The notes beneath the pieces are model-generated. The model searched no databases and was not told the DNA's origin. It was given only the letters and a program-made list of their open reading frames with translations. The position numbers and the translations under genes are program-made. Shown piece by piece: positions 1 to 51,413 of a stretch of 51,413 nucleotides of DNA. Within the stretch, counting starts at the first letter, position 1. Every line of letters begins with the position of its first letter. Origin of the DNA: Defluviimonas salinarum (GTDB lineage Bacteria; Pseudomonadota; Alphaproteobacteria; Rhodobacterales; Rhodobacteraceae); contig NZ_JAPDOG010000028.1 in NCBI RefSeq assembly GCF_026013545.1, forward strand, positions 1-51,413, given 5' to 3'.

Positions 1-104
1 TACGGCAGAAGATGCTCCGCCGGGATCCCCAGCTTCTCTCCAATCTCCATGATCGGACGCTTCTGCGCCTCGCGCGCAATCTCAATATCCGTCTTGAACG
101 CCAT
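1..104 (-). CDS. fhs: Formate-tetrahydrofolate ligase, N-terminal fragment
   Basis: Only the first 34 codons lie in the window; the gene continues past the left edge. The reading starts [17 protein letters not shown] and continues with [13 protein letters not shown], which is the conserved beginning of formate-tetrahydrofolate ligase (about 555 residues when complete). This cytosolic enzyme makes 10-formyl-THF from formate, THF and ATP in one-carbon metabolism. The ATG at 102-104 has an AAGGAG ribosome binding site at 116-121. The identification rests on the N-terminus alone, because the ATP-binding core is outside the window. Confidence 0.85.
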
Positions 105-288
105 CTTCTCTGTCTCTCCTTCGGGCCCGGGTCGGGACGTCGCCCCGGCTATAGCGGCGAGGGCCGATACGAAACGGACCGATTGCGACCAATCCTCCGC
201 CGGAATCGCCAGCGCCGGCCCGCGTCTGTTTCTCATCGGAAACTTCGGCATGCAATGGGACACTTTGCGCGGTGGCGCCGCAGCCGGC

Positions 289-1071
289 TCAGCGCGTCAG
301 CGTGAAGAAAAGCCGACGGAACGGGAACAGGACCGAGCCGTCGGACTCGACCGGATAGGCGGCGGCAAGCCCCTGGTCGTAGCGGCGGATGAAATTCTCG
401 GCCTCGGTGGCACTCAGCGCCTCGAGATAGGGCCGCATCGCGGTCGCCTGTGTGAAGCGGCGGACGGGATGGCCCTCCGGCGCGGGATCGAGGCGCTGGA
501 CATAATCGGTTTCCCAGACATCGACCCGGCCGAGTTCCGAGAGCATGCGGTGATACTCGACCGGCGGCCCCACCGGCGCCTTCCAGGAGGCGAGGTCGAA
601 GCGGTCGGGAAACATCTCGGCGGCGAAGTCGCGCAGGAATCGGTGCGACGGCGCGCCGTACTGGCGTGGCATCTGGACAGCGAGCATGCCCCTCGGCGCG
701 AGGCAGGCCGCGAGGCGCGGCATGAGCGCATCGTGACCCGGCAGCCAGTGCAGCGCGGCGTTCGAGAAGATCAGCGCCGGCGGCGTCTCCGGCGACCACA
801 CGGCCGCGTCGACCTCGATCAGCCGGTCGTAGCAGCCCGCGCCCCGCGCCGCCTTGAGCATCGCCGGCGAGGCGTCGACACCGTGGATACGCCGGCGGTC
901 ACCGAAGCGCGCGGCCAGCGCCGCGCCGGCGGCGCCGCTGCCGCAGCCGAGATCGACGATGTCGCCCGCGGGCAGATCGCGGACCTGCGCCAGAAGGTCG
1001 AGCGCGGGCCTCAGGCGCAGGTCACCGAACTGCGCGTAGGCTTCCGGGTTCCAGTCGCTGCGCCCTGGCAT
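289..1071 (-). CDS. tam: Trans-aconitate 2-methyltransferase-like SAM methyltransferase
   Basis: A class I SAM-dependent methyltransferase of 260 residues. The glycine-rich SAM-binding motif DLGCGSG lies near residues 40-46 and is followed by the acidic strand-2 motif HGVDAS. The opening [17 protein letters not shown] resembles trans-aconitate methyltransferases (E. coli Tam is about 250 residues), which methylate the aconitase inhibitor trans-aconitate. I start at the ATG at 1071 rather than the longer frame from 1128 because homologues begin with a short stretch before the DWxPxxY motif. It lies 34 bp downstream of ftsH on the same strand and may be co-transcribed. Substrate is inferred from family resemblance only. 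Confidence 0.75.
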
Positions 1072-1105
1072 GGTGGCCTCCTCCGCGCGCGCCGCTCCCG
1101 TCGCC

Positions 1106-3034
<1,929 letters not shown>

Positions 3035-3091
3035 GGGGAGATCCTCCAAACGAATTCCGACCGCGACGGCGGGCGGCGCGGACTTGCTTCT

Positions 3092-3119
3092 AAAATAGAG
3101 ATATGCGGGCCGGGTTCAA
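3092..3119 (-). promoter_or_regulatory. Candidate ftsH promoter (possible heat-shock type)
   Basis: On the minus strand a TTGAAC hexamer (3114-3119) is separated by 16 nt from TATTTT (3092-3097), in the short tilS-ftsH gap. The layout ATTGAA ... TCTATTTT resembles alphaproteobacterial RpoH promoters (CTTGAA, then CYTATnT). ftsH is heat-induced in several proteobacteria. This is a reading by eye. Confidence 0.4.
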
Positions 3120-4357
3120 TGCGCGATGAGGAAAGAGCCGAAGCTTATGACGATTTCCGCCGTCCAGCCCTCAGCGCGCCCGGCCAGCGGCGCCGCGACG
3201 AGCGTGTCGCCGCGCCAGATCGCCGGCGTGACCACGAGCGCCGCGCGCGAATGCCCGGTTTCGCGCCAATCCGGGCATTGCGCGAGCCCTTCGGCGCCAA
3301 GTGCCCGCACGGTCAGACCGGATTCGTGCGGCCCCCGCATCCGCCAGCGGCCATCCCAGAGCCCGTCGGTTCCCGACTCGAGCCCGGCGATCGCTCTCGG
3401 TTCGCGGGTGACGGCGATCTCGTCCTCGGTGACCCGGATGCTGCACCCACCAAGCGTTACAGCGTTCAGGTCGCGAATCGCGCAGAGAACGCGGTCGACC
3501 GCTTCTGACCGTGGCGGATAGTCGGCCCGCGCCACCCAGAGCAGCGCGCCGACCAGAAAACGCCGCGCGACCTCGGGGGAAAGGCCGCGAAGAAAAACCT
3601 CGCGGGGGATGCGAACGGCGCCCGCCGCGGTCCGGGCATGGGCCGCGGCCGCCTCGGCCGTCACCTGCACCAGCGCCGCCCGCGCCTGCCCCAGCCGCTC
3701 GGCAACCGTGCAGAGCGTATCAGCGGTGATCCCGAGCGGCGCCAGCGCCTCGAGAACGCGGCGCGCCTTCACGCGGGTGAAGCGATCGTCACGATTCGAC
3801 GGGTCCTCGACCCAGGAGGCGCCGCGCGCGGTAAGGACAGCGCGCAGGTCCCGGCGCGAGACGGCAAGGAGCGGCCGTGTCCAGCGGATGCCGCCCTCGA
3901 TCCAGCTGCCGCGCATGCCGGAAAGCCCGTCGAGCCCGGCCTTGCGCGCCAGTTCCATGAGGAAGGTCTCGGCCTGATCGTCGGCGGTATGGCCGAGCGC
4001 GACATGCGAGAGCCCCCGCCCCCGCGCCCAGTCGCCGATGAGCCGGTAGCGCGCGCGCCGCGCCTGATCCTGCAAGTTGCCGTCGATGTCGCCGTGATCC
4101 CATACCAGCGTGTCATGGGCGACGCCAAGCCGCGTGCAGGTCTCGGCCACGAACCGCGCCTCCTCGGCGGCCTCGGGCCTCAGCCGGTGATCGACCGTCA
4201 CCGCCGCGACTTTGGGACCGCCCTCGCGCGCCCAGTCCACCGCGAGATGGAGGAGCGCCATCGAATCGCCGCCCCCGGAAACGGCGACGCCGAGCCCGTC
4301 TGGCGGGCCCGGCGTGAATGCCTTTTCAAGGAAGTTCTGGAGGTCGCCCGCCGTCAC
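3116..4357 (-). CDS. tilS: tRNA(Ile)-lysidine synthetase TilS
   Basis: Converts cytidine 34 of the CAU anticodon of tRNA-Ile2 to lysidine, using ATP and lysine. The N-type ATP-pyrophosphatase P-loop SGGGDS is at residues 27-32 (VAVSGGGDSMALL). The catalytic domain is followed by a shorter C-terminal region, total 413 residues (E. coli TilS is 432). The start is a GTG at 4355-4357 that overlaps the cpoB stop codon as GTGA, so translation is probably coupled. The tilS-ftsH pairing after tol-pal is common in Rhodobacteraceae. Confidence 0.93.
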   Translation of the reverse strand: MTAGDLQNFLEKAFTPGPPDGLGVAVSGGGDSMALLHLAVDWAREGGPKVAAVTVDHRLRPEAAEEARFVAETCTRLGVAHDTLVWDHGDIDGNLQDQARRARYRLIGDWARGRGLSHVALGHTADDQAETFLMELARKAGLDGLSGMRGSWIEGGIRWTRPLLAVSRRDLRAVLTARGASWVEDPSNRDDRFTRVKARRVLEALAPLGITADTLCTVAERLGQARAALVQVTAEAAAAHARTAAGAVRIPREVFLRGLSPEVARRFLVGALLWVARADYPPRSEAVDRVLCAIRDLNAVTLGGCSIRVTEDEIAVTREPRAIAGLESGTDGLWDGRWRMRGPHESGLTVRALGAEGLAQCPDWRETGHSRAALVVTPAIWRGDTLVAAPLAGRAEGWTAEIVISFGSFLIAH

Positions 4358-5205
4358 TGGCAGCCGAGCGCCTGCATCGCGGTCGTCGCCTCGACCGCCT
4401 CGGGCGCGGTCGGGAAGCGCACGCCGACCTCGCCAAGCGTCACGCAGGCCTCCTGGGTCTGGCCAAGGAGGCCAAGCGAGGCGCCGAGCTTCAGGAGCGC
4501 CGCGGGCGCCCGAGGCCCGTCGGGCTGGCCGGAGAAGGCCTGCAGATAGGCCCGCGCCGCGTTCGACGTATCGCCGGACTGGCGCAGCGCCTCGCCGCGC
4601 AGGTAGTGCGCCTCGCCGGTCAGGGGGCCGCCCGTATAGGCTTCGGTAAAGGTCGCAAACTGCTGAGCGGCGCCTTGAAAGTCACCGGAATCGAGCGCCG
4701 CCTTCGCTCGATCGAAATCCGCCTGTTCGCTGACCGCAAGCTCCGCCGAACCGCCGGTGCCCGGAACGGGCAGCGGGGTGACGGGCGTGGCCGGGGCCGC
4801 CGCGACGGCGCCGGCGGGCGCGCCTCCGAGGCTCTGGGTGATGGGCAGGTTGGCCGGGTCGCAGCCTTCCTCGAGCTCGCAGATCCGGAACTCGAGGTCG
4901 CCGATCCGGTTCGAGCCGTCGGCGACCACGCGGTTGACCTGGTTCTGCAGGGCTTCGGTCTGGGAGGTGAGCCGCGACAGCTCCGCCTCCATCGCGTTCA
5001 TCCGGTCGAGCGCCGAGGCGCCGCCCGCGGCCTGCATCGCGGCGGCCCCGCCCGAGACGAGTTCGCCCCGGAGCGCCTGGATTTGCCCCGCGAGCGCCGA
5101 GAGTTCGGCCCGGATGTCGGCGAGCGTCTGCGCCCGGTCCTGGGCGAAGGCGGGGGCGGCGAGAACCGCCGCCGCCGCCAGGGAAGTCACGAACGACCGG
5201 ATCAT
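4354..5205 (-). CDS. cpoB: Cell division coordinator CpoB (YbgF), Tol-Pal associated
   Basis: A periplasmic protein of 283 residues that links the Tol-Pal machine to peptidoglycan synthesis during constriction. A signal peptide (MIRSFVTSLAAAAVLAAPAFA) precedes an N-terminal heptad-rich region (about residues 25-90, ALAGQIQALRGEL ... LTSQTEALQNQV) that should form the TolA-binding trimeric coiled coil. An Ala/Pro-rich linker and C-terminal tetratricopeptide repeats (ALDSGDFQGAAQQF, GEAHYLRGEALRQSG) follow. It lies 10 bp after pal and overlaps tilS by 4 bp. Confidence 0.92.
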   Translation of the reverse strand: MIRSFVTSLAAAAVLAAPAFAQDRAQTLADIRAELSALAGQIQALRGELVSGGAAAMQAAGGASALDRMNAMEAELSRLTSQTEALQNQVNRVVADGSNRIGDLEFRICELEEGCDPANLPITQSLGGAPAGAVAAAPATPVTPLPVPGTGGSAELAVSEQADFDRAKAALDSGDFQGAAQQFATFTEAYTGGPLTGEAHYLRGEALRQSGDTSNAARAYLQAFSGQPDGPRAPAALLKLGASLGLLGQTQEACVTLGEVGVRFPTAPEAVEATTAMQALGCQ

Positions 5206-5215
5206 GCGCGCAGCC

Positions 5216-5755
5216 TCAGGCGCCCGCGCCGGCGCCGATCACCGTGACGGCGCGGCGGTTCTGCGAGTAGCAGGCCTCGTCCGAGCAGACGGCGAGCGGG
5301 CGTTCCTTGCCATAGGACACGGTCTGGAGCCGGTTGGCGGCGACGCCCTGCGCGATCAGGTACTGTTGCACCGCCGAGGCGCGGCGCGCGCCGAGCGCTA
5401 GGTTGTATTCGCGCGTACCCTGCTCGTCGGCATGGCCCTCGATGATGGCGGTCGCGGTCGCGTGCTGGTTCAGCCACGTGGCCTGGCTCGACAGCGTCGC
5501 CTGCGCCTCCGGCGTCAGCGTCGACTGGTCGACCGCGAAGAGCACCCGGTCGCCGATCCGCTGCTGGAAATAGGCCAGCGAGTTCGGGTCGTTCGGGTCG
5601 CCGAGGCCGCCCGCGGTGATGCCGCCCGCGCCGTAGCCGCCGGCGCCGCCCGCACCGCCCGCGCCACCAGCGCCGGCGCCGTAGCGGTCGGGGTTGTTAC
5701 AGGCCGACAGCGCCAGCGCGCCAACGAGGAGAAGGAGGGAGGAGACTTTGTACAT
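5216..5755 (-). CDS. pal: Peptidoglycan-associated lipoprotein Pal
   Basis: An outer-membrane lipoprotein of 179 residues. The signal sequence starts at MYKVSSLLLLV and ends in the lipobox LSAC with the acylated Cys near residue 19. A very glycine-rich linker (AGAGGAGGAGGAGG) precedes the OmpA-like peptidoglycan-binding domain with the NLALGARRA and ADEQGTREYN motifs. I start at 5755 (AAGGCGG-type ribosome binding site); the longer frame to 5797 adds residues that would spoil the lipoprotein signal. It lies 76 bp after tolB in the tol operon. Confidence 0.95.
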   Translation of the reverse strand: MYKVSSLLLLVGALALSACNNPDRYGAGAGGAGGAGGAGGYGAGGITAGGLGDPNDPNSLAYFQQRIGDRVLFAVDQSTLTPEAQATLSSQATWLNQHATATAIIEGHADEQGTREYNLALGARRASAVQQYLIAQGVAANRLQTVSYGKERPLAVCSDEACYSQNRRAVTVIGAGAGA

Positions 5756-5831
5756 CGGGTTTACCGCCTTTGTTCTTGGCTCGATGGCCGCTACCATAAC
5801 ACTGTGTCTTGAACTTGGGAATCCGCCGTTC

Positions 5832-7154
5832 TCACGGCAGGAGCGGAGACCAAGCCGGGTCCGAAGCCGCCCCTTCCATCGGCACCTTGCGCAGGTTCCG
5901 CCCAGAGATGTCCACCGAATAAAGCTGCGCGGCGCCGCCCGCGCCAGAGGTCTCGCGGGTGAACATGATCACCCGCCCGTTCGGTGCCCAGGTCGGGCCC
6001 TCGTCGAGGAACGAGGCCGTGAGAAGCCGCTCCTCGCTGCCGTCGGTCCGCATAACGCCGATGTGGAAACGCCCGGCGTGCTGCTTGGTGAAGGCCACGA
6101 GGTCGCCGCGCGGCGACCAGACCGGCGTGCCGTAGCGGCCCTCGCCGAAGCTGATCCGCGTCGGCTCGCCGCCGCCCGCGGACATGACGTAGAGCTGCTG
6201 GTTCCCGGACCGGTCGCTTTCGAACACGATCTGGCTGCCGTCGGGCGAGAACGAGGGCGCGGTCTCGATCGAGGGCGCATTCGTGAGCTGGCTGACCTGG
6301 CCCGAGGAGAGCTGCATCGAATAGAGGTCGGTATTGCCGCCCTGCTCCAGCGAAAAGACCACGGTGCCGCCGTCCGGAGAGAAGCGCGGCGCGAAGGTCA
6401 TGTTGCCGGAGAGTTCCGCGAGCGCACGCGAGGAGACGGTGGCGATGTCCATCAGCTTGATGCGCGGGAAGCCCGTCTCGAACGAGGTGTAGAGCACCCG
6501 GTCGCCGGCGGGAGAGAAACGCGGCGCGAGCACGATGGTGGACGAGTCCGTCAGGTACTGCACGTTGGCGCCGTCGTAATCCATGATCGCCAGCCGCTTC
6601 AGACGCTGGTCCTTCGGACCGCTTTCCGAGACATAGACGACACGGCTGTCGAAATAGGCGCTTTCGCCGGTGATGCGGGCGTAGATCTGGTCCGCGACCT
6701 TGTGGGCGATGCGCCGCCAGTCGCCCTGACCGCCGCCGAACTGCAACCCGTCGCCAAGCGGCGCGTCGGAGAAGACGTCATAGAGCCGGAACTTGACGTT
6801 GATGCGCCCGTCCGACGTCGCCGCGACCGCACCGGTGACCAGCGCCTGGGCGTTGATCGCCTTCCAGTCGGCATAGGAGACCGGCGCATCGAAGCTCGTC
6901 ACCTGGCTGATGAAGGCCGACGAGGGGATCTCTCGGAAGAGCCCGGTGCCGGCGAGGTCCGCCACGATGACCTCTGTCATCGCCGCCGCGACCTCGGCCG
7001 CGCCGGGGTTCTCGGCCACGAAGCTCGGCGCGGCGAAGGGCAAGGGCTCGATCATGCCCTCGTCGATGACGATCCTGAGCGGTTCGGCCGCCACCATCGG
7101 CGCGGCGATGCCGGCGAATGCGAGAGAGACGCAGAGGGTCCGGATGAAGGTCAT
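5832..7154 (-). CDS. tolB: Tol-Pal system beta-propeller protein TolB
   Basis: A periplasmic protein of 440 residues that binds Pal and is released by TolA during cell-envelope constriction. A signal peptide ([23 protein letters not shown]) is followed by the N-terminal TolB domain ([15 protein letters not shown]) and six WD40/PD40-type repeats (ISPAGD-like: [58 protein letters not shown]). The ATG at 7154 has AAGGGA upstream. An in-frame ATG at 7184 is possible but would put charged residues before the signal. Confidence 0.95.
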
Positions 7155-7201
7155 GGCTTTCCCTTTTGCTAGGGTCGGATTCATGGTGTCGCGGCGCGGG
7201 G

Positions 7202-8404
7202 TCACTTCATCCTCATCTTTTCGGGATTGAAGACGATCTCGACCTCTTGCCACTGTTCGTATTTCTCGGCCGGCAACGGGAAGCCGTTCTGGCCGCAACG
7301 GATGATCGCGCGCCGGCCCGCCTCGTAGGCCTGCTGCGCGGAGGCCTCGGTGCCGCCTTCGAAGCCGATCATGCGGATCGATCCGGTCACGGGCTTGCCA
7401 GACTGCTCCATGGTGACGCCGACGGTCACGACGGTGCGCAACGCGTCCGTCGAAAGCGCGCCGACGTTCCAGCATTGCTTCACGGCGATCACCAGCGCGT
7501 CCTTCTCGCCCCCGGTCATGGGCGGACCTGAGGGCGCGGTGCCGGTGCCCGGTGCCGGTTCCTCGGACGCCTCGCCCGCCAGCGCCTCGGCCAGCGCGTC
7601 GGCGACAGCGTCCTGCGAGGGGGCCTCCGGTTCGGGAGCCTCGGCCGCAGCGGTTTCGGTCGGGGTCGGCTCAGGCTCGGGCGCGGGTTCCGCCGCCGGT
7701 TCGGGCTCCGGCGCGGGCGCCGGTTTCTCGGGCTTGGTGCGGGGCCGGACGGAGGACGCCGGCGCGGCCGAGGCGAGCTCGGTCTGGTCCTTGTTGGCCT
7801 CGGTCTCCAGCACCTCGCCGGCTTCCGGCGGGGCGGCAGCCTCGACGGGCTCCTCGGGGACAGCCTCCTCGGCCGGCTCGGGCGAGGTTTCCGTCACCGC
7901 CTCGGGGGCGGTGTCGACATTCTCGGCCGGCGCCTCGGTCGGGTCGGGCGCGACGCGCGGGGCGGCCTTGGGATCGGGCTGGATATCGGAGAGCTGGGTC
8001 TCCGCCGGGATCTCGGTCGGCGGCGCGGGCGGCGTCGGCGGCGTGTCCTCGACCACCGTCTCGGGCGGCGTGATCTCGGTCACGTCCGGCGCCGGATCGG
8101 GCTCGGGCTGCGGTTCGGGCGCGGGCTCGGGCTGCGGCTCGGGCTTCGGCTCGGGCTTCGGCGGCGGCGGGGTCGCCTCGGCGGGCTCGGGCAACGACGG
8201 CTGTGGCGGTGCTTCGGTCGCGGCTGTCGGCGCGGCGGCCTGCAGGGCGGCGAACTCGGCCGAGGACATCAGCGTCACTTCCGAAGTCTGCACCGGCGGC
8301 GGCAGGTCGTGGGAAAAGAAGATGCCGCCCAGGATGAGCCACAGGATCGCGCCAAGATGCGCGCCCCCTGAGACGATCATGCCTGTGCGTTCGGACCTCT
8401 CCAT
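7202..8404 (-). CDS. tolA: Cell envelope integrity protein TolA (TonB-like)
   Basis: An inner-membrane energy transducer of 400 residues joining TolQR to TolB/Pal. The N-terminus has one membrane anchor ([17 protein letters not shown]). A central region of about 220 residues is almost entirely Pro/Glu/Ala ([20 protein letters not shown] and similar), which should span the periplasm. The C-terminal domain (residues about 310-400) resembles TolA/TonB C-terminal folds ([21 protein letters not shown]). Coding is supported by the conserved ends and by position; the proline-rich middle is poorly conserved. Start ATG at 8404, 10 bp after tolR. Confidence 0.9.
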
Positions 8405-8414
8405 GGGCAGCGCC

Positions 8415-8912
8415 CTAGTTCCCCGCCTGCCCGCCCGACGCCTGGCCGTCGAAGCTCGGCCCCCCGGCATCGGTGACGAGCACGAATTTGGCGAAGCCGC
8501 CCGAGTTCAGCGCGCCCATGACCTGCACGACCCGCTCGTAGGGGATCTTGCCGTCGGCGCGCAGATAGAGCTTGTCGTCGGTCCGCTCGGCCGAGATCGC
8601 CTGGAGCTTGCCGATGAGCTGGTCCTCGGCGATCGGCTCGTTCTGGATCGAGATCGTGCCGTCGTCCTGGACCGAGATCGTGAGCGGCTCCTCCTGCTCG
8701 GTCGCCACCGCCTGCGCGGCGGTCTTCGGCAGTTCCAAGGGGACGCCCACGGTCAGCAGCGGCGCCGCGACCATGAAGATGATCAAGAGCACCAGCATCA
8801 CGTCCACGAAGGGCGTGACGTTGATCTCGCTCATCACGCCGGCCTTGCCGCGCCCGCCGCGGCGGCGGTGCCTGCCGCCGCCACCGCCCGATTTCATCAC
8901 CCCCGCGCCCAT
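8415..8912 (-). CDS. tolR: Tol-Pal proton channel subunit TolR
   Basis: An ExbD/TolR-family protein of 165 residues with one N-terminal membrane helix carrying the channel aspartate (INVTPFVDVMLVLLIIFMV) and a periplasmic peptidoglycan-binding domain (KLYLRADGKIPYERVVQVMGAL). The N-terminus before the helix is unusually rich in glycine and arginine (GGGGGRHRRRGGRGK). It starts 4 bp after the tolQ stop, so the two are translated together. Confidence 0.95.
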   Translation of the reverse strand: MGAGVMKSGGGGGRHRRRGGRGKAGVMSEINVTPFVDVMLVLLIIFMVAAPLLTVGVPLELPKTAAQAVATEQEEPLTISVQDDGTISIQNEPIAEDQLIGKLQAISAERTDDKLYLRADGKIPYERVVQVMGALNSGGFAKFVLVTDAGGPSFDGQASGGQAGN

Positions 8913-8916
8913 CGGA

Positions 8917-9612
8917 TCAGCCGTCCAGCTGGCGCGAGAGGATCGTGGCGAATTCGTCGGCGAAGGCCTCGTAGCCCGAGATGATCCGGTCGCTGTCGGT
9001 CGAGAGCTTGTTGTAGAAGATCACCGCCGGGATAGCCGCGACGAGGCCGAGCGCGGTGGCGACGAGCGCCTCCGCGATCCCCGGCGCGACGACCGCGAGC
9101 GAGGTGTTCTGACTGATCGCGATCTGCTCGAAGGCGACCTTGATGCCCCAGACGGTGCCGAAGAGGCCGACGAATGGCGCGGTGGAGCCGACGGTAGCGA
9201 GGAACGGCAGGCCGCGCGTCAGGTTCTCGGTCGCCTTGACGATGGCGACATCCATCGATCGGTCGATCCGCGCCTGGGCGCCGGCGATCAGTTCACCGTC
9301 CTGCCGGTGCGAGCGGCGCCACTCGACCATACCGGAGGCGAAGATCTTCTCGGACGCCCCGTCGGGCTGCGAGCCGATCTTCTCGAAAAGCTCGTCCAGA
9401 GGCTCGCCCGACCAGAAGGCGCGGTCGAAAACCGCCGCCTCCTGCCGCGCCTGGCGGAAGGAGATGAACTTCTGAACGATGATCGACCACGACCAGAAGC
9501 TGGCCACGGTCAGCATGATCATCACCAGCTGGACGATGAAGGAGGCGCGCCAGAACAGCGCAAGCAAGGAGAAGTCCATCTCCTGCGCGAGGGCAAGGGT
9601 TTCGGTTTCCAT
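8917..9612 (-). CDS. tolQ: Tol-Pal proton channel subunit TolQ
   Basis: A MotA/TolQ/ExbB-family inner-membrane protein of 231 residues with three membrane segments: about residues 15-40 (FIVQLVMIMLTVASFWSW), 135-160 (LATVGSTAPFVGLFGTVWGI) and 170-195 (IAEALVATALGLVAAIPAVIFYN). With TolR it forms the proton channel that energises TolA. It is the first gene after the strong tol promoter. Confidence 0.96.
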   Translation of the reverse strand: METETLALAQEMDFSLLALFWRASFIVQLVMIMLTVASFWSWSIIVQKFISFRQARQEAAVFDRAFWSGEPLDELFEKIGSQPDGASEKIFASGMVEWRRSHRQDGELIAGAQARIDRSMDVAIVKATENLTRGLPFLATVGSTAPFVGLFGTVWGIKVAFEQIAISQNTSLAVVAPGIAEALVATALGLVAAIPAVIFYNKLSTDSDRIISGYEAFADEFATILSRQLDG

Positions 9613-9662
9613 GGGTCTCTGCTCGCCGGTTGGGCCACGTTTTCGCGGCTCTCTTACATGTG

Positions 9663-9692
9663 ATTCTATCCGGGTTTTAGAGGGAATGCCAA
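9663..9692 (-). promoter_or_regulatory. Promoter of the tolQRAB-pal operon
   Basis: On the minus strand TTGGCA (9687-9692) and TAGAAT (9663-9668) are separated by 18 nt; each matches the sigma-70 consensus at 5 of 6 positions. Transcription would start near 9656, about 45 nt before the tolQ ATG. It is the clearest housekeeping promoter seen in the window and makes tolQ independent of ybgC. Confidence 0.65.
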
Positions 9693-9737
9693 CACAACCG
9701 CGTCAGACCGTGCCGCAATCGCGCTCCCCGGCCGGCT

Positions 9738-10139
9738 TCAGTGCAGCGCGACCCCGAGCAGGCGGCGGATTTCCGCCGGAAACCGCGCGGGCTGGCCGGT
9801 CTCGGTCAGGCACACGAGCGTCACCACGGCATGAAACAGCCGTTCCGCCCCACGCGACACCACCTGTTCGAGCATCAGCCGCGCCCCCGTCGTGCCCTGC
9901 ATCCGCGTGGTCACGACCAGCTCGTCGTCGAAGGTCGCCGGGCGCAGGTAGTCCGCCTCGATCCGGCGCACCGCGAAGACGATCCCGGTCTCGTCCCTGA
10001 GCCGGCCCTGGTCGATGCCGAGCCCGCGCACCCATTCGGTGCGGGCACGTTCGATGAACTTCAGGTAGTTGGCGTAGTAGACGATGCCGGCGAGGTCGGT
10101 GTCCTCGTAATAGACGCGGATCGGGAAATCGTGGCTCAT
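9738..10139 (-). CDS. ybgC: Acyl-CoA thioesterase YbgC (hotdog fold)
   Basis: A 4-hydroxybenzoyl-CoA-thioesterase-family hotdog protein of 133 residues, with the motif YYEDTDLAGIVYYANYL containing the catalytic aspartate (DTD) and FIERARTEW. It hydrolyses short-chain acyl-CoA or acyl-ACP and is linked to Tol-Pal by conserved synteny. Start ATG at 10137-10139 (MSHDFPIRVYY); the longer frame upstream is Arg-rich and not family-like. Confidence 0.92.
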   Translation of the reverse strand: MSHDFPIRVYYEDTDLAGIVYYANYLKFIERARTEWVRGLGIDQGRLRDETGIVFAVRRIEADYLRPATFDDELVVTTRMQGTTGARLMLEQVVSRGAERLFHAVVTLVCLTETGQPARFPAEIRRLLGVALH

Positions 10140-10328
10140 CGTCAAGGTCCCGTGGCGGCAGAATGCCTTCGACCTAGCGCGGGCGCGTGTCATCCGCAAG
10201 ACACCCCGATCCGCGCCTTCCCGCCCATTTTGCGATCGCGACTTGGCAGGACCGCGCCGTTTCTGTAGCCAAGGTCAAGGGCCGGAGCGAGCGTTCGGCC
10301 CCTCGGCTGCGCAATGTGGGGGAACCAA

Positions 10329-10643
10329 ATGACGCGATCGGTTATCGAGGAGGACCTCATCATCGAGGGCAACGTCGCCTCGAAGGAGGGCGATGTCGAG
10401 GTCAAGGGCCGCGTCTCGGGCGATATCGCCTCGCGCTCGGTCGAGATCCATACCGGCGGCGAGGTCAAGGGCTCGATCTCGGCCGAGACGGTGCGCATCC
10501 AGGGCAAGCAGTCGGGCAGCATCAACTGCTCCGAGCTGTCGCTTGACCAGCACGCGGAGGTGAAGGCCGACGTGACCGCCCAGACGCTCAGCTCCGAAAA
10601 GGGCGCCCGGCTCGTTGGCAAGGTGCAGATCACCGGCGGCTGA
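10329..10643 (+). CDS. Bactofilin-family polymer-forming protein
   Basis: A small protein of 104 residues made almost wholly of the bactofilin (DUF583) beta-helix: regular hydrophobic turns such as IEGNVASKEGDVEVKGRVSG, DIASRSVEIHTGGEVKG, SISAETVRIQGKQSGS. Bactofilins form cytoplasmic filaments at membranes and affect shape or polarity. It lacks the long disordered tails of many bactofilins. The ATG at 10329 is preceded by GGGGGA at good spacing; the in-frame ATG at 10314 has none. It is divergent from ybgC. Confidence 0.85.
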   Translation: MTRSVIEEDLIIEGNVASKEGDVEVKGRVSGDIASRSVEIHTGGEVKGSISAETVRIQGKQSGSINCSELSLDQHAEVKADVTAQTLSSEKGARLVGKVQITGG

Positions 10644-10706
10644 GCCGCCCGACGCCGATTGCCCGATCACCGGCCCCGTGGTGTAATCGCCGCGGGAGGA
10701 CTTCCG

Positions 10707-11570
10707 ATGCAGGACACCGATCCGGCGGCCGGCGCGAATGCCGGCCAGGCCGAATTCTGGAACGCGGCGCCGGGCCAGAAATGGGCGCGCCACCGCGACC
10801 GGCTCGACGCCCTCTTCGCAGAGATCACCGAGATGCTGCTCGCGCGGGCGGCGATCGCGCCGGGAGAGTCGGTGCTCGACATCGGCTGCGGCGCTGGTGC
10901 GACGACGCTGGTCGCTGCCGACCACGCAGGCCCGTCCGGCCGGGTCGAGGGCGTCGACATCTCTGAGACGCTGCTCGGCGAAGCGCGGGCCCGCGCGGCC
11001 GGGCGCGACACCGTCTGCTTCCGCCTCGCCGACGCCCAGACCCATGCCTTCCCGCCCGGGGCGTTCGACCTCGTCCTGTCGCGCTTCGGCTGCATGTTCT
11101 TCGCCGATCCGGTGGCGGCCCACGCCAATATCGGCCGCGCCCTGCGTCCCGGCGGACGGGCGGTGCTGATGAGCTGGGACGCGGCCGAGCGCAATCCCTG
11201 GAGCCACCTGTCGCGCGCCGCAGCGGTCGCCCGGCTCGGCCCGGTGCCGGTCGACGGCCCGCGCGTGCCCGGCCAGTTCGCTTTCGCCGAACTCGGCTAT
11301 GTCGAGGATATCCTCACCGCCGCCGGCTTTACCGGGATCACCAGCGCGACGCTCGACACGCACCTGCGCGCCGGCGCCACGACAGCCGAGGCCGCCGAGC
11401 TTGCCACGCTGATCGGACCGGTGTCACGGATCATGGCCGAGCATGGCGGCACCGAGGACGACAGGCTTGCGATAGCAGCCGAGCTCGCGCGCGCCCTCTC
11501 GCCCTTCGCGGGACCGGGCGGGGTCAGCGTCCCGGCCCGGGTCAACCTCTTCACCGCGACCTGGCCCTGA
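10707..11570 (+). CDS. Class I SAM-dependent methyltransferase
   Basis: A protein of 287 residues with SAM motif I VLDIGCGAGATT (about residues 58-69), post-I VEGVDIS, and motif II/III AFDLVLSRFGCMFFADP and ALRPGGRAVLMSWD, as in the UbiE/Methyltransf_11-25 group. The start codon ATG at 10707 has GGGAGGA 8 nt upstream. It lies 63 bp after the bactofilin gene on the same strand. The substrate cannot be read from the sequence; small-molecule or quinone methylation are only possibilities. Confidence 0.8.
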   Translation: MQDTDPAAGANAGQAEFWNAAPGQKWARHRDRLDALFAEITEMLLARAAIAPGESVLDIGCGAGATTLVAADHAGPSGRVEGVDISETLLGEARARAAGRDTVCFRLADAQTHAFPPGAFDLVLSRFGCMFFADPVAAHANIGRALRPGGRAVLMSWDAAERNPWSHLSRAAAVARLGPVPVDGPRVPGQFAFAELGYVEDILTAAGFTGITSATLDTHLRAGATTAEAAELATLIGPVSRIMAEHGGTEDDRLAIAAELARALSPFAGPGGVSVPARVNLFTATWP

Positions 11571-11573
11571 GCC

Positions 11574-12188
11574 TCAGCCGATCCGGGCGGCAAGCCGCAA
11601 GGCATGGCTCGGATCGCGCGCCACCTCGGGCATGGCCGGATCGTAGGCCGCGCGAATGGCGGCAGCGATTTCAGGGCCGAGAAACACCGTTCCTCCGGCC
11701 TGCGCCAGCGGCGAGCGGTCGCGGAAGGCGCGATCCGACCAAAGCAGGATCACCTGCGCCGCAAGCGAGAGCGCCAGCGTCTCGGCGGGCACCTGCGACA
11801 GCGCTGCATCCATGCGCAGGAAAGCGATGCAGGCACGGATCGCGCCGCCCTCCTCGAAACGGAAATGCCGGTACTGGTTCGCGCCCTCCGCGTCGAGACG
11901 TGCGACGAGCGGCCCCAGCCCCTCGACCAGCCGGTCGAGGTCCGGCACGTCCAGAAGCTCCGCCCAGTCTCGGAAGAAGAAGACCATCAGGTTGGCGCCC
12001 TGCTCGGGATCGGTCTCGGCCATCCGGTGGCCGGCGAGCGTCACGACCGCCTCGACCGCACCCTTGACGGTGGCGAGTGTCGCATCATCGACGCCGAACA
12101 CAACCGGCGCGATCGGCCGGCCCCAGCGGGCGAACAGGTACTCCCCCGTGTTCCGGGTGAAGAGCGTCTCGATTTCCTCTGGCCGCAC
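11574..12188 (-). CDS. Conserved protein of unknown function
   Basis: Not assigned to a known function. It is a soluble-looking protein of 204 residues without signal peptide or membrane helix, starting with GTG at 12186-12188 (RPEEIETLFTRNTGEYLFARWGRPIAPVVFG). It has balanced composition, Rhodobacteraceae-type codon use and several aromatic-rich segments (LMVFFFRDWAEL, YRHFRFEEGG), so it looks like a real conserved gene. It is convergent with the methyltransferase (3 bp apart) and stands upstream of ruvB in the same direction. Confidence 0.7.
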   Translation of the reverse strand: MRPEEIETLFTRNTGEYLFARWGRPIAPVVFGVDDATLATVKGAVEAVVTLAGHRMAETDPEQGANLMVFFFRDWAELLDVPDLDRLVEGLGPLVARLDAEGANQYRHFRFEEGGAIRACIAFLRMDAALSQVPAETLALSLAAQVILLWSDRAFRDRSPLAQAGGTVFLGPEIAAAIRAAYDPAMPEVARDPSHALRLAARIG

Positions 12189-12305
12189 GGTCCCGCCTTC
12201 GTCTTGCTGCCTATGTCGTGGCGGAAGGCTTAAGAGGTTTGACCGCGGCCCTCAACCCTCGCCGGCTCTCCGCCCGTCCGTGAAAGGCAGCCTCCGGGTG
12301 GCGGT

Positions 12306-13331
12306 TCACTTGCCGAAAAGCTCGCCCTGGCCAGGCGCTTTTGGCACCGCGAGGCCGAGATGCGCCCAGGCTTTCGCCGCCAACATCCGGCCGCGCGGGG
12401 TGCGCTGGATCAGCCCCTGCTGCAGGAGATAGGGCTCGATCACCTCCTCGATCGCATCACGGCTTTCGCTGAGCGCGGCCGAGATCGTCTCGACCCCGAC
12501 CGGGCCGCCGCCGTAGTTCTCGGCGATCAGCCCGAGATAGCGCCGGTCCGCCCCGTCGAGCCCGAGGTGGTCGACCCCGAGCCGGGTCAGCGCGCCGTCC
12601 GCAATCTCCCGCGTGAGCCGTCCGTCGCCCTCGACGAGCGCGAAATCGACCACGCGACGCAGGAGCCGCCCGGCGATCCGCGGCGTGCCGCGCGCGCGTT
12701 TCGCGATCTCGCGCGTGCCCTCGGATTCGGCGGAAATGCCCATGAGGCGCGCGCCCCGCGACACGATATGGTCGAGCTCGTCGACCGTGTAGAACTGGAG
12801 CCGCGTCGGGATGCCGAAACGATCCCGCAGCGGCGTCGTCAGCAACCCGAGCCGGGTCGTGGCGCCGACGAGCGTGAAGGGTTGAAGCTCGATCCGGACC
12901 GTCCGGGCCGCCGGCCCCTCGCCGATCACGAGGTCAAGCTCGAAATCCTCCATCGCCGGGTAGAGCACCTCCTCGACGACCGGGTTGAGCCGGTGGATCT
13001 CGTCGATGAAGAGGACGTCGCGCGCCTCGAGGTTGGTGAGGATCGCGGCGAGGTCGCCGGCGCGCGCGAGGACCGGGCCGGAGGTCATGCGGAAATTGAC
13101 GCCGAGCTCCTTGGCCATGATCTGCGCGAGCGTCGTCTTGCCGAGGCCGGGAGGGCCGTGGAAGAGCGTGTGGTCCATCGCCTCGCCGCGCATCCGGGCG
13201 CTTTCGATAAAGACGCGCAGGTTGGCCCGCGCCTCGGCCTGGCCGACGAACTCGGTCAGCGCCTGGGGCCGCATCGCGCGGTCAGCATCCCCGGGCTGGG
13301 GCGCGGCACGGAGCGTGGGATCGGGATCCAT
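12306..13331 (-). CDS. ruvB: Holliday junction branch migration helicase RuvB
   Basis: The AAA+ motor of the RuvABC resolvasome, 341 residues. Walker A GPPGLGKT (near residue 60), Walker B FIDEIHRL, sensor motif [18 protein letters not shown] and the C-terminal winged-helix domain ([23 protein letters not shown]) are all visible. It starts 3 bp after the ruvA stop codon, so the two are an operon. Confidence 0.98.
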
Positions 13332-13334
13332 GCC

Positions 13335-14009
13335 TTACCCTTTCGGTGCGAGGAGCCGTAGGCTCGCCCGGATAAGCGCCGGAGCGGCGGCCGAGCCGTC
13401 TGCACCCGCCGCCTCGGCGACGGCGGCCGCGGCCTCGCCCTGGCCGTAGCCGAGATTGATCAGCGCCGAGAGGGCGTCGGCGGTCGCGCTTGCCGTTTGG
13501 GCCGGCGCCGGTTGTGCCACCTTACGCGCAGCAGGCGCCTCGATCACCGCGTCATCGGGTGCTGCGGTCCCGACATCGACGGTCAGCGCGCCGCCGAGCG
13601 CCATGACCGCCGGCGCCTTGTCCTTCAGCTCCATCACCACGCGTTGCGCGAGCTTCGGACCGACGCCGGGCGCGGCCTTGATCGCCGACCAGTCGCCGAG
13701 CGCGATGGCGCGGCCGACGCCCTCGGCTCCGAGCGTGCCGAGGATCGCCATCGAGGCCTTGGCGCCGACCCCCTGCACCGTGGTCAAGAGCCGGTGCCAC
13801 TCCTTCTCCAGAAGCGTCGGGAAGCCGAAAAGCTGCAGGAGGTCCTCGCGCACCAGAAGCTCGGTATAGAGCGCGCAAGCCTCGCCCGCGGGCGGCAGCG
13901 CGGCGGCGGTGCGTTGCGAGACATGGACGACATAGCCGACGCCGCGCACGTCGATCAGGACGTGGTCGGACGCCCGGTGCAGGATCACCCCGGCAATCCG
14001 CCCGATCAT
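13335..14009 (-). CDS. ruvA: Holliday junction DNA helicase subunit RuvA
   Basis: Binds the four-way junction and recruits RuvB. It has 224 residues: an N-terminal OB fold ([26 protein letters not shown]), two helix-hairpin-helix motifs ([16 protein letters not shown] and [16 protein letters not shown]), an Ala/Pro-rich linker and the RuvB-binding domain III ([16 protein letters not shown]). The linker near residues 150-180 is longer than in E. coli (203 residues). The start overlaps the ruvC stop by 4 bp (ATGA). Confidence 0.97.
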
Positions 14010-14509
14010 GCCACGCCCCGCATCGCCGCGGCCATGCGGCCCGCGCTCTGGAGGTGGTGGGCATGGCAGATCGCGATCGCCAGCGCGTCTGCCGCATCGG
14101 CGCCCGCAAGCTCCACCCTCGGCAGCTGGTAGCGCACCATATGGGCGATCTGGCCCTTGTCGGCATGGCCGACACCGACCACCGCCTTCTTCACCGCGTT
14201 CGGGGAATACTCACCGACCGCGAGCCCCGCCTGCGCCGGCACCAGCATGGCGATGCCGCGCGCCTGGCCGAGCTTCAGCGTGCCCGCGCCGTCCTTGTTG
14301 ACGAAGGTCTGCTCCACCGCCGCGGCGTCCGGGGCATGCTCCGCGACGATCCGGGTCAACGCCGCGTGCAGCGAGAGAAGCCGTGCCGCGAGGTCCGTGC
14401 CTTCGGAATGGATGACGCCGTTGGCGACGTGGCTGAGTCGCGATCCCACCGCCTCGATCACCCCCCAGCCGAGGTTCCGTAGGCCCGGATCGATCCCGAG
14501 AACGCGCAT
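14006..14509 (-). CDS. ruvC: Crossover junction endodeoxyribonuclease RuvC
   Basis: Resolves Holliday junctions. It has 167 residues with the four acidic catalytic positions in place: Asp7 in GIDPG, Glu in VEQTFVN, and the two C-terminal Asp in the [11 protein letters not shown] segment. The ATG at 14509 has GAGGGG upstream; the longer frame would add 31 non-conserved residues. It is first in ruvC-ruvA-ruvB, as in many alphaproteobacteria. Confidence 0.97.
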
Positions 14510-14543
14510 CTGCCCCTCATCTGTTGCTTTTTTCCCACGACTA

Positions 14544-14558
14544 GCACGAAACGCGAAC
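14544..14558 (-). promoter_or_regulatory. Near-consensus LexA (SOS) box upstream of ruvC
   Basis: On the minus strand the sequence reads GTTC-GCGTTTC-GTGC. Many alphaproteobacterial LexA boxes are GTTC-N7-GTTC, so this has one mismatch. It lies 35-49 bp before the ruvC start and overlaps a possible promoter (TTGCGA ... TAGTCG), the expected place for SOS repression of ruvCAB. Confidence 0.4.
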
Positions 14559-14620
14559 ATCGCAAAGGGAGAATGTCGCGACCCTGCCCGCACCGGACGC
14601 ACCCGCGCCGTGGCTCAAAA

Positions 14621-14718
14621 TCGACATGATGTCGACCGGAATCGACGCATTTTGCACTTGCAGAAACGGTTTCTTTACAGGATGTTATGAGAGTTTCGAC
14701 CCATGCAATGCGTGCATG
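14621..14718 (+). promoter_or_regulatory. Dyad-rich regulatory region before the DUF1127 gene
   Basis: This is the core of the only gene-free stretch longer than 300 bp (14510-14822, between divergent ruvC and the DUF1127 gene). It holds a perfect 15-mer palindrome TCGACATGATGTCGA (14621-14635), a second dyad GAAACGGTTTC (14663-14673), an AT-richer stretch at 14650-14690, and CATGCA/TGCATG arms at 14702-14718. A TGCAGC/GCTGCA hairpin follows. I see no convincing gene in it. It probably carries the DUF1127 promoter, an operator and a structured leader of about 130 nt. Confidence 0.4.
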
Positions 14719-14822
14719 TCGGCCCTGCAGCGGCGTCTATTGCTGCACCCGCACACGAGGTCTATTTCCAGTCTCGAACGCGGGATCCTCACGGTGAGGT
14801 CCGCGATATCGAGGAAACGACC

Positions 14823-15011
14823 ATGGCTGTCTACGAAGCCCATCGCCCCGTCACCGGCACGTCCGGCATCTTCAACCTCTTCGTCGCGACCGTCGCGGCG
14901 TGGAACGACGCGCGCGTCACCCGCAATGCGCTGTCCAAGCTCTCGGACCGCGAGCTGGACGATATCGGCCTCTGCCGCGGTGACATCGACGCGATCGCGA
15001 TGCGCGGCTGA
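14823..15011 (+). CDS. DUF1127 (YjiS-like) small protein
   Basis: A basic protein of 62 residues with the DUF1127 signature at the C-terminus: TRNALSKLSDRELDDIGLCRGDI. Such proteins are common in alphaproteobacteria, are often stress-induced, and some act in RNA turnover or phosphate/carbon physiology. In Rhodobacter some DUF1127 genes are transcribed with small RNAs. The ATG at 14823 follows GAGG at proper spacing; the open frame upstream to 14703 is leader. A strong terminator follows 38 bp after the stop. Confidence 0.85.
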   Translation: MAVYEAHRPVTGTSGIFNLFVATVAAWNDARVTRNALSKLSDRELDDIGLCRGDIDAIAMRG

Positions 15012-15048
15012 ACCGCCGCCTGACGTTCTGCGTGCGACGGATGTCGCC

Positions 15049-15091
15049 AAAGGCCGTGCCGGGAAGCTCCCGACACGGCCTTTCTTTTTTT
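15049..15091 (+). terminator. Intrinsic terminator of the DUF1127 gene
   Basis: AAAGGCCGTG pairs with CACGGCCTTT (with further pairing of CGGGA/TCCCG inside) and is followed by CTTTTTTT. It is a textbook Rho-independent terminator. The opposite gene ends at 15113, so it may work in both directions. Confidence 0.9.
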
Positions 15092-15112
15092 GACGACTTT
15101 TGTCGTTCCTGC

Positions 15113-15463
15113 TCAGTTAAGATACTTGCCGATTTGTGCGGCCGTGGTGATCGTGAGCGGATCGGCCTGTAGGACATAGGCGCCGATCTGGTCCGCAATC
15201 CCGCCCGCCTTGAGGGCCGCGATGCGTTCGCCGTAGGCCTCCGCCCCGATCGAGGCATAGACGGTCGACTTCAGCGCGACGATTGTAAGCAGCACGAGCA
15301 CGAACGGCGCGAATAGTCCGCGCCGAAGCCGGCGCGGGCGCTGCTGCTCGCTGAAAAAAGATCGTCCAAGCGTTCCCTGGGCTTCGAACCCGCCGCCCGC
15401 CTGGCGGATACGTTCGATGCGCCCGAGACGGCCGTTGAAATTCGCCATGTTCCGATCGACCAT
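15113..15463 (-). CDS. Small single-pass membrane protein, unknown function
   Basis: A protein of 116 residues that I do not recognise. It has a basic N-terminus (RPRRLRRG) followed by one membrane helix (FAPFVLVLLTIVALKSTVY, about residues 52-70) and a C-terminal domain (AEAYGERIAALKAGGIADQIGAYVLQADP). The start at 15463 has GGAGG 7 nt upstream. It resembles small conserved membrane proteins of Rhodobacteraceae annotated only as hypothetical. The C-terminus is probably periplasmic by the positive-inside rule. Confidence 0.7.
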   Translation of the reverse strand: MVDRNMANFNGRLGRIERIRQAGGGFEAQGTLGRSFFSEQQRPRRLRRGLFAPFVLVLLTIVALKSTVYASIGAEAYGERIAALKAGGIADQIGAYVLQADPLTITTAAQIGKYLN

Positions 15464-15543
15464 GCCGATCCTCCAACACTTGCGCGCCCCCGATCCGACA
15501 AGGATTGGGAAAAAATGCGGCGTAAATGCGGCGGGGCGCGCGT

Positions 15544-16422
15544 CTATTTAATTTGTCGCCGTTTTAGAACCAATGTCGCCCATTCGGCGATTTCGTCGCG
15601 CGAAACGAGAACAAAGCCGGCGGTTTTGTAGGCGGCGATGACCTCGTCGGCCTGTGTCGTCAGCAGTCCCGACAGAATCGCATAGCCGTCCGGAGCGATC
15701 GCCGACGCCATCTCCGGCGCCAGCTGGATCAGCGGCCCCTTGAGGATATTGGCGAAGACCAGATCGTAGGGCGCCCTTGCCGCGAGCTCGGGGTGATCGA
15801 ATCCCGCCGCCTCGACGCAGGTGACGCGATCGCCGAGGCCGTTCGCCTCGACATTGGCCTTTGCGACCTCGACCGCGACGGCATCGATGTCGGAGGCGAT
15901 GACCGGCTCCGGCCAGATCGACGCCGCGGCCATGGCGAGGACCGCGGTGCCGCAGCCGATATCGGCAACGCGGCGGCCGCGGAATCCGGCCCGGTCGAGC
16001 CGGTCGAGCGCCAGGAGGCAGCCCTTGGTGGTGCCGTGATGGCCGGTGCCGAAGGCCATCGCGGCCTCGATCAGAAGCGCCACGCGGTCCGCCGGCACGC
16101 GCTCGGCGTCGTGGCTGCCGTAGACGAAGAAGCGCCCGGCTTCCACGGGCTGCAGTTCACGCTTCACGTGGGCGACCCAGTCGGTCTGCGGCACTTCCGA
16201 CACGACGAAGGGCTTGGCGCCGTAGATCGCCGCCAGCAGCGCCAGCTCGATCGCGTCCGGCTCTTCCTCGAAATAGACGCCGACCTCGAAATCGCCCGAA
16301 CCGTCCTCGATCTCGAACACGCCGATTCCGGTCGGTTCCGGCAGAAAGTTCTCCATCGCTTCAGCGAGCGCCTCGGCGGGTTCTTTGGCCGGCAGGGTCG
16401 TGAGGGCGGAATAGGTGGGCAT
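15544..16422 (-). CDS. prmA: Ribosomal protein L11 methyltransferase PrmA
   Basis: Methylates ribosomal protein L11 using SAM. It has 292 residues: an N-terminal substrate-recognition domain (about 1-110, with VGVYFEEEPD), then the methyltransferase domain with motif I VADIGCGTAVLAMAA, VIASDIDAVAVEVA, and the catalytic-loop motif FANILKGPL (NxLxxPL-like). The GTGHHGTT sequence typical of PrmA (AFGTGHHGTTKGCLLAL) is present. Single gene with its own start at 16422. Confidence 0.95.
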   Translation of the reverse strand: MPTYSALTTLPAKEPAEALAEAMENFLPEPTGIGVFEIEDGSGDFEVGVYFEEEPDAIELALLAAIYGAKPFVVSEVPQTDWVAHVKRELQPVEAGRFFVYGSHDAERVPADRVALLIEAAMAFGTGHHGTTKGCLLALDRLDRAGFRGRRVADIGCGTAVLAMAAASIWPEPVIASDIDAVAVEVAKANVEANGLGDRVTCVEAAGFDHPELAARAPYDLVFANILKGPLIQLAPEMASAIAPDGYAILSGLLTTQADEVIAAYKTAGFVLVSRDEIAEWATLVLKRRQIK

Positions 16423-16559
16423 GGCGTCCTCCCGGGGCGCATCGCGGTCGGGCGGGCCTTAGTCCGGGCCGGAACCGGCGTCAAGGCACGGCCGAAGCGC
16501 CGGGAGGTTTCCCGCCGCATCGGCTGCAAGCACCTCTTCACGCGTTCGTGACTTGATTT

Positions 16560-16603
16560 CGTACATAGTAAGATTAGAAATATTATATGACTTACAATGT
16601 AAG
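16560..16603 (+). promoter_or_regulatory. AT-rich promoter with two matching operators (probable TetR sites)
   Basis: A strikingly AT-rich island. CTTACAATGTAAG (16591-16603) is a perfect dyad with 6-bp arms around a central A. CGTACATAGTAAG (16560-16572) matches it at 10 of 13 positions. The two start 31 bp apart, about three helical turns. TATTAT (16581-16586) between them can serve as -10. A repressor dimer on each site would cover the promoter; the nearest regulator gene is the TetR at 17138. Confidence 0.6.
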
Positions 16604-16627
16604 GCTAACGTTTCGAAGGAGATGACA

Positions 16628-17071
16628 ATGCCCGCCCTCAAGTGCCTTTTCCTTTCGCTTTCGATCAGTGCCGTTGCCGCGGCACTCCCGGCGTCGCTGC
16701 GTGCCGAGGATGCCGCCCAGACGGCGCGCGACGAGATCGCCGCCGCCTTCGGCGCGGTGCCGACCTTCATCAACCAGGTGCCGGACGCGGCTCTGCCCGG
16801 CCTTTGGACCGAGCTCAAGATGCTCGAAATGTCGGATGAGACAGCGCTCGACACCAAGACCAAGGCGCTGATCTCGCTCGCCGTGGCCTCGCAGATCCCC
16901 TGCGATTACTGCATCTGGATGGACACCAACACCGCGCGACAGGCCGGCGCCACCGACCAGGAGATCGGCGAGGCCGTCGCGATGGCCGGTATGACCCGCA
17001 ACTGGAGCACGATCTTTCACGGGCTGCAGGTTGACTTCGACACGTTCAAGAAAGAGCTTGGCGGCAGCTGA
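16628..17071 (+). CDS. Secreted carboxymuconolactone decarboxylase/AhpD-like protein
   Basis: A protein of 147 residues: a signal peptide (MPALKCLFLSLSISAVAAALPASLRA) followed by an all-helical CMD/AhpD domain. The redox motif CDYC is present, but the histidine usually four residues after the second Cys is an aspartate here (CDYCIWMD). AhpD-like proteins use the CxxC pair in peroxide or disulfide chemistry; export to the periplasm is unusual. AAGGAG precedes the ATG at 16628 by 6 nt; the ATG at 16622 touches the ribosome binding site. The gene sits behind the double operator and ahead of the TetR gene, suggesting repressor-controlled expression. Confidence 0.75.
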   Translation: MPALKCLFLSLSISAVAAALPASLRAEDAAQTARDEIAAAFGAVPTFINQVPDAALPGLWTELKMLEMSDETALDTKTKALISLAVASQIPCDYCIWMDTNTARQAGATDQEIGEAVAMAGMTRNWSTIFHGLQVDFDTFKKELGGS

Positions 17072-17085
17072 CCGCCCCGCCGCCC

Positions 17086-17115
17086 GACCCGGCGTTCCCA
17101 GGGGTGCGCCGGGTC
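17086..17115 (+). terminator. Hairpin between AhpD-like gene and TetR gene
   Basis: Perfect 9-bp arms GACCCGGCG / CGCCGGGTC with a 12-nt loop, starting 15 bp after the AhpD-like stop. No T-run follows, so it may attenuate rather than end transcription into the regulator gene. Confidence 0.4.
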
Positions 17116-17137
17116 CATTGCCATTCGGGATGACGAC

Positions 17138-17815
17138 ATGACCGAGCCGACCGCGAAAAAGCCGCGCGGCAAGCGCCAGCCGCTCAGCGCCGAGCGGATC
17201 GCCGAGGAGGCGATGAAACTCATCGACGAGGCCGGGCTCGACGGGTTCAGCTTCCGCAATCTCGCAGCCCGGCTCGGCTGCCAGGCAATGAGCCTTTACC
17301 ATTACTATCCGTCCAAGGCGCATCTCTTCGAGGCACTGATCGACCTCTGCATCGCCGAGACGCCGCTACCGGATCCGGGCCTCAACTGGCGGGACCGTAT
17401 CTACGAGATCGGGCAGGCCTATCGCCGGACGGCGCTGCGCCATCCCGGCTTCTTCCTCTACTTCGTCACCTTCCGCATGAACAACGCCTCGGGCCTGCGG
17501 CACATAGACGGGATCGTGCGGGTGTTCGAGGCCAGCGGCCTCGACACCGAGGCCTGCGCCCGGCATTTCCGTACCATCGGCTACTACCTCATGGGCGCGG
17601 GAATCGACGAGGCGCTCGGCTACGCGCATGGCCCGAGCGCCGTCGAGCCGGTTCCGCCCGACGAGGCGCGCGCGGCCTACCCTGCGATCATGGCAGTGGG
17701 CCGCTACTTCGGGGCGGAACATCACAAGGCGATGTACGACCACGGCCTCAATGTCCTCCTTGACCGGATGGAGGAAGAGGCCGAGGCGCAGCACAGGACA
17801 CGCGCCCGAGAGTGA
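17138..17815 (+). CDS. TetR/AcrR-family transcriptional regulator
   Basis: A DNA-binding repressor of 225 residues. The N-terminal helix-turn-helix reads GFSFRNLAARLGCQAMSLYHYYPSKAHL (about residues 36-63), with the usual YHYYPSK recognition segment. The C-terminal ligand/dimer domain (GLNWRDRIYEIGQAYRRTALRHPG ...) resembles TetR_C members sensing small organic compounds. It follows the AhpD-like gene by 66 bp on the same strand, and probably controls the promoter at 16560-16603 and hence itself. Ligand unknown. Confidence 0.85.
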   Translation: MTEPTAKKPRGKRQPLSAERIAEEAMKLIDEAGLDGFSFRNLAARLGCQAMSLYHYYPSKAHLFEALIDLCIAETPLPDPGLNWRDRIYEIGQAYRRTALRHPGFFLYFVTFRMNNASGLRHIDGIVRVFEASGLDTEACARHFRTIGYYLMGAGIDEALGYAHGPSAVEPVPPDEARAAYPAIMAVGRYFGAEHHKAMYDHGLNVLLDRMEEEAEAQHRTRARE

Positions 17816-17824
17816 CCCTCAGGC

Positions 17825-18370
17825 TCAGATCGGGCGCGCCGGGACGCCCGCGACCCGCACACCGGCCGGAACGTCGCGCGCCACGACCGCCCCCGCCGCG
17901 ACGATCGCGCCGTCGCCGATAGTGACGCCGGGCAGGAGGATCGCGCCGCCGCCGATCCAGACATCGGCCCCGATGCTGACCGGCAGCGCCCGCTCGATCC
18001 CCTCCCGCCGCTTTGAAGGGTCGCGGTGGTGATCGGCGCAGTAGATCTGCACGCCCGGCCCGAGCATCGAATGCGCCCCGATGGAAACCGGCGCCGAATC
18101 CAGCACCACGCAGCCGGCATTGAGATAGGCCCGTTCGCCGAGGCGGATATTGAACCCGTAGGAGCAATGGAACGGCGCCTCGATCCAGCAATCCCGGCCC
18201 ATCGCGATCAACCTCGCCAACAGCGGCCCGCAGGCACCGCGTCCATCCGGCTCCATCGTCGCGTGTTCATGGCAGGCCCGCCGCGCGGCACGGCGCAGTT
18301 CCGCATATTCCGCGCCGAGGCACGAATACCATTCCCCGCTTGCCATGATCTCGCGCGGCGACCGGGCCAT
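17825..18370 (-). CDS. Maltose/galactoside O-acetyltransferase-like protein
   Basis: A left-handed beta-helix acetyltransferase of 181 residues. It opens with the Maa/LacA N-terminal helix region ([22 protein letters not shown]) and continues with hexapeptide repeats ([66 protein letters not shown]) and ends with AGVPARPI. The catalytic His is in [10 protein letters not shown]. It transfers acetyl from acetyl-CoA to sugars; the substrate here is unknown. Start ATG at 18370. It is downstream of the MATE gene on the same strand (68 bp gap). Confidence 0.88.
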
Positions 18371-18438
18371 GCTCAGGCCGCAGTCGCAATCGTCGCGTTC
18401 AGATTCCGTCCGAAATGGGCGCGCAGCATGGGACACTC

Positions 18439-19794
18439 CTATTCCGCAGCGGCGGCGACGGCCTCCGTCCGGTTCAGCGACCGAATATAGCGCCAGGCGA
18501 GGAAAGCCGCCACGCCGCCGGCGATCACATTGGCGAGCGCGTTCGCCCAGATCACGCCGACCGCGCCGGTGGCGGCCGTGAAGGCCACGCCCAGGGGCAG
18601 CATCAGCACGCCGTCGCGAAACCAGTTGGCGCCGGTGGACCACAGCGGCCGCGCGAGGTTGTTGAAGGTCGCGTTGGCGACGAAGAGCGCCCCGGTGAAG
18701 ATGAAGGCGCCGGCGGCGTAATGTGTGAAGGCGCGCACGATCGCCTCGCCCTCCGACGAGAGGCCGAACGACGCGACGATCGGTCCCGTCAGCCCCGCCA
18801 TCAGCGCCCAGGTGACCATCGTGTAGACGGCACAGAACTTCAGCGCCGCCCAGTAGGCGCCCGCCACCCGGTCCGGCCGCCCGGCGCCGTAATTCTGGCC
18901 GATGATGCCGCCAATTGCGCCCGAAAGTGCGAAGATGCCACCGAAGGCGAGGATCGTGAGCCGCATGACGACGCCCCAGCCGGCCACCGCGCTCTCGCCG
19001 AACTCGGCCACCTCGCGGGTCAGGATCCAGCTGCCGAAGGGGGCCGAGACCTGGGTGGCGACGGCCGGCAGCGCGATCGCGAGATAGGGGCGCAGGAAGG
19101 TCCGGATATCCTCGCGCGCCGGGCGCGCCAGCAGGTCGTGGACCCGGATCACGAAGAATAGCCCGAGGCCGCACATCGCGGCCCTCGCCGCGAAGATCGA
19201 CGCGCCCGCCCCGGCCACACCCCAGCCTGACCAGACGATGAGCACCGGATCGAGCACCGCCGCGACCGCCCCGGCGACCATCGTCACCGCCATCGAGCGC
19301 CAGGCATCGCCCGCCGCGCGCAGGATCGACGACGACACGATCCCCGCCGCCATCAGCGGCATCGACGGCAGCGTGATGCCGAGGAAGGTCCGCGCGTGGT
19401 CCATGACCGCGCCCTCGGCCCCGGTCGCCGCGAGAAGCGGTTCCCGGAAGACCCAGATCAGGGCCGCCAGCGTCGCCTGCACCGCCACGGTCAGGAGGAC
19501 CGCGACCGTCGCGATCCGCCGCGCACGAGAAGCCTCGCCCTGCCCGATCGTGCGCGACACCAGCGCCACGGCCCCGATCATCATGCCGATGCCGACCGAG
19601 ATCACCACGAACTGGATCGTCCCGGCCATGCCCACGGCCGCGATCATCGCCTCGTCGCCGAGCCGCGAGATCCACCAGAGTGCCAGAAAGTCGATGAGGA
19701 AAGTGAAGGACAGCCCCAGCGCCCCGGAAAGCGCCATTACCACGACATGCCGCATCAGGCTGCCGGTGACGAACCTGCCGCGCTCCACCCTCAT
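18439..19794 (-). CDS. MATE-family multidrug/toxin efflux transporter
   Basis: An integral membrane protein of 451 residues with about 12 predicted helices in two similar halves ([22 protein letters not shown] in the first; [23 protein letters not shown] and [22 protein letters not shown] around the repeats). The GQNYGAG motif in the second half and IGQGEASRA in the first are typical of MATE exporters, which use Na+ or H+ gradients to expel cationic drugs. The ATG at 19794 overlaps the stop of the MFS gene by 4 bp (ATGA), so the two transporters are co-translated. Confidence 0.9.
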
Positions 19795-21020
19795 TCCGCC
19801 ACCAGCGGCAGGCCGCGCGAAAAGATCGTCTCGTTGCCCGGCTCCGGGTGACGCGGGATCAGGAGCGCGAGCAGGAGCGAGATGCCGGCCATCGCCGCCG
19901 CGAGGCCGAAGACCGCGCCGGGCGAGATCACCCAGAGGTAGCCCAAGGCCGCCGGCAGGAAGACCGCCGCGATATGGTTGATGGTGAAGGCAACGGCCGC
20001 CGTCGGCGCGATGTCGCCGGGATCGGCGATCTTCTGGAAATAGGTCTTCAGCGCGAAGGCGAGCGAGAAGAAGAGGTGGTCGATGACATAGAGCGCCGCC
20101 GCCAGCACGACGCCCCAGCCGAACCAATAGAGCCCGCCGTAGGCGAGAAAGACGAGCATCAGCCCGCCATGCTCGACGACCAGCGCCGCGCGCTCCCCGA
20201 ACTTCGCCACCGCATGGCCCATGAAGGGCGCCGCAATCATGTTGACGAGGTAGTTGATGAGGAAGAGTGCCGTGACCTCATGCACCTCGAAGCCGAAGCG
20301 CTCGACCATCATGAAGGCGGCGAAGACGACGAAGATCTGCCGCCGGGCGCCGGCCATGAACTGCATGACGTAGTAGAGCCAGTAGCGCTTCCTCAGCACG
20401 AAATGCTTGAGCTGCGGGTCCGGCGCCTCGAACTGCGGATAGGCGAAGGCGGCGAAGACCGCGATGGCGAGCGTCAGCCCGCCGGAGGCGAGGTAGACGA
20501 GGTTGTAGCTCAGATCGAAGGCCTTCCAGGTCACCACGATCAGCCCGTAGGCCACCATCGAGGCGCCCGAGCCGATAGCCACGATCCAGCCGATCGTCTG
20601 CGGCGCCCGCTTCTTGTCGATCCACTGGAGCTGCAGCGACTGGTTGACCGTCTCGAAATAGTGGAACCCGATCGAGGACAGGAGCGTGATCGTCAGGATC
20701 CCGCCCAAGGTCGGGAACCAGGCGGTCACCGCCGTCGCCGCGCCGAGGAGCCCGAGCGCCAGAAGCGCCAGCACCTGCTCGCGCAGCACCCACAAAAGGA
20801 CGATCACGCCGATGGCGAGAAATCCCGGGATCTCGCGCACCGTGTGTAGCCAGCCGATCTCGACCCCGGAGAAACCTGCCGCCTCCTTGACGAAATTGTT
20901 GAGAAGCGCCGACCAGGTCGAAAACGCGATCGGCATCGCCGCCGCCATCAGGAACAGCAGGAACGCCGGCTGGCGCCAGCGTGGCAGGGACTTGGCCTCG
21001 ACGAGCGGGACGAGCTTCAT
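19791..21020 (-). CDS. MFS transporter
   Basis: A 12-helix major facilitator protein of 409 residues. It shows alternating hydrophobic segments, a small central loop near residues 190-215 ([18 protein letters not shown]) and a second half beginning [24 protein letters not shown]. No diagnostic substrate motif was seen. It is the first gene of an apparent operon with the MATE exporter and possibly the acetyltransferase. Substrate unknown. Confidence 0.85.
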
Positions 21021-21224
21021 GACCCGCCAATACGCGCGCCCAGGCGAAAAGAAAAGTACCGCGGCGCGCGGCCCCTGTGCACCTACGCGGACACCCGTCC
21101 TTCACGTCTCCGTGATCGTACCGGCGGCACGGGATGGATTTCGCCCCCGCCGCGTCATTGCCTCAGGTGTCCCCGCGACGGGCGCCCCAACCAGGCCCGA
21201 TCCCCGGGCCTAGAGGAGAGACCG

Positions 21225-21611
21225 ATGACCATCCGTTCGCCCCGCTTCCCCCTCACCCTCGCCGCCCTGCTGATCGCCGGCACCGCCGCCGTCGCCGAGA
21301 CCGGCATCAAGACCGGCGAGAGCACACTCGGCGCGGTCCTGACCAATGCCGATGGCATGACGCTCTACACCTTCGACAAGGACGAGGGCGGCGCCTCGGC
21401 CTGCTACGACGACTGCGCCACCAACTGGCCGCCGCTGATGGCCGCCGAAGGTGCCGCCGCCGAGGGCGACTACGGCCTGACTGAACGGACCGACGGCACG
21501 ATGCAGTGGACCTACAAGGGCATGCCGCTCTACACCTGGGTCAAGGATGCCGCCCCGGGCGACGTGACCGGCGACGGCGTCAAGGAAGTCTGGCACGCCG
21601 CCAAACCCTGA
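21225..21611 (+). CDS. Secreted COG4315-type repeat protein
   Basis: An exported protein of 128 residues: signal peptide (PLTLAALLIAGTAAVAE) then two copies of the 'secreted repeat of unknown function' pattern, seen as GMTLYTFDKDEGGASACYDDC and GMPLYTWVKDAAPGDVTGDG (Y-[TF/TW]-x-K/D-D). The two Cys (CYDDC) could form a disulfide. The family often lies next to ECF sigma factors, as here: the sigma gene starts 11 bp after its stop. GAGGAGA precedes the ATG. Confidence 0.85.
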   Translation: MTIRSPRFPLTLAALLIAGTAAVAETGIKTGESTLGAVLTNADGMTLYTFDKDEGGASACYDDCATNWPPLMAAEGAAAEGDYGLTERTDGTMQWTYKGMPLYTWVKDAAPGDVTGDGVKEVWHAAKP

Positions 21612-21622
21612 TCGGACACGCG

Positions 21623-22132
21623 ATGAGCCTTCTGGACGAGATCGAGGCCGCCATCCCGGGCTTGCGCCGCTACGCGCATGCGCTGATGCGGGACCGCGAC
21701 GCGGCCGAGGATCTCGTCCAGGACTGTCTCGAACGGGCGCTCGCCCGGCGCCACCACTGGCGCGGCGACGGCCCGGTCCGGGCCTGGATGTTCCGCATCC
21801 TCCTGAACATCCACCGCGACGGGGTCCGGCGGTCACAGGGCCGCCACCTCGTCGCGGTGGAGACGCTGCCGGCGGAGCCCTCGGGCCCTGCCCGGCAGGA
21901 GGCGCACATGGACTTGCGCGAAGTGCAGGCGGCGATCGCCCGCCTGCCCGCCGACCAGCGCCGGGCGCTTCTTCTCGTCGCGCTCGAGGGCATGAGCCTC
22001 GTCGAGGCCGCCAGTATCCTCGACATCCCCGAAGGCACGCTCGTCTCGCGGCTCGGCCGGGCACGGGCCACGTTGCGCGAGATGACCGGCCGCGCCGGGC
22101 CGCGACCCGCGAAGAAGGAGGGCAGGACATGA
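21623..22132 (+). CDS. ECF-family RNA polymerase sigma factor
   Basis: A compact sigma-70 factor of 169 residues with only regions 2 and 4. Region 2: ALMRDRDAAEDLVQDCLERAL and VRAWMFRILLNIHRDGVR. Region 4: LPADQRRALLLVALEGMSLVEAASILDIPEGTLVSRLGRARATL. The start ATG at 21623 lies 11 bp after the secreted protein; the stop overlaps the anti-sigma start (ATGA, 22129-22132). It is expected to be held inactive by the product of the next gene and to drive its own operon. Confidence 0.92.
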   Translation: MSLLDEIEAAIPGLRRYAHALMRDRDAAEDLVQDCLERALARRHHWRGDGPVRAWMFRILLNIHRDGVRRSQGRHLVAVETLPAEPSGPARQEAHMDLREVQAAIARLPADQRRALLLVALEGMSLVEAASILDIPEGTLVSRLGRARATLREMTGRAGPRPAKKEGRT

Positions 22133-22916
22133 CCGGTCCGGAACCGATCCGCGAGGAAGACCTCATCGCCTTCCACTCCGGTGCCCTGACCGACGCGGCC
22201 CGCAGCGCGCTCGCCGCCCGCATCGCCGCCGATCCCGCGGCACAGGCAACGCTCGCCGAATGGGACCGCCAGGACGCGGCCCTCGCGGCCCTCTACGGCC
22301 CCGTGGCCGAGGAGCCCTTGCCCGCGCCGCTCCGCGCCCGGCTCGCCGCCGCCGCCGAGACGCCGCCGCCGCCGCCGAGACGCCGGCGCGCCGCCACCCC
22401 GCCCATGCGCTCGCCGCCGCCCTCGCGCTCCTCGCCATCGGCGCCGCCTCCGGCTGGTTCGCCGCCCGCTCCACCCAGCCCGACGCCCCCGCCTTCCGCC
22501 TCGCCGACAGCGCGCTTCGCGCCCATGTCACCTTTGTCGCCGAGATCGCGCATCCGGTCGAGGTTGCCTCCGACCAGGCCGACCACCTCGTGCAATGGCT
22601 CTCCAAACGCCTCGGCCACCCGGTCAAGGCCCCCGATTTCGCCGCCGAGGGCTTCCGCCTGATGGGCGGCCGGCTCCTGCCCGGCGACACGAGCCCCGCG
22701 GCCCTCTTCATGTACGAGGACGACACCGGGCGCCGCCTCACCCTCCATGTCCTGCCCGAGGGCGGCGCGGAGAACAGCGCCTTCCAGTTCCTCTCCTCCG
22801 GCGCCGCGCAGGGCTTCTACTGGCACGATGCCGGTCTCAGCTACGCCGTGATCGGCGACATCGACCGCGACCGGCTCCGCGCCATCGCGCTCGCTGCCTA
22901 CGACCAGCTGATCTGA
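22129..22916 (+). pseudogene. Membrane anti-sigma factor (RsiW/COG5662 type), frameshifted by a 20-bp duplication
   Basis: The first part reads EEDLIAFHSGALTDAARSAL ... LRARLAAAAETP in the frame starting at 22129, a typical cytoplasmic anti-sigma domain. The membrane helix (LAAALALLAIGAASGWFAA) and periplasmic domain (FRLADSALRAHVTFV ... AIALAAYDQLI) continue in another frame that ends at 22916. The break falls in an exact 20-bp tandem duplication (22345-22364 and 22365-22384). Removing one copy joins the frames into one protein of 255 residues reading LAAAAETPARRHPAHALAAA. As given, the gene makes a 177-residue protein with a Pro/Ser-rich junk tail and no membrane anchor. The cause may be mutation, phase variation or assembly error. 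Confidence 0.8.
22345..22384 (+). repeat. 20-bp tandem duplication (2 copies) in the anti-sigma gene
   Basis: GCCGCCGCCGCCGAGACGCC occurs twice head to tail without mismatch. As 20 is not a multiple of 3, each gain or loss of a copy shifts the reading frame. Confidence 0.95.
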
Positions 22917-22954
22917 ACTGGCCGCGACACACGCATCCGGCTTCTTCTTTTCAC

Positions 22955-22988
22955 AAATATCCCGGGGGTCCGGGGGCAGCGCCCCCGG
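22955..22988 (-). repeat. GC hairpin with GGGATATTT tail (Rhodobacteraceae intergenic element)
   Basis: On the minus strand CCGGGGGC-GCT-GCCCCCGG is a perfect inverted repeat followed by ACCCCCGGGATATTT and a purine-rich AAAAGAAGAAG. It sits between the convergent anti-sigma and priA genes, 4 bp after the priA stop. A related tail occurs at 39945-39953. It may act as terminator or mRNA end protection. Confidence 0.6.
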
Positions 22989-22992
22989 CGCC

Positions 22993-25188
22993 TCAGTAGA
23001 AGCTCTGCGGGTCGATATCGATCGCGAGCCTGAGATTGTTCGGCACCCGCAACTGCCCGACCCACTCCGCCAAAGCCGCCTGCAACGCCACCCCCTTCGC
23101 CGCCTTCACCAGAAGCCGCACCCTGTGCCGCCCCCTGACCCGCGCCACCGGCGCCGGCGCCGGGCCGAAGACCTGCGCCCCGATCCGCCTCAGCGGCGCG
23201 TCACGGCGCGCAAGCTCGGCGCCGAAGTCGAAGACCGTCTGAACGTCGGGCGACGACAGCACGATCCCGGCGAGCCTGCCATAGGGCGGCATCCCCGCCG
23301 CCTGCCGCTCGCCCGCCTCGGCCTGCCAGAACGCCTCCTCGTCACCCGAGAGGATCGCCCGGATCACCGCGTGGTCCGGCTGGCAGGTCTGCAGCATCGC
23401 CACGCCCGGCCGCGCCCCCCGGCCCGCCCGGCCCGAGACCTGGCGCATGAGCTGGAAGGTCCGCTCCGCCGCCCTCAGATCCGACCCTTGCAGCCCGAGA
23501 TCGGCATCGATCACGCCGACAAGCGTCAGCAAGGGAAAGTTGTGACCCTTGGCCACCAGTTGCGTTCCGATGATGATGTCGGCCCCGCCGCCCGCGATCT
23601 CGGCGATCTTCTCCTTCAGCGCGCGGGCCGAGCCGAAGAGGTCCGACGAGAGCACCGCCACCCGCGCCTCCGGGATTCGTTCCGCCACCTCCTCGGCGAG
23701 CCGCTCCACCCCCGGCCCCACCGGCGCGAGCCGCCCCTCGACGCCGCAGGAGGGGCAGGCCGCGGGCATCGGCTTCGTCTCGCCGCACTGGTGGCAGACG
23801 AGGCGCTTCAGGAACCGGTGCTCGACCATCCGCGCGTCGCAATGCTCGCAACCGATCTGGTGGCCGCAGGCGCGGCAGATCGTGACCGGCGCATAGCCGC
23901 GTCGGTTGAGGAACAGCAATGCCTGCTCCCCGGCCGCGATCCGCGCCGTCACCGCCCGGACCAGCGTCGGCCCGATCCAGCGGTTGGGCTCCAGCGCCTC
24001 GGCGCGCATGTCGACCGCCATGAGTTCCGGCATCTCCGCCACGCCGAAGCGCGAGGTGAGGTCGATGCGCGCATACTTGCCCGCCTCGGCATTGGCCCAG
24101 GTCTCGAGACAGGGCGTCGCCGAGGCCAGCACCACCTGCGCGTCGCAAAAGGATGCCCTCAGCACCGCCATGTCGCGGGCATTGTAGAGCACCCCGTCCT
24201 CCTGCTTGTAGGAGGTGTCGTGCTCCTCATCGACGACGATGAGCCCGAGATCACGGAAGGGCAGAAAGAGCGCCGAGCGCGCGCCGACGACCAGACCGAC
24301 ACCGCCCTCGCCCGCCATCCGCCAGAGCCGCCGCCGCTCGGTCTGGGTCACGCCGGAATGCCACTCGCCGGGCATCGCGCCGAACCGCGCCTCGACGCGC
24401 GTCAGGAACTCCGCCGTCAGCGCGATTTCCGGCAGCAGCACCAGCGCCTGCCGGCCCGCCCGCAGGCATTCGGCCACCGCCTCCAGATAGACCTCGGTCT
24501 TGCCCGAGCCGGTCACGCCCTTCAGGAGCGTCGTCCCGTAGCGCCCGGCACGGATGCCCGCGCAGAGCCGCCCCGCCGCCGCCGCCTGATCGTCCGCCAG
24601 CGCCTTGCCCTGAAGATCGGGATCGAGAGACGGATAGGGCAGGTCGCGCGGCGCCTCTTCCTCAGCCACCGCACCCTGCTTCACCAGCCCCTTCACAACG
24701 CCCGAGGACACCCCGGCAAGCCCGGCCAACTCGCCGAGCGTGAAGGCCGCCCCACCATATTCGTCGAGCACATCGAGCACCCGCCCCCGCGCCTCGGTCA
24801 TCCGGTCGGGCTCGGCCCAGCCCTTGCGGTAGACCCGGCGCGGCCCCGGCGGATCGGCAAGACCGGGCGCACGGGTCGCGAGCCGCAGCATCGCCGGCAT
24901 CGGCGTCAGCGTGTAGTCGGCCACGCGGACCAGGAAGGCTCGCATCGCCTCGCTCATCGGCGCCGCATCGAGAACCCGCGTCACCGGGCGCACCTTGGCT
25001 AGGTCATAGCCGCCCTCGCCCGCCCCCCAGACCACGCCGAGAACCCGGCGCGGGCCCAAAGGCACCTCGACGAAGGCGCCGAGAAAGCAGCCCCCCTCCG
25101 GCGCGCGGTAGTCGAGCGCGCGGCCCAAAGGCTCGGTCGTCAGCACCGAAACCAGCGCGCCGCCGTCAAAGAAGGAGAGATCAGCCAA
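22993..25188 (-). CDS. priA: Primosomal protein N' (replication restart helicase PriA)
   Basis: A superfamily 2 helicase of 731 residues (E. coli 732) that reloads the replisome on stalled forks. It has an N-terminal 3'-end binding domain ([25 protein letters not shown]), Walker [18 protein letters not shown] box [15 protein letters not shown], a cysteine zinc cluster ([23 protein letters not shown]) and C-terminal helicase motifs ([21 protein letters not shown]). The likely start is the TTG at 25186-25188 (GADLSFF-like N-terminus), behind a G-rich ribosome binding site. It is divergent from the transaldolase gene (86 bp). Confidence 0.95.
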
Positions 25189-25274
25189 GCCGCCCCCCGA
25201 TGACGGGTTCCGGCCCGGCCGCGCTTGCGCTAGAAGGACGCCCGAACGCAAGCCTCAATCCGGGAACGCCGCCC

Positions 25275-25928
25275 ATGAAATTTTTCGTCGATACCGCCGA
25301 CACCGCCGCCATCCGTGAACTCGCCGATCTCGGCATGGTCGACGGGGTCACCACCAACCCCTCGCTCATCCTCAAGGCGGGCCGTGACATCGTCGAGGTC
25401 ACGAAAGAGATCTGCGACATGGTCTCGGGCCCCGTTTCCGCCGAAGTCGTGGCCACCGAGGCCAAGGAGATGATTGCCGAAGGCATGAAGCTTGCCAAGA
25501 TCGCCCCGAACATCGCGATCAAGGTGCCGCTCACCTGGGACGGCCTAACCGCCTGCAAGGCTTTCGCATCCGAAGGCCACATGGTCAACGTGACACTCTG
25601 CTTCTCGTCCGCGCAGGCGATCCTCGCGGCGAAGGCCGGCGCGAGCTTCATCTCGCCCTTCATCGGCCGGCTCGACGACATCCATCTCGACGGGGTGGAG
25701 CTGATTCACGACATCCGTACGATCTACGACAACTACGACTTCAAGACCGAGATCCTAGCCGCCTCGATCCGCTCGGTGAACCATGTCATCGAATGCGCCA
25801 AGATCGGCGCCGACGTGATGACCGCCCCGCCCGCGGTGATCAAGGCGATGGCCAACCATGTCCTGACCGACAAGGGCCTCGATCAGTTCCTCAAGGACTG
25901 GGCCAAGACCGGGCAGAAGATTCTCTGA
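25275..25928 (+). CDS. tal: Transaldolase / fructose-6-phosphate aldolase-type protein
   Basis: A TIM-barrel aldolase of 217 residues, the short transaldolase (TalC/FSA) class. The Schiff-base lysine is in [13 protein letters not shown] (Lys near residue 83). Other family motifs are [34 protein letters not shown] and [10 protein letters not shown]. Short members act mainly as transaldolases of the pentose phosphate pathway; some are fructose-6-phosphate aldolases, and I cannot separate these by eye. ATG at 25275. Confidence 0.93.
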
Positions 25929-25940
25929 ACCTTCGCAGCG

Positions 25941-25976
25941 CGCGGCGGACCCGACCGGCACGGTTGATCCGCCGCG
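25941..25976 (+). terminator. Possible hairpin terminator after transaldolase
   Basis: Perfect 9-bp arms CGCGGCGGA / TCCGCCGCG with an 18-nt loop, 12 bp after the stop codon. No clear T-run follows. Confidence 0.35.
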
Positions 25977-26049
25977 TCGCCGTGACGACAAAAAGTTGAG
26001 GCAATCCGGCTAAGGGCCTGTTAGAGTTCCTTCAAAACCAGAAATCGAG

Positions 26050-26769
26050 ATGAGGGCGGAGATGGGCGAGAGGGCAAACATCGCGGCAGAAGTCAGGGAC
26101 CGGCTCCTCGCCGAACCCGAGGTCATCCTTGAGGATCGCGACCTGATGCGGGCCCTGATCGGGGCCAACGAACGCGCGATGGGCGCCAATATCGTCGACC
26201 TCCGCGGCATCGCGATGGAGAGGCTCGAGGCCCGGCTCGACCGGCTCGAGGACACGCACCGCTCGGTCATTGCCGCCGCTTACGAGAACCTCGCCGGCAC
26301 CAACCAGATCCACCGCGCGATCCTGCGTATACTCGATCCGATCAATTTCGAGGAGTTCGTCCGCGACCTCGGCGGCGAGGTGGCGCAGATCCTGCGCGTC
26401 GATTCCGTGCGGCTCGTGCTCGAGACCAGGCAGGCCGAGCGCGAACAGGCGCTCGACCGGCTGGGCGACGTGCTCTGCGTCGCCGAACCGGGCTTCGTCG
26501 ACAACTATCTCGCCGGCGGCCGGCCGACCGCGAGCCGCCCCGTCGTGCTGCGCCCGGCCTTGCCGGAGCTTGCGACGATCTACGGCAAGTCCGGCGACTG
26601 GATCCGCTCCGAGGCGGCGCTGCGGCTCGATCTCGGGCCGGGCCGCCTGCCCGGCATGCTGGCGCTTGGCGCCGAGGATCCGCACCAGTTCCGCGCCAAC
26701 CAGGGCACCGACCTTCTCGCCTTCCTCGCGGCAGTCTTCGAACGCGCGATGCGGCGCTGGCTGGGCTGA
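26050..26769 (+). CDS. DUF484 family protein
   Basis: A GAF-like DUF484 protein of 239 residues. The N-terminal helix pair (ILEDRDLMRALIGAN ... GANIVDLRGIAMERLEARLDRLE) and the domain ending EDPHQFRANQGTDLLAFLAAVFERAMRRWL are typical. Its function is not established, but DUF484 genes stand directly before xerC in many proteobacteria, and the same holds here (xerC starts 10 bp after). A weak promoter TTGAGG-N17-TGTTAG lies at 25996-26024. An alternative start is the ATG at 26062. Confidence 0.88.
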   Translation: MRAEMGERANIAAEVRDRLLAEPEVILEDRDLMRALIGANERAMGANIVDLRGIAMERLEARLDRLEDTHRSVIAAAYENLAGTNQIHRAILRILDPINFEEFVRDLGGEVAQILRVDSVRLVLETRQAEREQALDRLGDVLCVAEPGFVDNYLAGGRPTASRPVVLRPALPELATIYGKSGDWIRSEAALRLDLGPGRLPGMLALGAEDPHQFRANQGTDLLAFLAAVFERAMRRWLG

Positions 26770-26779
26770 GCGCGGGGCG

Positions 26780-27730
26780 ATGAGCCTGGCGCTTTCTGAC
26801 GCCCTGCGCGACGCGCTGTCGACGTGGCTCGACCATCTCTCGGCCCTCGAAGGCGCGGCGGAGAACACCTTGCGCGCCTACCGCACCGATGTCGCGGGCT
26901 TCCTCGGCTTCCTCGCCGCCCACGGGGGCGAAAGCATCGGCCCCGCGCGGCTTGGCCGCGTGACCCAGACCGACATGCGCGCCTGGATGGCGCATGAACG
27001 CTCCCGCGGCACCCAGGCCCGCTCGCTCGCCCGCAACCTCTCGGCGGTCAAGAGCTTCACCCGCTGGCTCGCCGAGCGCGAGGGCTTCGACCCGACCGCG
27101 ATCCTCGCCGCGCGCAGCCCCAAGTTCCAGCGCAAGCTGCCGCGCCCGCTGTCCGAGGACGCGGCGCGCGAGGTGATCGGCCAGATCGGCACCCAGCCGC
27201 GCGAGGAATGGATCGCCGCCCGCGACGCGGCGGTGGTGACGCTGCTTTACGGCTGCGGGCTCCGGATCTCCGAGGCGCTCGGCCTCACCGGCGCCGCAAG
27301 CCCGCTGCCCGAGACGCTCCGGATCCTCGGCAAGGGCGGCAAGGAGCGCGTCGTGCCGACGCTGCCGGTGGCGCGGCGGGCGGTGGCCGATTACGTCCGG
27401 CTCTGCCCCTTCCCGGTCGCCGACGAGCCCGGGGCGGCGCTCTTCCGCGGCGCCCGCGGCGGCCCCTTGAACCCGCGGCTGATCTCGCGGGCGATGGAAT
27501 CGGCCCGCGCCGGGCTCGGCCTGCCCGCCACCGCGACGCCGCACGCGCTGCGCCACAGCTTCGCCACCCATCTCCTGGCCGCCGGCGGCGATCTCCGCGC
27601 CATCCAGGAACTGCTCGGCCACGCCTCGCTCTCCACGACCCAGACCTATACGGCGGTCGACACGGCCCGGCTGATGGAGATCTATGACCGGGCGCACCCC
27701 CGCGCCGCCACCGTCCAATCGAAGGGGTGA
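26780..27730 (+). CDS. xerC: Tyrosine recombinase XerC
   Basis: Resolves chromosome dimers at dif together with XerD. It has 316 residues: an N-terminal SAM-like core-binding domain (LDHLSALEGAAENTLRAYRTDVAGFLGFL) and the catalytic domain with Arg in YGCGLRISEALGL, Lys in GKGGKERVVP, HALRHSFATHLL, the His in LGHASLSTTQ and the Tyr nucleophile in TYTAVD. The start ATG 26780 follows DUF484 closely. The context (DUF484 upstream) favours XerC over XerD or a phage integrase. Confidence 0.93.
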   Translation: MSLALSDALRDALSTWLDHLSALEGAAENTLRAYRTDVAGFLGFLAAHGGESIGPARLGRVTQTDMRAWMAHERSRGTQARSLARNLSAVKSFTRWLAEREGFDPTAILAARSPKFQRKLPRPLSEDAAREVIGQIGTQPREEWIAARDAAVVTLLYGCGLRISEALGLTGAASPLPETLRILGKGGKERVVPTLPVARRAVADYVRLCPFPVADEPGAALFRGARGGPLNPRLISRAMESARAGLGLPATATPHALRHSFATHLLAAGGDLRAIQELLGHASLSTTQTYTAVDTARLMEIYDRAHPRAATVQSKG

Positions 27731-27734
27731 CCCG

Positions 27735-28445
27735 ATGACGCCGCAGATCAAGGCCCTTGCCGTCCACCTCTTCACCGCCACTGGCGCGGTCCTGTCGATG
27801 CTGGCCATGCTCGCCGCCGTCCAGGGCAAGTGGAGCCTGATGTTCCTCTGGCTCGTCGTCGCCTTCATCGTCGACGGCATCGACGGCCCGCTCGCGCGCC
27901 ACTACCACGTCAAGACCAACTGGCCGACCTATGACGGGGTGCTTCTCGACCTCATCATCGACTACCTGACCTACGTCTTCATCCCGGCCTTCGCGCTCTT
28001 CCAGTCCGGGCTCCTGCCGGGCTGGACCGGCTGGCTCGCGATCATCGTCATCACCTACGGGAGCGCGATCTACTTCGTCGACACGAGGATGAAGACCAAG
28101 GACAATTCCTTCGCGGGCTTCCCGGCCTGCTGGAACATGGTCGTGCTCGTCCTCTTCGCGCTGGAGCCGAACTTCTACCTGATGACCGCGATCATCGTCG
28201 CGCTCGCCGTCTCGATGTTCACCAACTTGAAATTCGTCCACCCGGTCCGCACCGAACGCTGGCGCTGGATCACCCTACCGATGGCGCTCGCCTGGGTGGG
28301 CTTTGCCGCCCGCGCCGCCTGGGTCGACTTCGCGCCCGGGGAACTGGCGCACTGGGGCCTCGCGATCACCTCGCTCTACCTCCTCCTCGCCGGCATCGCC
28401 CAGCAGTTCATCCCCGAATACGGGCGTCCGGGCTTTCACGACTGA
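27735..28445 (+). CDS. pcs: Phosphatidylcholine synthase
   Basis: A membrane enzyme of 236 residues that condenses CDP-diacylglycerol with choline. It carries a CDP-alcohol phosphatidyltransferase motif with longer spacing than usual, DG-x2-AR-x12-G-x3-D-x3-D (DGPLAR ... GVLLDLIID), which fits the bacterial Pcs group rather than Pss or Pgs. About eight hydrophobic segments are visible (VAFIVDGIDG, LAIIVITYGSAIYFV, MVVLVLFALEPNFYLMTAIIV). Start ATG at 27735, 4 bp after the xerC stop. Phosphatidylcholine is a normal membrane lipid in this group. Confidence 0.92.
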   Translation: MTPQIKALAVHLFTATGAVLSMLAMLAAVQGKWSLMFLWLVVAFIVDGIDGPLARHYHVKTNWPTYDGVLLDLIIDYLTYVFIPAFALFQSGLLPGWTGWLAIIVITYGSAIYFVDTRMKTKDNSFAGFPACWNMVVLVLFALEPNFYLMTAIIVALAVSMFTNLKFVHPVRTERWRWITLPMALAWVGFAARAAWVDFAPGELAHWGLAITSLYLLLAGIAQQFIPEYGRPGFHD

Positions 28446-28586
28446 AACGCCGGGCTCATCCGGCGCAATGAACACAATTAATGGTTGCTTAATCCGGGCA
28501 GGCAATCGCTCTACGATATTGACGCAGCGTTCGTTCACGGCAATGTTCGTTTTCGTTGTTTGTCAGCTATTTGAACGGAGTTCGTC

Positions 28587-29264
28587 ATGGGTGACCGCGT
28601 CGCGGTGTTTGTTGATGGCGACAATATCAATGCGACATTTGCCCTTCCCATCCGCGAAGTTGCGGAGCGTTCGGGCGTTGTGGATGTCATGCGGGTCTAT
28701 ACGGACGCGAGCCGCAACAGCGACTGGCACCAGGCTCGGGGCTACCGTCTCATCCACGCCGGCACCGGCAAGAACGCGGCCGACCTCCTGCTTTCAATAG
28801 ACGCGATGGAAATCGCGCTGACCCAATCTTTCACGACATTCGTCATTGCCAGTTCGGACGGCGACTTCACCCATCTGGCCACCCGCCTGCGCGAGCGCGG
28901 CCTCAAAGTCGTCGGCGCGGGCGAGACGAAGGCGCCCCCGGGGTTTCGTTCGGCCTGCACCACCTTTGCGCTGCTCCGTAGCGCGATCAGCGCTCCCGTC
29001 CCGACAACCTCACCGACCTCACCCGGCGTCACGGAGCTTGACCGCAACATCAGGAAGTTGATCGCCGCCAACAGCACAAACGGCAGCGGCATGCGCATTA
29101 CCGAGCTTGGACCAAAGATGCACATTATGCATGGTGTGCGCATCAGCCAAGCACCTGAGCGTACATGGCGTGCATACCTGTCGAAGCGGACAGCGCTCTA
29201 TGATCTCGACGAACGCGGCCCCGAGGCAAAGGTACGTTTCAAGCGCGAAGGCTTTGTCGAGTAA
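28587..29264 (+). CDS. NYN-domain (LabA/DUF88-type) protein with OST-HTH-like tail
   Basis: A protein of 225 residues. The N-terminal NYN/PIN-like nuclease domain is complete: VFVDGDNIN (Asp10, Asp12), NAADLLLSIDA, and ASSDGDFTHLATRLRERGLKVVG. Residues about 150-225 (LDRNIRKLIAANS ... ITELGPKMHIMHGV ... WRAYLSKRTALYDLD) resemble an OST-HTH/LOTUS RNA-binding domain. Such proteins are putative RNases; the exact role is unknown. The gene and its flanks are noticeably less GC-rich than the rest, with different codon use, suggesting acquisition. It stands alone between pcs and the NifU gene. ATG at 28587 with an ACGGAG-type ribosome binding site. Confidence 0.8.
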   Translation: MGDRVAVFVDGDNINATFALPIREVAERSGVVDVMRVYTDASRNSDWHQARGYRLIHAGTGKNAADLLLSIDAMEIALTQSFTTFVIASSDGDFTHLATRLRERGLKVVGAGETKAPPGFRSACTTFALLRSAISAPVPTTSPTSPGVTELDRNIRKLIAANSTNGSGMRITELGPKMHIMHGVRISQAPERTWRAYLSKRTALYDLDERGPEAKVRFKREGFVE

Positions 29265-29397
29265 CCATTGCAACGCGAACCGCTGACCGCCTGCGTCTTA
29301 TGCGTATCATCACACCCGCTCCTGAGCCTCGACGCCAAGACTGGCGTTCGCACTATCCCAAGCCGGACGGCGGCTCATCTTAGAATCGTTCCATTCC

Positions 29398-29426
29398 TTG
29401 ACTCGCCCCGGCCCCGGGCGCATATC
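29398..29426 (+). promoter_or_regulatory. Candidate promoter of the NifU-tsaB-rimI group
   Basis: TTGACT (29398-29403), 17-nt spacer, CATATC (29421-29426). The -35 is good, the -10 only fair. It lies 24 bp before the NifU-like start codon and after the atypical NYN gene. Confidence 0.4.
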
Positions 29427-29449
29427 CAATGCGCAACGGAGGCCCCGAC

Positions 29450-30010
29450 ATGTTCATCCAGACCGAATCCACGCCGAACCCCGCCACGCTCAAGTTCCTG
29501 CCGGGCCAGACGGTGCTGGAGACCGGCACCGCGGACTTCCCGCAGCCCGATGCCGCGGCGAACTCGCCGCTCGCGCGGCGGATCTTCGCGGTCGAGGGCG
29601 TGACCGGGGTCTTCCTCGGCACAGATTTCGTCACCGTGACCAAGGCCGAGGCGGTGCTCTGGGAACATGTCAAGCCGGCGATCCTCGGCGCGATCATGGA
29701 GCATTTCCAGTCCGGCCAACCGGTGATCGAGGGCGAGCAGGTGGCCTCGGGCCATGCCGCCCATGACGGCCCGGATGCCGAGATCGTGCGCCAGATCAAG
29801 GAGCTGCTCGACACCCGTGTGCGCCCGGCCGTGGCGCAGGACGGCGGCGACATCACCTTCCACGGCTTCGACCGCGGCGTCGTCTACCTGCACATGCAGG
29901 GCGCCTGCGCCGGCTGCCCGTCCTCGACGCTGACCCTGAAAATGGGGATCGAGAACCTTCTGCGCCACTACATCCCGGAAGTGACCGAGGTCCGTCCGGT
30001 CGCCGCCTGA
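29450..30010 (+). CDS. NifU-family Fe-S scaffold/carrier protein (NfuA-like)
   Basis: A protein of 186 residues with the N-terminal Nfu_N domain (MFIQTESTPNPATLKFLPGQTV) and the C-terminal NifU-like domain (IKELLDTRVRPAVAQDGGDITF) carrying CAGCPSS, whose CxxC pair holds a 4Fe-4S cluster. It delivers clusters to apo-proteins. The start ATG 29450 has GGAGG 7 nt upstream. It precedes tsaB by 3 bp, a conserved alphaproteobacterial order. Confidence 0.93.
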   Translation: MFIQTESTPNPATLKFLPGQTVLETGTADFPQPDAAANSPLARRIFAVEGVTGVFLGTDFVTVTKAEAVLWEHVKPAILGAIMEHFQSGQPVIEGEQVASGHAAHDGPDAEIVRQIKELLDTRVRPAVAQDGGDITFHGFDRGVVYLHMQGACAGCPSSTLTLKMGIENLLRHYIPEVTEVRPVAA

Positions 30011-30013
30011 CGC

Positions 30014-30616
30014 ATGGCCGGCCCGCTGATCCTGGCTTTCGACACCTCGGCCGCGCATTGCGCGGCCGCGCTCGTTTCCGGCGACACGGTTCTCGCTGCC
30101 CGCGCCGAGGAGATGGGCCGCGGCCAGGCCGAGCGGCTGATGCCGATGCTCGAGGAACTTCTCGCGGCGGCGGGCCACGGCTGGCGCGACCTCGACGCGC
30201 TCGGCGTCGGCATCGGGCCGGGCAACTTCACCGGCATCCGCATCTCCGTCGCCGCCGCGCGCGGGCTGGCACTCGCGCTCGGCATCCCCGCGGTGGGCGT
30301 CTCCGGCTTCGAGGCCGCCGACCCGGACCGCGCGGCGCCGTTCTGGGCGGTGATCCCCGGACCGCGCGGCACGGTCTACGCCCAGCGCCGCGGGGATGCG
30401 CCAAGCGCACCGGAAATCCTGCCCGACACCGCGCTCGCATCGCTCGACGCGCCGGTCCTGCGGCTCGATGCCGTGCCGGCAGACCGGCTTGCCGTCCACA
30501 TCGCCCGCGTTGCCGCAACCCGCTGGCAGGGCGCGACGCCGCGCCCCGCCCCGCTCTACCTCCGCCCCGCCGATGCCGCGCCCGCGCGCGACACCGGCCC
30601 CGCGATCCTGCCGTGA
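30014..30616 (+). CDS. tsaB: tRNA threonylcarbamoyladenosine biosynthesis protein TsaB
   Basis: An ASKHA-fold protein of 200 residues that pairs with TsaD to make t6A37 in tRNAs. Motifs: LILAFDTSAAHCAAALV at the N-terminus, GRGQAERLMPMLEELL, and GVGIGPGNFTGIRISVAAARGLALAL (residues about 55-85). The first motif lacks full phosphate-binding features, as normal for TsaB. It overlaps the next gene by 4 bp (GTGA). Confidence 0.93.
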   Translation: MAGPLILAFDTSAAHCAAALVSGDTVLAARAEEMGRGQAERLMPMLEELLAAAGHGWRDLDALGVGIGPGNFTGIRISVAAARGLALALGIPAVGVSGFEAADPDRAAPFWAVIPGPRGTVYAQRRGDAPSAPEILPDTALASLDAPVLRLDAVPADRLAVHIARVAATRWQGATPRPAPLYLRPADAAPARDTGPAILP

Positions 30617-31029
30617 CCGCCGATCCCGAGCGGCTGGCCGCGATCCACAGGGCCGCCTTTTCCCATCCCCGGCCGTGGTCGGCCACCGAGATCGCCGCGC
30701 TCCTGACCACGCCGGGCGCCTTCCTGATCGTCGAGGACAGGGGTTTCCTCATCGGTCGCGCCATCGCCGGCGAGGCCGAACTGCTCACCGTCGCCGTCGC
30801 CCCCGCCGCGCGGCGGCAGGGCATCGGCGCAAGGCTGCTTGCCGGGTTCCTCGACGCCGCCCGCGCGGCGGGCGCCGAGACCGCCTTCCTCGAGGTTGCC
30901 GCCGACAATGCGGCCGCGCTCGCGCTTTACGCGGGGCATGGCTTCGCCGAAACCGCGCGGCGGCGCGGCTACTACCTCACGCCGGGCGGCAGCCGCGTCG
31001 ATGCGGTGCTGATGGCGGCGCGACCTTGA
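30613..31029 (+). CDS. rimI: GNAT N-acetyltransferase, RimI-like
   Basis: A protein of 138 residues starting with GTG at 30613-30615, overlapping the tsaB stop. Acetyl-CoA-binding motif A is LLTVAVAPAARRQGIGARLL (R-x2-G-x-G/A as RRQGIGA), followed by FLEVAADNAAALALYAGHGF. Placement after tsaB is typical of RimI (ribosomal protein S18 N-terminal acetyltransferase). Substrate specificity is inferred from context. Confidence 0.88.
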   Translation: MTADPERLAAIHRAAFSHPRPWSATEIAALLTTPGAFLIVEDRGFLIGRAIAGEAELLTVAVAPAARRQGIGARLLAGFLDAARAAGAETAFLEVAADNAAALALYAGHGFAETARRRGYYLTPGGSRVDAVLMAARP

Positions 31030-31070
31030 CCAAAGAGTCAAACTTCCGCCCCGTCAGCCCCAAATAGCTA

Positions 31071-31099
31071 TTGACCGGCTTCGGTGCATTCGCCCTAAT
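31071..31099 (+). promoter_or_regulatory. Promoter of the BMP/ABC transporter operon
   Basis: TTGACC (31071-31076), 17-nt spacer, CCTAAT (31094-31099). The -35 matches the consensus at 5 of 6 and the -10 at 4 of 6, with ideal spacing. Transcription would start near 31106, about 75 nt before the binding-protein ATG. Confidence 0.55.
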
Positions 31100-31180
31100 C
31101 GATGCAATCCGCGCGTGACCGGCCGTCATCGGGACGCGACCGCGGACGCGGATGCGCAAAGCAATAACCGGGAGCGATCC

Positions 31181-32170
31181 ATGACCCTCAAGCAGACATT
31201 CCTCGGCGCGGCCGCGACGCTGGCGCTGACCTCCGGCGCCGCGCTGGCCGACCCGGCCCTGATCTTCGATCTCGGCGGCAAGTTCGACAAGTCGTTCAAC
31301 GAGGCCGCCTTCGCCGGCGCCGAACGCTGGAAGGAAGAGACCGGCGGCACCTACAAGGAACTCGAGATGCAGTCCGAGGCCCAGCGCGAACAGGCGCTGC
31401 GCCGGCTCGCCGAGACCGGCGCCAACCCGGTGGTTATGACCGGCTTCGCCTTTGGCGACGTCCTCAACACCGTGGCCCCCGACTTCCCCGACACCAAGTT
31501 CGCGATCATCGACATGGTGGTCGAGCAGCCCAACGTCCGCTCCGTCGTCTTCACCGAGGAGCAGGGATCCTACCTCGTCGGCATGATGGCGGCGATGGCC
31601 TCGAAGACCGGCACCGTGGGCTTCATCGGCGGCATGGACATCCCGCTCATTCGCAAGTTCGCCTGCGGCTATGTGCAGGGCGTGAAGGCCGCCAACCCGG
31701 ACGCCACCGTGATCGAGAACATGACCGGCACCACGCCCGCCGCCTGGAACGACCCGGTGAAGGGCGCCGAGCTCGCCAAGGCGCAGAAGGCGCAAGGTGC
31801 CGACGTGATCTACGCCGCCGCCGGCGGCACCGGGATCGGCGTGCTGCAGGCCGCCGCCGACGAGGGCATCCTCTCGATCGGCGTCGACTCGAACCAGAAC
31901 CACCTGCATCCGGGCAAGGTGCTGACCTCCATGATGAAACGCGTCGACAACGCGGTCTACGAGGCCTTCAAGGCCGGTCCCGACCTTGAAACCGGGATCA
32001 ACGTGATGGACCTCACCGCCGAGGGCGTCGGCTACTCGCTCGACGACAACAACGCGGCCCTCGTCACCGACGAGATGAAGGCGGCCGTGGATGCGGCGGC
32101 CGAGAAGATCAAGTCGGGCGAGATCTCGGTCCACGACTACATGTCCGACAACACCTGCCCGGTGAGCTGA
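31181..32170 (+). CDS. BMP-family (PnrA-like) ABC transporter substrate-binding protein
   Basis: A periplasmic binding protein of 329 residues with a signal peptide (MTLKQTFLGAAATLALTSGAALA). The BMP family hallmark is seen in ALIFDLGGKFDKSFNEAAFAGAERW, TGFAFGDVLNTVAPDFPDTKFAIID, VGFIGGMDIPLIRKFACGYVQGVKAANP and IGVDSNQNHL. BMP proteins mostly bind nucleosides or related bases. It is the first gene of a six-gene operon. Confidence 0.92.
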   Translation: MTLKQTFLGAAATLALTSGAALADPALIFDLGGKFDKSFNEAAFAGAERWKEETGGTYKELEMQSEAQREQALRRLAETGANPVVMTGFAFGDVLNTVAPDFPDTKFAIIDMVVEQPNVRSVVFTEEQGSYLVGMMAAMASKTGTVGFIGGMDIPLIRKFACGYVQGVKAANPDATVIENMTGTTPAAWNDPVKGAELAKAQKAQGADVIYAAAGGTGIGVLQAAADEGILSIGVDSNQNHLHPGKVLTSMMKRVDNAVYEAFKAGPDLETGINVMDLTAEGVGYSLDDNNAALVTDEMKAAVDAAAEKIKSGEISVHDYMSDNTCPVS

Positions 32171-32178
32171 GCCCCGGC

Positions 32179-33744
32179 ATGGCTCAGCGCCTCCAGACGG
32201 AGCGGCAGGCGACTGCCGCTCCCGCCATCGAGCTTCGCGGGATCTCGAAGGCCTTCGGCCCGGTCCAGGCGAACAGGGACATCTCGATCCGCGTCGAGAA
32301 GGGCACGATCCACGGCATCATCGGCGAGAACGGCGCCGGCAAGTCGACGCTGATGTCGATCCTCTACGGCTTCTACAAAGCCGATCGCGGCGAGATTCTC
32401 ATCGACGGCCGCGCGACGCAGATCCCCGACAGCCAGGCCGCGATCCGCGCCGGGATCGGCATGGTCTTCCAGCATTTCAAGCTGGTGCAGAACTTCACCG
32501 TCCTTGAAAATGTCATCCTCGGCGCCGAGGACGGGGCGCTCCTGACCCCCTCGCTCGCCAAGGCGCGCAAGGTGCTTGGCGAACTTGCCGAGGAATACGA
32601 GCTCGACGTCGACCCCGATGCGATGATCGAGGAACTGAGCGTCGGCCACCAGCAGCGGGTGGAGATCCTCAAGGCGCTCTACCGCCACGCCGACATCCTC
32701 ATCCTCGACGAACCGACCGGGGTCCTGACCCCCGCCGAGGCCGATCACCTCTTCCGCATCCTGAAAAACCTCAAGGAGCAGGGCAAGACGATCATCCTGA
32801 TCACCCACAAGCTCCGTGAGATCATGGAGATCACCGACACCGTCAGCGTGATGCGCCGCGGCGAGATGACCGCGACGGTGATGACCGCCGACACCAATCC
32901 CGAGCAGCTCGCCGAGCTGATGGTCGGGCGCAAGGTGCTCCTCAACGTGCCCAAGGGACCGGCGCATCCCGGCCAGACGGTGCTGGAGATCGACAACCTG
33001 CGCGTCACCGACGAGGACGGGGTGGAGCGGCTCAAGGGCATCTCGCTCAAGATCCACGCGGGCGAGATCCTCGGCATCGCCGGGGTCGCCGGCAACGGCC
33101 AGTCCGAGCTTCTGGCCGTCCTCGGCGGCATCGCCCGCGGCACCGGCTCGGTCCGGCTGAACGGCAAGGAGCTTGACCTCACCGGCAACCATTCCGACGG
33201 TCAGTCACGGCGCGCGAACAGCATCGCCCATGTGCCGGAGGATCGCCAGCATCTCGGCATGATCATGGATTTCACCGCGTGGGAGAACGTGGCCTTCGGC
33301 TACCACCACGACCCGGCCTACCAGAAGAACGGCCTTCTGATGGACAACGACGCGATCCTCGCCGACACGGCGGGCAAGATGGAACGCTTCGACGTCCGCC
33401 CGCCGATCCCGACGCTTGCCGCCAAGAGCTTTTCCGGCGGCAACCAGCAGAAGATCATCCTCGCCCGCGAGATCGAGCGGAACCCCGACCTCCTCCTCGT
33501 CGGCCAGCCGACCCGCGGCGTCGACATCGGCGCCATCGAGTTCATCCACAAGCGCATCGTGGAGCTGCGCGATGCGGGCAAGGCGGTGCTCTTGGTCAGC
33601 GTCGAGCTCGACGAGATCATGAGCCTCAGTGACCGCATCGCCGTCATGTTCGACGGCCGCATCATGGGCGAGCGCCTGCCCGAAAAGACCGACGAGCGCG
33701 AACTTGGCCTCCTGATGGCCGGCGTGAGCGGGGCAGCGGCATGA
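32179..33744 (+). CDS. Double-domain ABC transporter ATPase (nucleoside/sugar type)
   Basis: An ATPase of 521 residues with two nucleotide-binding domains, as in RbsA/NupO proteins. First domain: Walker A GENGAGKST, signature LSVGHQQRVEI and Walker B LILDEPTGVL. Second domain: degenerate Walker A GVAGNGQSE, signature FSGGNQQKIILARE and altered Walker B LLLVGQPTRGVD, which lacks the catalytic glutamate; this asymmetry is normal for the family. It overlaps the following cupin gene by 4 bp (ATGA at 33741). Confidence 0.95.
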   Translation: MAQRLQTERQATAAPAIELRGISKAFGPVQANRDISIRVEKGTIHGIIGENGAGKSTLMSILYGFYKADRGEILIDGRATQIPDSQAAIRAGIGMVFQHFKLVQNFTVLENVILGAEDGALLTPSLAKARKVLGELAEEYELDVDPDAMIEELSVGHQQRVEILKALYRHADILILDEPTGVLTPAEADHLFRILKNLKEQGKTIILITHKLREIMEITDTVSVMRRGEMTATVMTADTNPEQLAELMVGRKVLLNVPKGPAHPGQTVLEIDNLRVTDEDGVERLKGISLKIHAGEILGIAGVAGNGQSELLAVLGGIARGTGSVRLNGKELDLTGNHSDGQSRRANSIAHVPEDRQHLGMIMDFTAWENVAFGYHHDPAYQKNGLLMDNDAILADTAGKMERFDVRPPIPTLAAKSFSGGNQQKIILAREIERNPDLLLVGQPTRGVDIGAIEFIHKRIVELRDAGKAVLLVSVELDEIMSLSDRIAVMFDGRIMGERLPEKTDERELGLLMAGVSGAAA

Positions 33745-34340
33745 GCGCAAGGGACCTCTGGCCGGCGGTCCTCGCCCATCTGCGCGGCTGCGACGCCCCG
33801 GCGGCGGAGTTTCTCGACGGGCTGCCACGGGAACCGCAGGAGCGCCCGGCGCCGCCGCCGGCCGACGGGTTCGCTCGCCCTGTGCCCAACGAGCTCGACC
33901 GGCTCGCCGATACCGCCCCGGCCGAGACCCGCGCGCTCTGCGCCGCCATAGCCGCAGAGGCGGCGCGCCTGAGCTGGCGGTCGAGCTACACGACCGCCGA
34001 TGTCGGCGCCTTCGCCACCGGCTATGCCTGGGCGCCGATCGCCGCGCCGGACGGGCCGCTTGTCATTCCATCCGGCCTGGTCTGCATCATGCATATCGGG
34101 CCGCGCCTGCACTACCCGCCTCACCGCCACGAGCCCGAGGAGCTATATGCCGTGCTGGCCGGCAACGCCGTCTTCAGTTCCGACCGCTCGCCCCGCACCC
34201 GGCTCGGCCCGGGTGCGCTCCGCCATCACGCGCCCTACGAGACCCATTCGATGGATACCGACGACAGCGCCGCGCTGGTTCTCGCGCTCTGGAAGGGCAG
34301 CTACAGGAAATCCGAGATCGTGAAGACGGAGGCGACATGA
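33741..34340 (+). CDS. Cupin protein of the DMSP lyase (DddQ/DddL) family
   Basis: A protein of 199 residues with a helical N-terminal region and a C-terminal cupin. Cupin motif 1 reads G120-x7-H128-R-H130-x3-E134-L-Y136-x4-G141 and motif 2 is PGALRHHAPYETHSM (His162, His163, His169). The sequence around HEPEELY and HHAPYETHSM ... ALWKG closely follows DMSP lyases of the DddQ type (about 200 residues), which split dimethylsulfoniopropionate into dimethyl sulfide and acrylate using a metal ion. Family assignment is fairly firm; activity on DMSP is not. It overlaps the ATPase gene and the permease gene by 4 bp each, so it is a true operon member. Confidence 0.75.
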   Translation: MSARDLWPAVLAHLRGCDAPAAEFLDGLPREPQERPAPPPADGFARPVPNELDRLADTAPAETRALCAAIAAEAARLSWRSSYTTADVGAFATGYAWAPIAAPDGPLVIPSGLVCIMHIGPRLHYPPHRHEPEELYAVLAGNAVFSSDRSPRTRLGPGALRHHAPYETHSMDTDDSAALVLALWKGSYRKSEIVKTEAT

Positions 34341-35443
34341 AGCGACTTCCCGACTGGGCCGATGTGGTCCTCGTGCCCCTGATCAGCGTGGTCCTCGCCT
34401 TCGTGATCTCGGCGCTCGTGATCCTCGCCATCGGCGAAAACCCGGTGGAAGCCTTGCAGATCATGCTCACCGGCGCGCTCGGCTCGGCCTATGGCTGGGG
34501 CTACACGCTCTACTATGCCACCAACTTCATGTTCACCGGGCTCGCCGTGGCGGTCGCCTTCCACGCCAGCCAGTTCAACATCGGCGGCGAGGGGCAGGCG
34601 ACCTTGGGCGGCCTCGGCGTCGCGGTGGTCTGCCTCGCCTTCGACTGGCCGCACTGGACGCTGGCGCTCGCCGCAGCGACGGTGGGCGCGGCGGTTTTCG
34701 GCGCCGCCTGGGCGGCGGTGCCAGCCTGGCTTCAGGCCAAGCGCGGCAGCCATATCGTGATCACCACGATCATGTTCAACTTCATCGGCGCCTCACTGCT
34801 GAACTACCTCCTGGTCAACGTGATGCGGCCGGTGGGCTCGATGGATCCCGCGACCGCGCGGTTCCCGGCGGGCGCGAAGCTGCCCACGCTCTTCGACATG
34901 ACCTCGGCCCTCGGCATGCCCCTCTTCAAGAGCACGCCCGTCAACGTCACGCTCTTCATCGCGCTCGCCGCCTGCGTCGCGGTCTGGCTTCTCATCTGGC
35001 GCACGCGGCTCGGCTACATGATCCGCGCCTTCGGCCGGTCGGAGCCGGCCGCCGTCTACGCCGGGATCTCGCCGGTCAAGATCACCATGTACGCGCTCCT
35101 CATCTCCGGCGCGCTCGCGGGGATGATGGCGATCAACGCGACGATGGGCGAGCAGAAGCGGCTCATCCTCAACGCGGTCGAGGGCGCGGGCTTCATCGGC
35201 ATCGCGGTTGCGCTGATGGGCCGCTCGCATCCGTTCGGAGTGTTCCTCGCCGCCCTTCTCTTCGGCTTCCTCTTCCAGGGCGGGGCCGAGCTCGCGCTCT
35301 GGACGACGATCCCGCGCGAGCTCATCACCGTGATCCAGGCGCTGGTGATCCTCTTCACCGGCGCGCTCGACAACATGGTGCGGATGCCGCTCGAACGCCT
35401 CTTCCTCGCGCTCAGGCGCCCCGACGGGGAGGCGCGGCGATGA
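34337..35443 (+). CDS. ABC transporter permease (BPD_transp_2 type), first subunit
   Basis: A membrane protein of 368 residues with about nine to ten helices. It has the features of the nucleoside/branched-chain-type permeases: FTGLAVAVAFHASQFNIGGEGQATLGG and GAGFIGIAVALMGRSHPFGVFLAALLFG. It pairs with the permease at 36070. The ATG overlaps the cupin stop by 4 bp and its own stop overlaps the LysE start by 4 bp. Confidence 0.92.
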   Translation: MKRLPDWADVVLVPLISVVLAFVISALVILAIGENPVEALQIMLTGALGSAYGWGYTLYYATNFMFTGLAVAVAFHASQFNIGGEGQATLGGLGVAVVCLAFDWPHWTLALAAATVGAAVFGAAWAAVPAWLQAKRGSHIVITTIMFNFIGASLLNYLLVNVMRPVGSMDPATARFPAGAKLPTLFDMTSALGMPLFKSTPVNVTLFIALAACVAVWLLIWRTRLGYMIRAFGRSEPAAVYAGISPVKITMYALLISGALAGMMAINATMGEQKRLILNAVEGAGFIGIAVALMGRSHPFGVFLAALLFGFLFQGGAELALWTTIPRELITVIQALVILFTGALDNMVRMPLERLFLALRRPDGEARR

Positions 35444-36066
35444 CCGAGTACCTGCCGCAGCTTCTCCTCGCCTGGTCGATCCAGGCCGTCGGCATCGCCT
35501 CCCCCGGCCCGTCGGTCGCGCTGATCCTCGGCGTCGCGACCAGCCGCGGCCGGATGCCCGCCGTCACCACCGCCTTCGGCGTCGCCTGCGGCTCGATCAT
35601 CCTGTCGCTCGCGACCGTGATCGGGATTGCGGCCCTCTTTGCGCAGGTGGCGGAGCTGATGACGCTCATCCGCGCGATCGGCGCGGGCTACCTCCTCTGG
35701 CTCGCCTGGCGCGCCTTCGGCAAGGCGCTGAACCCCGTGCCGCTCGATCTCACGGCGACCCCGCCGAAAAGCCTCACCCGCACCGCGCTCGCGGGGTTCC
35801 TGCTTCAGGTCTCGAACCCCAAGGCGATCCTCTTCTGGCTCGCGATCGCCTCCGCCGGCGGCGTCGGCGACGCGCCCCTGCCCGTCATCGCCTTCTTCGT
35901 GGTCGGAACCTTCGTCAATTCCTTCGCCGGCCACGCCGCCTATGCGCTCCTTCTGTCCTCCCGCCCGGTCCGCGCCGCCTATGGGCGCGCCCGCCGCTGG
36001 ATCGAGGCCGGGCTCGGCGGCGTCTTCACCTTCGCCGCCTTCACGCTGGCCACGTCGAGGAGCTGA
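35440..36066 (+). CDS. LysE-family translocator (amino acid/metabolite exporter)
   Basis: An exporter of 208 residues with about six helices. The N-terminus holds the LysE signature ASPGPSVALILGVATSRGRMPAV (PGP-containing) and the middle holds GFLLQVSNPKAILFW. LysE/RhtB proteins export amino acids and related compounds. It lies between the two permease genes (4-bp overlap upstream, 3 bp gap downstream), an unusual place for an exporter within an import operon. Confidence 0.9.
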   Translation: MTEYLPQLLLAWSIQAVGIASPGPSVALILGVATSRGRMPAVTTAFGVACGSIILSLATVIGIAALFAQVAELMTLIRAIGAGYLLWLAWRAFGKALNPVPLDLTATPPKSLTRTALAGFLLQVSNPKAILFWLAIASAGGVGDAPLPVIAFFVVGTFVNSFAGHAAYALLLSSRPVRAAYGRARRWIEAGLGGVFTFAAFTLATSRS

Positions 36067-36069
36067 GCC

Positions 36070-37035
36070 ATGGACTACGCCACCATCCTCCAGATCCTCG
36101 ACTCCACGGTGCGGCTCGGCACGCCCCTGCTCCTGGCCTGCCTCGCCGGGCTTTTTTCCGAGCGCGCGGGCATCTTCGACATCGGGCTCGAGGGCAAGAT
36201 GCTGATGGCGGGCTTCGCCGCCGCCGCCATCGCGGCGGTGAGCGGCTCGGTCTGGATCGGCGTCGCGGCGGGGCTCTGCGCCTCCCTCGCGCTGGCGCTT
36301 TTGCACGGGCTTGCCTCCATCACCTTCCGCGGCAACCAGCTCATCTCGGGCGTCGCGATCAACTTCCTCGCCTCGGGGCTCACCGTGCTCATCGGCCAGA
36401 AGTGGTTCGCGCTTGGCGGGCGGACGCCCTCCCTCGAAGGCGCCGCGCGCTTCGCGCCCATCGAGTTGCCGTTCGCCGAGGTGCTGCTGCCCGTCCCCGT
36501 GGCCGGCCCCCTCTACCGCGAGCTCATCTCCGGCCATTCGGTCCTCGTCTACGTCGCCTTCGCCGCGGTGCCAGCCGCCTGGTGGGTGCTCTACCGCTCG
36601 CGCTTCGGCCTCAGGCTCCGGGCGGTGGGCGAGAACCCGGCGGCGGTCGACACCGCCGGGATCTCGGTCGTCAGGATGCGCTACGCGGCGGTGGCGATCT
36701 GCGGGCTTCTCTGCGGGCTCGCCGGCGCCTATCTCGCGACCGGGCTCTCGGCCGGCTTCGTGAAGGAGATGACGGCGGGGCGCGGCTACATCGCGCTTGC
36801 CGCGCTCATCTTCGCGAAGTGGCGGCCGTGGTACGCGCTCGGCGCCACGATGCTCTTCGGCCTCCTCGAAGCCATCGCCAACCGCTACCAGAACATCGAC
36901 CTCGGCGCCGTCGTGCTGCCGGTCCAGTTCATGCAGGCCCTGCCCTATATCCTGACCGTGGTGATCCTCGCCGGTTTCGTCGGCCGCGCCATCCCGCCAC
37001 GCGCGGGCGGCGAGCCCTATGTCAAGGAACGCTAG
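36070..37035 (+). CDS. ABC transporter permease (BPD_transp_2 type), second subunit
   Basis: A membrane protein of 321 residues with about nine helices; key family stretches are GLFSERAGIFDIGLEGKML, NQLISGVAINFLASG, LRAVGENPAAVDTAGI and GRGYIALAALIFAKWRP. The EGKM and GENPxAxxTAGI motifs are typical of the second permease in nucleoside transporters (YufQ/NupQ-like). With the other permease, the ATPase and the BMP protein it completes the importer. Confidence 0.93.
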   Translation: MDYATILQILDSTVRLGTPLLLACLAGLFSERAGIFDIGLEGKMLMAGFAAAAIAAVSGSVWIGVAAGLCASLALALLHGLASITFRGNQLISGVAINFLASGLTVLIGQKWFALGGRTPSLEGAARFAPIELPFAEVLLPVPVAGPLYRELISGHSVLVYVAFAAVPAAWWVLYRSRFGLRLRAVGENPAAVDTAGISVVRMRYAAVAICGLLCGLAGAYLATGLSAGFVKEMTAGRGYIALAALIFAKWRPWYALGATMLFGLLEAIANRYQNIDLGAVVLPVQFMQALPYILTVVILAGFVGRAIPPRAGGEPYVKER

Positions 37036-37098
37036 GGCGCCGGGGCGCTGGACTTACCGGAGCGTGCGATCTGGCGCGAACCGAGGGTCTTCGAGGGT

Positions 37099-37127
37099 TT
37101 GACACCGCCCCCGCATAGGGGCATGAC
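37099..37127 (+). promoter_or_regulatory. Possible promoter of the TSUP gene
   Basis: A perfect TTGACA (37099-37104), 17-nt spacer and CATGAC (37122-37127). The -10 is weak. Confidence 0.35.
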
Positions 37128-37163
37128 TTGACTAGGGTTTTCACCGGCAACAGCGGCATCCCA

Positions 37164-38081
37164 ATGCAGATCTATCTGCCCATCGCCGAGGTATCCGTCA
37201 ACGCGTTCCTGCTTCTGGGGCTGGGCGGCATTGTCGGCATGCTGTCGGGCATGTTCGGGGTCGGCGGCGGCTTCCTGATGACGCCGCTCCTGTTCTTCAT
37301 CGGCATCCCGCCCGCCGTCGCGGTGGCGACCGAGGCGAACCAGATCGTCGCCTCCTCGTTTTCCGGCGTGCTCGCGCATCTCAAGCGCAAGACGGTGGAC
37401 CTGAGGATGGGTACCGTGCTCCTCGTCGGCGGCCTTGTCGGCGCGGCCGTTGGGGTACAGGTCTTCGCGATGCTGCGTAGCCTCGGCCAGGTCGATCTCC
37501 TGGTGAAGCTCTGCTACGTCGTCTTCCTCGGCATCATCGGGCTTCTGATGTTCGTCGAGAGCCTGCGCGCGATCCGCCGTGCCAAGAAGACCGGCACCGC
37601 GCCGGCGCGCAAGAAGCACAACTGGATTCATAACCTGCCGCTGAAGATGAAGTTCCGCACCTCGGGCCTTTATATCTCGGTCATCCCGCCGCTCATCGTC
37701 GGCGTGCTCGTGGGCGTCCTCGCGGCAATCATGGGCGTGGGCGGCGGCTTCATCATGGTGCCGGCGATGATCTACCTCCTCGGCATGCCGACCAAGGTCG
37801 TGGTCGGCACCTCGCTCTTCCAGATCATCTTCGTCACCGGCTTCACGACGCTTCTCCATGCGACGATGAACTACACGGTCGATCTTCCGCTCGCCGTGCT
37901 TCTGCTCGTCGGTGGCGTGGTCGGCGCGCAGTTCGGTGCGATGATCGGCACAAGGCTCAAGGCCGAACAGCTTCGGATCCTGCTCGCGGTGATGGTGCTT
38001 GCGGTCTGCGCCAAGCTGGCGCTCGATCTCCTGCTGACGCCGTCCGAGATCTACTCGCTCGGACCGGTGGGGCACGCATGA
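37164..38081 (+). CDS. TSUP (TauE/SafE) sulfite/organosulfur exporter family protein
   Basis: A membrane protein of 305 residues with about eight helices in two homologous halves, each starting with a glycine motif: GIVGMLSGMFGVGGGFLMTPLL and GVLAAIMGVGGGFIMVPAMI. TSUP members move sulfite, sulfoacetate and related anions. Start ATG at 37164; the upstream TTG at 37128 has no support. It overlaps the next gene by 4 bp (ATGA). Confidence 0.9.
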   Translation: MQIYLPIAEVSVNAFLLLGLGGIVGMLSGMFGVGGGFLMTPLLFFIGIPPAVAVATEANQIVASSFSGVLAHLKRKTVDLRMGTVLLVGGLVGAAVGVQVFAMLRSLGQVDLLVKLCYVVFLGIIGLLMFVESLRAIRRAKKTGTAPARKKHNWIHNLPLKMKFRTSGLYISVIPPLIVGVLVGVLAAIMGVGGGFIMVPAMIYLLGMPTKVVVGTSLFQIIFVTGFTTLLHATMNYTVDLPLAVLLLVGGVVGAQFGAMIGTRLKAEQLRILLAVMVLAVCAKLALDLLLTPSEIYSLGPVGHA

Positions 38082-38851
38082 TCGCCCGGTTCGCCCTCCT
38101 CGCCGCCCTGCTCGCGGCCTTCCTGCGCCCGGCGGCTGCCGCCGAAGAACAGATCGTCGCCGATCTGAGCCAGCGCCAGGTGCCGATCACCGCCGATTTC
38201 GACGGGTCGGAGCTGATCCTCTTCGGCGCGGTCAAGCGCGAGACGCCGATCTCGATCACCGAGCCGCTGTCGGTCATCATCACCGTCGCCGGTCCATCGC
38301 GGCCGATCGTCGTGCGCCGCAAGGAGCGGGTGGCGGGGATCTGGGTGAACACCGACGCGGTGGAGGTCGACCTCGCGCCCTCGTTCTACGCGGTCGCCAC
38401 TTCGCGGCCGTTCAACCAGATCCTGTCTGCGACCGAGGATCTGCGCTACAAGATCTCGATTCCGCAGGCGATCCGATCGGTCGGGGCGCCGATGACGATC
38501 CAGGACGCCCCGTCCTTCACCGAGGCACTGATCCGCATCCGCGCCAACCGGGGCGACTACCAGTTCCGGCCGAACACCATCGCCTTCTTCGACCAGACGC
38601 TGTTCAAGACCTCGGTCACGCTGCCCGCCAACCTGACCGAGGGCACCTACAAGGTGACGCTCTACCTGACCCGCAACAAGCAGGTGGTGACGAGCTACAC
38701 GACCAATCTCGCGGTGCAGAAGGTCGGGATGGAACGCTGGCTCTACAACCTCGCGCACCAGCAGCCGCTGATCTACGGGATACTGTCGATCGTCATCGCC
38801 ATCGCCGCGGGCTGGATCGCGTCGGCGGTGTTCCGGTACTTCAAGGGCTGA
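38078..38851 (+). CDS. TIGR02186 family membrane-anchored periplasmic protein
   Basis: A protein of 257 residues: signal peptide (FALLAALLAAFLRPAAAAE), a beta-rich extracytoplasmic domain (VADLSQRQVPITADFDGSELILFGAV ... VVRRKERVAGIWVNTDAVEV) and a C-terminal membrane helix (LIYGILSIVIAIAAGWIASAVFRYF). This domain pattern and the coupling to a TSUP permease match the TIGR02186 family of alphaproteobacteria, whose function is unknown. It is probably a partner of the TSUP transporter. Confidence 0.85.
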   Translation: MIARFALLAALLAAFLRPAAAAEEQIVADLSQRQVPITADFDGSELILFGAVKRETPISITEPLSVIITVAGPSRPIVVRRKERVAGIWVNTDAVEVDLAPSFYAVATSRPFNQILSATEDLRYKISIPQAIRSVGAPMTIQDAPSFTEALIRIRANRGDYQFRPNTIAFFDQTLFKTSVTLPANLTEGTYKVTLYLTRNKQVVTSYTTNLAVQKVGMERWLYNLAHQQPLIYGILSIVIAIAAGWIASAVFRYFKG

Positions 38852-38870
38852 CGGCGGGCTGTGCGGACCG

Positions 38871-39608
38871 CTATCCGCGGCCGACGAACGGCATGTTCGT
38901 CGCCATCACCGTCACCGAGAGCATGTTCGTGCCAGGGGGCAGCGTCGCCATCGACCAGACCGTCTCGGCCACGTCCGCGACCGCCATCATAGGTTCGGCC
39001 CGGACCGAGCCGTCGGCCTGCGGCACGCCCTCGGCGATCTTTGCCGCGAGCTCGGTCGCGGCGTTGCCGATGTCGATCTGGCCGCAGGCGATACCATAGG
39101 ACCGCCCGTCGAGCGCCAGCGTCTTCGTGAGCCCCGTAACCGCGTGCTTCGTTGTCGTGTAGCAGACCGAGCCCGGCCGCGGCGCATGGGCCGAGATCGA
39201 GCCGTTGTTGATGATCCGTCCGCCCTGCGGCATCTGGGCCCGCATCTGCCGGAACGCTGCGCGAGCGGAGAGGAACATGCCGGTAAGGTTCACCGCGAGC
39301 ATGTCCGACCAGGTTTCGAGCGGAATCTCGTCGATGAGGCCGCCTTGCCGCATGATGCCCGCGTTGTTGAAGAGCACGTCGATCCGCCCGAACCGCGCGG
39401 CGGCGGCATCGAAGGCAGCATCGACGGCCGCGGCATCCCTGACGTCGCAGCCGAGCGCCAGCGCGTTGCCGCGTCCTTTCGCGATCCCGTCGAGCACCGC
39501 CTTGCGGCGGGCGAGCATCGCAACATTCCAGCCGCCGTCGAGAAAGCGTTCCGCGACCGCCCGGCCGATCCCCGCCGAGGCGCCGGTGACGACGAGCGTG
39601 GCGGCCAT
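38871..39608 (-). CDS. Short-chain dehydrogenase/reductase
   Basis: An NAD(P)-dependent SDR of 245 residues. Cofactor motif TGASAGIGRAVAERF is at the N-terminus, NNAG near residue 85 (VLFNNAGIMRQGG), and the catalytic Ser...Tyr-x3-Lys is seen as NGSISAHAP ... CYTTTKHAV. It follows the small Lrp-like gene by one base. Substrate unknown. Confidence 0.9.
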   Translation of the reverse strand: MAATLVVTGASAGIGRAVAERFLDGGWNVAMLARRKAVLDGIAKGRGNALALGCDVRDAAAVDAAFDAAAARFGRIDVLFNNAGIMRQGGLIDEIPLETWSDMLAVNLTGMFLSARAAFRQMRAQMPQGGRIINNGSISAHAPRPGSVCYTTTKHAVTGLTKTLALDGRSYGIACGQIDIGNAATELAAKIAEGVPQADGSVRAEPMMAVADVAETVWSMATLPPGTNMLSVTVMATNMPFVGRG

Positions 39609-39609
39609 G

Positions 39610-39846
39610 TCAGAACGCCCGGAAGGTCATCGTGGTCAGCGTGCGGCTGATGCCGGGAATGTCGAAGAGCTTCTCGGTCAGCCAGTGGCCGACATCCTCG
39701 GTCTCGGGGATGTAGATCTTGGCGATGAGATCGTAGTCGCCCGAGGTGGAATAGAGCTCGGACACAACCTCGCGGTCGTAGATCTCGTTGGCGACCTCGT
39801 AGGTCTTGCCGGGTTGGCAGCGGAACTGGACGAAAACGCAGCGCAT
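39610..39846 (-). CDS. Stand-alone Lrp/AsnC ligand-binding (RAM) domain protein
   Basis: A protein of 78 residues that consists only of the dimeric alpha/beta-barrel effector domain of Lrp/AsnC regulators (MRCVFVQFRCQPGKTYEVANEI ... STSGDYDLIAKIYIPETEDVGHWL). There is no helix-turn-helix, so it is not a DNA-binding regulator by itself. Such small proteins may bind amino acids or modify full-length Lrp proteins. ATG at 39846 with a GAGGTGA ribosome binding site. It is co-directional and nearly contiguous with the SDR. Confidence 0.85.
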   Translation of the reverse strand: MRCVFVQFRCQPGKTYEVANEIYDREVVSELYSTSGDYDLIAKIYIPETEDVGHWLTEKLFDIPGISRTLTTMTFRAF

Positions 39847-39934
39847 GGGCTCACCTCTCTTTGCTGTGACACTAGCGGCGGGGATGCGCGATGGGAAGCG
39901 GACGGCGGCCGGTCGCGCGCCGAAAGCGGCGGAT

Positions 39935-39953
39935 GCCTCCGGCGGGGATATTT
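39935..39953 (+). repeat. Second GGGATATTT intergenic element
   Basis: GCCTCCGGCGGGGATATTT lies between the RecD-like gene and the Lrp-like gene. The tail GGGATATTT, followed after a few bases by GATGAAG, matches the tail of the element at 22955-22988 (minus strand), there followed by AGAAGAAG. The pattern is familiar as a dispersed sequence in Rhodobacteraceae genomes. Confidence 0.5.
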
Positions 39954-39970
39954 TTGGCACGATGAAGGGG

Positions 39971-41500
39971 TCAGCTGTCGCTCTCGGAGACCAGCGAGAG
40001 CGGCGTCGCGGCCTTCGGCAGGTCGGCGGTCGTCAGGGGGTCGGCCGGGCGGGCGAGGCGGTTGCGGACCACCCAGTGGAGCCGCGTCTCGGCACGGGTG
40101 ATGGCGACATAGGCGAGGCGTTTCCAGAGCGGAATGCCGGCCTCCATCCGCCCGGTGCGGGCGGCGACGAAGAGGTCGGGGGCGAAGACCTGGACCTCGG
40201 GCCATTGCGAGCCCTGCGCCTTGTGGATCGTGACCGCCGCGCCGTGCAGGAAGGCCGCGCCCATCGTCGCGGCGGCGGGGATGAAGGGCTCCTCCTCGTC
40301 GGGCAGCTCGATCTTGATGATCGAGGCGGCGGAGACCTGCGGATCCTCGGCGCCGATGACATGGAGCTTCGCGAATCCCGGTTTCTTGCCGGGGCCGAGA
40401 TAGATCACCTGCGCGCCCTTGATCAGCCCGCGCGCCTCGAGGTCGATGCGCTTCTTGCGGTGCTTCAAGGGTAGTTCGATGCCGTCGCAGATCAGCGGCT
40501 CGCCGGGCAGGAGCGCGTCGGGCGGCGCGCCATACGCGGCGCGGAAGGCCTGGATCAGCCGGATCCGGGTCTGGTTGCGCCAGACGAGCACCGGCGAGCG
40601 CGCCATAAGCCCCGAGTCCACCCGCTCCGCCCAGCGCACGCGGTCGTCGCGGCGGGCGGCCTCGGCGACCATACGCTCGAAGCTCTCGAAGGTCAGGTCG
40701 GGGTCGGCGAGCGCATGGGCGAGGTCGAGGATCGGGTTGTCGTCCGCCTGGCGGTGAATCCGGTGCAGCGTCAGCTTCTTCCGCTCCGGCAGCTTGTCGA
40801 AGACCATCTCGCCGGACTGGCCGACCGGGGCGAGCTGGGCGGGATCGCCGAAGAGCACGAGCGTCGGGAAGATCTCCTTCAGATCCTCTAGCTGGCGTTC
40901 GTCGAGCATCGAGGCCTCGTCGACGAAGCCGATGTCGAGCGCATCCTCGCGCCGCTTCCAGCCACGGATGAAGTCGGAGCCGCGCAGGCCCGCGGCAGCG
41001 AGCGCGCCGGGGATCGACTTCACCTGGTCGTGGAACGCCTTGGCGCGGTCGAGCGCGGTGTCGGTCAGCCCCTCGATCACCGGGCGCTCGCCGTTGCCGA
41101 TCAGCCATTCGGCGATCTTCTCATATTCGGGGTCGTAGACCGGGGTGTAGAGGATACGGTGGATCGTCGTCGCCGGCACGCCGCGATTGCGCAGCACGCT
41201 CGCCGCCTTGTTGGTTGGCGCAAGGATCGCGAGCGTGCGCCGCTCCTTGCGGCGCTTGCCCTCGTAATCGCCCGAGATCGTGTCGACCCCGGCCTCGGCC
41301 AGCGCCTTCGTCAGCGCCGCGAGCAGCATGGTCTTGCCCGAGCCGGCCTTGCCGATCACCGCGAGGACCGAGGGCCTTCCCGCCGCCGCCGCGGTGAGCG
41401 TTCCCTCGATGAGGTCGATCCCCGCGCCGCCGAGAAGTTCGGCGACGCGGTCCCAGGCCTCAGCCTGGTCATCGGAAAAGGTGAGCGCGGGCGCCGACAT
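39971..41500 (-). CDS. RecD-like ATP-dependent DNA helicase
   Basis: A superfamily 1B helicase of 509 residues without RecBCD partners nearby. Walker A is AVIGKAGSGKTMLLAAL (about residues 50-66), Walker B VDEASML, then FGDPAQLAPVGQSGEM and the C-terminal UvrD_C_2 motif (FLHGAAVTIHKAQGSQWPEV ... YVAITRAETRLHW). Such stand-alone RecD2-like helicases act in DNA repair, but this one is shorter than RecD2 (about 740) and lacks its long N-terminal region. Start ATG at 41500; lies 42 bp downstream of luxI. Confidence 0.9.
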   Translation of the reverse strand: MSAPALTFSDDQAEAWDRVAELLGGAGIDLIEGTLTAAAAGRPSVLAVIGKAGSGKTMLLAALTKALAEAGVDTISGDYEGKRRKERRTLAILAPTNKAASVLRNRGVPATTIHRILYTPVYDPEYEKIAEWLIGNGERPVIEGLTDTALDRAKAFHDQVKSIPGALAAAGLRGSDFIRGWKRREDALDIGFVDEASMLDERQLEDLKEIFPTLVLFGDPAQLAPVGQSGEMVFDKLPERKKLTLHRIHRQADDNPILDLAHALADPDLTFESFERMVAEAARRDDRVRWAERVDSGLMARSPVLVWRNQTRIRLIQAFRAAYGAPPDALLPGEPLICDGIELPLKHRKKRIDLEARGLIKGAQVIYLGPGKKPGFAKLHVIGAEDPQVSAASIIKIELPDEEEPFIPAAATMGAAFLHGAAVTIHKAQGSQWPEVQVFAPDLFVAARTGRMEAGIPLWKRLAYVAITRAETRLHWVVRNRLARPADPLTTADLPKAATPLSLVSESDS

Positions 41501-41542
41501 CGGCGCGACCCTAGCGTCCCGCCCCCGCCGACGCCAGCAGGT

Positions 41543-42175
41543 TTAGATCGCGGCCGGCAGCGCCCTGCGGCCATCGGTGTCGCGCTCGAACCAGGCCTGC
41601 GCCAGCTCCGGCGCGATGCCGGCCTTGCGCGCCACCCGGCGGCGGACCTCCTCGGAGAACTCCCACAGGCCGAGGCTGATCGCGTCCGACCCCTCGCCCG
41701 TCGAGCCGAGCACCGTCGGCTGCCAGCCGAGCAGGCGGTAGATGCGGACCATGCGCGCGTCGAAGACGCCGACCGCGCGCGAGAGGCCGAGCCCGACGCC
41801 GAGCTGCGCGCCGCCGAGCATCAGCGCGGCCGACACCATCGCCGGCGCCTGTTCTCCCAGACAGAAGCGGGTGCATTCCCAGACCTTCGGATGCGCGAAG
41901 CGCCGCCCGCCCGCGAGGGCCGAGAAATGCTCGTTCACCATGCAGCGGCCGAGCGTCGGCATGAACCGCATCGAGCCGCCGTGGCGGCCGTCCGGCCTTT
42001 GCCAGAGCACGTAGGTCGGGTTGAGCGCGTCGTATTCGTCCCGCTCGAAGCCCTGGGCGTCCACGCGCACGGCCCAGCCGAGCCGTTCCCGGAACTGTTT
42101 CGCGCGGTCTGCAAACATCGTGTCGCGCAGGAGCGGATAGTCGGTAAGTTCTTCGCCAGTCAGGAATCGTAGCAT
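41543..42175 (-). CDS. LuxI-family acyl-homoserine lactone synthase
   Basis: Makes the quorum-sensing signal from acyl-ACP (or acyl-CoA) and SAM. It has 210 residues and the invariant LuxI residues fall at almost canonical numbers: Arg24, Phe28, Trp34, Asp46, Asp49, Arg70, Phe84, Glu100 and Arg103. The start is ATG 42175, with GGAGG at 42181-42185; the near-perfect match of residue numbers supports it. It follows luxR by 68 bp in the same direction. The acyl chain cannot be predicted from the sequence; relatives in the Rhodobacteraceae often make long-chain AHLs. Confidence 0.93.
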   Translation of the reverse strand: MLRFLTGEELTDYPLLRDTMFADRAKQFRERLGWAVRVDAQGFERDEYDALNPTYVLWQRPDGRHGGSMRFMPTLGRCMVNEHFSALAGGRRFAHPKVWECTRFCLGEQAPAMVSAALMLGGAQLGVGLGLSRAVGVFDARMVRIYRLLGWQPTVLGSTGEGSDAISLGLWEFSEEVRRRVARKAGIAPELAQAWFERDTDGRRALPAAI

Positions 42176-42181
42176 TCTGCC

Positions 42182-42197
42182 CTCCATCAAGATGGAG
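42182..42197 (-). promoter_or_regulatory. Hairpin/palindrome covering the luxI ribosome binding site
   Basis: On the minus strand CTCCAT-CTTG-ATGGAG forms a 6-bp stem with a tetraloop (a 16-bp near-palindrome CTCCATCTTGATGGAG). Its 3' arm contains the Shine-Dalgarno of luxI. It may hide the ribosome binding site or serve as a LuxR operator. A second dyad CCGGC-TAG-GCCGG lies upstream at 42224-42236. Confidence 0.5.
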
Positions 42198-42243
42198 AAC
42201 GGCTTAGCGAAGCTTGGTTAATACCGGCCTAGCCGGACGGATC

Positions 42244-42957
42244 TCAGATCAGCACGAAGCCCTCGGCGATCGCCCGCGCGACCGCCTGGGTGGTGTTGGC
42301 CGCGCCGAGCTTGAACCGCGCGCTCTCGACATAGGCGCGCAAGGTATGTTCCGAGATCGCGAGGCTGTCGGCGGCCTGGGCGCGGTTCAGCCCCATCGCG
42401 AGCTTGGTCAGGGCGTCGACCTCGCGCGGGCTGAGGCTGTGCAGGGCGCGGTAGTCGGTCCCGCGTTCGATCTCGAGCGCCTTCAGGTTGATGAAATGCG
42501 CGATGAGGATCAGGTCCGCGACATGTTCGGCGGTGAAGTTTCGCCAGCGGGCATCGCCGGAGCGGTCGGAAACCGTGAACATGGCGAACTGGCCGTTCGG
42601 GCCGCGGATCGGCACCGAGAAGCCCTGGTTGCCAACGCCCGCGTCGATCGCCTCGGAGAGGAAGGCGCGGGCCGGGCGCCCCGACCAGTCGAGAAGCTTC
42701 CAGTCGACGGGGTGAAAGCGGCGGAAACAGCCCTGGACCACCGGGTCGATGCGGGCGTAGTCCTGCTCGATGTAGCGGTCGACCCAATCGGCCGCGTAGG
42801 TCAGGACCGCGTATTGCTGGCCGGTCGAATTGACCGAGTGGTAGACGAAATGCTCGACCTCGTACTGGTCGCGCAGGCCGCTGACGGCGGCGCGCAGCTC
42901 CTCAAGCGTTGTCGCTTGCTGAAGCGCCGCAATACCGCCTGCCAGCCTTGTTTGCAT
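42244..42957 (-). CDS. LuxR-family quorum-sensing transcriptional regulator
   Basis: A regulator of 237 residues. The N-terminal autoinducer-binding domain shows the conserved aromatic/acidic set: WVDRYIEQDY, ARIDPVV and HPVDW (Trp, Tyr, Asp-Pro, Trp), then GPNGQFAMFTVS. The C-terminal HTH is LSPREVDALTKLAMGLNRAQAADSLAISEHTLRAYVESARFKLGAANTTQA, with the conserved Glu and Gly. I start at ATG 42957 (GGAGG 11 nt upstream); a longer frame to 43032 overlaps the small gene more. It starts within the 3' end of the small ORF and precedes luxI. Confidence 0.9.
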   Translation of the reverse strand: MQTRLAGGIAALQQATTLEELRAAVSGLRDQYEVEHFVYHSVNSTGQQYAVLTYAADWVDRYIEQDYARIDPVVQGCFRRFHPVDWKLLDWSGRPARAFLSEAIDAGVGNQGFSVPIRGPNGQFAMFTVSDRSGDARWRNFTAEHVADLILIAHFINLKALEIERGTDYRALHSLSPREVDALTKLAMGLNRAQAADSLAISEHTLRAYVESARFKLGAANTTQAVARAIAEGFVLI

Positions 42958-43117
42958 CCAGAGCCACGCCTCCGGCCATGTTGCCCGCGACCTGAGCGAT
43001 CTCGGCGGCTGCCACAAGCGATGCGTCGTCAAGCTGCTCGGCCAGGGCCGACAACCCGTTGCCCTTGGCGAAGGCCTTGAGATCGGTCAGCACGTCTAGG
43101 ATCCATTCGTATTGCAT
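42902..43117 (-). CDS. Small protein encoded upstream of and overlapping luxR
   Basis: A protein of 71 residues: MQYEWILDVLTDLKAFAKGN then GLSALAEQLDDASLVAAAEI. The first 45 residues are amphipathic and look like a conserved helical domain; small proteins of this type stand upstream of luxR in other Rhodobacteraceae. ATG 43117 follows GAGAGTGAAA. The end of the ORF overlaps the luxR start by about 55 bp in another frame, so the last residues may be poorly conserved. Function unknown; translational coupling with luxR is likely. Confidence 0.6.
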   Translation of the reverse strand: MQYEWILDVLTDLKAFAKGNGLSALAEQLDDASLVAAAEIAQVAGNMAGGVALDANKAGRRYCGASASDNA

Positions 43118-43263
43118 TTTCACTCTCGCGCAAGCGGATTTACTGGCGGACACTCAACCACAGCATGCAGAGTCTTCCTTATCGAATCCTTACGATCAAC
43201 TCCCCGATATTGACGGGGGTGATTCGGGCAACCCGTTGATTTCGCTTGGGACGAATCGGAAAC

Positions 43264-43291
43264 GCCCGCGCCGTGGTGTCACGGCGCGGGC
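43264..43291 (-). terminator. Strong hairpin terminator of ccr
   Basis: On the minus strand GCCCGCGCCGTG-ACAC-CACGGCGCGGGC has perfect 12-bp arms and is followed by GTTTCC. It lies 23 bp after the ccr stop codon and separates ccr from the quorum-sensing genes. The U-tract is short, but the stem is very stable. Confidence 0.75.
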
Positions 43292-43314
43292 GCGGATCAC
43301 GTCTTGCGCCGGGC

Positions 43315-44607
43315 TCAGGCCTTGCGGCCGGCCTCGAGCGCGTCCTCGAAGGTGCGCAGGCCCGTCCGCGGCGCCTGGACCAGCACCGCCATGTTGCCCG
43401 GCTTGTGCTCGTTGCGGCGCATCTTCATATGCGCGGCCGGGATCTCGGCCCAGGGGAAGACCTCGGACATGCAGGGATCGAGCCGGCGCTCGAGCATCAG
43501 CTTGTTCGCGGCAGAGGCTTGCGCCAGATGCGCGAAATGCGAGCCCTGCAGGCGCTTCTGGTGCATCCACATGTAGCGCACGTCGAAGGTGCAGTTGAAG
43601 CCCGTGGTGCCGGCGCAGATCACGACCATGCCGCCCTTCTTGCACACCAGCGACGAGACCGGGAAGGTCGCCTCGCCGGGATGCTCGAACACCATGTCGA
43701 CATTGACGCCCTTGCCGGTGATGTCCCAGATCGCCTTGCCGAACTTGCGCGCCTCTTTCAGCCAGGCATTATATTCCTCGCTGTTGACCTTGGGCAGCTG
43801 GCCCCAGCACTTGAAATCGTTGCGGTTGATAACGCCTTTGGCGCCCAGCCCCATGACGAAGTCGCGCTTGGATTCGTCGCTGATCACCCCGATCGCGTTG
43901 CCGCCCGCGGTGTTGATGAGCTGGATCGCGTAGGAGCCCAGACCGCCAGAAGCCCCCCAGACCAGCACGTTCTGGCCCGGCTGCAGATCGTGCGGCGCAT
44001 GGCCGAACAGCATCCGGTAGGCCGTGGCCAGCGTCAGCGTGTAGCAGGCGGCCTCTTCCCAGGTCAGATGCTTCGGCCGCGGCATCAACTGCTGCGCCTG
44101 CACACGGGCGAACTGGGCAAACGACCCGTCGCCGGTCTCGTAGCCCCAGATCCGCTGGCTGGGCGAATACATCGGGTCGCCGCCATTGCAGTATTCGTCG
44201 TCGCCATCGTCCTGGTTGCAATGCACCACGACCTCGTCGCCGACCTTCCAGCGCTTGACCTTCTCGCCCACGGCCCAGACGATGCCCGAGGCATCCGATC
44301 CGGCGATGTGGTAGTCCTGCTTGTGGACGTCAAAGGGGCTGATCGGCTCACCGCGGCTCGCCCAGACGCCGTTGTAGTTGACGCCGGCGGCCATCACCAG
44401 AACCAGCACCTCGTTGCTGTCCAGCTTCCAGGTATCGACCACCTCGACCTGCATCGCGGTTTCAGGCTCGCCGTGACGCTCGCGGCGGATCGCCCAGGCA
44501 TACATCTGCTTCGGCACATGGCCGAGCGGCGGCATCTCTCCGATCTCGTAGAGGTCTTTTTCGGGCGCGTCGTAGGGCGCGATTTCGGTCTGCGTATCCA
44601 AGGCCAT
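43315..44607 (-). CDS. ccr: Crotonyl-CoA carboxylase/reductase
   Basis: Catalyses reductive carboxylation of crotonyl-CoA to ethylmalonyl-CoA with NADPH and CO2, the signature step of the ethylmalonyl-CoA pathway of acetate assimilation. It has 430 residues, a medium-chain dehydrogenase/reductase fold: GroES-like N-terminal domain (VMAAGVNYNGVWASRGEP), conserved Ccr stretch HKQDYHIAGSDASGIVW, cofactor motif GASGGLGS at 218-225, and VFEHPGEATFPVSSLVCKKGG. Start ATG 44607 with GGAGAGG-type ribosome binding site. It is followed by a strong terminator. Confidence 0.97.
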   Translation of the reverse strand: MALDTQTEIAPYDAPEKDLYEIGEMPPLGHVPKQMYAWAIRRERHGEPETAMQVEVVDTWKLDSNEVLVLVMAAGVNYNGVWASRGEPISPFDVHKQDYHIAGSDASGIVWAVGEKVKRWKVGDEVVVHCNQDDGDDEYCNGGDPMYSPSQRIWGYETGDGSFAQFARVQAQQLMPRPKHLTWEEAACYTLTLATAYRMLFGHAPHDLQPGQNVLVWGASGGLGSYAIQLINTAGGNAIGVISDESKRDFVMGLGAKGVINRNDFKCWGQLPKVNSEEYNAWLKEARKFGKAIWDITGKGVNVDMVFEHPGEATFPVSSLVCKKGGMVVICAGTTGFNCTFDVRYMWMHQKRLQGSHFAHLAQASAANKLMLERRLDPCMSEVFPWAEIPAAHMKMRRNEHKPGNMAVLVQAPRTGLRTFEDALEAGRKA

Positions 44608-44661
44608 CTACCTCTCCTGATGCTCTCGCCGCATTGCAGAATCAACGCGTGCTCACGTCAT

Positions 44662-44690
44662 GGAATATGATTGGCGCAGCAACATTGCAA
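44662..44690 (-). promoter_or_regulatory. Candidate ccr promoter with repeated CATTGCA motif
   Basis: On the minus strand TTGCAA (44685-44690), 17-nt spacer, TATTCC (44662-44667). The plus-strand word CATTGCA occurs here (44683-44689) and again at 44632-44638, 51 bp apart (about five helical turns). Ethylmalonyl-pathway genes in relatives are controlled by RamB-type regulators that bind TTTGCA-like sites; whether this is one is inference. Confidence 0.4.
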
Positions 44691-44703
44691 TAGTCGCGCA
44701 GCC

Positions 44704-46152
44704 CTATTTTGTAATTTTATGTCCCGACCGATTTCGAATCCGGGCCGATGGGCGAAAGTCGCCCATTTCCGATGCCGCACTTGCAGCAAGATGCTGTCGG
44801 ACCGGGGCGGCGTAGAAGCCGATGAGCGCGCGGTCCTTCGGCAGCACGGTGACCCTGCCCTTGGCACTGCGGACGATCTTGCGCAGCGAAAGGATCGCCA
44901 GCGCGGTCTCGACGGCCTTGGGCACCGAGCCGTCCGGAAGCTCGAGATGGACGTCGATGGCGCGCAATTCGGCCGCGAGCGCCTCGGCGCGGTGCATAAG
45001 CGCGTCCCGGGCGATCTCGGTCTCCTCGCCAAGCGCCGCGGTAACGAGCGGCACCGGCAGCACCGGGACGTTGCGGGCGATCCGCGCCATCAGCGCCTCG
45101 GCGATCTCGGCGGTGGCGTCCTCGTGCGGCGCCTTCAGGAACTCGGCCAGCGACAGGGGCGCGCCGAAGCTGACGGAGGCGATGCCGTATTTGCGGAACC
45201 GCCGGGTCAGCATGCGCCGGAGCTGGCGGCCGACAAACTGCGCGCCCGACCAGACCGAGCCACGGAACCGGCGCACGCCGGCGGCATGGGCGGCGACCAG
45301 CACGCGGTCCTCGATGATCCGGTCATAGGCGAGCGAGACCGGCACGAAGACCACATCCGGCCCGCCCTCCTCATAGCCCGAGACGATGTAACCGAGCAGG
45401 CCGAGCTTCGGCCGCCCGACGCGCCCGTCGAGGCTGAGCCCGCCCTCGGGGAAGATCGCCTGGGTCACGCCCTCGGCCGTTGCCATCTGCACATAGCGGG
45501 CGAGCACCCGACGGTAGAGCAGGTTGCCCGAGCGGCGGCGGATGAAATAGGCGCCCGAAGCCCGGATCAGCCCGGATAAGGGCCAGATCCGCGCCCATTC
45601 CCCGACCGCGTAGGACAGCGCCGAGCGGCTCGCCGCGAGATGGGTGACGAGGATGTAATCCATGTTCGAGCGGTGGTTCATCACGAAGACCACCGTCGCC
45701 TTCTTGTCGATCGCGCCGAACGCGCCCTCGTCGAACCGGCCGATGTGGACACGGTAGACGAGCCGGGCGAGCCATTTCGTCGCCCGCGCGGCGAAACCGA
45801 AATAGACCGTGGCCGAGAAGGCCGGAACGATCTCGCGCGCATAGCGGCGGGCACGCTGGTGGACGACGGTCTCCGGCTCGCCGGTCAGGGCGGCCTCGGC
45901 GGCGATCGCCTCGGCGACCTGGGGATCGTGGACGAGCCGCACGATCATGTCGGGCCGCGCCATCAGCTTGAAGGGCTGGATCGGCCGGTCGAGCTTCGCG
46001 TTCAGCCGCGCCACCACCCGTTCCATCCGTTTGCGGAAGAACCAGCGAACGGACGGAACGAGGAAATGCGAGAAGAACGACATGGACGCGAACACGAGAA
46101 CCACGACCAGCAGCCAGATCGGAATTTCAACGGTCGCCATCATGCCGTTCAT
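44704..46152 (-). CDS. Glycerol-3-phosphate acyltransferase-like (PlsB/PlsC type) protein
   Basis: A membrane-associated acyltransferase of 482 residues: N-terminal membrane helix (IPIWLLVVVLVFASMSFFSHFLV), then the LPLAT block with HX4D motif NHRSNMDYIL (about residues 160-170) and FPEGGLSLDGRVG. The C-terminal region is about 200 residues long. Length lies between PlsC (about 250) and PlsB (about 800). Genes of this type lie next to ccr in related genomes. Probably makes lysophosphatidate or phosphatidate. The exact start among ATG 46152, 46143 and 46140 is uncertain. Confidence 0.85.
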   Translation of the reverse strand: MNGMMATVEIPIWLLVVVLVFASMSFFSHFLVPSVRWFFRKRMERVVARLNAKLDRPIQPFKLMARPDMIVRLVHDPQVAEAIAAEAALTGEPETVVHQRARRYAREIVPAFSATVYFGFAARATKWLARLVYRVHIGRFDEGAFGAIDKKATVVFVMNHRSNMDYILVTHLAASRSALSYAVGEWARIWPLSGLIRASGAYFIRRRSGNLLYRRVLARYVQMATAEGVTQAIFPEGGLSLDGRVGRPKLGLLGYIVSGYEEGGPDVVFVPVSLAYDRIIEDRVLVAAHAAGVRRFRGSVWSGAQFVGRQLRRMLTRRFRKYGIASVSFGAPLSLAEFLKAPHEDATAEIAEALMARIARNVPVLPVPLVTAALGEETEIARDALMHRAEALAAELRAIDVHLELPDGSVPKAVETALAILSLRKIVRSAKGRVTVLPKDRALIGFYAAPVRQHLAASAASEMGDFRPSARIRNRSGHKITK

Positions 46153-46185
46153 GCCTTTCGGTCCGGCTCCGCCGCGCCGGCGCCA

Positions 46186-46989
46186 TCAGCCCGGCAGGTC
46201 CGTCGGTTTCTGGCCGATACTTTCGAGCGCCCATATATACGTGCGGACATCGGTGCGGAAAGACCAGATGCGGCCCGAGCCGAGATCGATGATCTCGGTG
46301 GTGACGACACACCAGAGAATGCTGAGCGACACCGCAACGAGCCGGTTGGAGCGACCGGCAAGTCCGAACTTGTAACCGACCGCGCCCATGCCGACGAGGT
46401 TCATGCCCAGAAGCAGCCAGACGAGCTGGGGCGGCATGATGAATCCCATCGCGAACCGCATCTCGGTTGTCGCATCGAACGTGTTGTTGACCGCATTCAT
46501 GAGCGAGGCCGCCGCGGGGTCCTTCCGCTCCGCGACGATGGTGCTCACATGGTCCCAGATCACCGTCTGAAGCTCGTTGGTGCGGGCGTCTGCCTCATCG
46601 ATGGCCGGATCGTGCCTGCGCGACCCCGCAAAGATCTGCCGTGCCCCGAGATAATCGCCAAGCGCCGACGCCACGGCCTCCCCGTCCGCCCCGCCAATCG
46701 CCTTCGCCTGAAGCCAGGCGGTGCCGATCGCGTTGGCCTCGCCCATCGCGGATGCGAGCCGGTCCGCGTTGCGCGACGTCGCCGCCGAAAGGTTGAAGGC
46801 CAGAACGAAGGCCAGCAGGCCGAGAACGCTGCCGATGACCAGGCCGGTCGTGTCATCGCCTGCGGCTTCGCTCGTGCGCTGGCGGTTGCCGACCCGCCTG
46901 CCGAACTCGTTCATCGTCACAAGAAATACGGTCAGTATGACCATGAACAGGATTTGGCTCTTTGCCATCAGTTCCAAAAGGTTGAACAC
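46186..46989 (-). CDS. Membrane protein with bestrophin-like (DUF4239) domain
   Basis: A protein of 267 residues with two N-terminal helices (ILFMVILTVFLVTMNEFGRRVG and LVIGSVLGLLAFVLAFNLSAA) and two C-terminal helices (LVWLLLGMNLVGMGAVGYKFGLAG and VAVSLSILWCVVTTEII), separated by a helical soluble part. This layout fits the DUF4239/bestrophin-like group, which may form ion channels; the function is not established. The GTG start at 46987-46989 has GGGAGG upstream; ATG 46968 is an alternative. Confidence 0.75.
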   Translation of the reverse strand: MFNLLELMAKSQILFMVILTVFLVTMNEFGRRVGNRQRTSEAAGDDTTGLVIGSVLGLLAFVLAFNLSAATSRNADRLASAMGEANAIGTAWLQAKAIGGADGEAVASALGDYLGARQIFAGSRRHDPAIDEADARTNELQTVIWDHVSTIVAERKDPAAASLMNAVNNTFDATTEMRFAMGFIMPPQLVWLLLGMNLVGMGAVGYKFGLAGRSNRLVAVSLSILWCVVTTEIIDLGSGRIWSFRTDVRTYIWALESIGQKPTDLPG

Positions 46990-47163
46990 CCCGTCGCCCT
47001 CCCCGCGCGGCGCGAGGATCCACGCCGCTCCGCAAGAGGAGCTTAGCCGCAAGCCCATAGAAAGGAAGCGTTTCCGCACGCGGGCCGGGCGTGCGTCGAC
47101 ACCGGTGCGACCGAACCGGCAATCGCGGCGCACCGGTCGTCGGCAGCACCGGCTCGCCCCCCA

Positions 47164-47177
47164 TCACGCATGCGTGA
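47164..47177. promoter_or_regulatory. Perfect 14-bp palindrome in a divergent intergenic region
   Basis: TCACGCATGCGTGA is fully self-complementary. It lies between the divergently transcribed bestrophin-like gene and the secreted protein gene, about 76 bp before the latter's start codon. It is a candidate operator; the regulator is unknown. Confidence 0.4.
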
Positions 47178-47252
47178 GGGACCGGGCCGCTGAACCGTGG
47201 TAGCGTTCTGGCTCTTGCCGATATTTGAGCGGGACAACGGGAGGTATTCAGA

Positions 47253-47879
47253 ATGTTCTTAAAGACAGCGGGCGCCATTGCCATCACGCTCGCCGCGACG
47301 GCGGCCTTCGCGCAGGACGGCACGATGAGTTTCTTCGTGACCAGCCAGAACCCCGGCACCGGCGGCAATTTCGGCGGGATCGAGGGGGCGGACGCCCATT
47401 GCGCCGCACTCGCCGAGGCGGCCGGCGTGACCGGCAAGACCTGGCACGCCTATCTCTCCACGAGCGCCGAGAACGCCCGCGACCGGATCGGCGCCGGCCC
47501 CTGGGTCAACGCCGCCGGCGTCACCATCGCCGCGAGCGTCGACGAGCTTCACAGCGCCGCCAACAACCTCACCAAGGAGACCGGGCTCGACGAGACCGGC
47601 GCGGTGGTGAACGGCCGCGGCGACGAGCCGAACCGGCACGACATCCTCACCGGCTCGATGCCCGACGGCACGGTCGCCGAGGGCATGACCTGCGCCGACT
47701 GGACCTCGGACGCCGAGGACGCCGCCGGGATGGTCGGGCACCACGACCGGATGGGGCTCGACGATTCGGACGCGGCGAAGTCGTGGAACTCGTCGCATTC
47801 CTCGCGCGGCGGCTGCGGCCTCGACGCGCTGCGCGGCACCGGCGGCGACGGGCTTCTCTACTGCTTCGCCGTGAACTGA
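47253..47879 (+). CDS. Secreted lectin-fold-like protein
   Basis: An exported protein of 208 residues with signal peptide MFLKTAGAIAITLAATAAFAQ. The mature part contains FFVTSQNPGTGGNFGGIEGADAHC, WHAYLSTSAENARDRIGAGPW, and a C-terminal SRGGCGLDALRGTGGDGLLYCF. Spaced cysteines and WxAYLS...GPW pattern resemble C-type-lectin-fold secreted proteins (DUF1554-like). Function unknown; possibly surface binding. GGGAGG ribosome binding site, and a good terminator follows. Confidence 0.7.
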   Translation: MFLKTAGAIAITLAATAAFAQDGTMSFFVTSQNPGTGGNFGGIEGADAHCAALAEAAGVTGKTWHAYLSTSAENARDRIGAGPWVNAAGVTIAASVDELHSAANNLTKETGLDETGAVVNGRGDEPNRHDILTGSMPDGTVAEGMTCADWTSDAEDAAGMVGHHDRMGLDDSDAAKSWNSSHSSRGGCGLDALRGTGGDGLLYCFAVN

Positions 47880-47885
47880 GCCCCG

Positions 47886-47922
47886 ATTGGGCCGGTGCAG
47901 CATTTTCCGGCCCGATTTTTTT
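47886..47922 (+). terminator. Intrinsic terminator after the secreted protein gene
   Basis: Arms GGGCCGG (47889-47895) and CCGGCCC (47907-47913) enclose an 11-nt loop, and a run of seven T follows (47916-47922). It separates this gene from the ecm transcript. Confidence 0.85.
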
Positions 47923-48003
47923 GCACTGCAGCATCTGGACGCGCAACTTTATTCCGCATAGGTTGCCGGGCGAAGAACTATATTACCCCGCGAGGTGACG
48001 CCC

Positions 48004-49974
48004 ATGTCCGACCAACCCGAGCGCGACCGGCCCTGGCTGTTCCGCACCTATGCCGGCCATTCGACGGCGGAAAAGTCGAACGCGCTCTACCGGGCGAATC
48101 TCGCCAAGGGCCAGACCGGGCTCTCGGTCGCCTTCGACCTGCCGACCCAGACCGGCTACGACAGCGACCACGAGCTGGCGAAGGGCGAGGTCGGCAAGGT
48201 CGGCGTGCCGGTCTGCCACCTCGGCGACATGCGGACCCTGTTCGAGGACATTCCCCTTGACCAGATGAACACCTCGATGACGATCAACGCCACCGCGCCG
48301 TGGCTGCTTGCGCTTTATATCGCGGTGGCCGAGGAGCAGGGGGCGGATGTCGCCGCGCTGCAGGGCACGGTGCAGAACGACATCATCAAGGAATACCTCT
48401 CGCGCGGCACCTACATCTGCCCGCCGAAGCCATCCTTGAAGATGATCACCGATGTCGCGGCCTACACGGCGGAGCACCTGCCGAAGTGGAACCCGATGAA
48501 CGTCTGCTCCTATCACCTGCAGGAAGCGGGTGCCACGCCGGAGCAGGAGCTGGCCTTCGCGCTTGCGACCGGCATCGCGGTGCTCGACGATCTCAAGGGC
48601 AAGGTGGCACCGGACGCCTTCCCGGCGATGGTCGGCCGCATCTCGTTCTTCGTCAACGCCGGCATCCGCTTCGTCACCGAGCTGTGCAAGATGCGCGCCT
48701 TCACCGAGCTCTGGGACGAGATCTGCCTCGAGCGCTACGGCATCGCGGAGGAGAAATACCGCCGCTTCCGCTACGGCGTGCAGGTGAACTCGCTCGGCCT
48801 CACCGAGCAGCAGCCGGAGAACAACGTCTACCGCATCCTCCTCGAAATGCTCGCGGTGACGCTCTCGAAGAACGCCCGCGCCCGCGCGGTGCAGCTTCCC
48901 GCCTGGAACGAGGCGCTCGGCCTGCCCCGCCCCTGGGACCAGCAATGGTCCTTGCGGATGCAGCAGATCCTCGCCTACGAGACCGACCTTCTCGAATACG
49001 GCGACCTCTTCGACGGCAACCCGGCGATCACCGCGAAGGTCGAGGCGCTGAAGGTCGGCGCGCGCGACGAGCTGAAGACGCTCGACGGCATGGGCGGCGC
49101 GATCGCGGCGATCGAATACATGAAGTCGCGGCTGGTGGAGTCGAATGCCGCCCGTCTCACCCGGATCGAGGCGGGCGAGACCGTGGTCGTCGGCGTCAAC
49201 CGCTGGCGCGAGGGCGAGGCCTCGCCGCTGACGGCCGGCGACGGCGCGATCCTGACCGTCGACCCGGCGGTCGAGGTCGACCAGGTGGCGCGGCTGAACG
49301 CCTGGCGCGCTGCGCGCGACGCGGGCGCGGTGGCCGCAGCGCTGGCCGCGCTCCGCGCCGCAGCGACTGTGGGGGAAAACGTCATGCCCGCCTCGGTTGC
49401 CTGCGCGAAAGCCGGCGTCACCACCGGCGAATGGGCCGGCGTGATGCGCCAGGTCCACGGCGAGTACCGAGGCCCGACCGGCGTCTCGAAGAGCCCGTCG
49501 AACCGCACCGAGGGCCTCGACGAGATCCGCGACGCGGTGGATGCGGTGTCGAAGCAACTCGGGCGGCGGCTGAAGTTCCTCGTCGGCAAGCCGGGGCTCG
49601 ACGGCCATTCGAACGGCGCCGAGCAGATCGCGGCTCGGGCGCGCGACTGCGGCATGGACATCAGCTACGAGGGCATCCGCCTCACCCCCGCCGAGATCGT
49701 CGCGGCGGCGGCCGAGGCCGAGGCGCATGTGGTCGGCCTGTCAGTGCTCTCGGGCTCGCACCTGCCGCTGATGGCCGAGGTGATGGAGCGGATGCGCGCG
49801 GCGGGTCTCGCGCATGTCCCGGTCGTCGTCGGCGGGATCATCCCCGAGGAGGATGCCGCGCGGCTTCGCGAGATGGGCGTTGCGCGGGTCTATACGCCGA
49901 AGGACTTCGAGCTGAACCGGATCATGTTCGACATCGTGGCGCTCGCCGAGCCGAAGGCGGTCGCGGCTGAGTGA
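48004..49974 (+). CDS. ecm: Ethylmalonyl-CoA mutase (protein MeaA)
   Basis: A coenzyme B12-dependent enzyme of 656 residues that converts ethylmalonyl-CoA to methylsuccinyl-CoA in the ethylmalonyl-CoA pathway. The N-terminal TIM-barrel substrate domain begins RPWLFRTYAGHSTAEKSN; the C-terminal cobalamin-binding domain has the DxHxxG motif (GLDGHSNG, Asp near 532), the SVLSGSH loop and VVGGIIPEEDA. The long form of this group, starting near MSDQPERDRPW, differs from methylmalonyl-CoA mutase by length and the missing N-terminal tail. ATG 48004 has GAGGTG upstream; the GTG at 47995 lies inside that ribosome binding site. Confidence 0.96.
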   Translation: MSDQPERDRPWLFRTYAGHSTAEKSNALYRANLAKGQTGLSVAFDLPTQTGYDSDHELAKGEVGKVGVPVCHLGDMRTLFEDIPLDQMNTSMTINATAPWLLALYIAVAEEQGADVAALQGTVQNDIIKEYLSRGTYICPPKPSLKMITDVAAYTAEHLPKWNPMNVCSYHLQEAGATPEQELAFALATGIAVLDDLKGKVAPDAFPAMVGRISFFVNAGIRFVTELCKMRAFTELWDEICLERYGIAEEKYRRFRYGVQVNSLGLTEQQPENNVYRILLEMLAVTLSKNARARAVQLPAWNEALGLPRPWDQQWSLRMQQILAYETDLLEYGDLFDGNPAITAKVEALKVGARDELKTLDGMGGAIAAIEYMKSRLVESNAARLTRIEAGETVVVGVNRWREGEASPLTAGDGAILTVDPAVEVDQVARLNAWRAARDAGAVAAALAALRAAATVGENVMPASVACAKAGVTTGEWAGVMRQVHGEYRGPTGVSKSPSNRTEGLDEIRDAVDAVSKQLGRRLKFLVGKPGLDGHSNGAEQIAARARDCGMDISYEGIRLTPAEIVAAAAEAEAHVVGLSVLSGSHLPLMAEVMERMRAAGLAHVPVVVGGIIPEEDAARLREMGVARVYTPKDFELNRIMFDIVALAEPKAVAAE

Positions 49975-50057
49975 CGCCGAGCCCGGCCTGACGCGACGCG
50001 AGGATTGCCTTCGGCGGCGGCCTGACGGAAAACGACTGCATTGCTCCGGAGGTTTCC

Positions 50058-50531
50058 ATGCGCTCGTTTTCCGCCCCTGCTGCCTGCCTCGCCGCGCTTG
50101 TCAGCGCCCTTCCCGCCACCGCGCAGGACCTCGCCGACCTGCCGCCCGAATTCCGCGACCGGATCGAGGCCGCGCGCGCCGACTGCGCCGGCTTCGACAA
50201 CGGCGTGCTCTCGGTCGACTGGGGCGCGGTGTCGCGGCCCGATCTCGACGGTGACTTCAAACCCGACTGGGCGCTCGACGAATACCTGCTCAGTTGCTCG
50301 ACGGCGGCGAGCCTCTTTTGCGGCACCGGCGGCTGCACCACGACCTTCAAGGTCGGCGACAGCGTCATGACGCTCCTCAACAAGGGCTGGGATCTCGCCT
50401 TGATGAACACCGGCCCGGTGCTTCTGGCGCAGATCCACGGCTCCGAATGCGGCGGGACCAATCTCAACCGCTGCGTCGTCGCGCTGACCTGGGACGAGGG
50501 GCGCTGGAACCGGGTGGGCGGCGCCGAATAG
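50058..50531 (+). CDS. Secreted cysteine-rich protein, unknown function
   Basis: An exported protein of 157 residues with a signal peptide (MRSFSAPAACLAALVSALPATA). The mature part has six cysteines, including CSTAASLFCGTGGC and ECGGTNLNRC, which may form disulfides. It ends LTWDEGRWNRVGGAE. It resembles Rhodobacteraceae hypothetical proteins with no known role. GGAGG precedes the ATG. Confidence 0.75.
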   Translation: MRSFSAPAACLAALVSALPATAQDLADLPPEFRDRIEAARADCAGFDNGVLSVDWGAVSRPDLDGDFKPDWALDEYLLSCSTAASLFCGTGGCTTTFKVGDSVMTLLNKGWDLALMNTGPVLLAQIHGSECGGTNLNRCVVALTWDEGRWNRVGGAE

Positions 50532-50623
50532 CCCCCCCGAACCGGACCACGCCCGGCATCGTGACGCTTGCCGAACCGAGACCGGACGCGGCAGAGTGAG
50601 CGGGTCACGAGCCGGAGGACCAC

Positions 50624-51112
50624 ATGACCCTGCAAGCCCGCGCGTTTCCCGACTATGCGGCAGCGCTGCTGTCCGCCTACGAAGAAGAGGTGTCGGGCGA
50701 AGCCTATTTCGCAGCACTCGCCGCGATGCAATCGGGCCGCGCCCGCGACGCCCTCACGCTCATGGCGGAAATGGAGCGGGCGACGGCGCGGGCGCTCGAG
50801 CCGCTGCTCGAAGCCGCGGATGTGCGCCCCGCGGACCGTTCGGCGCTTCTCGAAGAAGGCCGCGCCGAGGCACAAGAGCTCGCGGGCCAGAGCTGGCACG
50901 ACCTCCTCACCGACATGCGCGACGACTACGGCGCCTATGTCGCGGAGTTCGAGGTGGTCCGCGCCGGCGCGCCCGAAGCCCTCAGGCACCACGCCGACCT
51001 GCTCGTCGCGCACGAGGTGGCGATCATCGACCACGCGCGGGCCGAACTGGCCGGCGACTCGGACAGCCTCGCGCCGCTCCGGCGCTACCTCGCGCAAGCC
51101 AGGAGCGTCTGA
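50624..51112 (+). CDS. Putative ferritin-like/rubrerythrin-like helical protein
   Basis: A soluble, strongly helical protein of 162 residues without signal peptide. The segments YEEEVSGEAYFAAL, LTLMAEMERATARALEPLL, YGAYVAEFEVV and LVAHEVAIIDHARAEL contain Glu/His pairs spaced as in four-helix di-iron proteins. This suggests a ferritin-like fold, but a full metal site is not proven by eye. ATG 50624 has GGAGGACC upstream. Function unknown. Confidence 0.65.
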   Translation: MTLQARAFPDYAAALLSAYEEEVSGEAYFAALAAMQSGRARDALTLMAEMERATARALEPLLEAADVRPADRSALLEEGRAEAQELAGQSWHDLLTDMRDDYGAYVAEFEVVRAGAPEALRHHADLLVAHEVAIIDHARAELAGDSDSLAPLRRYLAQARSV

Positions 51113-51300
51113 CCCCCGCCCCACCCGCGCGGCCCCGGCCGCCCGGCGAGCGCCACCGACGAGACCGGCCACGCCCCACCAAATCGACGCCGGCCCGCTC
51201 GGGACCGCCGAACCCAAATGAGGGCTTTTCGGCATCGGCTTTGACGAAGTCGGAAGGGCGGGTTCGAGCCCATAGCAGTCATGCAGCCAAACGAAGTCTA

Positions 51301-51413
51301 GGGCCTGTTGACAAAAGGGATTCACACGGACGCCTGATCATGATTCAAGCTGGTATCTGCGATGGAGACCAGCTTGGCACGAGACCTGATGTCGGACGAT
51401 GAGTGGGCGTTCT
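51301..51413 (+). mobile_element. Left end of an IS5-family insertion sequence
   Basis: The element begins at GGGCCTGTTGACAAAAGGG directly after CTA (51298-51300, possible target duplication). It fits terminal inverted repeats of IS5-family (IS427/IS1031-like) elements. The transposase start lies 61 bp inside. The right end is beyond the window. Confidence 0.7.
51362..51413 (+). CDS. IS5-family transposase, N-terminal fragment
   Basis: Only 17 codons are in the window: METSLARDLMSDDEWAF. The segment ARDLMSDDEWAF is the usual start of IS5-family transposases in alphaproteobacteria. The DDE catalytic residues would follow outside the window. Confidence 0.8.
   Translation, partial: METSLARDLMSDDEWAF

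Follow-up and report, generated by a model that had tools for sequence, protein, structure and literature searches.

DddQ-type enzymes release DMS, the gas that smells of the sea, and work by Lei et al. from 2018, cited in PMC8163506, is said, by its title, to treat a family of cupin DMSP lyases and lyase-like proteins, in which members of unknown function stand beside the lyases. In DddQ, Y120, H123, H125, E129, Y131 and H163 were described as essential active-site residues (PMC4437653), and most DddQ enzymes assayed in E. coli cleaved more DMSOP than DMSP when both were present, as stated in PMC10686828. The cupin analysed here shares with the DddQ proteins of R. lacuscaerulensis (PDB 4la2/5jso), R. 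nubinhibens (PDB 4b29) and R. pomeroyi (PDB 5cu1) the predicted fold over the whole length, the six active-site residues, the size and the Pfam family PF16867. They differ in sequence, with 25-29% identity in the fold alignments, as well as in gene neighbourhood, and the cupin falls outside the DddQ clade. With the wider family of lyases and lyase-like proteins it has in common a metal cupin with the motif H-x-H-x3-E-x-Y, whereas it is a lone divergent member located inside an importer operon.

Two further systems resemble the locus in gene content. BMP-type nucleoside importers presumably include the nupABC system of R. pomeroyi (SPO0376-0379), which was reported to import thymidine and to be well conserved in roseobacters (PMC10130141). 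BMP-type importers share the BMP protein, the double ATPase and the two permeases with the present locus, and SPO0376-0379 would be the BMP-type orthologue of the present operon, which differs in two extra genes (cupin and LysE) and in a permease half that appears to have been replaced. The other system is a putative betaine-demethylation cluster (RpiR, Rieske, DAO-GcvT, Zn-dehydrogenase, enolase superfamily and aminotransferase), the home of many kin of the cupin; by contrast, the cupin gene described here sits outside such a cluster, in the importer operon.

A cupin gene within a BMP-type importer operon

The window is the whole analysed stretch of 51,413 nt from Defluviimonas salinarum. Its features relevant to the operon are as follows.

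31181..32170, plus strand: BMP/PnrA-type substrate-binding protein of the importer, congener-type (PF02608, 212.7 bits)
32179..33744, plus strand: double ABC ATPase, congener-type up to its C-terminus (PF00005, two stretches)
33741..34340, plus strand: cupin ORF of 199 residues, DMSP-lyase-like and of the DddQ branch (from the ORF, Pfam, alignments, trees and predicted fold)
34113..34148, plus strand: codons Y125 to Y136, the first cupin motif with Y125, H128, H130, E134 and Y136 (sequence, translation and alignments)
34227..34247, plus strand: codons H163 to H169, the second His pair, H169 corresponding to DddQ H163 (translation and alignments)
34337..35443, plus strand: ABC permease 1, of an ancestry unlike that of the congeners (PF02653)
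35440..36066, plus strand: LysE-type exporter gene between the permeases (PF01810)
36070..37035, plus strand: ABC permease 2, of an ancestry unlike that of the congeners (PF02653)
33741..37035, plus strand: distal block of cupin, permease 1, LysE and permease 2, the putative replacement of the native permease half (from the identity switch and trees)
37128..38081, plus strand: TauE/SafE family membrane protein, downstream and outside the proposed block (PF01925)

The gene order is thus BMP binding protein, double ATPase, cupin, permease 1, LysE-type exporter and permease 2, followed by TauE-type and Alph_Pro_TM genes, of which the TauE/SafE gene stays in place in most relatives compared. With the end of the ATPase at 33744 and the start of permease 1 at 34337, the cupin gene has a 4-bp ATGA overlap on either side. 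The earlier note had already read these overlaps, the BMP family of the binding protein and the DMSP-lyase family of the cupin, and all three hold in the ORF coordinates and Pfam matches; the LysE-type gene was absent from it. The overlaps should tie the expression of the cupin to that of the importer, but such coupling does not imply that the cupin acts on the importer's cargo. Elsewhere in the window, the ORF at 28587-29264 may, as judged by eye, encode an NYN/PIN-type nuclease domain protein.

A BMP binding protein, a double ATPase and two BPD_transp_2 permeases in one operon identify the importer as BMP-type, and the best matches of the binding protein among PDB sequences include BMP-type proteins. 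The nearest named NCBIfam models for the binding protein, the ATPase and the permeases are those of a B6 ABC importer (NF047927-NF047930), and all four scores are far below the cut-offs (85.7 versus 400, 406.5 versus 670, 130.5 versus 400 and 163.4 versus 465). Members of a nucleoside-phosphorylase-family gene cluster, one of them checked by Pfam, are found in 11 of 34 relatives' loci. In L104, L118, L122 and L128, a phosphorylase-family gene follows permease 2; in L131, a cytidine deaminase separates the two. A DeoC aldolase lies downstream in L129, and the deaminase and DeoC each occur in one locus. By analogy with these loci, the cargo is predicted to be a nucleoside, which we regard as likely. 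The earlier note had also considered an importer of an unexpected substrate, such as an osmolyte or a DMSP-like compound. Because the binding protein matches those of 17 cupin-less congeners at 82-90% identity and nucleoside-salvage genes adjoin the operon in relatives, a new substrate is unlikely, and we rejected this proposal.

Active site, predicted fold and phylogenetic placement of the cupin

The Pfam family DMSP_lyase (PF16867) matches the cupin at 67.6 bits (cut-off 27, E 1.4e-18), whereas no NCBIfam family was found at E 0.001. A search against PDB sequences (E 0.01) returned five matches, all of them DddQ or DMSP-lyase chains, with E values of 1e-21 to 2e-14. The predicted structure, modelled from 21 sequences, has a mean pLDDT of 91.5, and its comparison against the PDB gave DddQ chains for all top six hits, with TM scores of 0.75-0.83 normalized to the query, followed by DddY at 0.52. 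On this predicted model the cupin adopts the fold of DddQ.

The six active-site residues of DddQ correspond in the alignments to Y125, H128, H130, E134, Y136 and H169 of the cupin, all of which are kept; the motif H128-x-H130-x3-E134-x-Y136 and the second His set (H163 and H169) are intact, as had been noticed before. Among 57 aligned kin, hand-picked from the DddQ group and a second group of the first tree (see below), Y125, H128, E134, Y136 and H169 are identical in all 57 and H130 in 56. Conservation among these kin reaches 85% or more at 23 positions, of which the cupin keeps 19, including every metal-binding or catalytic one; it deviates at positions 92, 96, 113 and 177, with the loss of an Arg at 113 (L113). 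This loss was considered as a sign of lost lyase activity and dropped, as the R. pomeroyi DddQ also lacks the Arg in the alignment. The identity of the active-site residues across kin and the match of the predicted fold to DddQ indicate that the cupin is no chance ORF. Judged from its residues, the catalytic apparatus is intact, and the protein is probably catalytically competent.

The first tree comprised 94 rows, namely 92 homologues with one fragment dropped and three PDB sequences added. In it, the cupin has a branch length of 2.03 and falls within a 58-row group (support 97/96) that unites the DddQ group with a second group, which we gave the working name NL. A second tree was built from 47 of these rows, with the tested groups named after the first tree; long branches, that of the cupin being 1.76, weaken placement in it. 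The 23-row DddQ group, which contains all three PDB DddQ sequences, is supported at 99/96 without the cupin, and the cupin joins its base at 84/76. Placement of the cupin with the NL group (p 0.178) or with the outgroups (p 0.149) was not rejected. Placement inside the DddQ crown was rejected (p 0.0089, given the group names taken from the first tree and the long cupin branch). Hence, the cupin does not group with the solved DddQ enzymes, and these trees describe it as a divergent lyase-like cupin outside the DddQ clade as sampled. The earlier note had made the DMSP link depend on a place in the DMSP-lyase clade; the cupin lies outside the 23-row DddQ clade, yet it joins the base of this clade in the second tree (84/76), and the NL and outgroup placements were not rejected.

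The kin of the cupin have a recurrent gene context. Among 29 loci with DddQ- or NL-group cupins (three duplicates dropped, some loci short; 17 of 18 loci of another set, mostly with more distant cupins, left out), 13 hold a DAO-GcvT demethylase gene that marks the betaine-demethylation cluster. The marked cluster has a Zn-dehydrogenase gene, up to four enolase-superfamily genes, a class III aminotransferase gene, and divergent RpiR and Rieske GbcA-like genes; these families were assigned on one locus (L149), and the label "betaine" is suggested by them. A literature search for papers joining DddQ with mandelate racemase found none, and one on a DddQ/Rieske/proline betaine gene cluster found none on this cluster among the titles and abstract openings.

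In the congener G005 (L033), the cluster cupin is flanked by the dehydrogenase gene on one side and the first of the enolase-type genes on the other. The genome of the window has a betaine cluster (L188, contig C12) without a cupin and without room for one, and the same holds for the cluster of G011 (L191). The cluster is thus common to the three genomes and the cupin present in G005's copy only. Acting in trans, the window cupin might take the place of the absent cluster cupin. However, G011 has no cupin match at E 1e-14 elsewhere in its genome, and the cluster can therefore do without one. Derivation of the window cupin as a copy moved from the genus's own betaine cluster was rejected: a sister relationship to the G005 cluster cupin has p 0.013, and the two cupins share 37% identity, whereas seven of the eight betaine-cluster proteins found in the window's genome are 85-92% identical to those of G005 (RpiR, 48%). 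The same genome has 14 DAO-GcvT-type demethylase matches at E 1e-60 or better, indicating a broad catabolism of N-methyl compounds.

Distribution of the cupin and ancestry of the two operon halves

Distant members of the cupin family are not rare: they were found in 33 of 101 relatives at E 1e-3 and in 104 of 394 family genomes at E 1e-8, and the window's own genome has two more, with 28% and 38% identity over part of the sequence. Close relatives are lacking in the genomes scanned. At E 1e-14, the 22 genomes of the genus gave the window cupin itself and that of G005 (37%). The best other match is 42% in 394 family genomes, 41% in 385 genomes of the class and 39%, at the limit used, in 398 genomes of the phylum, with at most eight first-look candidates scored per genome in these three scans. 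When 84,980 species genomes, perhaps without the window's own record, were scanned with an alignment of five rows and a match to one of two short patterns was required, 25 relatives were obtained, the best at 44%; no relative above 44% identity was found across the genomes scanned. A plasmid search returned three records with a best identity of 32%, and four pattern stretches on viral contigs included no relative. In view of the long branch and the absence of any relative above 44%, the cupin may be drifting or changed in function.

The survey of gene order proposed in the earlier note, with one genome per species, found the arrangement only here, as none of 73 ATPase/permease junctions of relatives holds a cupin. 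Of the first 33 junctions, 22 overlap, eight lie within 23 nt and three have gaps of 72-284 nt, distances being taken up to the permease residue at which the alignment begins; L133, which is among these three, aligns only from residue 17. The further 40 comprise 14 overlaps, 24 gaps within 40 nt and two of 112-160 nt. The permease junctions of L126, L229 and L251 carry insertions of 112-284 nt without a cupin. A permease 1 match is present in 372 of the 394 family genomes, making the importer near universal; among the matches listed there, inspection by eye found no other cupin match within 10 kb of a permease 1 match, the nearest spacing being about 14 kb (G109). The earlier note held that a cupin confined to this strain would weaken a functional role. 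At this site the cupin was indeed seen in this genome only, and the family as such is more widespread.

Other genes have entered the operon in relatives. At the same ATPase/permease 1 junction, L102 (G020, same genus) has a 90-residue ORF without a Pfam match (E 0.001), which shares 1 nt with the ATPase gene and 4 nt with that of permease 1. This unrelated ORF indicates that the junction gained unrelated genes more than once. A glyoxalase/VOC-type gene, checked by Pfam in the L128 copy only, lies between the binding protein and the ATPase in L128 and L132 (G035 and G029).

For the ancestry of the operon, 48 operons were compared: 17 from congeners, representing 17 of the 21 other genus genomes (G004, G006, G007 and G009 left out), and 31 from other genera, partly chosen for a close permease 1. 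The binding protein of the window is 82-90% identical to those of the congeners with a mean of 85.6%, similar to the congeners among themselves (80-98%, mean 85.2%). The same applies to the ATPase, with 84-90% (mean 87.4%) against 81-97% (mean 87.2%). By contrast, permease 1 shares 71-75% (mean 73.2%) with the congeners, which share 83-97% (mean 88.0%) with one another, and permease 2 shares 71-74% (mean 72.3%) against 83-99% (mean 88.6%), whereas the highest identities to other genera are 82% for permease 1 and 85% for permease 2. The operon L254 of another genus is also near the window in its binding protein (88%) and ATPase (86%).

Quick trees of the binding protein and of the ATPase unite the window with the congeners, at unstarred supports of 85 and 79, respectively. 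Grouping with the congeners was rejected for permease 1, with a log-likelihood 85.9 lower (p 9e-11), as well as for permease 2, with a log-likelihood 88.8 lower (p 5.5e-4). Compared in 40-residue bins, the ATPase is nearer on average to the congeners than to the others up to its end, whereas permease 1 is not consistently so; the binned identities thus put the switch of ancestry between the end of the ATPase and permease 1, at the site of the cupin. On these comparisons the operon is a mosaic of a congener-type proximal half and a permease half of other ancestry, and this seam is the strongest new fact of the present analysis. We rejected the idea that contamination or misassembly had produced the arrangement as a whole, given that synteny is conserved on both sides and that the binding protein and ATPase are at congener level.

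Most simply, another genus would have supplied a new permease half, the cupin coming along with it or at its edge. The replacement may instead have happened in the ancestor of the congeners. None of the 48 operons, the closest permease relatives included, has a cupin, which argues for an unsampled donor. The cupin would have arrived in one event with the permeases, and LysE perhaps as well. A LysE gene separates the permeases in two of the 17 congener operons and in four of the 31 others; the window LysE is nearest to that of a congener (75%), which fits poorly with one simple foreign block. Such genes occur in L108, L109, L118, L259, L260 and L273, from several genera, with mutual identities of 36-75%. 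No PDB match to LysE was found at E 0.001.

Candidate roles of the cupin

The reading we favour, with moderate confidence, is that the cupin is a metal-dependent beta-eliminase of the DddQ branch that entered a conserved nucleoside-importer operon together with a foreign half-operon, at the seam between old and new genes. The cupin probably came with the borrowed half-operon rather than marking a new DMSP importer.

A divergent DddQ that works as a DMSP (or DMSOP) lyase, providing a cleavage branch beside DmdA, would agree with the retention of all six catalytic residues and with DddQ being by far the best match in fold and sequence. Moreover, the same genome has a DmdA of 581.6 bits (curated cut-off 410) and, beginning 19 nt after it, an AcuI-like match of 414.3 bits, just under the cut-off of 440; from this adjoining pair, the organism probably handles DMSP. 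However, dmdA is on contig C1 and does not adjoin the cupin, which is on contig C21. The remaining genes of the operon encode the importer and the exporter, none pointing to DMSP, and the cupin is outside the clade of the three solved DddQ sequences used. In addition, the six residues are common to nearly all aligned kin and hence do not single out DMSP lyases. We consider this role unlikely; cleavage of DMSP or DMSOP may be a side activity of the cupin.

Rather improbable, too, is action on the importer's cargo, in which beta-elimination or a similar reaction on a modified nucleoside or its product would feed salvage. The overlaps with the importer genes and the nucleoside-salvage genes linked to the operon in relatives are in line with it, and there are precedents in other families: Pac13 is a nucleoside dehydratase with a likely E1cB mechanism, described as cofactor independent (PMC5656905), and a cupin-type methylsulfurylase acts in methylthioadenosine salvage (PMC5893883). 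Yet all 73 relatives' operons read so far have no cupin, the binding protein is unchanged from that of the congeners, and Pac13, besides needing no cofactor, is like the methylsulfurylase cited as belonging to another family.

We likewise give little credence to the cupin being a passenger, carried along on the transferred segment, that has no function now and is drifting with its frame still open. Its occurrence in one genome only and its long branch would be expected of a passenger, as would a third-position GC of 0.86 (0.92-0.95 in the importer genes), four rare-set codons in 199, and the four deviating positions of 23, including the Arg (L113). Against it stand the other 19 positions with every metal-binding and catalytic residue kept, a reading frame without a stop or frameshift, the high-confidence predicted fold, and the R. 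pomeroyi DddQ, which is likewise without the Arg. More doubtful still is an unsampled lineage whose BMP importer has a built-in DddQ-like cupin and LysE, the cupin beta-eliminating an imported nucleoside derivative or a co-carried sulfonium compound, the exporter removing the product, and the whole module being received as one block.

For the favoured beta-eliminase, we propose that the distal half of the operon (permease 1, permease 2 and perhaps LysE) was replaced horizontally and that the cupin entered at the seam, arriving in the same event as the permeases. As in the mechanism put forward for DddQ, DddW and DddK, His and Glu side chains would bind a divalent metal, on which the carboxylate of the substrate would sit. 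A Tyr, either Y136 or Y125, would then serve as the base that takes the alpha proton, after which the beta substituent would leave. Our best guess, and the likeliest class of substrate, would be small osmolyte- or betaine-type carboxylates with a beta substituent, since the kin of the cupin, relatives of about 30-44% identity, often sit in the betaine-demethylation cluster.

The locus clearly illustrates how a gene can be added between two overlapping genes, at the point where half an operon has been exchanged between genera. Annotation tends to label PF16867 proteins DMSP lyases, and estimates of how much DMS the sea produces can draw on these labels. With many kin in a betaine cluster and a divergent member in an unrelated importer operon, the family label together with an intact active site is insufficient to infer DMSP cleavage.
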